Shown in pieces: positions 1-64,000 of a stretch of 64,000 bases of DNA; the stretch's first letter is position 1, and the number at the start of each line of letters is the position of its first letter. Both the position numbers and the translations under genes were made by a program. Source of the stretch: Owenia fusiformis (Eukaryota; Annelida; Polychaeta; Sabellida; Oweniidae); contig CAIIXF020000001.1 of the NCBI GenBank assembly GCA_903813345.2, positions 46,829,885 to 46,893,884 on the forward strand. The letters run 5' to 3'. The notes under the pieces are model-generated. The model saw nothing but the letters and a program-made list of their open reading frames with translations, did no database searches and was not told the origin of the DNA.

Positions 1-21
1 TATGTTTTATTTATTTAATAG

Positions 22-184
22 GGTGATTCTGGCGGGGGATTATCCTGCCGTCTATTTGGACCCAAGTACCCATGGGCCATATTTGGAATCGTTAGCACTG
101 GGAGTAGACGCTGTGGAGCGAATGGTGGAGGAGCTTACACTAAAGTTCAAAACTACGTGGATTGGATAGAAAAACATATATCTA
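22..184 (+). CDS. Trypsin-like serine protease, exon with active-site serine (gene partial, starts left of window)
   Basis: The exon opens right after a TTTAATAG acceptor and reads GDSGGG, the signature around the catalytic serine of chymotrypsin-family (S1) proteases. It continues with a Cys in SCRLFG, the segment FGIVSTGSRRCG and the usual C-terminal stretch AYTKVQNYVDWIEKHI, which in the family is the last beta-strand and terminal helix. It is 163 nt (54 codons plus one base) and ends in a phase-1 donor, GTAAGT. The His and Asp of the catalytic triad must lie on exons left of position 1, so completeness and activation site cannot be judged. The family is extracellular; secretion is inferred. 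Family assignment is secure; substrate is unknown. Confidence 0.9.
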
Positions 185-403
185 GTAAGTGAGATCGACA
201 GTCAGATGTATGAGTATTATTTCGGATAGTATCTACGCCAAATGCAGTGACAAATTTGGAAACTCACGGGTAAAGACATGGTGTGGAAAGAAATAATTTT
301 TGAAAATCCATCAATTTTACAAATGTATCTCAAAATTAAATAATGATATTGTATTGTAATTATTGAAACATGAATAAAGTCTGATTTTTATTATTCAATT
401 TAG

Positions 404-567
404 CCGATGGGTCATGGGGCGAATGGAGTACGTTTACACCTTGCTCTCAACTTGGACAGAGGTCCCGTTCGCGTGTTTGTACAGACCCGTTACCAATTAG
501 CCATGGGAGTTGTACGGCGTTGAATGGTGAAAAAATGAATATTGAAGTGGACACAGAAAATTGCTGA
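404..567 (+). CDS. C-terminal TSP1 repeat of the serine protease, last exon with stop
   Basis: After a TTCAATTTAG acceptor, the phase-1 join restores a Thr codon and the frame continues DGSWGEWSTFTPCSQLG, then RSRSRVC and a Pro/Cys-containing segment to ENC followed by TGA at 565-567. Two spaced tryptophans (WGEW), the Cys after them, the alternating Arg ladder RSRSR and the later cysteines are the hallmarks of a thrombospondin type-1 repeat. So the protein is a trypsin-like domain with a TSP1 module after it, as the very C-terminus. TSP1 modules bind glycosaminoglycans or matrix proteins in other proteins; that role is inference here. A polyadenylation signal lies 16 nt after the stop. Confidence 0.87.
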
Positions 568-582
568 ATTGCATTATGTTAA

Positions 583-588
583 AATAAA
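583..588 (+). promoter_or_regulatory. Polyadenylation signal AATAAA of the protease gene
   Basis: A canonical AATAAA hexamer lies 16 nt downstream of the TGA of the protease-TSP1 gene, in the right orientation. A very short 3' untranslated region would result. Confidence 0.6.
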
Positions 589-1904
589 GCATATTCAACA
601 GTTTATTTTCCCCCACTTTTGTTTTGAATTTGGTTATTGTTCCTTTTATAATCTTAATAAGAGAACTTTAAGTGCAACAAAATTTTATTAACATTTGTGA
701 CGAAAAAATAACATTATGTACATTTCTATATATTTGTGATATTAACATATACATGAGATTTGCTATTTTTATTCCATGATGGTGAAATCCCAAGCAATTT
801 AATTAGCCAATTTGATTTAATATTTATTCACCCTGGAATACACGCTCCATATTACACGCAGACATCTTTTCATTCTGTATTCCACTTACATATCATCATG
901 GATTAAAATCACAGTGTGGTTACTATTGCTATGGTTATTGTTTCCGTGACATTAGCATATTACAAAGATGGTGTAAAAATTGTTTTTCAATATGATCTAC
1001 TGTTTTCTGATCATCCATGATGATTAAATAAACCATGATTACACTAACTGGTATACAGCAGATTAGTCTTCTACTTACCTGTTATTTAAGTAGATAAGGG
1101 GTATCCAGAGTCTTGATTCAAGAGTAACAGTAGATCATTCTGCAGCAAACGGTTTGTTCACATAACATGGAATACAATGAAGCATTTCAATATAAATGGT
1201 GACCTTATCCTACGCATATGAAGATGTATATCATAAGATCGATGCCATCATGAATTTATAGAATTACCTTTAAATACCATTTCAGTTAATAGCCAGTCAA
1301 CAAGGTGCAGTGTGAAACATCGTACACCTTTACGCCGCACCTTGAAAACGTTTGTTAACATATTTGTATATAATTTCTTTTAACTTTTAATTTCGCGCCA
1401 GCGCAAATTTGTAACAGGCTCTAAGCTATAACGTTAATACCTGTATCAAAATACATTACAATTGCTCTTTAAAATCATTGATATAAGACTTAAAACATCT
1501 AGAAACGTATTTCGTGCTATAAAAATTTAAAACCTCTATCATGTCTAAAACTGGAGTCTTTAATTGCAAATCGCAACCTCTTTGGTTGATTGTTTAAACA
1601 AAATAAATTACCAAAATCAAGACATCGATTGAATTATTTGATAACGTAGAGTTAAGGTCGAAAAATAATTATTACATTTCATTTTGATATTTTTGTTTGA
1701 TTTCGACAAAAATGTGGTATCATATTTCCAACTTTAATTACTTAATAACGCAACATTATTGCGATTTGTTATTTTCCCTTTAAAGATATGAATTCACAAA
1801 AAGAAACATGTATGATGTACACTACATGTACGTGTATGTCTGTTTATAAAAACACTTTTCACTTAGCAATGGTTATGTAGTGAATAAATAAGGTTATAAA
1901 ATAT

Positions 1905-2390
1905 GTACTGGGAGGTTTTGAATATAGGGTATATCCTGAGGGATATATTTATATCTCACCGAGGGGAGATATAAATATTTCCCGAGGGATTTACCCTATA
2001 TCCAAAACCGATCGTACATAACTGCTGTATCTCAAACTTCGAGTGGGTTTGGGGTTCTACCTTTTTCAAATGACAGGATAGGCCTATTTATTGTAAAAGC
2101 ACACTTTTTATTTAACATTTTCGTAATATTCCTTTAGTTCAATACAATGAACTTGTAACATTTAAACTTTAAAAAAATTAAACTTTCAAAATTTAAAACT
2201 TTAGATTTAAAAGTTTTGAAAAAAAACTTTTGAAAAATTCCCGCGAGCGGGATGGATATATTATGTCTGCCCGCATTTGGCCTGGAGCGGGACATATACA
2301 ATATATCCTGCCCGCCTTTCAAATATGATGTATATTCCCGGGTGATATCTTCCCCAAACCCACTCAAGTATGAGATACAATATATTCTCT
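1905..2390. repeat. Inverted-repeat (hairpin) element with GAGGGATATA-type palindromes
   Basis: Between 1911 and 2030 the strand carries GGGTATATCCTGAGGGATAT and, in inverted order, ATCCCGAGG-like and TTACCCTATATCC segments around a central GATATAAATAT. A wider inverted pair joins the stretch at 2030-2055 (TATCTCAAACTTCGAGTGGG and following) with 2353-2380 (CCAAACCCACTCAAGTATGA and following). A related sequence with similar GGTTTGGATATGGGGTTTAT and CCCAAACCTCCCAGTGCA segments lies at 13080-13350. This looks like a non-autonomous inverted-repeat transposon family; class unknown. Confidence 0.5.
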
Positions 2391-2955
2391 GAAAAGATAT
2401 GAAAGATATTCTCTGTCATGACTGAAACTGATTAGAAAAGCAGTTAACTTTTTGAAAACAAGAAATCGCTGACTTAAACCAACATTTATATAAAATGACA
2501 AGTAACTGTGTAACCTGTGTATTATCAACATAGATTTTGATAACACTTTAATCATCTTTTTAAGTTTAAGGAGAGCACGCACTAAGAAGTTTTTAAAACT
2601 TATGGCATTCACAATATCCATGTTAAATGATTTGAGAGAAAAATAAAAAGGTTTGTACCAAAGTCTAGTTGTTTGAACAAGTTACTGTCACATATCCTTA
2701 TAACTCAGAATGGGTATTACGAGGCTAAGTCGCTGTATGAATCACATCCCTAATCGCCTTTTACAGTTGTTCGCTCGAGTCAAATTATATAGGTTAACGA
2801 CCTCTCAGAATGAAAACATGTTTTTAAATTGCAAGTTTTGTGATTTGATCATCCCCGCTCACTATTGTCCAGAATTCATTCCACAAGTGTCCTCATATTC
2901 AATCGTATTTGATGGCGTCATAAATTTTAATCTGGACATTGCCTAAACTTAAAGT

Positions 2956-3476
2956 TTAACTGCACACGTATGCGGCGAAGGACCAATCGGAGCCACTTGC
3001 CGTCAAATCAGATACATCTGCTCTACTATCCAATAGTTCACAGACCTTGTTCGAACTATCATAGTTGACGGACATGCACAGAGCATTCTGTAGACAAAAA
3101 ACGCAGCAGTTCATCTTGCTCTGACTTGACATGCTGAGAAGGACGTGTCCTATAAGTTTAAAGCCATTTTGAACATTGAAATATGCATCTCTCCCTTGAT
3201 TGAACATATGTACACAGTTGATCCGCGAAACAACGGTTGAAGAAATGGTTGAAGCATCCGTTGAGGAATGTGACGAAGAAACAGTCGAGACAACGGTCGA
3301 AGCAACAGTTGAAGCAATAGTTGGTGCAGCCGTTGGAGTATCAGTTGAAGTAATGGGTGGAGCATTCGTTGAAGAAGATGTTGACGAAACGGTTGAAACA
3401 ACAGTTGAAACAGTAGTCGAAGCATCTGTTGAAGCAGAGGTTGAATTACTCGTCGGAGCATCGGTTGAAACAACTG
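2956..3476 (-). CDS. PAN-lectin gene exon 7: Ser/Thr-rich stalk and third PAN module, stop
   Basis: Acceptor CATGTGTTTCAG with phase 1, stop TAA at 2956-2958. The first half is a repeated STVVSTVSST-like region, about 85 residues nearly devoid of charged or aromatic residues, so a probable O-glycosylated stalk. The second half has INCVHMF, then MNCCVFCLQNALCMSVNYD, VCELLD and a C-terminal YVCS, a third PAN-like module. A variant ATTAAA hexamer lies about 25 nt after the stop. The repeat nature of the DNA also makes the opposite strand open, which is a shadow. Confidence 0.82.
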
Positions 3477-6400
3477 CTGAAACACATGAAATCAATAAAG
3501 AAACATGCCTAGGGAAAATGTCGGTTTAAGAATTGTCTTTTTGCAGTCTTCGACCTGCTTTGAATGGTCAGGTGCTCCAGAACTTCGAGCATACAAATTC
3601 TGTTTTTTGTATGCTTTAAGAACTCGTTTGCTGTGACTCATCATGAGATATCATGGCCTTCTATTACCTTCTTTCTGATGATTATCAGAATGGGTGTGAC
3701 TGGTTGATTAGGGAATTTCACCCAACCCCAGTCCGTTTTACCATATTTTTCGTGACGGGATGAAAGCCTTAAGAAAAAACAAGTATATAATTTGACGGGT
3801 TCAAATTAATGCAATTCTAATCACTCCAGTCTTCGATACAAAAACTCCCTTGAATGAAAAGATCTGAATGAGAAGCAACTGCGAACTTTTATAAATGTCA
3901 AGAAACTATTTTGTCAAGTTCTTTAGAACTATTTATTCTTGAATGTACGCGAATTAGTCTCTCGATGACATCACTTTCAAGCTTGGCGTGAGTGGGGTGT
4001 GGCAGTTTGGTCAGATATGACATATTTTTATCAGGCAATATCGGAACTCGCTTTCCTGGATTTCCGCTTATTTTCCTGGTATGTTTAAACAAATAACATA
4101 TATTACAGCTACACTAGCATTTTACGTAGAGTTAAGGTCGAAAAGATGCACACGAAAAAAACTGTGCAAGATCAGGGTTTAAATTAGATGCAAACTATAC
4201 CAAATTCAAATGCATTGAACCCGTTCGACATTACACATACCCATATAGGATAAATCACTTACTCGGACAGGTTTTCAGCTGCACTTCGTCTGCCATGCCT
4301 ACACCTAAGGTAAAAGGAGCTCCAAAATATGCCCAATGGCAAGTCATATAAATGAGGCTATATTGAGCTACCTGGCAGTTACTATCCAAAAAGCACTTGT
4401 TCAGGCAGTCATATTTATTAAGTGATTGGGCTGCTTTGTTGACCGAAGACACGTCGTTGCTTGTTAACGACCCCATTCTGCATTGGCCTTAAAGCAGAAA
4501 GCAGTCAAACACTTCAAATAAAACATGTTTTTTAGGAAAAATATGCAATATTATATATTTCATACTGTTGAGGTGAATACCTAGGCCAGTAGATCTTCAA
4601 TATCTCATCAACAAAAAATGCTAGAATATCTTTGTTCTCGTGGTCGTCACGTTCTACAATTAGAACGAGTGAAAACGTACTAACGACGAGCTGGACGTAC
4701 TACGAACGGAACCGTCGTACTTCAATCCTACTAGGGACGTTTTAACAATGAGTTGAACAGCTGTCTGAGGACGTGTTTAGAACGAGGTAGAACTAATATT
4801 CCAAACGGGTTTAAACTGATTAAGAACGTATTTAACACTGCTTATGAACGAGTTAGCAAAAATATAGCTATCACACCAAACAAGTTGCCACTGCGTTCTC
4901 CAAAACTGGTTTTAAACTGTGTGCGAACGGAATGAAAGAAGCTGCAACTTTCTAAGGTCTATTTACGAACTTTATGAACGTTCTCAGACGGAAATGTGAT
5001 TTCAGAATTTTGAATTGATTCAAAATTCGATGGCGACCATGCCGTTCTGTAATCAGGTCATGTTGACCTTCTAGACTAAGGGACGCGTTCTACTACGTTG
5101 CACACCGACGTGGTGCGACCTGAACGAACTGCGAACGAGATGGACGTATTGGAGACTGTTTAAGAACGAAGAAGCTAATTATTTCAGACATATTTCCCGA
5201 CCACAGCCAGATTGAGCCCGTTTTACGACGTTTTCGTAGGACTGGCAAGAACGGGTAAGAACTAGTTTGGTGTGATAGGGGGGTTAGAGAAGATTCATTG
5301 ACTAGACTTTATTTGTATTTTCAATAAAAAGAGATTAATTTACATATATTTGGGAGAACTGACACGTAAACGTGTACGTAATACTTTGACCCTCAAGAAT
5401 TGTTGTCCACCTCTCAATTGGTTGAAATGGGAACTTTTTTACAACTATTTCTTACACCGTCATACTCAATCCGTCAAATAAAGGCCAGTGAGGTGAAAAT
5501 AGTCCATAAGAGGGGACCATAAATTACACGTTTCACGTACACGTTCTTCAAAACAGTGCACCCCTAATAATATAATACGTGCAGAAAAGTCATCAGAGCA
5601 TCAGATATGTTGATTTTAACATTTTAAACTAATTTGGTTATGTTATCCAATGCATTAGCAGAGAACCTGAGCAGAGCATGGAACGTTTAGAGTGAACTAT
5701 AAATGGGGTACTACTTACTATCTGTAAGCTCACACACGTAGCGCATCTGTGATGAACATGGTGCTGCGTACCATAACAAATCCTGGTCGATGTTAACACA
5801 ATAACTGGCCAAGCCAGGCTCATTCACTCCCCAGTTTAGATATCCCGGAGATGAAGCATCGTTCCAAGCAAGTGCACTGTGTACACTAGGATCGTTAGAT
5901 AGGCCAATCCACATATTTCTGAATGAGAATTATCTAACAAATAATTTCATTACAACAATGACAATTACCAAATTATTGTAATCCGTATCTTTAGTATGGC
6001 AATATGGTTTCAAAAGTGACATCATAGCACACAATAACCCCGACTGTGTCAAAATGGCAAATGAAACAAGAACGTGAGCAATCTAGGACGTGAAGATCAA
6101 ATGAGAATTGGGTGAATCCTTAATCTTTGTTTCTTTCAAGAGATCAACATGTGGCAATACATGCAATACAAAATCATATTTTGAAAATAGAAAAATTGCA
6201 TTTATGTTGTTAATTCATATTTGGTGTACTAATAAGCCAGCAAAAATTAGTTTTGTAAATAATTAAATGACGAAATTCAACTGAAATTATTTTACTCTTT
6301 GGAAAAATTAGTTTTGTAAGTAATAAACGAAGTAATTTAACTGAAACAACTCTATGGAAATCGCACAAGTAAGTTTTGAAGATTGAAATAGCTACAGTTA

Positions 6401-9400
6401 TGTTCAAAAACTGAACAAATATAAAAACTGGAAAAAACTAAAACAAGCCCAATTGCATACCCGGCTGCGCCAATATTTGTTGGCGCGTTATGTTTGAGAA
6501 AGATCACTTTGTCTTCAGTGTTAAGCTCTGCTAACTGTCCCCCTAGATTCTGACACTGAACCTGGGCGTCACTGTAGCTTCGAACGTCACTGGCAGATGA
6601 TACCCAATAACATGTGTTTTCAGCGACAGTATGTGCCACGTATGTTTCAATATTGGTATCTGCAAACACAAAGTTTCATTTCAAGCAAAGCTAATTACCT
6701 GTTATGTTATCGTTTAAAGTTAATGAGTACTTACATTTGATAAGAAGTAAAGGGAACTCAGAAAGTGGAGGGAACTCAATAAGTGGAGGGAACTCAAGAA
6801 GTAAAGCGAACCTATCTTCTCTGAAGGTGTACCGGTTTTCTCAATAACTTTCAGAGAGAAGTTAAAAAGTTGGATACAAATCAGAGTTTATTTTTATGAT
6901 TATATCAATAAACATTATACTCACTAATACCCACAGATGGTGTATAGTAATATTCGAAAGTGTCGTAGGTGATGGTGTCGATTGCGCAGACTTGTGATGG
7001 CCATCCAATGCAGTTTTTTGATTTGAAATTATAATTGACGGATTTGCAACCTGCAGCTGATGCTGCACATACAGTTATACATGTCGAGAGTGAGTCTCGA
7101 GATCCAAATGCTTCACTCTGCCCTAAAGATCCCATACATTGTTGTTTAGTTGCGTGTGCAAATCCATCACCAAGGGTCACTGTAATTGTCAAGAATAATG
7201 TGATAAGTGTATGGTTATACTATACAAGTACTATTTATTGAATTCCAAATCACTACTCCCTATACGAAGTGAGCGAAGGTAGCCAGGATTTGCAAAGGGG
7301 GGGGGGGGGCGTGGCGGAACAGTGGTTGCAAAGGTAAAGCTAACATCTAAATAATAATTTACAGAAAAAGTTACAAGATTTTTTAAAGCTATTTTCCTTG
7401 AAGCGGAATGTATTTCATGAAGTCGACAAATCAAAATGAACAATGCATGTATAGTACACATCTTCGTTTTCCAAGGTGATTATAACGTATAACACTCATC
7501 TTCGCTCAGCATTGTCATTCTGATTATTTGATCTTTCTCCTTTCGCAATGAATAAAACAAATCACTAGCATAAAACATACACCGAGTAACGTCAGAGCCT
7601 AGTACACTAGGGGATGATGCTATATTCTTCTAAACATAGAAAGGTAAGGGGAACCGTAGAAAATGTGACTATTGCAGCATGTGACCGTACTACGGTGGCA
7701 TAACTGCTACGTGACTGAGCGAGGCATTAACAAACTAAAAGCAAGATTAGGATGAAATTTACCCTTGATCCCAGAAAAGAAGCGGAAGTCACTCAATGAT
7801 TTTGCACTTTAAACTTATCTAAGACAATTGGGCATTGTTTTTGAAGGAGATAATTGAAGCCATGATATTATGGTTTAATTGAAACGTAATCCGTTTTAAG
7901 AGTCAATTACTAGTACATTGTAAAAGTCAATACAATTATATTCGTTTTTAATGCTTTCGATCAGAGACATACAACATGTCTCTGTTTCGACATATTGTAA
8001 TTCCATTATAAAATGGTGCAGTGTATCAATAACTTCATCACGTCTGTCAAAATACAATACAGAGAAGTTAATTCGATTTCAAGAGGAAGCTTTTTCGAGA
8101 ATTCCATATCGGAATAGCAAGAATGTTAATGCATCGTAAGTTATCTGTTAATGTTAAGACACCAGATTCAATAAGTGACACCTTATATAAGAAGTGCATT
8201 GACCAATTATAGAATAGCCCACATTGTTGTATATCCGCATAAAATAGTTAAAAGTGTTATGTATTAAGAAAAAATCTATACAGGAATTAGCACGATTAAC
8301 GCATCTTACTATGTAAACTTAACCCGGATGGGGTTTTATACACCAAGGTGATTTTAGTACAAAGTCAACAACCCCCGTGAATTATGGACTTTTTTCTGCT
8401 TCTGCTTCATATACGTATTCGTATTCGTATTTGTATATTTAGGATATTTATAGGTAGATTGACAAATGTATTTGTAAGTTAAACATTTGTACTCGTTGAA
8501 TTTACGCATCTTATACTGAAATAAATTTGAAAGTCCTTACGTACTTAAAGTATTAGTAGGTGTCATTCAATATGTATCAATGTAGTTTATTATTCAGTTT
8601 TACGGAAAATAGTACTTATTATTCTCCCGGGATTATTCTCTTCTAAAATGTTGAAAATACGACTGAGAGTTCTCAGTATATCAATGAATGGGATCATATA
8701 AATAAAAAACTACTAAGTATCATCATATTTCAATGTCTCACGCTTCAGTATTGTAAATTAAGAAAATGCATCGATCGCGATGATATTTCTGTATTATAAA
8801 ATATCGTTTATGGCAGAATGAAAAGTTAGAAATACCTATGGTATCAATATTTTCAAATGCAACTAAAAATAAAGAAAACAATATCGTAAAACGAATTAGC
8901 AGATTATTTTACACTCCCCTCCATAAGTTTGGCAACCTTAGCTCCCCCATTGAACTACGTGTTAAAGCCTCTTTACGATTGAATTTTTTTATTAACTTAA
9001 CCTGCGATGAAGATACTTATACTATGATATTCCCATTGGTTTACTTGGGAATGACAATTTTCAAAAATTCATCAAATTTATCATCAATTTTCGACCTATT
9101 GTACTTGAGGAAAAAATTGGGAAAATTTGGAGGGATTGGAAATAAAGTCAAGTCACGTTTCCATTGATATTATAAGTAATTTCGTCGCAGGGTAAGTAAA
9201 TAAAAATTCAAACGTAAAGGGGCTTTAACACGTAGTTCAATGGGGGAGCAAAGGTTGCCAAACTTATGGATATTTAGTATCGTACGAGAAGGTCTTGACT
9301 TGTATGTTAAAAATATATGTTGTGGATCTAATAAGCAAAGCACTTTTTGCATTTAGTAGTGTTGAAGGAAATTATACAGATCTAATTTTATTGTATTGAC

Positions 9401-11565
9401 AAAATTAAAACAACTTCATTTTTTCTTTCTTTCTTTCTTTCTTTCTTTCTTTCACTTCAGTTTCATTTTTAGACCATCATGTATATTATACTGTCAAATA
9501 GATTCTGCCAATGCCTTTTTCCAATGGCATAAGGGGAGGCATCAAACGTTCAATGTCTGATGGGAAAGTAAATAAATCTAGTTTTGAATTTGACCCCCTC
9601 CCCCAAAAACTAAATGCCACGAAAGTTCATCCTCCGATCACAGGGCTTCAAAATCCAGAATATATTCTTTCTTTTTACCTCCTGCGATAAGCACTTAGGC
9701 TTTCCCCGATTAAGAACTCGCAATCTGATTGGCTGTCGCAACACCGCGACAGAAATCATGTATGTCATTGCGCATAATAAGATCACGTGATTCAGTTTAA
9801 TCGGGCGCTTCCAAATTGGTTATAGCAGGGGGAAGAAGGAGGTACGGATTCTGGATACCTGCTTAGGAAGATGTGAAAGTTGACAGCGAACTTTTCGCAT
9901 GTTTTCATGGATTTGGAAAATTCTTAAAACATGTGACAACAACAGAAAGCATAATATTACATGTTGCATGCAAGAAAGAATCAGGTGAAATCTATATTTT
10001 TAAAGACATTTCCAAGACATTCTGAGTCAAAATTGCAAAAGTATTGAAATATCGAAATTTGTCGGATAGCAAATTGAAATGGCTTTGACCCCCCCCTATC
10101 TAGATTTATTTAGTTTCCCATCAGACATTAAACTTTTGATGCCCCCCTAATCAAAAATGATTGAAATCACATGAGTGTCATACGATTTGCCTTTATAGTC
10201 ACTGAAACACAATACCTGGGATTATTTTGTCTCACAATAGACAATACATCTTCCCTTACATCTGGAAGTTCCCATAGGTGAAGTAGAAACCTGTCATTTG
10301 ACATTGTATCTTTAAAATGAGGTTCTCATATTGGAGGTTTGGAGGTTTTGCAGTGACATCAATGTCAAAAACATTGTCTGAGCGAGGCTTGTTAGTAATT
10401 GCCTTAATGGCGTTTCCAGTTTTTTGCATTGTTTTACTGATATGCGCTGCTTTCAGGGTCGGCTCTTTTGGAACACAGTATACATGAGAATTATTTTGCC
10501 ATGATAAAGGAAATCCCAAATCGCTACTTTATGATATCACTAGAATTTCAATTCTCTTGTTGTACACATAGTAGTCAAGTTTACGGGTTTTTCTGATTCT
10601 GTCAGTTCCAATTGTTAGAAATCTATATAGATGAACCATACATTCAATCTCACCTTAAATTCACAAGCAATAGATCCTATGTACAAATTATGGATGTAGA
10701 CAAATTGTGCGCCCGACATGTCATAATCCTATAAATACCCACTTTAACCGATGATCATCAACTTACATTCGATCCTCTATTGTTGATTGAACCAACATAC
10801 ATTGGATGGAGATTTCATTGCTATTTTTGCAATTGTATCATTTAATGTAAACGATACAATTATCGTCAAAATTAAGTTCATTTGGTATTTGTGATGAGAT
10901 ATTCTGATATCAAGGGAAATTACGTTTTGTCACTCATTGCATATAATTATTTTCAAAAACGGAACAATAATAGTTTGGTATAAAGTAATTAGAGAATAAA
11001 AAAGTATAATCAAAACAATTCATACTTTTATTGATGTAAGATTAAACGTAATCCAACAGCATTTCATTGAGATGTAATCGCAATAACAAAGTAAATATTT
11101 TTATTTCATGAAAATCCGATCTGTACAGACGGTACGAATAGTATTTCAAAGTTTTGCTAATGCAAAAGCTATAAAGTATAAATGACATTAAACCTATCGA
11201 GTTTTTAAATATACTCACACGCCCAGGATTCGTCATAACACTTGCAATTAGACTGTGGCGATACTGGACAAGTGCTGCTCACACCTTTAAAAAGCAAAGG
11301 TGATTTGTTTGAAAAGTATACCACGATGGTGTCTTTCGGGTTACAAATCCCGTAAATCAAGGTAGTGCCATTTATTTTCTTTTACTGTTTTAGTCATTAC
11401 TACTCCAAGTTTGTGTAAAATGAAAAGATCCAGAACTTGCGAGTTTTAATGCTAATATAATAAATTGCGATATGTATTGAAAATTCAAGAATATTTCAAC
11501 TTACCAGCTATCCATGCGTGTAATACTAGAACTGTCGCAATGGAAAACATTTCTGGTGGTGCCAT
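2956..11565 (-). CDS. Secreted PAN / C-type lectin / PAN / Ser-Thr-rich / PAN protein, complete seven-exon gene
   Basis: Coding exons, in order of transcription: 11505-11565, 11219-11284, 6925-7179, 6461-6659, 5719-5918, 4263-4487, 2956-3476. The lengths sum to 1527 nt, exactly 508 codons plus stop, and every junction is in frame, which strongly supports the model. Residues 1-20 are a hydrophobic signal peptide. PAN/apple-like Cys modules lie at about 57-122, 263-334 and 423-507. A C-type lectin domain spans about 144-256 (CYW at the start, MWIGL in the middle, YVCEL at the end). About 85 residues (337-422) are almost only Ser, Thr, Val and Ala, a likely O-glycosylated mucin-like stalk. The expected location is extracellular. 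The lectin loop reads NEPG and LLWYAAPC instead of canonical EPN and WND, so calcium-dependent sugar binding is doubtful. The gene converges with the protease on its left. Ligand and function are unknown. Confidence 0.85.
4263..4487 (-). CDS. PAN-lectin gene exon 6: second PAN/apple module
   Basis: A 225-nt phase 1-1 exon. I chose the acceptor TGCTTTAAG at 4488-4489 rather than the nearby AATGCAG, because only the former keeps the frame from exon 5 and restores the first module cysteine (SQC). Further cysteines lie in YDCLNKCFLDSNCQ, MTCHWA and KTCP. The donor is GTAAGT. Confidence 0.75.
4600..5290. repeat. Probable repeat element in PAN-lectin intron 5, rich in GAACG/CGTAC motifs
   Basis: This stretch is studded with GAACGA, AACGTA and CGTACT words and their complements, unlike the AT-rich surroundings. 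CACACCAAAC near 4872 and GTTTGGTGTGATAG near 5265 are inverted relative to each other. I read it as a decayed inverted-repeat element inserted in the intron. Family unknown. Confidence 0.35.
5719..5918 (-). CDS. PAN-lectin gene exon 5: C-terminal half of C-type lectin domain
   Basis: Acceptor CTCATTCAG, donor GTAAGT, phases 2 to 1. It encodes the conserved MWIGL core, WGVNEPG in the long loop region, YCVNIDQDLLWYAAPC and the terminal YVCEL. The EPN-type and WND-type calcium ligands are altered. Confidence 0.88.
6461..6659 (-). CDS. PAN-lectin gene exon 4: N-terminal half of C-type lectin domain
   Basis: Acceptor TGTGTTTGCAG, donor GTATGC, phases 1 to 2. It encodes ENTCYWVSS, the Cys pair with QCQNLGGQLAELNTEDKVIF, which is the first strand, first helix and GGxLA turn of a C-type lectin-like domain. 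Confidence 0.85.
6925..7179 (-). CDS. PAN-lectin gene exon 3: first PAN/apple module
   Basis: A 255-nt phase 1-1 exon, acceptor TTGACAATTACAG, donor GTGAGT. It holds QQCMGSLG, a central CITVCAASAAGCKSVNYN and a later CIGW and VCAI, the Cys pattern of a PAN/apple fold in which a helix with two cysteines is bonded to the sheet. An alternative weaker donor a few bases earlier (GTATTA) would also keep phase 1. Confidence 0.8.
8912..9270. mobile_element. Truncated non-autonomous Tc1/mariner-like element (family A)
   Basis: It begins after TA with CACTCCCCTCCATAAGTTTG and carries a long inverted arm that ends at 9270 with CAAACTTATGGA; the last 10 or so bases of the right terminus are missing. The interior matches the element at 26752-27626 (for example the shared word TCATCAATTTTCGACC). 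The terminal sequence, with an AAGTTTGGCAAC core, and a TA target resemble Tc1/mariner ends. No transposase is encoded. It lies in PAN-lectin intron 2. Confidence 0.65.
9421..9453. repeat. (TTTC)n microsatellite
   Basis: Uninterrupted TTTC tetranucleotide run of about eight units inside PAN-lectin intron 2. Confidence 0.9.
9530..10150. mobile_element. Non-autonomous inverted-repeat element, about 620 bp
   Basis: The left end AAGGGGAGGCATCAAACG and the following stretch with CAATGTCTGATGGGAAA and AAATAAATCTAG are repeated inverted at 10085-10149 (CTAGATTTATTT, TTTCCCATCAGACATT, TTGATGCCCCCC). The arms are about 65-70 bp. There is no coding capacity. Superfamily is undetermined; a clean target duplication is not obvious. 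Confidence 0.65.
11219..11284 (-). CDS. PAN-lectin gene exon 2: short Cys-containing linker
   Basis: A 66-nt exon with symmetric phase 1-1, acceptor TTTTTAAAG and donor GTGAGT. It encodes VSSTCPVSPQSNCKCYDESW plus Ala, three cysteines in a short segment before the first PAN module. No domain is recognised. Because it is symmetric it could be skipped without a frameshift. Confidence 0.65.
11505..11565 (-). CDS. PAN-lectin gene exon 1: start codon and signal peptide
   Basis: ATG at 11563-11565 opens a 20-residue hydrophobic leader (MAPPEMFSIATVLVLHAWIA), typical of a secretory signal, and the exon ends in a phase-1 GTAAGT donor. The phase matches the next exon. A second in-frame Met at residue 6 could also start translation. 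Confidence 0.75.
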
Positions 11566-12435
11566 TTTTGCAAATCATGTCAAAAGCTACTTTTTAAGTC
11601 ATTTGATCCTTTTATACGAATAGGTCTTTTCTCAATGAGTAACTTGGAAACACTAATTTAATTTATCGAATTTTCGTTTCCTCATTGACAGCGTAAGTCA
11701 TCACTAAGGACAACCATAACAGCACTCGATAAATGCGTCCATAGATAGGTACATAGAATAGTTGAATATCCGACTTCCGTTGCAACCCTACTGCTCAGCA
11801 CTATACAATTATATGTTTTCAAAAATATACTTTACTTCCGAATCAGATGTTGCCCCAGTGATTTATTAAGTCGTTGTAATTATCTCTCTTCGGGTCTCTA
11901 TTCAACACGTCAACAATTATTGTATGAGCCCAAGTCAATTAACAAAAAACAACGAACGTATCATGCAACTTGTTAAAATTTAAATATACGGAAAATGCCA
12001 CAATTTCTTCCTTCAATTCTTACATTCTACACACTAGATAATTACTTTCGTCATGTCAAAAGTGCTACGGTAACATAACAAATAATCGACATTAAAAAAT
12101 GTGTTAATTGTTCTGATATAGATTTTGATTCAACCATTGTTCATATTGAAAATAAGAACTCGAGATAATGAGCCATCAGAAGCCAATGCATTATTTTTCG
12201 TGTAATATACACAAATTAGGATTTCAGATGTAAATTGTCTGAGTTTGGTGTTTTGTGAGGTGGGGGGTTTCTCAAGGTAGACATCATAATCCCGTGATGT
12301 CAACACTGATCTACCGCTTTACTCAGAGTTCTAACTGTGGCAATTAAGAGGCAAAAGGGTAATTGCGTTGATGATGAATTTTGCCAGAGTTTTGCGGTTT
12401 ATTTAATAGTCATTCATTTATTGCATTTAGGTTAA

Positions 12436-12540
12436 CTGGCAATGATTAGTATGAAACAAGGCATTAACATGCAAAATACCACCACCTTTCATTTGTTACA
12501 GACGCCAAACGCTGAGCGCCGAACACCGTCCATACAAAAT
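12436..12540. repeat. Dispersed repeat, inverted copy at 24010-24115
   Basis: GGCATTAACATGCAAA, TTTGTTACAGACGC and the CCGAACACCGTCCA region match the reverse complement of 24010-24115 with moderate divergence over about 95 bp. A dispersed repeat of unknown family. Confidence 0.5.
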
Positions 12541-13079
12541 TGAAGACAATATGTCACCATCTGAAATGGTCATCTCCTTTTCATATATTTTTAATTTCAT
12601 ATTTCTAATTTTGTATTGAAAAGACTGAAGCTCATTAGTTAATGTATTCTTGCAATACAAGTCAAAGATCACATCAAAATATGATATGAAAAATACACGT
12701 GCCATATACAGATTCCTAAACGTTGAAAAACGAGGAAACCCGTTGTGTTAGGCTCGATGCATCTAATCTCAATTAATTTGTTTCGATGTTGCACCAATGA
12801 CTAAACTATAAATGGCTTAAAAGAGAATATAACACAATCGAATATTTTCAATATTTGATTGTATTCTCTGCTGGTTCCTTTGATGTTTTTTCATCTCTCA
12901 ATAATAGTAACCATTTGTATCAGTTATTAAAATACTTTAATAACTTCGAATTCATGCCTCTTGGAGTATGAAATAATCTGTTTGATGCCATCTTTTAGAT
13001 GAATTGTTTGTTCAAGTTACGAGTTAATAAACTATAGAGTACCGATCCAAGTAGCAATAGGGAATTCCCCAAGGTCTGT

Positions 13080-13350
13080 ATAGCATATAAAAATATTTAT
13101 CCTATGCCAAGTAGAGTTTTAGGGAGATAAGTTGGTAAGATATATCCCGTATCCTGATATTGAGGTTTCCATATCCAGAACCTCCATATTTCCCGCTCCA
13201 GGGCATATCTTCCCGAAATAAGTTTGAAAAACTTCGAAAAAATGTGAAAAAATGTTGAAAAAATTAGAAAACTCTACTGGGTATAGCAGGATAAAACAGT
13301 TATGTACGGTCGGGTTTGGATATGGGGTTTATCCCAAACCTCCCAGTGCA
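13080..13350. repeat. Second copy of the 1905-2390-type hairpin repeat
   Basis: It carries AGAGTTTTAGGGAG near the left and CTAGAAAACTCTACTGGG-like sequence near the right, plus GATATGGGGTTTATCCCAAA and CCTCCCAGTGCA, resembling the element at 1905-2390. Divergent and non-coding. Confidence 0.4.
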
Positions 13351-15606
13351 CCACCCTTATATATTTTATATATTATCTAATTCATGAATTTATTGGTAAA
13401 ATATTTGAAGTGGGCAGTTGTTGTAGTATTGACCATTTCGGCTTTGACATGTACACGGTATCCACTTATTAGTAGCCGGGACGGAACAAGCCATACACCT
13501 CTTTTTTCCTTAATACTCTTTCAATTCTCAATATTTTTTCATGAAATCTTCACGGGATAAACTTTAAAGTTGCTATAGCTACCGGCTGCCATATTTTCCA
13601 TCATTATATGGGACACAATCAAGTACATGAAAACTTGTAATTAAAGTACGCTATAACCAAATAAAACCAATATGACAACAAAATGTGCCACAGGTACTCT
13701 CCAAATATTGACTTCCCTGACAAGCTCAGCTCACGAGGATAGTGCTACCCGAAGGAAAGGGCCCGGGGTAAGGGGGACACTAACCTACTAAAGAAATAAC
13801 CTGATAAAATTCATTATTTCAAAGACGTATTTCCGAAAAACACGAGAAGAGCTTGTCAAATGCAACCCCCTGAAATAAATCCTGTCGAATTTATTGCGAG
13901 CAGTACGAACAGTACGAATAGTGGACCAAAAACAATGTCCCAATTCAGCAATACGAACATGAACCGTGTTCCAATTTCCCAAAAATATATGTACGTGGGT
14001 GTGTTGAACAACATTGCATACTTTTAAAAGTAAGTGGATCAATATTTACAAATACTCAGGGGGTAGAAACGCGTCCAGTATTTTCGTCTGGTACAAACCG
14101 AGATACTGGACGCAGACCTCCATTTTTGATCCAGAGAGAGGTAGGTGTGATTTTACTCGGTAGCCTGTTTTACAGTGTTTCCTTATGTAGTAAGTTACTA
14201 GTAACAGGCTCATCAGATTCCCAGTACATTGAGGAACACAAAATTCTTAAAAAATGACAGTCATTCATCTGGAGTTTTTGTAATGTGGGGTTAAGCACGG
14301 AAATACTTTGATTTTTTCCCAGAAAAATACACGAATCGAGTCAGATTTATTTTTATTTACCATTTCATCTAGTGTATGGAATAAGAATTACAGCTTCCAT
14401 TCGGCAAATTTTAGCTTTGAAATAATCGGAAATTTTCTTTTATCGATCATTTTTAAGCTAAAATATGCAGAATACCGCGCCGAGCCCATTTTTCGAGGAT
14501 AAGTATTCTTGCCATATCACATTCTCACCGAACGAAAAAGGTTTGTCCCGGGAATTTTATTTTTCCTTTACCATCGCGTTTGCGTTTCTGTTGTATTGCA
14601 CACACGTTCTGATACATTCTTATTTGAATGATTTAGGGTACATTTTTTCTAGTTTGGCAGTGGCACACGAGACGTGTATATATTTCAAATAATTATCTTA
14701 CTCTGAAGTGGGATTTAAAAAAATACTGGTCAGTTCTTTAAAAAGCCAGGTATGATCAAATTACCAGCAGCTAAGAACCAATCAGATTTCAGTATCTAGA
14801 CAAGGTGCATAATAAATTTTGAAAACAATTCAATTAATTGAACGCGCTTCATTATGAAAATAGTTGGCACGCTTACTCCCCCCAAAAAATCAATTTATCT
14901 ATTCTGGACAAAAAATCATGAAAGTACTTGGACGGATACATCATCTCGATGCTATATTGTATTTGTAAGTGGGTCTACGTGTATTTAGCTGTTAAAGAAC
15001 AAAACTGTGGTAAAAGCCTTACACTTTCAGGTCAGCACTTAACAGCATACAAAGGATGATCGGAATCCCGAATATATTGATTTCAAATTTGACTTCCATG
15101 TGTTCAATCAGGTAACGATCGCAATCTGTAGGATCATTGGCTGACATACATTTGGATATGTTCTTACGTTTATAATCATAATTTAGGCCTAGTCAATACT
15201 GGGTCTAGTTTGCCGAAATACATACTCTTAGATTTTCGGCATAAAAGGTAAAAATTGTATCCGCATTGCCAAGCGTGGATCACGTTCCTTCTTGGTGAAA
15301 ATTCAAGATATTTCTACAAAAAGTATTTAAATAATTAGCTCATCAAGAAGTATTTGGTTGCACGGGGGTAAAGCAGACCCGATGATGCAATGAGCTCGCT
15401 CGGCGGTATCATGACTGTGTAACGGGTCTTAATGTATAAGTGTGCTCGGCGGTAGGTTCAAACAACGCGGATCCTCAAAGCATGTGCTCATGGTATATTC
15501 GTGTTTTAACACTCGTGTGGTTGTGTAAGGTTTGCATAAGCTTCACAATAATTTAATCATGTAGTTTCGCTCTGGCTTTATGCATTTATAACATATCGGG
15601 ATCATT

Positions 15607-15767
15607 CAAGGAGGATTGGCTCCCAGAGTGCAACCGATATTGATGTGAATCTTCTGAACTGTTTATTTTGAATTTATAGTGGGGAAAAATTTCAGAAAAT
15701 AACGACATTTCGACGTTTTCATTGTTGGAAAATATCGATGTTCCATCCTGGGAGCCAATCCTCCTTG
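15607..15767. mobile_element. 161-bp MITE (family B) with 9-bp target site duplication
   Basis: The ends are a perfect inverted repeat CAAGGAGGATTGGCTCCCAG, and the element is flanked on both sides by GGGATCATT (15598-15606 and 15768-15776). The inverted similarity continues inward imperfectly (GATATTTTCCAACAATGAAA-type). A 9-bp duplication is typical of Mutator-like elements, so this is a likely MULE-derived MITE. Related copies: 23599-23878 and 26532-27678. Confidence 0.85.
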
Positions 15768-16306
15768 GGGATCATTATAAGTTATGTACTTCCTGAGACA
15801 GATTGACTTTAAAAAGTACGCCATAGGGTCCATGGTCCATCTATCTAACGTTTTCAAATTAATTGTTTATTCTCTGTAATGCTATAACTTACTAAATGTT
15901 TTATCAAAGTATAGTTCAATTGCAGCAATGAATGCATTCAACAATTAATCCTGTCTTGTCTAACACCATCTTTGAATGCACAGTACAGTCATCCAATGCT
16001 TTATCTCTCAACAGGATGGTACAGGACTTGATACACTCACTGGTGTAACTTGTGTGATACCATAAATGTTTCCCCAGTCTTCATCAATGTATTCTGCTTC
16101 CACTTTATTACAGTCTTGTTTGAAATGACACCATTCATCATTTCATGAATTCATTGAAGAAGTAAGATGGTTCCATAAGATAAAATAATGATAGTGATCG
16201 ATGGAAACGGGAACATTGAGGGAAATTGATCTCGATATATATTTCTTATTCGAACATGACTGTATTCACGCCTTCTATAAACTGTAAACAAAGTCAACAT
16301 TTCACC

Positions 16307-16522
16307 CGGGGTATATTCGCGAAGAATACCCCTGGTAATACGTGTAATATGTGACGTCATGTTTTCATATTCGAATCGTAATATAGACCTCAGAGCAGGG
16401 GTAATATCGTCGAATACAGCCCTTAGGGCCAGGCACAATTAAAAGCTTTCGAGCATAAAACGTTTGTCCCTAGCCCTGCGGAGTGTATTCAAACGATATT
16501 ACCCCTGCTCTTCGGTCTATAT
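16307..16522. repeat. Palindromic element with long hairpin arms
   Basis: The arm at 16381-16430 (ATATAGACC, GAGCAGGGGTAATATCGT) is inverted at 16466-16522 (ACGATATTACCCCTGCTC, GGTCTATAT). A smaller hairpin, GGGGTATTCTTCGCGAATATACCCC-like, lies at 16307-16335. Non-coding; ends about 170 bp downstream of the CCP gene stop. Confidence 0.6.
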
Positions 16523-16692
16523 TTCTTAAATCTTGGCAATAAGTTTGAGGAATATAATATATACATAATTGCACGTGGCATGTATTCCAACAATATCGGT
16601 CGTCTTATGGCTTCGGTTGCAGCATTCCATCAGTAGCCAACATACGTAGTCAAATATGGGCACCGTATTTCAATAATCACCTAAAGTCTCAC

Positions 16693-16994
16693 TCAGCATT
16701 TAGCATATGCTGGATTTTCTACTCCATTTGAATATTGAGTTGGTGTCTCACTAAAGTGCATGCCCATTTGAGGTGATCCTCTATGTGGCACAGATGGAGG
16801 GACGGGTTGGCCATTGGAGAGGGTCATCACTCGTGGAGAAGTCGACATCTCCATTGGTTTAGACTTAGGGTACGGTTTCATCGTTCGTAGTTTGTAGAAC
16901 TTGTATGAGATAACGAGGCATACAACGACCAGGACCCCGACTACTGATGGAATTAATATCTCATTAGGTATCAGCGGCTGTTTGTTGAACTTCC
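16693..16994 (-). CDS. CCP membrane gene, last exon: transmembrane helix and cytoplasmic tail
   Basis: Acceptor CTGTTCCAG with phase 1; 99 codons plus stop TGA at 16693-16695. The hydrophobic run of about 19 residues is followed by KFYKLR, a basic anchor. The tail ends ENPAYAKC. Confidence 0.75.
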
Positions 16995-18131
16995 CTGGAA
17001 CAGAACGGCGGATTAGTCTCGATAATGGGAATAAGAATGGGATGGGGAGGGGGGGGAGGAGGCTCAGACACTTGATACAAGACTCACATGATATTTGATT
17101 GAGATTTTCAATGTTGATTTTGAGTTTTTTACAGTCTCATATTGTTTTTTGGAGAACTAGCAGTTTTCCAGAAGACTAAGAGCCTGCTTGGTATGATCAT
17201 GGGCTATTTGAAAGCCCATGGTATCAAAGAGTTTTAATAAAATGTATAAATAATTTAATAAAAAGTATGGGACACATACGAGATAATTTACTTACTGCTC
17301 TTTTTATTCTTTTGCCCGATTTCACCTTCATTCTTCTTGCCAGCCGTTTCTACACTGGGACGATCATCGGTATCCTTTGCATGACAGCGTGGTACATTTG
17401 GTACCCAGCCATTCTTAGTACATTTCATCGTTGATATTTTGTCTATTGTGGCATTTTCATCGACACATGAGAAATGTATGGCAGTCCCACAGGGACTTTT
17501 GTTATTTAGTGGCCATAATTTGTTCTGTTTTAATTCCTTCTTGTAGTGTTCAATGTCTTGAATTTTGTCATCAAAATCGATCTTATCAATTTGGACTTCT
17601 TCATGCAAGCTGATTTGTCCGCACATTATCACTATAAATAAAAGTGCATGTATATCTTTAATGAAATTCTTGAAATCCTCTATTGAGAAAACGATTCTAA
17701 ATGATTTAAAAATCAGTTTATCACATTCAATATCTGTAACTGAATTTAGCATTCTGATACTCATCACATTTTTCTCTCTTCAACCAGAAATATGTGTATT
17801 AGTGTGAAGCTAATAGCAGCCATGATATCTCATGATGCATTCAGGGCATTCTGCAGGAAACGTTACGTATTTAGATTAATTTGAATTGAACGACATTGCA
17901 GAATTATGAGCAACGGTGTGTTTTATAAGTTATAAAAACAAAGTGGCACGTACAGCTGCACTTTGTGGGTTTATTGGATTCATTCCACACTCCGTCCGTA
18001 CATCTACGGTTTTTCACTCCACTTCGTTTGTAGCACGTTTCGCAAATGATGCCGAGGGTGGGTCTACCATTGTTCGTTTTGATGATCTGCCTAGAATGCG
18101 GTCCACTTTGATATGGGTCACAATCGAAAGG
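16693..18131 (-). CDS. Single-pass membrane protein with two CCP/sushi modules and NPAY tail (5' end missing)
   Basis: Supported exons in order of transcription: 17954-18131, 17296-17631, 16693-16994, in frame throughout. The first carries a CCP module: FDCDPY, GIICETCYKRSG, NRRCTDGVWN, PTKC. The second carries another: MCGQI, AIHFSCVDENA, STMKCTKNGWVPNVPRC, then a charged Lys/Glu-rich juxtamembrane stalk. The third encodes a transmembrane segment (about PSVVGVLVVVCLVIS), a basic stop-transfer, and a Pro/Ser/Met-rich tail of about 65 residues with GVENPAYAKC just before the stop. NPxY motifs bind PTB domains or act in clathrin-mediated uptake in other receptors. CCP modules suggest a complement-regulator or adhesion-type surface protein, but that is inference. 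A signal peptide exon was not found; 18432-18484 may be an upstream exon. Confidence 0.75.
17296..17631 (-). CDS. CCP membrane gene, exon with second sushi module and charged stalk
   Basis: Acceptor TTTATTTATAG, donor GTAAGT, symmetric phase 1-1, 336 nt. The CCP cysteines are spaced over about 80 residues, longer than the usual 60, owing to a charged insert (IDKIDFDDKIQDIEHYKKEL). The GWVPNVPRC end is classic. Confidence 0.78.
17954..18131 (-). CDS. CCP membrane gene, exon with first sushi module
   Basis: Acceptor GATTGTTTTAG, donor GTACGT with phase 1. The Cys/Trp pattern of a CCP module is clear. The incoming phase appears to be 0, which is unusual for an extracellular module exon, so the acceptor could be different. 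Confidence 0.72.
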
Positions 18132-18431
18132 CTAAAACAATCATTTTACAAACTTAAAGTTCGATCGGTACATTTCTTTTAACTGTTACAATCATCGGAG
18201 TAGCATGAGGTAGGCCCCGCAGAAACTTCAGGGATAAATTTTGGACGATGTCATTAGTTCTTTATGGTGACATTTGCCAAGGACTTAGTAGGTGTGCCAT
18301 TGACACGTAGGCCTTGATCACATGTGATTTATTTATTTTTGATTTAATTTAATATAATTGTTGACGAAAAAGAGTAAGTGGTTAAGAATTGAGCTCTAAA
18401 AGACCAGGGTGTAAATCTAATTACAACTCAC

Positions 18432-18484
18432 CCATATTGTTGTCGTTCTCAATGTCTGGATATTCTTCTTTTTGCCCGAGTCCA
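18432..18484 (-). CDS. Possible upstream exon of the CCP membrane gene
   Basis: A 53-nt open stretch between GGTTTTCATAG and a good GTGAGT donor. Read in the frame that joins the next exon (phase 0) it gives DSGKKKNIQTLRTTTIW. The other open frame looks more protein-like but would run into a stop after joining. Splice signals are good; coding support is weak. Confidence 0.35.
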
Positions 18485-19033
18485 CTATGAAAACCAGGTA
18501 TATAATGTTAAGGAGCACAACAGCAGCGTATGTATTCATTCTTTATATATATTTATCACAATCACCCATGTATTTGCTTTATCATGAATGCAATGAAACC
18601 CTTTTCATAAATATGATAAATATCCGTTTATTTTTGATACAGGATCTATTGTGTACTTTTATTTTGCTAAATGGCAATCTAATACGTCTAAATAATCTTA
18701 ATAAATAATACGTAAATGCACTGTATTGTCATAAGTGTGTTGTGCTGAATCTATTTCTCTATATGGTAATTGTTATTAGACACGCTTTGTTTTATCAGCT
18801 GTGTGTGCATGCCATCGCTATTATTTAGAAACCTAATAAAATACAGTAGTAGTTGGAATATCAAACGTATATTCCTCTTTTTCCTCCTAATTAATATTAA
18901 TTACAGTTTTTTTTTTATAAATGATGGTCAAATTCTGCAGATATCACTTCTAAAGCTACATGTAGTCTAGCTACAAGCCTCTGTGACCCCTCTCTCTCCT
19001 AGACTACACGCCTTCTCACACAGTATTGCAGGG

Positions 19034-19063
19034 TGTGTGTGTGTGTGTGGAGGGGGGGGGGGG
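19034..19063. repeat. GT microsatellite followed by poly-G run
   Basis: (GT)n of about eight units directly followed by a G tract interrupted by one A. Confidence 0.8.
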
Positions 19064-19457
19064 GTAAGGTAGACTATTCCATGGGCTTTTTTGGTCTAGA
19101 AATGATATAATATATGTTCTTGTCTAGGACGAAGACTTATTTTCTTCATCCTAGGTTCTTGTACTGACTTTATTCAGATTACAAATTGAAATTGAAGAAA
19201 ACATGAGAAAATATAGAAATATAGAGTAGAATTCATGTTCTTTGTGCTGGCCACTACATGTATATTGCATCTACCACCACACGACGTAGGTTAACTCACA
19301 AATGGTACGAAATGAATCATATTGTTCTGGGAACGTAATTATTATTCCATAATGCTGTAATGAGTTTAAATATCGCTTTAAGCGGAATGAAATTATTTTT
19401 TATTTACTATTTCAATGTCATATTCCTCACTCTGTGGGTGGTCAAGGCTAATACCAG

Positions 19458-19510
19458 GCCCGTAGCCAGGATTTGCCAAGGGGGGGGGGGGGGGGGGGGG
19501 TTCAGTTTTC
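19458..19510 (+). repeat. Poly-G-associated dispersed element (GCCCGTAGCCAGGATTTGCC + G20)
   Basis: GGCCCGTAGCCAGGATTTGC is followed by an uninterrupted run of about 20 G. The same GCCCGTAGCCAGG core occurs inverted at 21395-21412 and 44436-44450, and a shorter form (GTAGCCAGGATTTGCAAAGG plus G-run) at 7278-7310. A dispersed repeat end with a homopolymer tract. Confidence 0.7.
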
Positions 19511-21349
19511 AAAAATTTCCAGGGGGGTTCACATTAGTTCAACGTCGTTAAACTCAATAACGGCGTTCTTTACTATTAGGAATTTTCTTGGGGCCGTTAT
19601 TGAGTTTAACCTCTTTGCTATTCTTTCCTTTGATGCAAGTTCTGGATCCATCGAAACCATTTTGCCGCGATAACGTGCAATTGATACTTGACAATAATAT
19701 AAAAACACATAACATCAAGCGATTTAACACAATATTATTGCGTTAAATGTTCATTTATACTTGTAAAATGAGGCTACACTTACCGATCTCTAAAATGACA
19801 TTTCCGCATGTCCGTCATTGTGTCTGTTCGTCCGAGTGTCCCGGATCGTAAAATTAAACTACTAGCGAAACGAAATTGTTGTCAAATAGATTGTTAATTA
19901 TTATCGCGATAAATCGCATCAAAAGATAAATTTTGAGGATAGCAGGTATCTTTGATTGATTTATATAGCGCGTGTATACACGCAAAATAGTTATTAATTG
20001 CAAACCTACTGTTTGTAAATGCAGTGCCGCGATGACGGTTAATTGCTGATACGATTTGCAATTTCGATGTTACCGAACTGACCGACATTTTCGTTATATT
20101 CCAAACCTGTCTCCAATATTTCCGTAATTATGCATCAATAGGGTCTAAAGGGGATACGGGATGGTGTGTATGTATTCATAAGGTATGTATGCATGCTTGA
20201 ATCACATTGTGTGTAATATGACCATGGTTTCAGGGTTTAATTCTTAAAATCGCGGATTCGGTAGTATTGAATCTCTAATAAAGATGGCGCGAAAGTTTTT
20301 CCTTATAAGGTCAAAATATTTCCCATGATGCAGTTCGCGGGGGAACAAAATTTTTCTACCTTGTTTTTCCCCGTTGGTTTAACATGGGGATTTTCATACC
20401 CATTTTTCAAGCGATATTTTCGATCGAATCTCCATGCGATCGGAGAAAACAAACTATCAGAAACAATTAGTCTTTTAATAATCTTTATATAACATATATT
20501 TTTTTTCATTTTATTGGCTCCTAACGGGGTGAAAACAATGATTGAAAATGGGAGTATATTCCGGAAGAGAAGAAGTCACGTGACTAGTCGCCATATTGGA
20601 AAAAGCAATTCCATTCGACTTTCAACACGTTCATGCCAATATTACCGCACTACAAACTGTAACATCGATGCAACAACTGAATAAAAGTACTCATCTTCAT
20701 ATTACATTATAGAGTTACGTTGAAAACCCACAAACAACTGAGCATTTGACCAAAGAAGACACGTCGCTATTATCTAGGTCAAGTTTAGTGGTTCGAAAGC
20801 AAATCTTACATACTCGTTTCCGAATTTTGTTGTTAATTGTATAATCTTTTATTGATTAAATCTGGTATACTGACTATTAATTCAATGACAAAGAAGAAGA
20901 ATTCCGATGGTGTCATTTTTTTATTTAGCTTGCGGGTGTAAAAACAAAATTGCGTAATTAATTTGATTTAGAACTTTCGGGTCTCACAAATAGCTACACG
21001 AAATGCATCGTTGAAAAATATTGACCAATCAAATTTTGTCCTTTTTGAGTACATATATGCACCATATATGCGAACGTTCTGATTCAAAGAGCGAACAGCG
21101 AAATGGAGAATTAGTTCCGCTTGTCGAAACCTGCTGAACGATTAAATTAACGCATCAAGGGCAAAATGAGCATGGAGGTTAGACCTAGCCGGGGCCATAA
21201 GACATGTCAGATAAGAAACGAGGCCCAGGCTAGGTCTAATGTTGTTGGACTAGGTTCACATTTGACAATTTTGGCCCAAATATGGCTAAAATCACAAGAG
21301 AAGTGCTCAAAATGGTGAAAACTGCATGATTTTGACTGAAGAATTTTTG

Positions 21350-21412
21350 GCCAGGGGGGGGGGGGGGGTTCGCCCGAACCCTGCGAACCCCCCCCTGGCT
21401 ACGGGCCTGAAT
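21350..21412 (-). repeat. Inverted copy of the poly-G-associated element
   Basis: G-run at 21354-21368, then GTTCGCCCGAACCC and CCCCCCCTGGCTACGGGCCTGA, so two G/C tracts bracket a short palindrome. It matches the complement of 19458-19480. Confidence 0.7.
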
Positions 21413-22964
21413 ACCATACACGATCCAATAATACCAAGCCATATTTTCCAATCGTTCAGTGTAGTTAGTGTTCATCGGCTTCAGTTCGTCTAGTGCAATC
21501 AATCAAACATTCCCCGGCTAGCATCGATTGCACCTTACATGTGAGCAAAGATACACACGTATCACATTTAACAGACAGACCACTGTTAGATCAATCGTTA
21601 AAGGACATATATATGCACATATAACAATCATAGCGTGGTGAAAATAAAAAATAAAACAAAGTAAAAATGAAGTAAATATAAGGTTATTCTGTTCTGTTTT
21701 TTCGTTGAAATCCGTTGACAATCTGTTCACAGGTTAGCTATCCCATTACCTTTCGGGTGTGAATCTTATTAAAACATCTTTTGGATTATGGCGACTGCTT
21801 TGCGAATGGATGTTAACCCTTTGAATTGCCTTTGGACTTCGAGACTGGATTTCATCTATCCCTCATCATTTGAGACTTAATTCTCTCTTACTAGTACTAT
21901 ACAGTATCTATGAACAACTATGTTTGATGTAATGAGTATTGGCCATGATGTCTTCGATTTCAATGCACCCCAAATAAAAGATTTCTTTTCAAATATCATT
22001 TCACTGTCTGCTCAGGAAAAATGAGCGAAATACTTATCTAACTAGCGACGGCATTTTTCATTTCTCAGGAATTAATCCGTCAGAATTCACTGAAATTGCC
22101 AGCAAAAGGACGTATTTTTGAGACTAATTAGTCTTTTATTCAAAAGTCTCCAAGAATAACACTCTCAACTCGTTAAACTCCGATTAGCTGAAATATATCT
22201 GTTTCATAACGGTATGGAAGGAAACGTTTATTATCAAGAATTGAATGTACTTTTAACATGTAATTATTGTGCACGAATCTGTGACAGTGATACAGAGCAA
22301 TCAACATGTCAGCAATCACAACGCTTTTGATGGGCAGTCATATTCATTCATGAATTATAAGTAATACCTACTTCTAAAATACAAGTAGAGCAATTTTTTG
22401 CATCATCACGTTACAGTCGGAAATTAGAGAACTATGTATTGATTTACAAAAAAGGCCATTGTCGAAAAAGTTATTCAGGTATATATTCTAATGCGCATTG
22501 ATTTTGGGCGTCTCAAAATTGCTGTAACGATGTAATGGCTTTGGAGTCATTGTTTGTCGAATAAAGAATATGTTGTTGACGTTCTCTGTTATTTCCGCTG
22601 GCACTCATTCAAACATTCCATCTAAATCCATGAGTAACTAAATTGTTTTGTTCGCATTTTTGCATGTTTGCATTTTTGCGCTTATGATTTGCTATGTTCA
22701 ATGCTTTTTTCTCCCCATGCTCATCATTTGCAAGCAATATTGAAATGTTCAATTTTGAAGTCTCATCGTAAAATGTGAAAATGTTTTTAAAGATACTATG
22801 TTTGGTAATTAAATAAAATGCATACTGCACTGTAATATTTCGGTGAAACATAAAAAGTTCATCATTTTTAATTGGGAACAGGTCCAATTAGGCTAGGACA
22901 ATAACTTATCTTAATGCTATACCACCTGTCCTGTAGTAGTTTGGTTTACACAGTCTAAGCTTTC

Positions 22965-23090
22965 GCATCTTGGGGAAGTCAGACGCTTAGCCGCCCAACC
23001 CCTTCGCCCCCTTAATAGGGGGTATCGGGTGGCCTGGACCCCGGAGGCGACTATCTATGTCATCACTCGGCCCCTAGGGGGCTATTGTCC
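22965..23090. other. GC-rich patch of unknown nature
   Basis: In a strongly AT-rich setting this stretch is GC-rich with short palindromes (CCCCCTTAATAGGGGG, GGCCCCTAGGGGGCTA). No open frame or RNA family is recognised. Confidence 0.4.
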
Positions 23091-23598
23091 CAAAGATTAA
23101 TGATTATATAAGGTTGCATAATCAGGATTATGCGCTTTCATTGCGTAACATTATCTCATGGTTACGTATTCGGTTATTTTGTATACAATTACGCAAGCTC
23201 TATTTCGATAGATAGCCGTGTCCCCATGCCAAAAACATTTTGTAAAATGTTTCATATTTATATAACATAGAGGTTTACACATGTTCTTTGGATATGAATG
23301 GCCAATAGATTAGTAAATGGATCAATGTAAAGGATCGGAGTTTCTGAGAAATTGGAAATCATCGTAATATAATCCTGTTTTTAAGTTAGTGAGGGAAATA
23401 ACCCAACATGACCCGATCAACCATGGCCATATCTTCATGTAAAGATTAGCTTTTATTGAAAAAACACATTTATTGATCACATCACTAAAAACAAAATGAT
23501 TTAGGAATATGTTTATGTCGATTGATATCAGAACGGTGGGTAGAATTTCGAAACGAAAGTGGGGCGTGAAAAAGAAAAGTACTAAGAATCTCCTCTTC

Positions 23599-23878
23599 CA
23601 AGGAGGATTGGATCCTAAGGACGCAACTCAATATTTTCCAACAATGAATCCGATCTTGAAGGATGTCGTGATTTTCACCTCAAATTTTGATTTGCGAGTT
23701 TTGGTTTTATTACATAGCAAAAAGATTAAAAACACACAAGTAGTGATCAAGATATTAGGTCGAATCTTTTGGATTGCTGATAGTTTTATTACCAGTTTTA
23801 TATCAGACAATGACAACAATCTGACGTTTTCTTTGTTGGTAAATATCGAGATTGCATTCTGGGATCCATCCTCCTTGT
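23599..23878. mobile_element. Family B (Mutator-like) MITE, 280 bp
   Basis: Ends CAAGGAGGATTGGATCC and GGGATCCATCCTCCTTG are inverted, and TATTTTCCAACAATGA near the left resembles 15717-15740 inverted. The flanks TCCTC are similar but no clean 9-bp duplication remains, consistent with an older copy. Confidence 0.65.
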
Positions 23879-24009
23879 CCTCGAACAATTTAATTTTAAT
23901 GTAGTTACTCTTAATTTTCTCTCGGGTTACTCTGTGACAAAAACAGAAAGATTTCAATAACCCATTATTAAGTCACTACCATAAGTGACATGTTATAGTC
24001 TCAAACTTT

Positions 24010-24115
24010 TTTTGTGGACGGTGTTTGGTGTCCAGTGGTTGGTATTCGACGTTCTGCGTCTGTAACAAATGTAATGTGGTGACATTTGCATGTTAATGCT
24101 TTGTTTTCAGATTAG
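24010..24115. repeat. Dispersed repeat, inverted copy of 12436-12540
   Basis: GACGGTGTTTGGTGTCC, GCGTCTGTAACAAATG and TTTGCATGTTAATGC match the complement of 12436-12540. Confidence 0.5.
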
Positions 24116-25536
24116 AATTGAGCCCAGTTAATACTAGTCTCGGTTTCAATATATTGGCAAATCATTACGTTACTTGGTAACTTCATTTCATTATAAGCAG
24201 CTTATGAGAGTGCAGGGTTATAAAATCCAGATTATGCAAAGGTGGAAGGAATTATTAGTTAAAGGGATAATCACACAAAACATGGACATGGATTTACAAT
24301 TGAATCTAAGTTCCAACTGAAAAAGATTTTTTGGCCTCTAATGCACGACTAAACGTAAACTTCTCTGGGTCTATCTGTTCCTAAGGCAATCGCGGCACAG
24401 AAAAAAATTCGTCAAGTTTCGTATATAGATGGAGTAAGTTGCAGGTCTGATATTTTGAATTTTTGGGCTTTTATCGTTAGTAAACAGCAGCAGACTTGGT
24501 ACGAAGATATCCCAGTATTTCTTAATTTTAAAACATCAGATCCAAGCAAAAGCCATAAGATATTCTACCTTTAAATAATTTCATCACTTCAGAAGGTATA
24601 ATTAACGAACAGTATAAGGTCTTTGTTATAACTGACATTGTACTTTATTAATAGTTTATTATCTTGTATTGATGAAATCCGAACAATGCTTTTAGCGTAA
24701 TAACATCTCACCTACAAAAGTAATCTATGAAAGTATCTGGCTATTCAAAAGTTCATAATTGAAACACTGACATAAGTATATCACAATCTCATTAGTATAC
24801 TTAGAGTGTCTTTATTATCGATATTTCTCTATGACACGGGAATTACCTGAACTTAAATTACCAATAGGTTAAAGGACAATGCTCAGATACCATTGGGGGT
24901 CGGGTAAAAGCATCAATATTCGTCAAGATATTGAATAATTTCGCTATCACCCCTCTTTTGATGTAATATCAAATACAGACTTCACAACCTTTATATTAGT
25001 CCCCCCATTAGCACATTTTGTTAAAACAATGTGGTTGGACGATATTAAACATAACCAGACAAAATTATTTACAGATGATTGATGGGCTGGCTAACTGGCT
25101 AATGGTGCTACTTATTCCTACAACGCAGTGTTCTAATTTTACTAATTAATTTTAAATAAAACCTGCATTTGGTTTGTTTTCGTGGAATGTTTCATCATTC
25201 AGTGATACAAATATAATTAAATACAACTTAACCAGTTAACTTGTTCAATTGACCTGATAACCAACTGCATAATATAAAAAAACTGGTATTTACACATGAT
25301 TATTTACAATATATACAATGAGAATTGCCCTTAAGTACTTACGCTTAATACGTTCTCAATAATGGCGCTTAATAAAAATAGAATTTAATATAAATAAGTG
25401 CTTAATACAAAATAGAAGTGCACGTCAAAGAATGATAATGCGATGGTTATCGCAATCGATGTTTTTTAACCATAAATTATCAGGCGAACTTCTGGTATCT
25501 TATTCAATACCGATATGCGATATCTATTTGAACAGT

Positions 25537-25706
25537 TCAAAAGCTTTCAGGCAAAGATGTTTGGACTTGAGCACCCTCGTTTCCTAGCATTGACGTCATG
25601 GCGGCGGAATGTTCACGTGATCTCTGACGTAACGCTTCAATGCTGACATCAGCAGTATATAGTCTATCTGTATTAACTGTACTGGCGTCAGCAGTATGGT
25701 TGTTTC
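25537..25706 (-). CDS. Pax3/7: Pax3/7 exon 7: OAR-like motif and stop
   Basis: Acceptor CTTGTGTTCCAG, phase 1, 55 codons plus TGA at 25537-25539. It contains [16 protein letters not shown], close in pattern to the OAR consensus SIxxLRxKAxEHxxxI, and ends LPESF. A variant ATTAAA lies about 150 nt downstream; no AATAAA is seen close by. Confidence 0.88.
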
Positions 25707-28700
25707 CTGGAACACAAGGGTATGATTGATTACCAATAGGACACAACTCCCTATACTCACTTTCGGATCTAAACGGGGGGGGGGGGGGTAGGTGCATTAG
25801 ACTTTGAGCCCAGAAGAATGGCCTTTTACGGAAAAATACGTCTCTGTTTCTCCAAAAGTAAAAGTAAAGTAACATGGATTGCATGATATCAAACGGCAGT
25901 GTGGTTTTATTCGATGAAGACTAAAAATATCGATTTCAACATCCAACATATAGAAAAATAAGTTAACGGGCGTTACTTCTCCCGTTACTGCCCAGTATAT
26001 ACGTTTGCTGCAAAGTGTTCACTTTTCAAAGCTGAGTTGACTTGGGCAGTGTAATTAAAGTTATGTCTGATTAAGGAATAATTAAAGTATTTGCAGATTT
26101 GTTGTACCTACCCGAGCTAAACTGGCCAGTGTACGAGTGTAGAGAGGTCTTCAGGTCGGGGTATGGTGGAGACGCTTGGTTGGACTGGGGCATGGAGTGG
26201 TTCAGTTGACCCCACATGGAAGCTGACGTAACGTTGTTTCTCACGGACGCCTGGAGCAAATCAAGAAAGGATGTGATAATTAAGGTTATCATTATCCATA
26301 AACAATTTTATTTCTTCATTATTCTCATGATGCCATCTATTGATTGATTCAAAGTTTTAATGAAACATATTTTTCGTGATTGGAAGTTATAGACCTCTAT
26401 CTATCCATATTTCACATTTTCAATATACACAAAATACCCTTTTGAATAAAATTTTGCAATTAAATATAAATGTTGTGCTGCTCTATTCCATGGCGTCGCC
26501 TGTAAAATATCAACTGATGTTGGTTTAGTGACAAGGCAAGGAGGAATGGCTCCCAGGGACGCAACTCGATTTTTTCCAACAATGAAAATGTCCGAATGTT
26601 TTCTGTCATTATAACTGATCGATAAATTCATAATCAACTGTCCAAAGATTTGAACCAATATCTGTTTGGAAATAAGACTAAAACTCGTCATTCTATTCTG
26701 AAGTAAACAAAACGATGGCTGTTTGAATTCCAATTTCGTAATCATGACATACACTCCCCTCCATAAGTTTGGCAACCTTTTTTCCCCATTGAACTACGTG
26801 TTAAAGCCTCTTTACGTTTGAATTTTTATTTACTTAACCGGCGATGAAATAACTTATAATATTAATGGAAACGTAACTTGACTTTATTTCCAATACCTCC
26901 AAATTTTCTCATTTTTTTTCCTCAATTACAATAGGTCGAAAATTGATGATAAATTTGATGAATTTTTGAAAATCGTCATTCCCATGTAATCCAATGGGAA
27001 ATGGAGGGTTCGGGGCAAATCAGAAATCATGATATCTTTTCAGTAAAAAATTCAGCAAAAAATATTTTTATATAGAAAATTGAATTTTCTTACTTTTTTG
27101 AACACTAAGTGTTTAGTTTATTTGATGAATATTAAAGTTAAAGCGCTTCAAAGTCATTTTTGAAAATAATTTTTCGCCTCCTGTGTTATTTCAATGGGAG
27201 AGGTTTTTTGAAAAACAATTTTGACTTTAAAGCCCTATAACTTTGTTGAACCTGAAGAAACATATCAATTTTTTGTTAAATAAAGTTAGCAAATTCAATT
27301 ACCTGCCTAACTCGTATTTTTGCAAGGACTCGGATGGATGGATATTCTGTCATATGACTTGCGGCAAACCTACCATTTCCCATTGGTTAACATGGGAATG
27401 TCGATTTTCAAAAATTCATCAAATTTATCATCAATTTTCGACCTATTGTAAATGAGGAAAAAAATTGAGAAAATTTGGAGGTATTTGAAATAAAGTCAAA
27501 TTACGTTTCCATCAATAGTATAAGTATTTTCATCGCAGGTTAAGTAAATAAAAATTTAAAGGTAAAGAGGCTTTAACACGTAGTTCAATGGGGGAAAAAA
27601 GGTTGCCAAACTTATGGAGGGGAGTGTATCCACATATGGCAGAATATCGAGCTAGAACTCTGGGAGCCAGTCCTCATAGGTTTAGTGATAAGTAAATACA
27701 CTTGTAATTTATAGATGTCTCACCTGTGTCATGTACTGTTCGGTGTATGAGGGGAACATCTCCGAAGTGTGACGTGGCAGTGGCTGGTTTAGTAGCGACC
27801 CCGACCGGTAGAGACTGTTGTTTGTATCTATTGAAAATATAAATATACTATCTTAGACTTTTTAGGATTAAGATCTCAAAGATTTCACTGGTTCACATAA
27901 TTAGCTTTATCACTCTTCTTGATTAATATTAGCTGCCAAATAAGGATAGAAGTTAGACAATCACTACGGATGAACTACTGAGATATATTTCACAGGGGAT
28001 ACTTTATCTCGGTGTTCAGATAGTTGTCAAAAATGTTTCTTTTTATACACCCATAATCGGCCCATTGGCTTTGTTTTTAATACAGCAATTAATATTTGAT
28101 ATTAGTTACCTTGTGGCTGAAATGTATAACTGGGTTCAGCTGGTGTCGGCAGATATTGAAGGTTCATTCCAGGTATTCCCATACTGGGGTAGAAGCCATT
28201 CAGGGCAGAAATCTGGCTACTGCCAACCTGTTTGCGCCATCTAGCCCGTCTGTTACTGAACCATACCTAAAAAGAATATAAACGATTTAACGTTTTTACT
28301 CGGTAACAGTAAAAAGAATGGGCCACATGCCATGACGTACTTTATGACGATGATGTTTTGGAACCAAGGTAACTTAGGATTAAGACGCTTATCATTGTTG
28401 ATCTTGAAATCGTAAGTTACGATGGTACCAAAAAGACCATACATTCGGGTTATTAAATCGATAGCCTTGATGAAATGATACATTTTGATCAAAGGATCGT
28501 TGATTTTGTGGACACAGTCAGTCAGAACAACATACACCAACTTCAATGGGAAGATCCTAACAGAGGAATCAGCGATCTTTTATAATTAGTCAACTGAACA
28601 CTAATTAGTCAATTAAACCTATATATTGTGACCAAAGTCCGTCAGACTGTGTGACACCGTAAATGAACTAATCAAAAAGTTTAGACATAAGGGTCGGCCA

Positions 28701-31700
28701 TTTATAGTTTCACCATATTCCATCAGAGCAACGCTTGTAAATCAAATAATTATACCGTAAATAGTTATGTAACCTACTTGTACTCTTGCCTCTGTAAGCT
28801 TTGTTCTCTGCGCCAACTCCTCTCTTGTGAAGATATCGGGGTAATGTGTCCTCTCGAACGCCTTTTCCAAGACCTCGATCTGCTCTGCCGTAAATGTTGT
28901 ACGACTCCGGCGTTGCTTTCTTTCTAGCTTTAGTCCAGGCTCACACTCGGTATCAGAATCAACGTCAGAATCTGCAGTTAAAATCAAAAGTGGTTGAACT
29001 TTTTTGTCTTTCTTTGTTTGGGAAGAACCATTTACTCATGATGATGGAGCAGTGGTATAGATGACAATATCATCTGTGAATTTATATATGGGAATCCAGG
29101 GGCGGATCTGGGAATCAACAGGGGGGGGGGGGGGCAAATTTCAGGTCTGAGAGAAAACTTGAAAAATTTTGGGCCCCTAAAACCAAAAAGTGGGCCCGAA
29201 TTGTGAAATTTTGAGGCCCACTTTCTTCCCTAAAACTAAAAAATAAGGCCTTAAAAAGCCCAAGGGAGGGGGGGGGGCTGGCTTTTAAAAAAGCAAAATA
29301 GAAAGTGTGAGAGGAATACATCCATCCTGGTCTAAAGGTAACTTCAATTCATCCCATCATGAGCTGGGACAATGAAGCCCGATTTTGAAGAATCATTATT
29401 GCTACATATAATATTTGTACCTATGTCTGGATTCCAGTTTACGATAGAATAAACTCAATTTTCTTAACTGCCATACAAATTGCAAAACATTAATTCACTG
29501 TTAATATTTCATTGAAATCATTGTGTCATAGTTTGTATTCTGTCTTACATGAAATATACAAAAACGATTTACAAAAAAAGTTTTTACAAGTTCATATCCT
29601 TATTTTATATTTTGCAATTCTAATCAAAATTAAGAATGCACTTGGTATTTTCTTTCTCAGGAACTAAACCATTACTATGTTTAATTCATTTCACCTAAAC
29701 ATATTATTTATTAAAAACAACACATCACAATCCTTGGGCTTTGTATGTGTACAGCCCAGACAGTTGTATCAAAAAAATTATAACATTACATATATTTATA
29801 GTCCGGTTAAAATAGAAAAGTCGCCAGCGACGAACAGAAATATTCAAGTCAATAAAGTTGAAATTGACAACGTAATAATGTATTTCAACTTCATAGTTCC
29901 CTTGGGTCAATTGGCAATTCAATTTTTGACAATTGTAATAATGTATACAAGCCATTCATTATTAATATTTTGAATAAAATAATATCATCATACGGTAAGT
30001 TTGATTTCATTATTGAGCTGAGAATAAGCCTAATCGGATCGCGTATCCAGCAAAACGATTTTACGCAATCGAATGTATAAATGTATTAACCATTTAACAA
30101 TAACTTACTGGTCCTTACTTCATAACTCGAGGTTTCAGAAACGGACAACTACGATTGTGAACAATACTCTAGACATAAGATACGACTTTTGGATAAAACT
30201 GATTCATAATCATGCGAGAGACTCTGCAGATTTACAATTCTGATTTAAGAAAGAAATGACAAGTGAAGAGTCATTGTAAAATTCCTGAAATTATTTTTCC
30301 TCGTAAAATGAAGACTTTAATCAGAAAATGTTGACTTGATATCATACATTGAGGGCTTGATGTTCTTATTAATTTCTGTGAATTTTTAATGCATGCTTAC
30401 ATGGTGGGATAAGCAACAAGGAGGGAGCTCCAGTCAATTCCTCAGGTTGAACATTGAAATTTAATGCGGCATAACTAACATATTCCGGGCCATATTAATT
30501 CATAACTGAATGAGAATAAAATAACAAACTATAGCAAATGCTAGAAAGCCAAACCTAATACTTCGTTTAATTTCACGATAATGTGATTCATTTGTAAATG
30601 TGCATTAAACATTCTTTTTTCAAAGATTACTGTAGTTCATATACATAATTGGGTTGACAAAAATATAATTGTGAAACCTACACAATGATCTGGAAAGAAA
30701 AGAATAATCAGTTTGACTGGAGTTAATAAAAATGCAATAAAAGACTTTTGAAAAGGAAACCGTGAAAGTCAATGAAAAGCGCATCTCATTGTGAATGCGG
30801 CATATGAAGTCAATTTCGTTTTTATATACTGTTAACTGGACCGAACTTTGATGCATTCACAAGGAGCCTATCATCACTAATTGTCTGCCATCATAAATAT
30901 GAATAATGTTTTTAAAGAAATCAAATACATAGGTTTTGAAAGTAGTGATATCTAAAGACAACGCCCTGTCAATGAAACATCTTAATTAATTTAGAAGAGA
31001 TGAAACTACAATAGCTCAACGCATTGTTCAAGAAGAACACTTAGGAGTTGGGACCAATGAAACATATGCTCGTTGAAACAATTAAATTAAAGTCATGAAC
31101 ACGCTTATTTGCACTGCTCAATAAAATAATTTTATTAAAATGTAAAGGGTGTCAAAGAGTAAATGAATTTGAGGGATCCCTGTTGCTAACAAGTCATTAC
31201 AGACTAAAATGGACTTCTGCCTATTTATAGTCAGTTCATATTTATCACTTGGTGCTTTAATGTCATTGTCCGGTAATGATATTTTTATTAGCTTCATGTT
31301 TTGTCGGTATATTCAATTTTCTGACCACAGATACGTCCCTAATACTGACATCGTCTGGAAATTTGTCTCGATCTCTAGATAACTAAACATGGATATATAA
31401 ATCAAGTGACACTTACCCAATTCTGTTTTTTCACTACGTAGAATGCCATCAATTGAATGATCTGGGGTTATTGTAACGTCGTTCTCGTCACTCGCGTTGC
31501 CGTCATCTTCAACGCTCCTGTGACGACTTCTGAGGACGCGGCTGATGGAGCTCACACTAGGGACGTTCATCTTGTCACAAACTCCGTCTTTCAGAAGACG
31601 GTCACGTATCTCCCAGCTAAAGATACCCGGATTTTCCTTCTTGTAGTCTTCAATCTTACGCTCAACTTGCGGTGTTGCAACTCTAGGTTTGCTCCCACCG

Positions 31701-34700
31701 ATCACCCCCGGGCGAATGCTCCCCGTCTCTTGATATCGTTGGAGTATCTTGCTGACGCAACCGTGCGAGACCCTCAGTTGTCTGCTGATGACGCAAGGAC
31801 GAACGCCCTGGGACGCCATTTCAACAATCTTGAGGCGAATGTGGTTGGGAAGAGGTCGTCCATTGATGAAGACACCACCTAGCTGATTTACCCGGCCCTG
31901 TCCTAAAACAATTTAGAAATATTTGCTACTAAAAACAATAACTAAATAATAATCTTGTTTACATACAACCTAGTAAATATATTTTTCTGTTCCATTTTGA
32001 GCATTTTCTAGTTGTAATAATTTAAGGAAAGTAATAAACCTTGCGTTTCACTAAAATACATCTTGAGAGCTTGACAATTATGTGACCAAATAGTTTGCAA
32101 ACCAAGACATTAATTTATTTATGTGAAATAGAACAAAAAGAATAACAAGACAAGACAATTACCCAAACATCCATATAATATTACAATGGCTTCGACACCA
32201 GAACGAAATAAGTGTCAAGCATTTTAATTTCAATTTCTTATGGTTCATTTTTGTCAAAAGAAACACGCTGGAGAGTTGTCCAGAGGGAAACCAGTAAATA
32301 GCAAAGAGATTGCATTTACCAGGATGCAAGTATGTAACACTACAATAGAATTCTAAGTAACTTATACAGCAATCAATTAGCATAATCAATTAACCTGGGT
32401 AATGAATATGCTTATACTGGGAGCAAGCGCTGACTTTCCAGTGCTTCTCCACCGTGTCAATGTTTACTTTCTGTGTTTTTGTTAATTGGATTACCCTATT
32501 CTCGATGGTCTATATTTATGTATTATATTTGTAAATTGCCCCCCCCCCTTGAACTCTAATCTGTAAAATGATGTCTTTCAGCCCGATGTTGAACTATTCA
32601 ATCATTGGTAAAAATATTTTTCTAAACTTGGAGCTAATATCACAGTTTCAAAGATGGAGTGTCCGTACATCGCTTTTCATACCTTTCTTATGTCCAACAC
32701 AATCACAGTCAGTATGAAAAAATGGAAAATGTGAACAAGTTTTCAATCTGTACATATGCATATAAGAATGGAGCCCATCGCTACAATTATGCTACAGTTA
32801 TGTTATAAACTTCGTCTTTCAGAAGACAGTCTCGTATCACCCAGCTAAAGATACCCGGATTTTCCTTCTTGTAGTCTTCAATCTTACGCTCAACTTGCGT
32901 AAAAACTACATTTTTGGAAATCATAATGTGCCAACAAGTTCATCAATTAGACATTTGACAGTCTTGTAAGTGCAAGAAAAACAATTAGAATACAAGTTAC
33001 CTTTGATGAGCGCTTCTGTTTCAATATTCACGTAATCCATACTGTATCAGTGGTGAGATGAAACTCAATCGAATTTTTATTCTGAACTCCTCCAAAGCGA
33101 ACTTGGTACTTATCTTCCTGAAACTTTTTGATCGACTGCAAGACATGAGCTTGATACGTTTATTTTGGTCAAATTACAACACGTGGTCTGTCAATGCATA
33201 ATGAATTAGACAATGGGAAAATGAGCATAGCCGATCTTAGGTGGTAATTAGCAAGCCTTATCAGGATCACCATCAGGTGACCGTATAAAATGCCTATTTG
33301 TTCTTCCATTCTTCCCTTTGATGACCCTCTTAAGCTCTCTTATCCCACTAATATCCCTACTGCACGGGACACTACATAAAATTGGTCGTAAAATCCTAAA
33401 AATGACATGGTGCCTCTGAGATTACTTCAAACCATACCATGGGAATTTTTCAATCTCGTTGAACATATAATTTTAATTTTTCAGTTAAAATTAATTTGGT
33501 GTACCACAAGCATATAAAACAAAACAATAACACAGTTGATCGTGAAGCTAAGGACATTTTAGAGACCAAATATAGAATATTTCCTACACATGCATTGACC
33601 GCAATCTAGGCGAGACGGATTTTCCCCAGATATGCCCCTTTATTTAAAAATGAAGATCAACTTGTCCATGGTCAACAAAAAGTGGAGTCACAAGGTTCCT
33701 GTAATATACGTTTGTTTTAGTATTCACCTAACCTTTTTTTGTATTTTCAAATATTTCAAAGAGGTGATCTTAAATCCATGTAACAATCCAAACCTACATA
33801 GAAATATGAAAGGTAATGGGGGAAGGGGGGGGGGGGGGGGACGTGATTTGATACTTTTTTGATAATTGATCACAAATGTTAGGAACATGGACTTTTTGGG
33901 TAGAGTAGATACATCTAGGAAATTACAATAAATCAGAGACTTTCTAAATACAATTTATATCACACAGTTTAGGGTAATTATTAGATAAGCCTTTTCTCAA
34001 TTTATTTTGAACACGATTAACATTTATTGTGTTATCACATGTAAATATTTGGTTGGATTTCCTTCACTTCTCAGTGTCGATGTGAGTTTATTTTGCTTTA
34101 TTTTTCAAATGTTACCCAATGTGCTTTTTTCATTGCACAAGGTTCTGCACAATCAAAAGCATTGAACAAATTACATAACATATTTTAGTTGCTGTAATGA
34201 TATATGACACGGTGATACGGTGCAGTAAAAGTGTCACTAATTTGTAAATGACAGCAAATGAATTTGCATATTTTAGAAACATGTCATGAAAATTGACTGA
34301 CGCAAATGCAGTACAATTAACATTTACAATACAATACAATACAATAAAATACTATAATACATTCAGAATATTGAAAACCCCTTCAAACCATTTTATTTAA
34401 AATTATTAAGCCAACATGCCGATTATTTGTTTAAACATTTTAAGTTGTAGTTTTGCTTCGAGGGCCTGCACCTCTCCCCCAAATTATCTGGTTATAAGGT
34501 TTCATTTTTGTAGGTATCTTTTTGAGATTGGGGGGGGGGGGGTTATAATTACATAAGGGCGTTATGGAAGACTATCTGTCATTTTGCTTTGACACAACTC
34601 GATTTATTCCGTTATTTCCAGGACCAGAAAATGAGAATAACATAAAAAATAATTTATTTAAGTTCCAAAAATGAACTAATACGAAATTGTAAACCGTGAT

Positions 34701-35604
34701 CTGAGACCGGGAGTTGTTTGTATTAAACTGAGGGATGCAGGAAAGTCCTTGAAGTTGCAGTTTTTATTCTTTAAATTAAACATTACCCAAACGTAGTTAG
34801 CAAAGCCTCATGTATGTAAAATATAGTTTACTAGTATAAAGGAAAGACACGAGTCGCAGGCTAAAGATCTAGAAAAGCATTCAAAACAAACAGCCTTGCA
34901 AAACAATTTATATTAATAATGCAAATGTGCCCCACTTCATGATTCAAAGCATATGGAATTGTTCCATAGATATTTACTTAGTAAAGTACAAATCAAAGCA
35001 CAAAAAATCCGCACTATGCTATAAAGATAAACGAATGAAAAATTTCTGAAAAATATTCTGAAAAATATACGTAGGAATACTTTTGAAAGTTGTAATAAGA
35101 AGATGATTAGTAGTGCAAAAGGTCGCGGTTCCCCAGACCACTTCAGACTAATACATAGAGTGAAGGATATTTACCCATCCTTAGATATACGAAGATTAAC
35201 TTTATATGGGCCATTAAAACAATGGAGTACCATGAGTTAACTTTAATCATACATTAAAGTAGGTTTTATGGATAATATAACATCAATTTGTCTTAATTTC
35301 TTCTCCAGTTATCATTAGTCTAGAAAATGCGAAATGTTATACAACTTAATTCTAAATCTAATTGTTCGAATTATTCAATCAAATTTCACGGCGTGTACTT
35401 GAAAATAATTACATCGTGGTTATTTCAATAAAATAACTTGTTTCAATATACTAAAATACAACATGAATATGTTAAAAATAAATTTGGTGTATTTTATTTT
35501 AATTAAGTAGATTTTAAAATAAATAAAAAACACTTACCATCCAAGTTTAGTGGAAATGGCTGAAAAAATGTAGGGAATCCCAGAGGAAAGATTCTGTTTA
35601 ACAT
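25537..35604 (-). CDS. Pax3/7: Pax3/7 transcription factor, complete seven-exon gene
   Basis: Coding exons in order: 35538-35604, 31417-31902, 28778-28971, 28110-28266, 27724-27827, 26112-26250, 25537-25706. They total 1317 nt, 438 codons plus stop, with all phases consistent. Residues 23-148 are a paired domain beginning [20 protein letters not shown], the Pax3/7 form, not the Pax6 or Pax2/5/8 form. The octapeptide HSIDGILR is at 171-178. The paired-class homeodomain is at 204-263 with Ser at position 50 ([13 protein letters not shown]). The C-terminal [16 protein letters not shown] at 404-419 resembles the OAR motif of paired-type proteins. Pax3/7 is a nuclear DNA-binding regulator; in other animals it acts in neural, muscle, pigment or segmentation development. 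The ATG chosen is the first Met after an in-frame TAA 15 bases upstream. The intron between homeodomain residues 46 and 47 is at a position common in paired-class genes. Large flanking gaps are consistent with distal regulation. Confidence 0.95.
26112..26250 (-). CDS. Pax3/7: Pax3/7 exon 6: Ser/Tyr-rich C-terminal region
   Basis: Acceptor TTGATTTGCTCCAG, donor GTAGGT, phases 0 to 1, 139 nt. It encodes [16 protein letters not shown] and [16 protein letters not shown] second GT four bases downstream would break the frame with exon 7. Confidence 0.85.
26532..27678. mobile_element. Family B (Mutator-like) MITE interrupted by a family A insertion
   Basis: The left end CAAGGAGGAATGGCTCCCAG with GCAACTCGAT and TTCCAACAATGAAAA is matched by the inverted CTGGGAGCCAGTCCTCAT at the right. 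The outer flanks share GGTTTAGTGA (26522-26531 and 27679-27688), a target duplication of about 9-10 bp. The interior is split by the Tc1/mariner-like element at 26752-27626. All of it lies in the Pax3/7 intron between exons 5 and 6. Confidence 0.75.
26752..27626. mobile_element. Intact non-autonomous Tc1/mariner-like element (family A), 875 bp
   Basis: The perfect ends CACTCCCCTCCATAAGTTTG are inverted at the right and flanked by TA on both sides (26750-26751, 27627-27628). Arms of about 250 bp are inverted copies of each other, including GAACTACGTGTTAAAGCCTC and TTTATCATCAATTTTCGACC. No transposase frame is present. A truncated relative is at 8912-9270, and a terminus alone occurs at 48192-48212. 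Confidence 0.85.
27724..27827 (-). CDS. Pax3/7: Pax3/7 exon 5: Ser/Pro/Gln-rich C-terminal region
   Basis: Acceptor TTTTCAATAG, donor GTGAGA, phases 1 to 0, 104 nt. It encodes [20 protein letters not shown] and [12 protein letters not shown]; no fold is expected. The element pair at 26532-27678 sits just downstream in the following intron. Confidence 0.85.
28110..28266 (-). CDS. Pax3/7: Pax3/7 exon 4: homeodomain recognition helix and start of transactivation region
   Basis: Acceptor TATTCTTTTTAG, donor GTAACT, phases 0 to 1. It starts [13 protein letters not shown] with Ser50 and then a Pro/Gly/Tyr-rich region ([20 protein letters not shown]). Confidence 0.95.
28778..28971 (-). CDS. Pax3/7: Pax3/7 exon 3: homeodomain residues 1-46
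   Basis: Acceptor TTTTAACTGCAG, donor GTAGGT, phases 1 to 0. An acidic leader ([13 protein letters not shown]) precedes [19 protein letters not shown] and [18 protein letters not shown], a standard paired-type homeodomain; the exon ends ARVQ. Confidence 0.96.
29097..29310. repeat. Dispersed element with two poly-G tracts in Pax3/7 intron 2
   Basis: AGGGGCGGATCTGGGAATC is followed by a G13-type run, then TTTTGGGCCCCTAAAACC-like palindromic sequence and a second G-run at 29266-29277. The 'GGGGCGGATCTGG plus G-run' layout parallels the 'CCCGTAGCCAGG plus G-run' elements. Non-coding. Confidence 0.45.
31417..31902 (-). CDS. Pax3/7: Pax3/7 exon 2: whole paired domain and octapeptide
   Basis: Acceptor TTGTTTTAG, donor GTAAGT, phases 1 to 1, 486 nt. 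It holds almost the entire paired domain: the N-terminal PAI subdomain ([20 protein letters not shown]), the linker with [18 protein letters not shown] and the RED subdomain ([22 protein letters not shown]), then an acidic spacer and HSIDGIL. In this linker KPRVATP replaces the KQVTTP form typical of vertebrate Pax3/7. Confidence 0.97.
32803..32899 (-). pseudogene. Partial duplicate of the Pax3/7 paired-domain exon inside intron 1
   Basis: Read on the minus strand, the stretch repeats part of exon 2 (31577-31675 or so). The first 60 bases, from CGCAAGTTGAGCG to TTTAGCTGGG, are identical; the next 35-40 carry a few substitutions. It would encode [19 protein letters not shown], then V for E, C for R, E for G and Y for C before the similarity stops and an in-frame TAA follows. 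No convincing acceptor or donor flanks it. It lacks the rest of the domain, so it is most simply a recent DNA-level partial duplication about 1.2 kb upstream of the source exon, although exonisation cannot be excluded. Confidence 0.85.
33818..33842. repeat. Poly-G tract
   Basis: GGGGGAAGG followed by an unbroken run of G in Pax3/7 intron 1; similar G-runs occur at 25777-25790, 34530-34541 and 40401-40421. Confidence 0.7.
34322..34346. repeat. (ACAAT)n short tandem repeat
   Basis: Four to five ACAAT units followed by degenerate copies in Pax3/7 intron 1. Confidence 0.8.
35538..35604 (-). CDS. Pax3/7: Pax3/7 exon 1: start codon and N-terminus
   Basis: ATG at 35602-35604, then [20 protein letters not shown] and Asp, donor GTAAGT, phase 1. 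It joins exon 2 to rebuild the Gly that starts GQGRVNQ. The short hydrophobic and aromatic N-terminus differs from vertebrate Pax3/Pax7, but exon position and phase fit. Confidence 0.85.
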
Positions 35605-37504
35605 CCTCTTTGAAAATTAAAAGTCTATGAATTCAATTAATTTTTAGATGAAGTTAGATTTCTTCTTGGGTGCTTGGTCTATAAAGCTTGTCTTGGACTA
35701 TCGGCACAAAAGTCGAACTCTCCGCGTGAGTCGAAGTTTTGCTAGCTATAAATCGTTGTTCATCTAAGCGGAAACATATTTACTTCTTCGCGGCTTTTGC
35801 TTTTGATATCGTCTTGTCGATTTCATTTGCCGCAAAATATCACGTGATTATAATAAACAATATTTTCAATTTCCAAATTGCCTGTGCAACGAGCGAATAA
35901 ATGTTTGTCCTATTTAGTGTTTATGTAGTGTTTGATTTTAAATTGAAAAACACCGATCCGTGAGGCGGATTTAGCCCAATCCTCATGTAAGTTTGTCTAA
36001 CATTAGAACCAAAGCAAAGCTAATACAGTGGAAAATAAACTAAATCCTTTAATAAATCTTAGAAAACTGCCCAGGAGCATGATAACCGTGGCGTAATAAA
36101 GAAACGTAGATGGTGAGCCACAATTTCTTGCCAATGTTACGCAAATAGTGAAAGCATAAGTACGATTAAGGATGTCTAAAAACAACAAGAGGACAAAACT
36201 CCGGCAGTCATGAAGTCTGGCGGTTAATTCGGATATAAATTGATACTGTAAAATCCAATTTTCCACAGTTTTGAATTTATTGTAAATGAATTAAGATAGA
36301 TATACGAGTTTAGGGAATTTTCATTTCAATACAAAATGTTGACATAACGTCTAAAAATATTTTCATCAAGGGTATAATGGTTTGACTTACAGCCAGAAAG
36401 AAAACGAACAAACCTAACAATTTTTTTCTAAAAAGAAATCAAAATTAATTCATAATTCCACTTAATCACAGTTTAAACCTCTCGGGGTTTTAAAGCTCGA
36501 CCCTGAAATTGCGACCATTTTGTCGACTGAATCCAAAGACTAACAAATCTGTGTGGTTTATTCAAATTTATTCAATCTCCTCCCTTAGCGAATTCACAAT
36601 CAAAACGGAACCTATAATTTTGGGTAATTCGGTAAGGAAAACATTTATGAAGTCCTTTATAGGTATCTGACTTCATCAACTTGGCGTGGCCAGGGATATA
36701 ATGAACCTAAACATTGCATTTTCACACTTAATTTAATTTTTAATTTCAATCTTACCAGGGTATCTACTCCCTGGGTAGAGAATCAAGTTTTTCGAGCGAC
36801 GCCCCCGAAACTTGACGCCACGGGACCGACACTGGTCAGTTCATCCATTTGTATTGAAATTAACCCCAGAAAGTGAATACACGATCAAAGCCCTGCTTAG
36901 AAAAGCACACCTTCGTTTTTGAATAGCGCAAACGTTTCATTTGTTGATTTTGTTTAGGGATATCATTGTTAGCCTTCCTATGAATCCTTTGTGGGTGTTA
37001 ATTGAGGTTTGGGTATCAAAAGAACAATAGGTTTTTATGCTACTTTCCTTTATTGAATTAAAGCAGACAATTGAAAACAAAGTATCTTTAGATCACTCAG
37101 AGTGGTGAAAAAGGATTCGTGTGCCGTGAATCAATTAACGGTCACAGTGATTAAACACATCAGGGCTATAGACCAAATTTTACTCATTTCTTTTTTACCA
37201 GATTTTGTAACGAACCAAGGGGCTAGTGGATTGCTGATCTAACCTTAATAAGAAATGTTTATTGTAATGTCTAATCATTTCAAATATTGAAAAATAACTT
37301 ATTTAAAAATAATTTATTTATTTTTGTTTTGCAATCGTTGCGTTTGTTCATCCTCTAACTACCCTGCGTACGATTTACACACTAATGTAATCATTATCTC
37401 AGCTGACGGGTTCGATACTTTGTGTACAGTATATCGAATGCACACTAAATATCAAACAGCCTCACCGTTATGCTTCCTTGTGTAGTGAGGAGGAGACTAT
37501 TCCC

Positions 37505-38101
37505 GATCATGGGGCACGATCCCGGGGGGTTCACTGTATATAAACCTTGAAGGGGATCCTCGGCGCACATGGGGTACTTTTTTTGAAATTTGGTATGGCA
37601 ATGGACCCACATTTTAGGATGTGGTATGTGAATGCCCTCTCATTATGACTTTTGAGGGATGGAAATGGTCAGAATTTTCAACTTTCTGGTATGAGAGAAT
37701 GGTCATGGAAAGTATGTTATCTCACAATTATGGTATGGAATTGGTCTAGTATCTAGTAATATTGGCCTCATATCCTAATATGAGGTTGTTTTGGTTCGTT
37801 TTCCTCAAATATCGCCTTTTTCTTGGGACCTTCTTCAGTTTAAATAAATAGCTTTTTTCCCAGGAAATATTCTACTTTGGACCAGTCATGGCATTGGTAT
37901 GGCATTGGTCCTATATTTTGACATTTGATATGGCACTGGTTTCATATTTGGGCATTTGGTATGGCTTTTGGGCACTATTTCGGTTGGTATGGGAACACAT
38001 CCAAATTTGACATTTTAGTATGGGAATATATTGATATCTGAGGGCTCAGCCTAGGACCCCCGCCAAATTTTGTACACAGTGAACCCCCATGGGGGCACGA
38101 T
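37505..38101. mobile_element. About 600-bp element bounded by GGGGGTTCACTGT inverted ends
   Basis: CCCGGGGGGTTCACTGTATA at 37521-37540 is inverted at 38071-38090 (ACACAGTGAACCCCCATGGG). GGGGCACGAT occurs outside the left core and GGGGGCACGA outside the right core. The interior is a degenerate tandem series of TTTGGTATGGCA / ATTGGTATGGCAT words. No coding capacity. Confidence 0.55.
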
Positions 38102-38126
38102 TGATGTAGGTTGATAGTGCCCTGCG

Positions 38127-38383
38127 CGCAGAGTCTAGTTATAAAAGACGAAGCTCTCTTTTAAGAAGCGAATGCAAAGGGTAGGTTGATAGCTACCCTG
38201 CGTGCAGAGTCTAGTTTAACTACAAGACGAAGCTCTCTTTTAAGAAGTGAAGTTAAACGAATGCAAAGGGTAGTTGATAGCCATATTAGCTTATTATTCA
38301 AGCTCCTTAATCTACCTACCCTTTGCATTTGTTCGACTTCACTTCTTAAAGAGAGTTTATAACTAGACTCTGCACGCAGGGTA
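38127..38383. repeat. Cluster of three copies of a 60-80-bp element (two direct, one inverted)
   Basis: Unit ends are TACCCTGC(G/T)TGCAGAGTCT and CGAATGCAAAGGGTA, with GACGAAGCTCTCTTTTAAGA inside. Copies: about 38127-38183 (shortened), 38194-38272, and inverted 38317-38383. Two more copies sit inside the tandem duplication at 40494-40571 and 40930-41007. Confidence 0.8.
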
Positions 38384-40460
38384 TAATCTACCTATAACTA
38401 GTTAGTATAGGTAAAAATTACAGCAACTTGAACATGCATGTTGATCTAGAAACCTGACTGATATACGAACATAATTATTGACGTATGTTATGAATCCCAG
38501 TGACAGTTAAATCCTGCACAACCACCTCACCACCTCACGTTGTGAATTATACACACGGGTTTTCATGTTTTCAGGATCACTGCTAAAGCTGAAGAATTCA
38601 TCAAATCGGAATTGACGTTCAAATCAATTAAATCGTTGAATTTTGATTTGTCCAGCTCCCGTGGTGACATCTTAATTAGTCGATGTATTTGCTATAATAC
38701 TTGCAATCTGTCACTTGAAGAATAAAAACATGCATGCATATAGAGAAACTAAATTGTCAAGGATCAAAATATATGATATATTTAAATTTACACTTTGTCT
38801 TGACTCTAAATTACTACGCGGCTCTGCGTATATGTAGCTACGCCCATTTTGCAGTTTGACATATATTTGTAAGCCCCAATTTTTCGGGACCAAACTTAGG
38901 GGTCCAAACTTAACGTCCGCCAGTGAGACAGTGCAAGGCTAGGTTTTGCACTTAAAACACATACTCAGTAAAAACGAACTCTCATTCTATAAAAAGAAAT
39001 TGGCAATATCACATCAAAATCCTCCATTCATTTGTCACCAAATGTTACTTTCTACCTCGAAATGAAAGAAAAATCCTTCAAAAAGGCGTATGTAAGAAGA
39101 AATAATCTTGATTTACGTCATTCGAGAATTAGACAATTCAATCAAAATGGTATAATTGAAATTTATATGTAAAATTATACCTAGAAATGTGGTTTTAAAA
39201 AATGTTTGTCAACTTTAAAAATTTAATTTCCATGAAAACGGGCCACTAAAACTGATGAATATTCAAGTTTAGGGAAACTTTCTAATACCCTGCCACGTTA
39301 TTTGCCCCGAATTAGCCATCTGGTGGTGAAACTGGTAACTACCTACTCGCATTTGGGTTACTGTCCCGTTTTCAGACATCAAGAGATACGTACAGAGTTG
39401 TTAATATAATAGTGTATGAGACTCAAACAACAAGACCAAAGCTACTCCTGAAGTCATCTTATCAACAAGAAAAAAAACTGTACTCAGAGGATAGTATGGG
39501 ACTCTGCCAGCCTCTTGTTTTCAGGGTAGTCCCGTTACTTGCATTGACTGAGTGAGAGAGCCTCTTATCCTTCTCTACACACCACCTCCACTGGTTAAGT
39601 GGATAGGAAGAAGCCACTCTGCTAGATCTTGTCAGCCGCCCTGGCAAAATGTGCCATACACATTCCAAATTGCGACATCTATATGAATAAAGAGAAAAAC
39701 TCCATGTCATGTACGTTTTTACTTTAGTCATAGATGTCGTCTTTGCTCATACCTTTTATTCAAAGACAAGCAATCCTGCAATAGAGTCAATTGTCAATTT
39801 TCAATGCATATGGATAAATAGATGACAGCATGTGTGTCGGTAGGGATCGTAGATACCAGCATTTAGCCATTTACTGACAAAAGTCAATTTCTTGGATACT
39901 TACAAATCGATTATGTAAAACGGCTCCCATTTGGTATACAATTAGATGATCTTGTTGACATACCGATTGTGGATTAATCCTAAAATTCTAATTCTTAAAA
40001 GAATCAATTTTTAAAAATTTCTTTAAACATCGGTCAATGGGATTTAGTCTGACTTTTTCAGAAAAAATCCTCGGAAATTGAACAAAATGAAATAACTGTA
40101 CGTGTAAATTAAAGTTCTTCTGGAAAACAATCACGCATGAAACTCAAATATGTCATACTTTAACATCGAACAAAGTGTAAGTCCTTCGTGGTTAAATATG
40201 CAAATCTTAAAATCCCATTAAAATGAGATTTCAGCGAGATTTCGAAGCTGTATAGCAAATGGTTAATTGAATGTTGAGTTGGAACGTCTTTTTCATTAAA
40301 CATTAATGTTATATCCGCATCACCTTCATTGTACACTGTATACATGTATCTCCTTTTCAGAAAGGACAACAAAGATATACATACATGTAACATGGGTAAG
40401 GGGAGGGGGGAGGGGGGGGGGCGATTGCTCTGACATTTTAAAATCGGCAATGGAAATCAA

Positions 40461-41331
40461 TGGTACTGTTTGGAAGGTTGTTCAAGAATTTACTACCCTG
40501 CTTGCAGAGTCTAGTTAAACTGAAGACGAAGCTCTCTTTTAAGAAGTGAACTCAAACGAATGCAAAGGGTAAGAATTTACCTTCTTCCATGGCGGGTATA
40601 GTAAAAAGTTCCCTTTAACTTGAATTACACGAGATTCCGTTTTAGTGGTTCAATTTCCATATAACCCTAAATGTATCTATAGTTATGCAAATTGAAATAT
40701 TTCCACTAAAAGAGAATATTATCTATCCAATGCACTTTTGTGATTTTGTAACATGGGGTCTATGGGGAATCAACCTGAACTAGAAGTCACATTTTCAAAA
40801 AAAAATAATTTTCAAAGTTGATTAACAATTTTCGAAACCATATTTCTAGATGTACTTTTACGTGTAGATTTCATGAAATGGCATGAACTTTACACATGGT
40901 ACTGTTTGGAAGGTTGTTCAAGAATTTACTACCCTGCTTGCAGAGTCTAGTTAAACTGAAGACGAAGCTCTCTTTTAAGAAGTGAAGTCAAACGAATGCA
41001 AAGGGTAAGAATTTACCTTCTTCCATGGCGGGTATAGTAAAAAGTTCCCTTTAACTTGAATTACACGAGATTCCGATTTAGTGGTTCAATTTCCATATAA
41101 CCCTAAATGTATCTATAGTTATGCAAATTGAAATATTTCCACTAAAAGAGAATATTATCTATCCAATGCACTTTTGTGATTTTGTAACATGGGGTCTATG
41201 GGGAATCAACCTGAACTAGAAGTCACATTTTCAAAAAAATTAATTTTCAAAGTTGATTAACAATTTTCGAAACCATATTTCTAGATGTACTTTTACGTGT
41301 AGATTTCATGAAATGGCATGAACTTTACACA
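40461..41331. repeat. Two-copy tandem duplication, 436-bp unit
   Basis: The block from TGGTACTGTTTGGAAGG at 40461 recurs at 40897 and runs to about 41331. I see only a few substitutions and a one-base length difference between copies. Each copy includes one 78-bp element (TACCCTGCTTGCAGAGTCTA) and TTCTTCCATGGCGGGTATAG. Confidence 0.9.
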
Positions 41332-41337
41332 TATATA

Positions 41338-41670
41338 CTTAGCAGTTATGTCCCTATCATTGAATATATGCCTGAGGTCTGTCACCAATATAGCCCGAGC
41401 TTGCGAGGGTTATATTACGACAGACCGAAGGCATATATTCAATGATACGGACATAACTGTTGTATTACATACTTTTATATCATGGCTACGTTATATCAAT
41501 GACGCCACGTGTCTGTATGCGAGTGAAATTAGGAAGAAATGAAACATGACATCCCGATGACGTCATAAGATTGTCATGGTAAAAGGTTTGGCGGCTATAC
41601 AGGAATATATAGCCGACCTTCAGGTCCATTGACTTCAATACAAATGCTTCGCTGGGTATGTAATACAAGC
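41338..41670. repeat. Palindromic hairpin element
   Basis: TTATGTCC-TATCATTGAATATATGCC at 41346-41372 and GGCATATATTCAATGATACG with GACATAAC at 41430-41457 are inverted, closing around CTGTC/GACAG and GCCCGAGCTTGCGAGGG. An outer pair, TGTATTACATAC (41461-41472) and GTATGTAATACA (41655-41666), is also inverted. Compact foldback transposon-like structure. Confidence 0.65.
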
Positions 41671-43093
41671 AAATAAAGGGGGAGGGAGGGGCAGAGTCAG
41701 ACCACGCAAGACTACTTTTGAAAGTAAATAGCTGATGTTTTTACTTTAACGTTTTAGAAATATTTCCAGCATTTATGCTGAAAGATGGCACTAATTAAAG
41801 GTGAACGCAGATCCACTTCTGTCATTGAATTCATTTGTCACTGTAAGTGACACGCTACACGTGCAAACAATACTAAAGTAGCGGTACTTAAAATTGTCAT
41901 ATCTGCATATAAGACTGGTCAACATCGGGGTCTACATATAGACTTTGGTGTTTGTTTGAAATACGTTCACCTCATCAAACTACACATACATATAGAGCTG
42001 AGTGGACAAAGACGTCATCAAAAGTTACAAAACTGGAATTTTATTGGAACGTATTCTTCTGATTGCAATTGTATATTTTGATGTAAGTATAAATTTTATA
42101 AATAGCTCAGCTGTGAACGGGTCATTGGGATCTGCAACATACTGTAGGATGAACATGTCTTAGTGTCCTTTAGATTTAAATATATTTACTGAAATGAAAG
42201 CAAAAACTGTTTTATTTACTATAATTTTGATATACTAATCGGCATGCTGACATTAAAAAGTAAAGCAGAAAAAGTCATGTATATATGTAGATTTGTACAT
42301 CTGCTTTGCTTAATTATTTGATCGCAGACGATAAAGTATTATTTCAACGCCCGTAGTGCGACTTATTTGAGGTGAAACTGACTTTTCTCTGCTCAATTCA
42401 GTTAAAACAATCACATGATTTTAAAGATTTGATTAACATACAATAGTACACGAAAATACAAGTTAAATTGTCTGTTACCAGCGGTCACGTCAGATTACAA
42501 AAGTAAAGAAATGACATAAGCGATTTGTCACATGATTTAACGATCACCCCCTAAGCCAATTGTACAAAATATTTCTTCAGGTCAGAATTCATAGACTTAC
42601 AGATCCTTAATTAGCACGTACATTACATTCAGAATCTGGCAATCAGAAACTTGGTAATCCCTTGAATTAAAACAATCTGTTGATTAAGACTACTCAAGAA
42701 GAGGAGTTGATAGAGACAAATATTAAAACAACGGTACATACTGTATATTTAGGAGGCCGGACAGCTAGGTTGGGACCGCACTAACTTTTCACATCTATAT
42801 TTTAATACTATACATTGGGGAGGGCTAAGAACGGCAAAGTTGTAAGAATATTGTTTGTTGAATTATTAATATGTAATGGATTCATTTAACACTGGTATAT
42901 GTGCATTTCTCAATATGATGATTTTCTTAACATTGACATGCTTTGGGAAGTGATCCCAAAGTAACATCCGGCTGCCAAACTTACGAGATGTCATAAAATA
43001 AATTTTAATGTTATCCCAGAATACATGCAACAAATAGAAACGATATTTTTAGAACCTGCAACTATTACATTTTCATATGTGTATTGCTTTCAG

Positions 43094-43202
43094 ACAAGGT
43101 GAATCAAAAGATGTCGTCTTACTATGGTGAAAAAGGGGGAGGTCCATATGAAAATGGACGTAGTAGTACCATGGGAAGTAAAGCCGAGATCATGGAATCT
43201 GA
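43094..43202 (+). CDS. Possible first coding exon of an unidentified plus-strand gene
   Basis: An acceptor (GTGTATTGCTTTCAG) is followed by 17 nt and ATG at 43111-43113, then an open frame MSSYYGEKGGGPYENGRSST and on to AEIMES, closed by a strong GTAAGT donor in phase 2. Gly/Ser/Tyr-rich composition and low similarity to anything I know; the N-terminal part of a longer protein is likely. No matching downstream exon was found in the following 21 kb, so the next exon may be short, far away, or beyond the window. The gene would be head-to-head with Pax3/7. Confidence 0.45.
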
Positions 43203-46200
43203 GTAAGTATAGACAATGGCGTACAATCTAACACCACAACGCTAAAGTATTGGTTCAAAAATGATGATCGTTGGTTATTAGGGAAGCATTGTGTCGGCAA
43301 TTCATCTTTTACATGGATATAACGAAGTTTTTCAATTGTGACATTTTAAAGTGACTAAGTTTCCCAATTTAGTAAAACGAGTATCACAAAACAATACAAT
43401 ACAAACTCGTCTTATAAATTTATAGCACCGTGGTAATAAAATAAATAATTTTTTAGTAATAACAGATACCCAGTTGTAGGCCAACATCTCCCGTCCTTCC
43501 GTATGTGAGAGTGAAAAATTAAGAATAAAATTGTTATTCCATTCTGAGATGTCACGGGTACTAGATTTAGTTACACCAGTTTAAATGTTACTTAACATAG
43601 CACGGAGAGTATCAATATAGTAATAAATGGATATTCAAATAATACATATAATATAATCTTTAACTACTTAGCTTTGGTGATAAAGTTCATTTAAACAATG
43701 TCTTCCAATTATCACATATCACTTGCACTGAAGTGCTGACTTGATTTAAATGTGGAATTTGTAAGTGATCTCAATCACATGTACACTGTAAACATGCACG
43801 TTGAAATTAGGATTAAAATATAAATACCTAACAGTACTTATTAACAATTTTATTAACAATATGTAGTCTGTATATATGTAAATGAGGTTATATGACTGTA
43901 TGTTACAATCCCCCTAATTTGTCAAAGATGCCTCGTACACATAGTGATCTAGAAAGTAGGAGGCGTGTTAACGTATGCCCGACTTAAATATATATGTAAG
44001 ATGTATCCTAGTTATTATTTTTCCTCAATGGCAGTTACAATGTTTGTTTACCATGTCGACATTAGCAGCGTGGTGTAAATGCCGTCCTGTCATCATGAAC
44101 AGCTTCATGAATTTTTATAATATTAATGTTATATGAATACACTTTGCAAAAGTACTTAAATATCAATTCTGTATTATTTTCGAATGCATATTAACTGATC
44201 TGATCAACTAATGTTGAAGCGGTACAACTCTCAAGCCATAAATCATTTCGATTCATATTCTCAGTATACCCAACTCCTCTTAAAGTCCCTCTCAAGTCAT
44301 CATGGATGAGCATCCATCATTTATCATCAATATTTTTAATCAGGCCCGAAATCATGAGTTTCCGAGATTTTCCAATGAAAGGCTCTGGTCATTTTTCACA
44401 ATTATTCCATGCTACTACATGTAGCTATAGCATCTCAGGCCCGTAGCCCCTGACCAGAAATTCTTTCAAGATCATACAGTCTTTAACCATTCTGAGCACC
44501 TTTTCATTAATTTCTGCCCAAAAGTAAAAACGCTTCCCCTTGGCAAAGACTCCCCCTCGTACAAACTGGTTAAAGCATCTTGGCTTAGGATGATTATTTT
44601 CTGACAGCAACAGTACGATAATAGTGGTTTCTAGGGGAAAATAAAAAAAATAAAATGAAATAACCTCCCTTTTGTTATATGTTTCTTCATTTTGATAGGG
44701 AAAGGGGGTCATCACTTGACAAAGTAGATGCGATGTGACTTTGCTGAGAAATGACAAATGTATGCTCCACTGATCTTTATACTATTGATTTTTATGCAAG
44801 AGTTGATGTGTTTAGGTTCCACATTCGACTTGTGATCCAGCACCCTTTTAAAGAATTTGATTTCGCTTCATCATCTTCATCCTAATGATACGAGCTTTCT
44901 TTCATATTGTTTTTGGATATCGTTGAAATGACAAGGCCTTGGGATGGGATAATAAGTTCTAGGTTTTTATATAAGTTGGCCAATTCCCCAATATGCAGCT
45001 AGAATACTTTGTCTAAATAATTCTTTTAAGTTATACAATATACATAAACAAGAAAACATTTCCCTTTTTCTCGCAGAATGTTGTTCCAAAATTGATGAAA
45101 TTCCATTGGCTATTTCTACATCTTGGCAAAGGGAGTTTGGTATTACAAAAATACGGGGAGACTAAAAATCTCTGCTACTCTGAAACAGAAATATACATTT
45201 CAGTGATCTTGTATGGATGCATGTTGATACTGGCAAAAGTCAGGGGGAAATGCGTATTGATATAACTAATTGGTGATACGTGCGCTTTAGACCTATAAGC
45301 AGACTCCCGAAAAACCAAATATAGCAAAAGACAACGTGGTGTCGAGAATCAAAAGTGAATAATAATAAACTTTATCGTCATCTTGTAGCATTACAGCTTC
45401 ACTGTCGCTAGGCAACTATCCTGTCACTATATAATAAACCGTGAATTAGCCCAAAATAAATGGAAAAATAAACTGCAGGGTTACATCAGTTGCAGAAGAT
45501 AGTTCTTGATTCTGTAAAATTAGCCATTTTGGGGGGTATCTGGGATATCGCCTTCTCTAATCTGAAAGAAACTTATAGCAGATGCCAGAGTAATTCGGGG
45601 TATTTGGATATTTAATACGGACATAACACAAGTTCGACATTTTACTTGACAGAAGACTAAACGTTTATTGAGGGACATGATAACGAAATACACGCTAATC
45701 CACACTGCAGCGAGATTCTGATAAAGCAATTCAATACTTTATACCATCAGAGGTCAACGCTCGGAGAACCTTGTTGCATGATTGAAGCACTTTAGATACG
45801 GGTAAATCAAAACGTGTTACTCACACCAATGCTCATAGCTTTCTAATATTAACTGGAACGAATATATTCAGTCAAGCAAATGACGTAACGTTATATTGCA
45901 CGATCAGAGAAACTTGACGGGAACAAAAGAACGTGGATGGAAACGTTAAGATCTGTATGCTGAAATTCGAATTTTAGAAACATTCATCTCCTGCTTTTTG
46001 AAAGCGCTATTAAGATTCGAATGTTGGATGTAAAATGACGTTAGAATTACACGTGTAAAACAGAGCGTTCCTTTCCTGAAAGATTATGTCATCGGGGGTG
46101 AATACGAACAATAGGATAAACCCTACATTGAATGGAGTAAACAATGGGGAACAGGTTATTTATAATGTGAGCTACAGTGATCAGGAACCAGTGATAAAAA

Positions 46201-48191
46201 GAAGGTATTAAATGTTTTGGCATGATAAAGAATCTCTAAGTAAATTTGCACGCGTAATTTTAGCACTTTTGGCACACTTTGGTCAATCTTTTGGCACACT
46301 TTTGGCATGCTTTAGAAAGTCTTTGGGATTCAAAGTTTGATTAACGTCTTTATTTTAGGGTTGCATGTATTAAAAACTACAATGGCGTTTTATCCTTTAA
46401 ATGCTACCATCCCGTTAAAATATCCACACGCTTGAAATGATATTTTGTGATATGCCCTAGTGCTTTCACAATTAATCAATAACATGATTCCTAGTGTGAG
46501 ATTCGTACCAAATACCAAATTACACCCAATCTAATTTGTGGGGTATTTCCATCTGATCTGACTTGATTTCGGGATATCTCAAAATCTAAGCTTACAATGT
46601 GACCTGATATGCCGTTTATATACACCAGAACACCATGGGGCTAAAAGGTGTTAATCTATGGATATCCAAATGCCCTTTCCATTTTATTAGAGTGGTCTTT
46701 CAAAATGACAAACAACAGTGATTGCTTACACATTTAGTTGCATGATCTTTTTTCTTGATAATAATTTCCTAATTCAAAAAACAGAACCTGAAAATAAGTA
46801 CTGAAATGCGAATTTAGTAAGCGTTGAATCTATGATGGGAACTAAAGGGATGGTCAATTAAACTCTTTCAGCAATGTTCGCAGTTTTAGTATCATAATAG
46901 AGTGTTAAACCTTAGAGTACCATGACCCGAAACCATTTAAACTACAACTACTTACTAAATAAAACAATCCGAATGATAAGATTGATAAACCACTTAAGTT
47001 AGTGAATGATCCGCATTAAGCTTCATTGCAAGTTCTTGTTGTTCCCAATGTACAGTTAAAGAGATATAAGAAAATATTTCCTAGAAATGTACCTCGTTAA
47101 ACGATCTTTAGTATGGTTTTTTAACCTTTTAAGAGTGTTTCGCGTTTTTTAGAAAGAGCTTCATTTTCGATAGTGATTGCTACTTTGCCGTGATTTTCCG
47201 TATTTAAGAGGATGTATTATGTCTGATTCAAATTGATTCGTCAAAAATCAGAAAAGTTTCTACATTTTGTAAAATAAGTTAGGCTTGGCTGTCGTTACAT
47301 TTCTCAAGTATCATTCGTTTCATATCAAACACAATTTGAACGTTTTTTGTTTAGTTTATAGAGTAAAGGTCGTCCAAACTATTTGTTGTAAATAGTTCAA
47401 CAAGTGCGCTATTTTTAAAGAATTTTAAGTTTCCCTGAATCAAAATAATCGGCGAATCTTACGGAGTCGAAGTCTACCAAAGTGTACTTTAATTTCGCTT
47501 TTTTCACATGCATTCCACACGCCATACATATACTCCTGGGCCGTGGGACCAACGCATCCAAAAAGGGACCTTATTTATGGAAAGGCATCAATTGTCTTAA
47601 TGGCCAATGACAAAGGGCAATAAAAGTTTCATTGTAACCTGCAGTTGCTTGTTTTCATCATGACATAAGCAAGCAAACATGGGTAAACTTGTAACGTTTA
47701 TCATCATTTTTATCTCTATTATTATTGTTTTTGACAATTATGTTTTGTATCTATGGTTTGGATTATAACCACAGGCGCCATTGAAGTCAGTAACATCTTA
47801 ATCTGAAGGCCTAATCACTTTCGAGTCTTAACAGTTTTCAGATTACATTCCGTAAACTTTGAATTTTTTGTTTGTAATTCAAGATAAGCGTCACAATAAC
47901 AAAGCAATTTGATATCAAGTATTAAGTATTTTCACATACACAGTAAATGATATTTAAAATATTGTTATCATTTTCAAATTAATGATGCAATCAGGCGATG
48001 ACGGCTTTTGCATTTAGATGTGGTCTAACATAATTGTCAGATTACACTTAGGCTAGAATTCAATTTATTTGGTCCTAAAATGACAGATTCGACAAAATAT
48101 TGTTGAAGGGATCAATGTCAGTAAAAAAGCGAAATTTTCAGGGTCATCGGTTAAACAGAAAATCGATGTATTTTATCCAACTAGTACTAAT

Positions 48192-48212
48192 GTACACTCC
48201 CCTCCATAAGTT
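48192..48212 (+). mobile_element. Isolated terminus of family A (Tc1/mariner-like) element next to the satellite
   Basis: After TGTA the sequence reads CACTCCCCTCCATAAGTTTT and continues GCAACA, matching the terminal repeat of 26752-27626. The other end is not found to the right of the array, so the 50-bp array abuts a solo end. Confidence 0.65.
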
Positions 48213-48233
48213 TTGCAACACGAGGTTTACATT

Positions 48234-50412
48234 GGATATAGCATATCACAGCCTGACAATGTTAGTTTAATGTCCATGATCCCTAGGATAGCATATCACA
48301 GCCTAACAATGTTTTGTTAATGTCCATGATCCCTCGGATAGCATATCACAGCCTGACAATGTTTTGTTAATGTCCATGATCCCTCGGATAGCATATCACA
48401 GCCTGACAATGTTTTGTTAATGTCCATGATCCCTCGGATAGCATATCACAGCCTGACAATGTTTTGTTAATGTCCATGATCCCTCGGATAGCATATCACA
48501 GTCTGTCAATGCTAGGTTAATGTCCATGATCCCTCGGATAGCATATCACAGCCTGGCAATGTTTGGTTAATGTCCATGATCCCTCGGATAGCATATCACA
48601 ACGTGACAATGTTTGGTTAATGTCCATGATCCCTCGGATAGCATATCACAACCTGACAATGCTAGGTTAATGTCCATGATCCCTCGGATAGCATATCACA
48701 ACCTGACAATGCTAGGTTAATGTCCATGATCCCTCGGATAGCATATCACAACGTGACAATGTTTGGTTAATGTCCATGATCCCTCGGATAGCATATCACA
48801 ACGTGACAATGTTTGGTTAATGTCCATGATCCCTCGGATAGCATATCACAGCCTGACAATGTTTTGTTAATGTCCATGATCCCTAGGATAGCATATCACA
48901 ACGTGACAATGTTTGGTTAATGTCCATGATCCCTCGGATAGCATATCACAACGTGACAATGTTTGGTTAATGTCCATGATCCCTCGGATAGCACATATCA
49001 CAACCTGACAATGCTAGGTTAATGTCCATGATCCCTCGGATAGCATATCACAACGTGACAATGTTTGGTTAATTTCCATGATCCCTCGGATAGCATATCA
49101 CAACGTGACAATGTTTGGTTAATGTCCATGATCCCTCGGATAGCATATCACAACGTGACAATGTTTGGTTAATGTCCATGATCCCTCGGATAGCATATCA
49201 CAACGTGACAATGTTTGGTTAATGTCCATGATCCCTCGGATAGCACATATCACAACCTGACAATGCTAGGTTAATGTCCATGATCCCTCGGATAGCATAT
49301 CACAACGTGACAATGTTTGGTTAATGTCCATGATCCCTCGGATAGCATATCACAACGTGACAATGTTTGGTTAATGTCCATGATCCCTCGGATAGCATAT
49401 CACAACGTGACAATGTTTGGTTAATGTCCATGATCCCTCGGATAGCATATCACAACGTGACAATGTTTGGTTAATGTCCATGATCCCTCGGATAGCATAT
49501 CACAACGTGACAATGTTTGGTTAATGTCCATGATCCCTCGGATAGCACATATCACAACCTGACAATGCTAGGTTAATGTCCATGATCCCTCGGATAGCAT
49601 ATCACAACGTGACAATGTTTGGTTAATGTCCATGATCCCTCGGATAGCATATCACAACGTGACAATGTTTGGTTAATGTCCATGATCCCTCGGATAGCAT
49701 ATCACAACGTGACAATGTTTGGTTAATGTCCATGATCCCTCGGATAGCATATCACAGCCTGACAATGTTTGGTTAATGTCCATGATCCCTCGGATAGCAT
49801 ATCACAACCTGACAATGCTAGGTTAATGTCCATGATCCCTCGGATAGCATATCACAACGTGACAATGTTTGGTTAATGTCCATGATCCCTCGGATAGCAT
49901 ATCACAACGTGACAATGTTTAGTTAATGTCCATGATCCCTCGGATAGCATATCACAGCCTGACAATGTTTTGTTAATGTCCATGATCCCTAGGATAGCAT
50001 ATCACAACGTGACAATGTTTGGTTAATGTCCATGATCCCTCGGATAGCATATCACAACGTGACAATGTTTGGTTAATGTCCATGATCCCTCGGATAGCAT
50101 ATCACAGCCTGATAATGCTAGGTTAATGTCCATGATCCCTCGGATAGCATATCACAACGTGACAATGTTTGGTTAATGTCCATGATCCCTCGGATAGCAT
50201 ATCACAACGTGACAATGTTTGGTTAATCTCCATGATCCCTCGGATAGCATATCACAGCCTGACAATGTTTGGTTAATGTCCATGATCCCTCGGATAGCAT
50301 ATCACAACGTAACAATGTTTGGTTAATGTCCATGATCCCTCGGATAGCATATCACAACCTGACAATGTTTGGTTAATGTCCATGATCCCTCGGATAGCAT
50401 ATCACAGCCTGA
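48234..50412. repeat. Satellite array: about 44 copies of a 50-bp unit
   Basis: The unit is GGATAGCATATCACAACGTG, then ACAATGTTTGGTTAATGTCC and ATGATCCCTC, exactly 50 bp and highly uniform. Three main variants alternate: GCCTGACAATGTTTTG, ACGTGACAATGTTTGG and ACCTGACAATGCTAGG. Three units carry an extra CA (GCACATATCACA at 48991, 49243, 49545), spaced five and six units apart, which shows higher-order amplification. No terminal inverted repeats or coding frame. Confidence 0.97.
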
Positions 50413-51539
50413 AGGGGTAAAGATTATAGGAAAACTGTTAATCCTTTACAATTAATATTTTTATCACACATGCATAAGTAGACAAGTGGCGAAATCTGAT
50501 TAGGTTTTGGGCATATTCTGGGTAGTTCACAAGGAAACCAATTTGAATTCCAAGCAATATTTATTACCGTGTTTCTTACTTTCATACTTATCTAGATAAA
50601 TTAAAAGTAGTGGTCGTCATTTTGGCCTTATTTTCCAAACACGGGTTCATAGACATTGACCTACATTTTATCTGAACATAGCTTCAATGGCATTCGATAT
50701 CACATGCCTTAAATGGAGAAATATCTCCCGGTAGATGTACTTGCATTTCCTAGTTTTTAACAAACGGTTGTTTTAAAACTTAATTCCGTTTGATAACAAA
50801 ATCTAAATCTAAAGCCAAAGAACGGTAAAAAGAAGTTACTGAAGATGCACGACGTATTGTAAAGCCACCCAAATATCAGGACGTCATTTGGTCATGGCAT
50901 TCATTCCCAAGATCACTGGGGGGTATCGTGATGCAACAACACCGTGTTGTTGCATCAAGATGGCCAGACTTCCGGTGATAGATTTTCGTACGATGTTTTG
51001 TTTTCCCAATTTACACCCATTTCTAGGACGAGTTGCTCAATAATCATACACATGCAGTTAGCCCATGATCTATATTTTAAAAAACTGTCATTGGTATACA
51101 TGTAGCATCATCAAGAAGCGATAAATTCGTGGTTTTAATTCCTCACTATTGATGCAACAACACCACTCTGTTTCTTATCGATGATGCAACAACACCAATG
51201 TGCTGATGCAAAAACGCCAATATAATGTATCATTGAACAACAAGAGAAACTGTTTTATGTTCTGTTTACAGGTGTAGGTAGGGACATGAATAAAACGCGT
51301 GAGTCGGTGGTCCATGAACGAAACGTATTTTGTTTGGTTTCTTTGTCTATATCAAAGTTAAAAGGATATACAAGGCAAACTAAATAAAGTACAGAATCCC
51401 CGGGAGACAATCTCTTTGATATTGTATCTGAAAAATAAAGATTATACATTTTCTAAATTAAATGCCCTTGATTTACCGTATGGAAATTGCTTACAAATAA
51501 CTAATATAATTTTGGAAAGACAACAGATATCAGTCATTT

Positions 51540-51700
51540 TGTGTTGTTGAAATACTCAATTCTGATTGGTTGATGAGCGGGCAACAAAATGTATTGTTAG
51601 TACCTCGACTGAAATACTCGATTCTGATTGGGTGATTAGCGGTCAAAATTATGTATTATTATATACCTCAAATGTATTCTAGATGCTCATTGGCTTATTC
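51540..51700. repeat. Diverged tandem repeat of about 65 bp
   Basis: AATACTCAATTCTGATTGGT, AATACTCGATTCTGATTGGG and a weaker third copy (ATTCTAGATGCTCATTGGCT) follow each other, each with a GCGGxCAA-like continuation. It lies inside the 3.06-kb element. Confidence 0.6.
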
Positions 51701-52009
51701 ACGGTCACATGACACGGAATAGATGAACTAATTCCCTGGAAAGTCCTAAATCCCTGCTTTCAGAGAAGATGAATTGTACTAATCACCAGTTAGGTCATGT
51801 GACCAGTCAATAGTACGTTTTATCTTCCCCCAAATCTGAGATTATAGGAGTTGAAAGGTAAAATGCCTTTAAATGCCAATAAGAACCTGTGAACATGTGA
51901 TATTGAAATGAAAATACTTCTCATTTTGTTTACAGAGTACTTATCAGGTATATAATAAAACAAATAGTGACTGCCACATTTTCGGGAAATAGTGTAGAAA
52001 TTTTCCTCT

Positions 52010-52110
52010 TGGGAATGTCCTGTCCACTGACTTGTTCCCTCGGCCTGCAGCCTCGGGAACATGTCAGTGGACAGGATATTCCCTTGAGGAAAATATTTTG
52101 CACTATTTCC
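52010..52110. repeat. Hairpin with about 40-bp arms
   Basis: TGTCCTGTCCACTGACTTGT and GACATGTCAGTGGACAGGA-type arms are inverted around CTCGGCCTGCAGCCTCGG; the outer parts AATATTTTCCTC/GAGGAAAAT also pair. It lies inside the 3.06-kb element. Confidence 0.75.
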
Positions 52111-52149
52111 CTTAATGGCAGTCACAATTTGTATACTGTTGACCGCTAC

Positions 52150-52650
52150 TAGGTACTGTTGACCGCTACTTCTGAAAAAAAGTTTCATGACGTCACAAAA
52201 AACATGGAAGACGGACATTTTGTAAACGTTGATGAAAATGACTTTACTAGGCGACAAGTATAGCAAAAATACAAATAGAAACTTTAAATTAACATTAATT
52301 CACTAACGAGTACGCCGTGATGTGCCAAATACAGAGTTAAGCTACTTGCACTGTCTCCATATTTTCTAAAAAAATATTGCTAACGTGGTTCGGAGAAAAG
52401 GTTGTGAAATGAAGCCATGCCGATCGATGATTGTCGTCTATATGTGTATTATTAGTTTACTTGGACTAACAAAACAATTGTAGACCTCTCCATTCGATCA
52501 ACCGACAAAATCATATACCTCGACTGTAAACCTTGAAACCTTCGGTCTCTGTCAACAGTAGTTTTTCGGTTTACAGTCTCGGTATACAATTTTGCCGGTT
52601 GACCCCTTGGGAGGTCAACAATTGTAAACTGTTGACCACTACTAGGTACT
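52150..52650. repeat. GGTCAAC-rich repeat, inverted copy at 57545-58075
   Basis: AGACCTCTCCATTCGATCAA, CATATACCTCGACTGTAAAC and CGGTATACAATTTTGCCGGT recur in reverse complement at 57548-57720. The flank AAGCCATG/GATTGTCGTCTATATG corresponds to 57760-57800. Confidence 0.75.
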
Positions 52651-54384
52651 GTTGACCCCTATTTTTACAAACAATTGTAAACCTCTCTATTCGGTCAACT
52701 GGCCAAAGTGTATACCTCAACAGTAAACCCTGAGAGAACTGTTGACCTCGACCTCCGAACTTTCAAGGATTACAGTATCGGTATACAAGTTGTACATCGT
52801 TCTCAAGAGTGTTGTATAGGATGAGTGTTGGTTTAATGATATTGCAGTTATACAATGCTATTATATAAAGGTTTATTTACTGAGAGGGATTCAATATTGG
52901 TTTTATTCCGAGAGACAATATGATATTTCCCGAGGGCCCGGGATATCTGGAATAACTGTACCCCTATCAATTTACCTTTTTGGGCCCTAAATCTTATCAC
53001 TTTTGTTTATCTTTTTACTCAGTCGGAGAGAAGGAATCCAAAGAGAGCAATAATTCTACATGTGCGTCGTGCAAGATTTCCATTAAACGTGTAACTAAAC
53101 GGCCTCTCTAATAAAGTCAATTAGACGTTTTTACACGTTGGCTCTCCCAATTGGAGGAAATAAAGAATCATATCATGTCGATGAAGCAATCATCCCATCA
53201 ACATAAGCTCACGAATGTCACAGTTAAACTGTTTAAGTTATAATTTGATAAACAGTGGTAACGTACATCTACTAGTTTATCACTGTTCCACAGATGGACG
53301 ACAGATAATTTCCAATAACTCATCATGTTTACCGAGAACGAAAGATAATTGTCCACCATTTTGAATGATACTAACTGGAGTCAGGGTCATCAAGCTATGG
53401 AACAGTGGTTTATGAAAATAGATTGGGTTACTAAAGCTTGCCATGTTAAAGGCGATTGAACTATGTTATAGAACAACGTCCAGTACATTATAATATTCAA
53501 AAGTATAAATTTTTGAAAATACATATAAAGGATCTTCGCCCGCAGGACGTGTATTTTGAATGCCTTGAGAAAAACGCAAATATGGGTAATGGGTAACGGT
53601 GTTGCAATAGTAGCATTTAAAAATCTGTTCCTCTCGAGATTTATGGTCTTCTGAAATTATACTATTAATTGGTGTTGCTGCATCATTGCTCAAATCTAGA
53701 GGAGTGTTGTTGCATCTTCGGTTTGGTGTTGTTGCATCAATAGTGAGGAACTAAAACCGTGAACTTATTGCTTCTTGGTGATGGTACATGTACACTAATG
53801 ACAGTTTCTTTAAATATAGATCGTGCGCTAACTGCACGTGTATGGTTATTGAGCAACTCGTCCTAGAAATGGGTTTAATTGGGGAAACAAAATATCGTAC
53901 GAAAATCTATCACCGGAAGTCTGGCCATCTTGATGCAACAACACGGTGTTGTTGCATCACGATACTCCCCAGTGAAGATGCCCAGTCAGATATTTTACCA
54001 CGGTAAAGATGCCAAAAAATATTTCCCACCACTCAGAAATCAACAAGGGATGTTTTATTTGCCTCTGCTGTATATAATATAAGAGAATACGAATAAGTTC
54101 GTAAGCACACTCAACGTATACAGTACCATATCACCTTGCACACATCTGAATTAATTATCTAATTAAAAGTAATAAAGACCCGTTTGACCTCATGCATCAC
54201 GCTAGCAATGCGATCCCTGTAGTAGCACTGGGGATCAACTGGAAACAAAGATAGTCGATATGCCCGAAACTTCAGTTCCGTTTGAAGAATTTGAACTTTT
54301 TTTTCTTGATTTTGTCACCTTTATCCATCAAAAATTTAACTTAATGTTTGGCCAGTATGTAGTTTATAGGTTCCGGTTTCGTAA

Positions 54385-54889
54385 TATTATCCTACACTTA
54401 GTGTGCTAAATGTATAATAACATTTGAAAATAAATTTGATTTCTATTGGCAAAACGATATACTCCGGAAAACCAATATGCGGAGGATATCGTGACGATAT
54501 ACTCCGGAAAACCCAATATGCGGAGGATGTTGTTGTTACGCGGAATATGGCATATATTCATGGTTGTGCGGTATTTGTGATACGGTTGAATATGCCATAC
54601 TCACCTGCGGTATATGGCATATTCCGCAGGTGAGTATGGTATATTCCGCAGTGAATATGCGATAAATTGATTTCAGTGAATACCAGATACTCATTGCGGA
54701 ATATGTCATACTCGTTGAATCGATGTTCGATGCGGAATGTGACATATATTTGTATCGTGTTTACCGCGTAACAGTTGTGACGATATACTCCGCTTGTTGA
54801 TTTTCCGCCAAATTGACTCTATTTGGCATGAAATTCATTTTGCAATGATATTATACATTTAGGACACTCCTTGTAAGTGTAGGATAATA
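54385..54889. mobile_element. About 505-bp MITE with 40-bp terminal inverted repeats
   Basis: TATTATCCTACACTTAGTGT with GCTAAATGTATAAT at the left is inverted at 54847-54889 (ATTATACATTTAGGACACTC, TAAGTGTAGGATAATA). The interior has a tandem pair of about 42 bp (CGATATACTCCGGAAAACC, GCGGAGGAT) and repeated GGAATATG(G/T)CATA words with a palindrome at 54595-54641. The interior words produce open frames without real coding character. Confidence 0.75.
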
Positions 54890-55636
54890 AGAAGATCCTA
54901 TGATTTTTCAGAATATCATTTTAATCTACTCGGTGATATTGATACATGCACTCGTTTGCTTTGCTCTCTCGTGCAGATATCAATATCAACTCGTAGATAA
55001 ACATGATATTCCTCAAAACCATAAGGATATCCTTTAATTATTACATCTCAGAAATAGTAAAAGTATGTATTCCGATATTAACAAAGGGATGTAACTCTTT
55101 TTCTGACTCTGCGTTACCCCTTTACTTGAAATTGAAATGTGATGGCTTCGTGTCTTGCGTAAGGAACGAATGCAATGTCCTCGTGCTCATTAACTATGCG
55201 ATGATGTAAGAGAAAACTACCATATATAGAAAGTCATCCGTATTTCGACCACGAACTCTAAATGGCTCGGTGAGTTCAGAGATTTATTGAAAACTGAAAG
55301 AGTGAAAATGAATGTCTCGTTTAATAAGCGATGCAAATACAAATGCAAAGGGTATATTCCGACACCAGAATCTACGCACTGCATACGAGACGGATATTCA
55401 GGTGACATTTAAAGGATAAAAGTGATAAAATCGAGAAAACAAAAATTATTATCAATCGGAAGATCGGCCATGCTGAAAAGAAGACATCATGTCTTCGTTT
55501 CCACTTGATCCCCTGTGAGAAGGCCTAAATTAGAATTCGAATTTGATAACAAGATGTTCAATTCGAATTCATCGTTTAATTCTCAGAATTGTGATCTCAC
55601 GAAACCTTGTGGGCAAAATGAAGTAATTAAAGTTTT

Positions 55637-55837
55637 ATTCCCAAGATTAATTTTTTAAAACCTACATCACACCTGCATCATAGAAATTTAGGCCGTTAAC
55701 ACGCCTAACCATCGATCGACAAGGTACAGTGACAAAATATACCGTTGTACACTTTAGATGTACGGTGTCACTATTAACTGATTTGAAGCCAAAACTATGA
55801 TGCAGGTGTGATGTAGGTTTTAAAAAATCTTGGGAAT
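55637..55837. mobile_element. About 200-bp MITE with 45-bp inverted ends
   Basis: ATTCCCAAGATTAATTTTTT and AAAACCTACATCACACCTGC with ATCATAG at the left are inverted at 55794-55837 (CTATGATGCAGGTGTGATGT, AGGTTTTAAAAAATCTTGGG). Non-coding. Confidence 0.8.
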
Positions 55838-57544
55838 CTTAGAGTTCATGTTTAATTTCGTGTGTATTCGCTTTGGAAGACTTTTAGCTTTCTGAATACG
55901 TTAAAAGATTTTCGAGCAATTGCTCAATTTTTTCGTAGTTAATCTAACCACAAAAATTGATCGGTTTGAAAATGTTGGGGTTTTCACATTTCCTTCGATC
56001 ATTTTTCCCCCTGTCACAATGGTGCAGGTTCCATAAGAAGTAGTATTATGATACTAGAGATATCGGACTTTCAAAAACCGGAAGTGAAATTATATCAACC
56101 AATGTTCATAAATTGCTACTTCATATGTTCAGGAACTTCCTCTGAAAACTCTTAAATAACACCATCGATTAATTCGATATCTTTTTGAGGAATAAATATT
56201 TTGAAAAGTAAATTAAAGACACAATCGTAAATGATGTTAATTTAGCGTCTACATATATTTTATTTTAGCTTTAATTTTTATGACAAATAAGAATTTTATA
56301 AGAGTAAATCAAAATAAAAAGAAACGCAAAAGAAACTAGTACGTCGTAGTAAAACCCAAGAAAATATCTCAGATCATAAAAAGCAGGATTATTGTAGTTC
56401 TCGCCTAAATATTTTCAAACACTAACTTAAAATTATTGGTAATAGAAGTCTGTGAGTGTTCATAAAGAACATGTTATCTGTTTGGCTGACGGGCTCTTAA
56501 AGATAATGCCATTTTCAACTACTTAACCCTATTAAAGACTGATTGTAACTAGATTTAAACATATAGCAGACACGGAATACACGATACCACAAATATCATA
56601 CTGTATGCATAGATTTTATTACCCAAGTACTTTTATAATTTTAACCCAGAAAATGTGTACTGTTGATTCAGGGTAGGGAAATGTGATTTAAATATAATTT
56701 CCATGTTTAGATACATTGAGATGCGATTCAAATATACTTTCTATGTTTGGATCCACTGTATATTTAAAAAATATGAGACGCTATTAATGTAACAAACATG
56801 TTTTGCGTTGGATTCTATTAGACAGGGGTTAAAGGGAGCATAATCTTTCATTTACTTTTTTGAAGATGTTCTTCTACTCTTAATTTCTATTTAAGTATGT
56901 AATGCTTTTATCTATGCAGTACATTAGATATGAAAGCCATGATATTTGCTTTTGAAACGCTTTGTATTGATATAATTATATCTTTAAAGTAGTAGTGAAC
57001 ACACATGTTCATGTGTTGGTATCTTTTTGGTATGATATTTTTCTCTCGCAGTTTTTGTGTTTCGGATGAGCTTTTAAAGCGTTTAAGTTACATAAACGTT
57101 TAATACAACTTTTTGTCAATTTAATTCCAATCCCCGTTGAATGTAAATGTATTTGCGATAAATGACCAACGCCAGTTCATACCAGATATTTGGGCAAAGC
57201 TCTCCTTTAAATAGTTCTGTGATGTGTTGACGTTTATTACGATGTACCTATGGTCTCCCTCAGTGTATTCGAAAGTGGTCGATTGTGATACTTCTTTATT
57301 ATGTGACATTGATTTATAATGACACATGACGTTACATTTCTTTTTTTACAAATTGAAATTTCACGATATGATTAAAATGCAACTTGAAATCAAAATAAGA
57401 TAACCAAAGGTTAGAAGTGCAATAAAAAGTATACAATGCGGAACCTTTCATAATTTTTAAACAAGAATGTCTATAATTTGTAGCAGACTATATGTAGACC
57501 TTAGGATGAAATATCTTCGCGACACGATTTTGATATCTACCTAC

Positions 57545-58075
57545 TCATATAGTACAGTATACAATTGTTGACCTCTCCAGAGGTCAACCGGCAAAATTGT
57601 ATACCGAGACTGTAAACCGAGAAACTACTGTTGACAGAGACCGAAGGTCGAGGTCAACAGTGTTTCAAGGTTTACAGTCGAGGTATATGATTTCGACGGT
57701 TGACCGAATGGAGAGGTCTACAATTGTTTTGTTAGTCAGAAGAAACTAATAATACTCATATATACGACAGTCATCAATCATGGCTTCATTTCACAATCTT
57801 TTCTACGAACCTGCACGCCAGCAATAATTTTTAAGAAAATCTGAAGACAGTGGAAGCTAAACTCTCTGTTTTCGGCACATAACTGCGTACTCGCAAGTAA
57901 ATTAATGTTAATTTTGCGTTTCTATTTGTATTGTTGCTATACTCGTCGTGTAAAAAGTCAAAATATCACTTTCATCAACGTGTACAAAATGTCCGACTAC
58001 CATGTTTTTCTGTAAACATTGTGACGTCATATTTCCCATAATTCACAAGTGTAGTACAGTAACATACGCGGTCAA
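57545..58075. repeat. Inverted copy of the 52150-52650 repeat
   Basis: GTTGACCTCTCCAGAGGTCA, then GGCAAAATTGTATACCGAGA, GGAGAGGTCTACAATTGTTT and CATGGCTTCATTTCACAATC match the complement of the interior of the 3.06-kb element. There is no copy of the CACTGGGG terminus here, so this repeat is also an independent element. Confidence 0.7.
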
Positions 58076-58673
58076 TAATATGATATCCCATGATGCACAA
58101 GTGAGGTACAGGCAAAAATGTTGACCGCTAATTGACCAATCAGATGCGAGTATTTACACTGAGGTACTAACAATAAAACCTGTATTGTCCTATCACTTGG
58201 TTGATCTGAACTCCCAAACTGAACACATTTTCGGTCCATTCTGGCTCCCTTGTTAAAAAACCTTGAAATGTGAACACATCTCAATTTTGACAGTTAACAA
58301 TCATATTTAAAATAAATTACATAGACTATTCATTTTGAATAATGTTTTAAACTAGTTTATCGCTATGGATATCATTATAGAGTCCAAACAATGCAGAATA
58401 AAATATCATTGTAATTTGCAAATCGTAGTCAATAAAGCTATAACTACTTTCAAATGTGCTCATATATTTTCAATATATTTTAAACCCGCAATAAGAACCT
58501 TGAAATGTGAACATCTCTTTATCAGAACGCTCGTAGTCGTTCCCAGCGGCGTTCGGATTAGACCGGTTTAAGTGTAGGAGTAATTACTCTGGCTATAGAC
58601 ATTTCTCATCTCATCTAATTGTCAGTACTTCATGGTTAATACCTAGCGTGGCTGATTGCTGCCATATATGTCG

Positions 58674-59565
58674 AATATGATGTCAAGAGTGTCCTGATTG
58701 ATGTCTACTATGTCCTGTTTAATACCCAATGTATCCTATTCGATGCCTAGTGTGTCCTGTTTGATGCCTACTGTGTCCTGTTTGATGCAGAGTGTGTCCT
58801 GTTTGTTGCCTACTTTGTCCTGTTTGATGCCTACTGTTTCCTCTGGTGCCCATTGTGTCCTGGCTGATTTCTAGTATGTCCTGTTTATGCCTAGTGTGTC
58901 CTGTTTGTTGCCTAGTTTGTCCTGTTTGATGCCTACTGTGTCCTATGTGGTGCCGTGTGTCCTGGTTGATTTCTAGTATGTCCTGTTTAATGCCTCGTGT
59001 GTCCTGTTTGATGCCTAGTGTGTCCTGTATGATGCATAGTGTGTCCTGTTTGATGCCTAGTGTGTCCTGTTTAATGCCTCGTGTGTCCTGTTTGATGCCT
59101 AGTGTGTCCTGTATGATGCATAGTGTGTCCTGTTTGATGCCTAGTGTGTCCTGTTTGATGTCTAGTGTGTCCTGTTTGATGTCTACTATGTCATGTTTGA
59201 TGCAGAGTGTGTCCTGTTTGTTGCCTACTTTGTCCTGTTTGATGCCTACTGTTTCCTCTGGTGCCCATTGTGTCCTGGCTGATTTCTAGTATGTCCTGTT
59301 TATGCCTAGTGTGTCCTGTTTGATACTTAGTGTAACCTGGTTGATGCCAAGTGTTAATTCTGTTTTATGCCCATTGTATCCTGTTTGATGCTTAGGGTGT
59401 CCTGGCTGCTGCCTAGTGTGACCTCTTTTATGCCTAGTATGCTCTGTTTGATGCCTAGTGTGTCTTGTTTGATGTCCAGTGTTACCTCTTTGATGCCTAA
59501 TGTGTCCTGTTTGATGACTAGTGCATCCTGTTTGATACCCAGGGTGCCCTGGTTGATCCATATTG
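58674..59565. repeat. Minisatellite: about 40 copies of a 21-bp unit
   Basis: The unit is TGTCCTGTTTGATGCCTAGT plus G, 21 bp, variably diverged (CTACT, CAGAG, CTCG forms). Since 21 is a multiple of three the array stays open and would encode a heptad SCLMPSV, which is a by-product of the repeat. A sub-block of about 120 bp (58787-58906) recurs at 59201-59320. Confidence 0.93.
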
Positions 59566-60382
59566 TTACTTAGTTACTACTAGTTGATGCTTAGTATGTC
59601 TTTTTGTTGATGCCGTATGTGTTCTTCTTGTAGAAACCTATACCTGACATATATACGTTATGCCCCAAACCAATTTTGATGTTCCGTAAAATGAATTAAA
59701 TCAAATAAAAATAACCTATGGAGACTATCAATAGATGTCAGATTGAGTTTGTTCGTCTTCATTAACTTATGTTTCACATGAAAATCACATACATGATACA
59801 TGGTTATATTACATAATAATACAGTATGCAACACAGAATTATGAAGAAACAAACTAATTTGAATATGAGATGCAGAAGTGCATTCTCAAATTAAATTAGA
59901 GTTAAACCTGAATAAGTTGAAGGGCATTGGTTCTGCCAAAAGTGTTCCACTTGTGAGGTGTTCCAGTTACAGAAGTAATGATGTCACTGGGATATAAAGA
60001 GCAGAGAGTTTTTTCATCCTCCATTTTCTTGATCATCTAGCTGTGCTGACTGAGTATCAAATTAATCCTCTTTGATTTTGAAGTCATGTGGTCGTCTTGG
60101 TGTATCATTATTAGTATGATTCTACTTCCATGGAAGACACCATTAATAATCTGATTGAAAGAAACTGACCTTCTTATCTTGCCTTCTCATGATTATGCCA
60201 TTTTAGTCCCAGGCATTTTAATCTTGGTTCTAACTCGAATTCTCTATAATTTGGTATAATACTGGATGTCAAAATGTGTGGTATTGTAGCCCAACTCATT
60301 AGCCTAAATAAGTTTGAAAATGTTATTTTCCACAAAATAGATTTTTTCGCTGGAAAATGACGTTATTTTCCCGGGAAAATAT

Positions 60383-60425
60383 TTTTATACTATACGCAAT
60401 GTATACGCAATGTATACACAATGTA
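60383..60425. repeat. Short tandem repeat (GCAATGTATAC)n
   Basis: Three successive units with minor change, ACGCAATGTAT / ACGCAATGTAT / ACACAATGTAC. Confidence 0.7.
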
Positions 60426-63400
60426 CAAAGGGTAGTCAATTGGTGTGAATCACAACCTTTTTACCCCTTTTTTCTAAAGTATGAAATTAGTCAAATGAAC
60501 ACGACTACAAGGCCAATAAGGGTTATTGGATTTGCTTCATAAAGCTAATATACATTGTAGAAAAATTAGCTTTGGAAACAGCGCCTGAGGCAGATAGAAA
60601 AACAAAAGCACTGCGCATCTGATTAATAAAGAAATGTCATTGATTTCCCATCCAGGTTCCGACTTTCCCCAGGTACGTCTTAAGTCGTTATTTCAATATG
60701 ATCAATCCGCAAGGGAAACCTAATATAATAGTGATTATCCACAATCACAATATTTAGTTGCACATGTCATATGTTATTCTATATTCCATGGATATCCTAT
60801 AGAGCTATTAAATGTGAAGATGTCGTTGCATGTTTAGACATACATTTATCCCAAAACCCATCAAAATGTCGAGAAATGGTAATCTCAAAGCTAAACATTA
60901 GATTATATTTGAAATAGATACATAATCGTATCATTCCTATCGGATTAACTGTAAATAAATTCGAGTACTATGCCAAAAGATGACCACCGTGTAACACGCA
61001 AAATAAACGTTCGCTGTTTAAGTGTATGGCTATTTTGCATGTTTATAATACAGTGATGTTGAGCAGAGTAAAATGACGCTATTCGTCCCTGGGTTTAAAT
61101 ATATTTTGATGAAGTCTGCTAGTACTTTCATTAACAGGGGGCAGTTTTCTTTTCAAAATTTTAATTTAGAAAAAATGTTTGTTATTTTCCATGAAATATA
61201 TAAATCTTGAAGAAGTCAATCCATTTTTGACAGTTGAGTCCTTTACTACCACGTCATTATTTTTCACCCGGCATCCATGTACTTCATAATTCTACCTTTC
61301 CCAGAAACGCAGAAAGCAACATAAACAGTGAGTTAGATGTTAGTTAAAAATATAATGCAAAGTTAAGACAAAATTCCTTGAACTTACAATCAACAATATC
61401 AAGATCCGTTTTCTTAATAAATGTGCACAAGTGCGAGAATGTGTTAAGGTGTGAGAATGTGTTAAGTCAAATAGAGGGGGGGGGGGCACAGAGGCTTGCG
61501 GCTAGACTATCATGTTTAAAACCAGTGAACCTTTACAAACAGGGCAGGTCTTCGTCAATTTGTGTCATGTTTTTTTGATGAAGGAACGGAAATCCTTATT
61601 TGCCTTAACGGTTATTACGAGTACGAATTGACTGGGGTATAAACTAAATTAAATATAATATTAAATCGGCGCAGGCCCATGGTCAGCATTGTGGCAATTA
61701 CATCCACCAGTATTTGCCTAAAAGCATTTGATAACCGCATCCCCGAGAGTGCCCGAACGAATGGTCAGTACGTGCGTATGAATCGAAACATTTGATCCTG
61801 ACATTTCTCAAGCATGATTTCATGTAGGTGTTCTGTCACTTATTGACCCATGCACTATGGACAATCAATTCCCAGAACCTGAAGATCAATCTATATTTGA
61901 TTGATTTATTTTTACTGAGCAACGACTTGCTATAGTGAAATACTTAACGTCGTGGGACCAATGCGGCCGCTTATGTACTCTATCATGCACAACAAGGGAG
62001 TTGAACCATGTCACGAGTAAATTGAACATCGTTGGCCATACGCATTCTGACTTTTTAAGTCACAAAATAAACCCCAGAATAGACCTTTCCGACGACATAT
62101 ACGACCGTGATTGATGATCGAAAGTAAAAACAATAGCAATATACGGGCAATCAGTCTCTCACAAATTCTAGGAGGCAACGCAGGAGTTTCTCTTGAAGGG
62201 AACGAATGGTCGTGATCGGCATACCGAACAAGTGGAACGATCTCATTTGAAGCACAAATATTTGGAAATTCAAGAATAATGTTTAAAAAAGAATGTAACT
62301 AAGACAATTGCTAATAATCAAATAGGAAACTTCAAGGACGTTAGTGTTATATATTTGTTTAAATAATTGTTAAATAATTTCTGGTCTCTCCGTAAAAGGT
62401 TGAAAAGCAATATGGTCACTTTAATTGTGGTTTTCTTCGGGTTTACTGCCTGATGTTTCCGGAAATATGTATGTCTAAATTCATAAGATCGTAATTAGCC
62501 ATCGGTAACGTATTATACAAATGAACGCCGGGTACTTGTTTCATGATACAGCCATCTGGATTTATGAGAATTTGTTGCATCGCAAATGACTGTAGTGCAG
62601 GGACGTGAAAGGACTATTGCAGAAGAGATATAATGTTTATTGCTTCAGGGATAGGAATATACGATTACTAATGTAAGATCACATCATAACTGATTGCAAT
62701 ATTCATAATGGTACTTTAGAAACTAAACATGTTACACTTAAATTAGCTATAAGTGCTAGTTAGGGAATTACAAGTGGAATTGATTTAACGACTAGTAGCA
62801 CCTTTCATGGGAGGTATATACATCTTTCGCTCGAGTGGATCCCCGATAAGAGGATAACACGGGTGTTTGGATTTATTTGGTTATCGGATGGATTAAGGAA
62901 GGATTACATTAATGAGTAATTTCATAGAAAGTGACAATGGATTTTTTGTTAAGTTTTGCAGTCGTCGGGTAGCACTAAGCATGATCAAAAATGCCTGTTG
63001 CGATACACAATAGAAACCCATGTAGCAGGAGAAAAAGGTGGGTGATTTTAAATAACTGCGCGAGTTGATCATAGAAATGAATGGTGGGGTGTGCGTTATA
63101 TGGGAACTGTGGCATCAAGCAAAGATAAAACACGCATAAAAAACAGTGTTCGAAACCGTATACTTTGACCGTAAGATTATTTCAAGAACTCCTTTCTAAA
63201 CTGTAAAGCACATAAAGTGTTAACGTATTTTGACTTAATCATCACATCGAATATGACGAATATGCTTTCTACCATCACTTTTGCAACAGTCTCCATTGGA
63301 TTGGAATGTTTTGCTGCATTCGTTAGTACAATGGCAAATGAAATGTCTGAATTTCATCTACTATCTGACCTAATGCAGATTAACTGCTGTGAAAAAATTA

Positions 63401-64000
63401 TTCATTCAACAAATCAACAAATGTGTTGGTCAATTAGTTATTTTTGAAATTGGCGATTGGATAAAGTTTGAATGAAATTTTATAAAAGTCATTTCATAAT
63501 CTTTTACATTTACAATTACATTTTTGGACTTTTAGACATCGTTAAATGTGACACCAATGTAAAACTTATCAAATAGATTTGAAACTAAATAATTATTTTT
63601 ATGTAACCATCATTCAGTTAATCATTATAGGTGGTGTATATAAGATAACCCCTTCTGGAACTGGATAAGGTGACCTTGTAACATTCCACACACACTATGA
63701 ATGTAATGTCTACTTGGTCTATAGTTCCATATATTTTCACAGAAACTTTAATTGTAAAAAAGTAATATTCATTGGAAAAACACCTTTTTGATCATTAAAA
63801 AACAAAATGGCTTTATAGTACAGGTTACATACGTTTGATTAATCTCTCCGAATCAATAAATCTAAGTTGATGAATGTCCTCTCATCCATTCTAGATTTCG
63901 AAAATGATGCGACTAAACCTCATTTATGAAATTTCCAAATGAACTATTGAGTCGAGAGCTCATATTGAGTTGAGTTGAGCAAGTTGAGCAATGTATATCA

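Follow-up and report, generated by a model that had tools for sequence, protein, structure and literature searches.

A partial copy of the Pax3/7 paired-box exon 1.2 kb upstream of that exon in Owenia fusiformis, probably left by local break repair

Introduction

How does a fragment of a paired-box exon come to stand a second time, nearly unchanged and on the same strand, in the DNA upstream of that exon, and does it work there as a second exon? The question arises in a stretch of 64,000 nucleotides from the annelid Owenia fusiformis (the window; GC content 36%), which holds a Pax3/7 gene on its minus strand. An earlier note on this DNA had drawn attention to a near-identical internal fragment of the Pax3/7 exon at 32803-32899 and had considered for it a template switch, the seed of an alternative exon, an assembly artefact and a source of circular RNA. 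The fragment is real and was placed correctly to within two bases (the ungapped alignment gives 32801-32899). We propose that it is probably a local, repair-mediated duplication from the exon, non-coding and losing its reading frame.

Materials and Methods

The copy with its edges was searched against the genome (498 Mb in 525 contigs) at the DNA level; in this search very common words are skipped and the best candidates alone are scored, so that uniqueness in it is not absolute. As controls we took twenty 10-kb regions centred on homeobox exons, namely every fourth row, from 4 to 80, of the 139 homeobox matches listed, with row 33 replacing row 32, which lies in contig C262. Dispersed pairs in the controls were matches of at least 50 bp and at least 85% identity in blastn with the low-complexity filter on (E ≤1e-8). 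A separate scan collected exact matches of at least 22 nt that were at most 5 kb apart, not periodic and present in at most two copies in the sample. Splice sites were scored by a simple consensus count, a weak test in which the real acceptor of the paired-box exon itself ranks only in the top 31%.

Results

The Pax3/7 gene and the partial copy of its paired-box exon

The paired-box exon (486 nt), bordered by an acceptor (ttttag/GACAGG) and a donor (TTGG/GTAAGT), encodes a full paired domain (PF00292, E 2.8e-73), for which the best solved chain is 1pdn_C, 'PRD PAIRED'. It begins after an acceptor-like AG with the remainder of a split codon (phase determined by hand), which indicates that some exon should lie upstream; no Pax3/7 exon upstream of 31417-31902 was located. 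A homeodomain exon downstream of it is presumed to belong to the same gene (Table 1).

The copy agrees with the middle of the exon (nt 232-330) at 93 of 99 positions (94%, ungapped), lies on the same strand, minus, at a spacing of 1,228 bp, and spans 33 residues of the paired domain (residues 77-109 of the exon reading). In the sense direction its first 60 nt, from 32899 down to 32840, are identical to the exon. About 2e-25 matches of a 60-mer are expected in a random 64-kb sequence of the window's composition, which excludes chance for this block. When the copy plus its edges was used as query, the genome search scored both of its two candidates, and these were the copy itself and the Pax3/7 exon; another Pax gene as donor was therefore rejected. 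Likewise, the 2,041 bp around the copy (31950-33990) matched themselves and the exon alone, within the limits of the search, which leaves a mobile element carrying a gene fragment unsupported.

Local alignment of the 150 nt flanking copy and exon on each side revealed no homology (the scores were equalled or beaten by 100% and 70% of 300 shuffles), and blastn of 2 kb around the copy against 1.8 kb around the exon detected none beyond the copy itself; what else matched there was a 501-bp overlap between the two query ranges and a few short stretches with E ≥0.13. The copy is a sharply bounded, non-tandem patch in apparently single-copy DNA.

Table 1. Position and basis of the features discussed (window positions, except for the tandem paired exons, which are numbered within their own region)
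Feature	Position	Strand	Basis
Homeodomain exon, positions 1-46 of PF00046	28775..28912	-	profile match G000:C1:46858659-46858796, window position calculated
Paired-box exon of Pax3/7	31417..31902	-	inferred ends (splice motifs, reading frame)
Donor stretch inside paired-box exon	31573..31671	-	ungapped alignment
In-frame stop TAA, four codons beyond copy	32787..32789	-	translation; coordinates counted by hand
Left edge, plus strand: CTACA (half of 5-nt direct repeat) and GTTA before copy	32792..32800	.	sequence
Partial copy (acceptor), 99 nt	32801..32899	-	ungapped alignment, genome search
Diverged part of copy, all six mismatches	32801..32839	-	alignment
60-nt block identical to exon	32840..32899	-	alignment, exact-match scan
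Right edge, plus strand: TAAAAA followed by CTACA (second half of repeat)	32900..32910	.	sequence
Tandem paired exons in L003 (G000:C248:19500-25000)	4060-4257, 4298-4495, 4534-4731		sequence and profile match

Edges of the copy

Both edges carry short motifs. On the plus strand an A5 run starts one base past the right edge (A5 or T5 within 2 nt of an edge is found in about 4% of random 99-nt window segments), and the two halves of the repeat CTACA flank the copy (about 6% of such segments have a 5-nt repeat no more than 6 nt from each edge). These motifs could reflect retroposition of an antisense transcript, or filler together with a short target duplication. Just outside the aligned ends of copy and exon no microhomology was visible by eye.

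Substitutions and reading frame

All six mismatches fall within the last 39 sense bases of the copy. Read from exon to copy they change E to V, R to R (synonymous), R to C, G to E, C to Y and D to N; the earlier note had E to V, R to C and C to Y right and fell short of G to E and D to N. It was also correct in reporting that an in-frame stop follows (TAA, Table 1), the sense frame being open across the copy itself. Its reading of the substitutions as decay is supported: five of the six are replacements, where about 81% of the possible single changes are replacement or stop (about 19% silent). One silent change in six fits no selection on the protein, and no purifying selection on the copy's protein was detected, a comparison that has low power with so few changes.

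An identical run of at least 60 nt has, under random placement of the mismatches, a probability of 0.02 anywhere in the copy and of 0.006 at an end (post hoc). This uneven placement could be due to chance, to a conversion tract acquired later, or to error-prone synthesis at one end.

At the five replaced sites the residue of the copy is present in none of three paralogous paired exons on contig C248 (see below), and the residue of the Pax3/7 exon recurs there for E and C in 3/3, for D in 2/3, for R in 1/3 and for G in 0/3 (all by eye). From these residues, and from the contrast between a full paired-box exon and a copy of 33 residues, we infer that the direction was from the exon to the upstream DNA.

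How common are such pairs?

Nine dispersed pairs were found in the controls, in 6 of the 20 regions, and none touches the central homeobox exon. By genome search the pair in L020 is a three-unit tandem array and that in L008 belongs to a dispersed family with at least 46 genome matches. Six more, judged by eye, comprise two pairs inside a single minisatellite of L016, one pair inside a minisatellite of L024, two pairs among related units in L013 and one pair in L015 similar to a repeat found at positions 12474 and 24035 of the window; the ninth is inverted, in L016. Thus for none of the nine (two assessed by genome search, six by eye) was it shown that the pair has just two copies, non-tandem and on the same strand.

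The exact-match scan of controls and window yielded five same-strand pairs more than 500 bp apart, of 22, 22, 26, 27 and 60 nt, the longest being the Pax3/7 pair. At more than 300 bp apart the controls have nine exact same-strand pairs (22-28 nt, in 6/20 regions). Tandem pairs included, the controls gave 24 same-strand pairs versus one opposite-strand pair. Long pairs of the Pax3/7 kind are not abundant here, and the controls do not prove such events frequent. Rates of repair-mediated duplications (RDs) per Mb of mobile-element sequence are 0.52-0.65 in primates and 0.18-0.26 in other mammals, as stated in the sections of the paper by Pace et al. drawn on here (PMC2671141); even at those rates none would be expected in 200 kb of control DNA.

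Discussion

Comparison with known systems

The doublets described by Thomas and colleagues in 2004 are said to be exact matches of 25-100 bp that favour the same strand and lie about 1 kb apart. The Pax3/7 pair agrees with that definition (60 exact nucleotides, same strand, 1,228 bp), the exact block here being part of a 99-nt match.

Proximal RD copies have a mean length of 162 and a median length of 147 bp, and the separation of donor and copy averages 1.2 kb, according to the parts used here of the study by Pace, Sen, Batzer and Feschotte (2009) (PMC2671141). The donor is within 5 kb for 824 of 1,136 duplicons and within 3 kb for 753; four exons, two of them complete and two partial, are named among the conserved donors, and in one case the copy of an exon, with about 94% identity, lies in opposite orientation in an intron of the gene it came from (same sections, PMC2671141). 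The authors add there that RDs and the doublets of Thomas et al. have many attributes in common, and they caution that using mobile elements as markers may have produced the peak near 1,200 bp (PMC2671141), a warning that makes the agreement in distance with the Pax3/7 pair weaker than it appears.

In the terms by which RDs are delimited, the Pax3/7 copy has its donor less than 5 kb away on the same chromosome, falls with 99 aligned bp into the size range (at least 50 and up to 619 bp), and is sharp-ended, non-tandem and free of flank homology. RDs are further delimited by the lack of a polyA or polyT tract of at least 5 at an end; at the Pax3/7 copy an A5 lies one base beyond the right edge of the plus strand. 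Microhomology, a deletion or filler at the breakpoints is another mark of RDs, and of these no microhomology was seen by eye outside the aligned ends of the Pax3/7 pair. RDs were catalogued in vertebrates inside transposable elements with the empty sites checked, whereas the Pax3/7 copy stands in apparently unique DNA of an invertebrate genome. Tandem exon duplication with mutually exclusive splicing likewise places an exon copy in neighbouring non-coding DNA of the same gene; unlike mutually exclusive exons, the Pax3/7 copy is partial, lacks the splice sites of the exon it came from and is rich in replacements.

Origin of the copy

We infer templated break repair because the length, the distance and the sharp ends fit proximal RDs and the common strand fits doublets. 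The event would have started upstream of the paired-box exon, where the DNA suffered a double-strand break or a replication fork stalled. Repair would then have copied about 100 bp from the exon 1.2 kb off, in the same orientation, by ectopic annealing (synthesis-dependent strand annealing or microhomology-mediated template switching), and the copied patch would have been joined to the other end of the break. The expected outcome is a sharply bounded, same-strand, non-tandem, non-coding copy, which would since have been decaying. Of the origins considered in the earlier note, a template switch or similar repair event is the one supported by the sharp ends, the flanks without homology and the two places in the genome. 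Several points speak against break repair: no microhomology is visible just outside the aligned ends, simple uniform decay does not predict a 60-nt identical block at one end, the 5-nt repeat and the A5 at the edges hint at retroposition, no comparable long two-copy pair was demonstrated in the control DNA (0 of 9), and the fit in distance is weakened by the possible artefact in the RD catalogue.

The identical block is open to other readings. That the copy is still exchanging sequence with the exon, the 60 nt being a recent gene-conversion tract and the pair an active direct repeat, we regard as rather unlikely. Were it so, recombination across the pair would delete about 1.2 kb, including the acceptor and the first half of the exon, and the pair would keep supplying the population with null alleles of Pax3/7. 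The concentration of identity in one block at an end would also be expected if the copy were the remnant of a larger, older tandem exon duplication kept locally similar by gene conversion, but the 150-nt flanks and the blastn comparison of the surrounding 2 kb and 1.8 kb show no further homology, and we hold such a remnant to be quite improbable. It is unlikely, too, that LINE-type machinery retroposed a fragment of a transcript antisense to Pax3/7, as the TAAAAA after the copy on the plus strand and the CTACA near both edges might suggest. Repeat and A run are very short and were noticed post hoc; the tail is on the strand antisense to the gene, where a transcript is unproven; and the donor is 1.2 kb off, a setting in which polyA/T was recorded at 0 of 39 proximal RD breakpoints examined, a TSD entry at 6/39 and filler with a TSD entry at 3/39 (the last two summed from the paper's table; sections of PMC2671141 used here).

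The frame that stays open across the copy, and a GTAG just upstream that offers an AG in the phase of the real acceptor (by hand), would suit an alternative or poison exon of Pax3/7, whether already working or incipient. The splice-like signals are, however, ordinary among the GT and AG sites of the window, even if the test is weak: 67% of the AG sites match or exceed the pyrimidine score of that AG, and the best GT sites in the copy score 6/9 (15% of the GT sites are as good) against 7/9 (3%) for the real donor. In addition, five of the six substitutions are replacements, the copy holds no more than 33 residues of the domain, and it does not resemble the tandem paired exons on C248, which are full exons bordered by CAG and GT and have changed mostly at third positions. 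An alternative exon, or the seed of one, is accordingly most improbable. An assembly or haplotype artefact we consider highly improbable: the copy rests on one assembly, but six positions distinguish it from the exon, its ends are sharp, the DNA around it appears unique and belongs to a 62-Mb contig, and the search gave no further match among the 525 contigs. Direct repeats cannot base-pair with one another in RNA, so that the pair is not expected to be a source of circular RNA.

The sequence tests of splice sites, frame and substitutions gave no convincing sign of function in the copy, and the RNA fold of the copy strand has a z of -2.1, with 9 of 200 shuffles as good. The copy is most likely an ordinary, inert, decaying remnant and not a second working exon.

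By itself the copy leaves the knowledge of Pax3/7 unchanged. If repair is the right explanation, it adds another case, outside vertebrates, of break repair scattering short pieces of exons nearby. Near-identical fragments of exons in introns can also mislead gene prediction and short-read mapping, here with 60 identical bases of a conserved domain.

A triplet of tandem paired exons in a Pax2/5/8-like gene

That Pax domains are single-copy, as the earlier note had assumed, is partly right: the genome has 12 exon-level PF00292 matches (two of them the Pax3/7 paired-box exon and its copy), and another gene contains a triplet of paired exons. On contig C248 one N-terminal paired exon is followed by three tandem C-terminal paired exons of 198 nt each (Table 1), in a gene whose sequence features suggest that it is Pax2/5/8-like. 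The three exons are intact, have CAG and GT borders and compatible phase, and are separated by 40 and 38 nt. Their identity is 67-71% at the DNA level and 69-82% at the protein level, and their differences by codon position (18/10/37, 14/11/37 and 10/6/41) are mostly at the third. The triplet thus has the look of retained, selected exon copies, unlike the Pax3/7 copy. Introns of 38-40 nt may be too short for splicing between neighbours, which would make the three candidates for mutually exclusive use, with a possible effect on DNA binding. Among the papers listed in the literature searches (15 of 210 and 12 of 52 matches), no title or abstract opening reports a Pax2/5/8 exon triplet, and the available parts of PMC4488758, PMC10208574 and PMC5333810 contain no mention of one; in the portion of PMC5333810 used here, Pax2/5/8 isoforms in Annelida are said to have 'remained elusive'.

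Other loci and repeats

At G000:C262:14791-17163, four homeodomain matches share one open frame of 1,717 codons, which presumably resembles a ZFHX-type gene. Seven closely spaced PF00046 matches with similar scores (41-45 bits) at G000:C5:39469706-39483441 point either to genes that have expanded locally or to a mobile element, part of which is homeodomain-like. Fox domains gave 38 exon-level matches in the genome, and PMC9539403 reports 35 Fox genes. In the window, about 48138-50412 is a large minisatellite with a 50-bp unit and at least 40 overlapping register copies, and 40460-41332 is a tandem duplication whose copies are spaced about 436 bp apart and are 97-99% identical. A 21-bp minisatellite at 58589-59650 consists of units of the GIKQDTL type, its minus strand being open for 188 codons (58719-59285).
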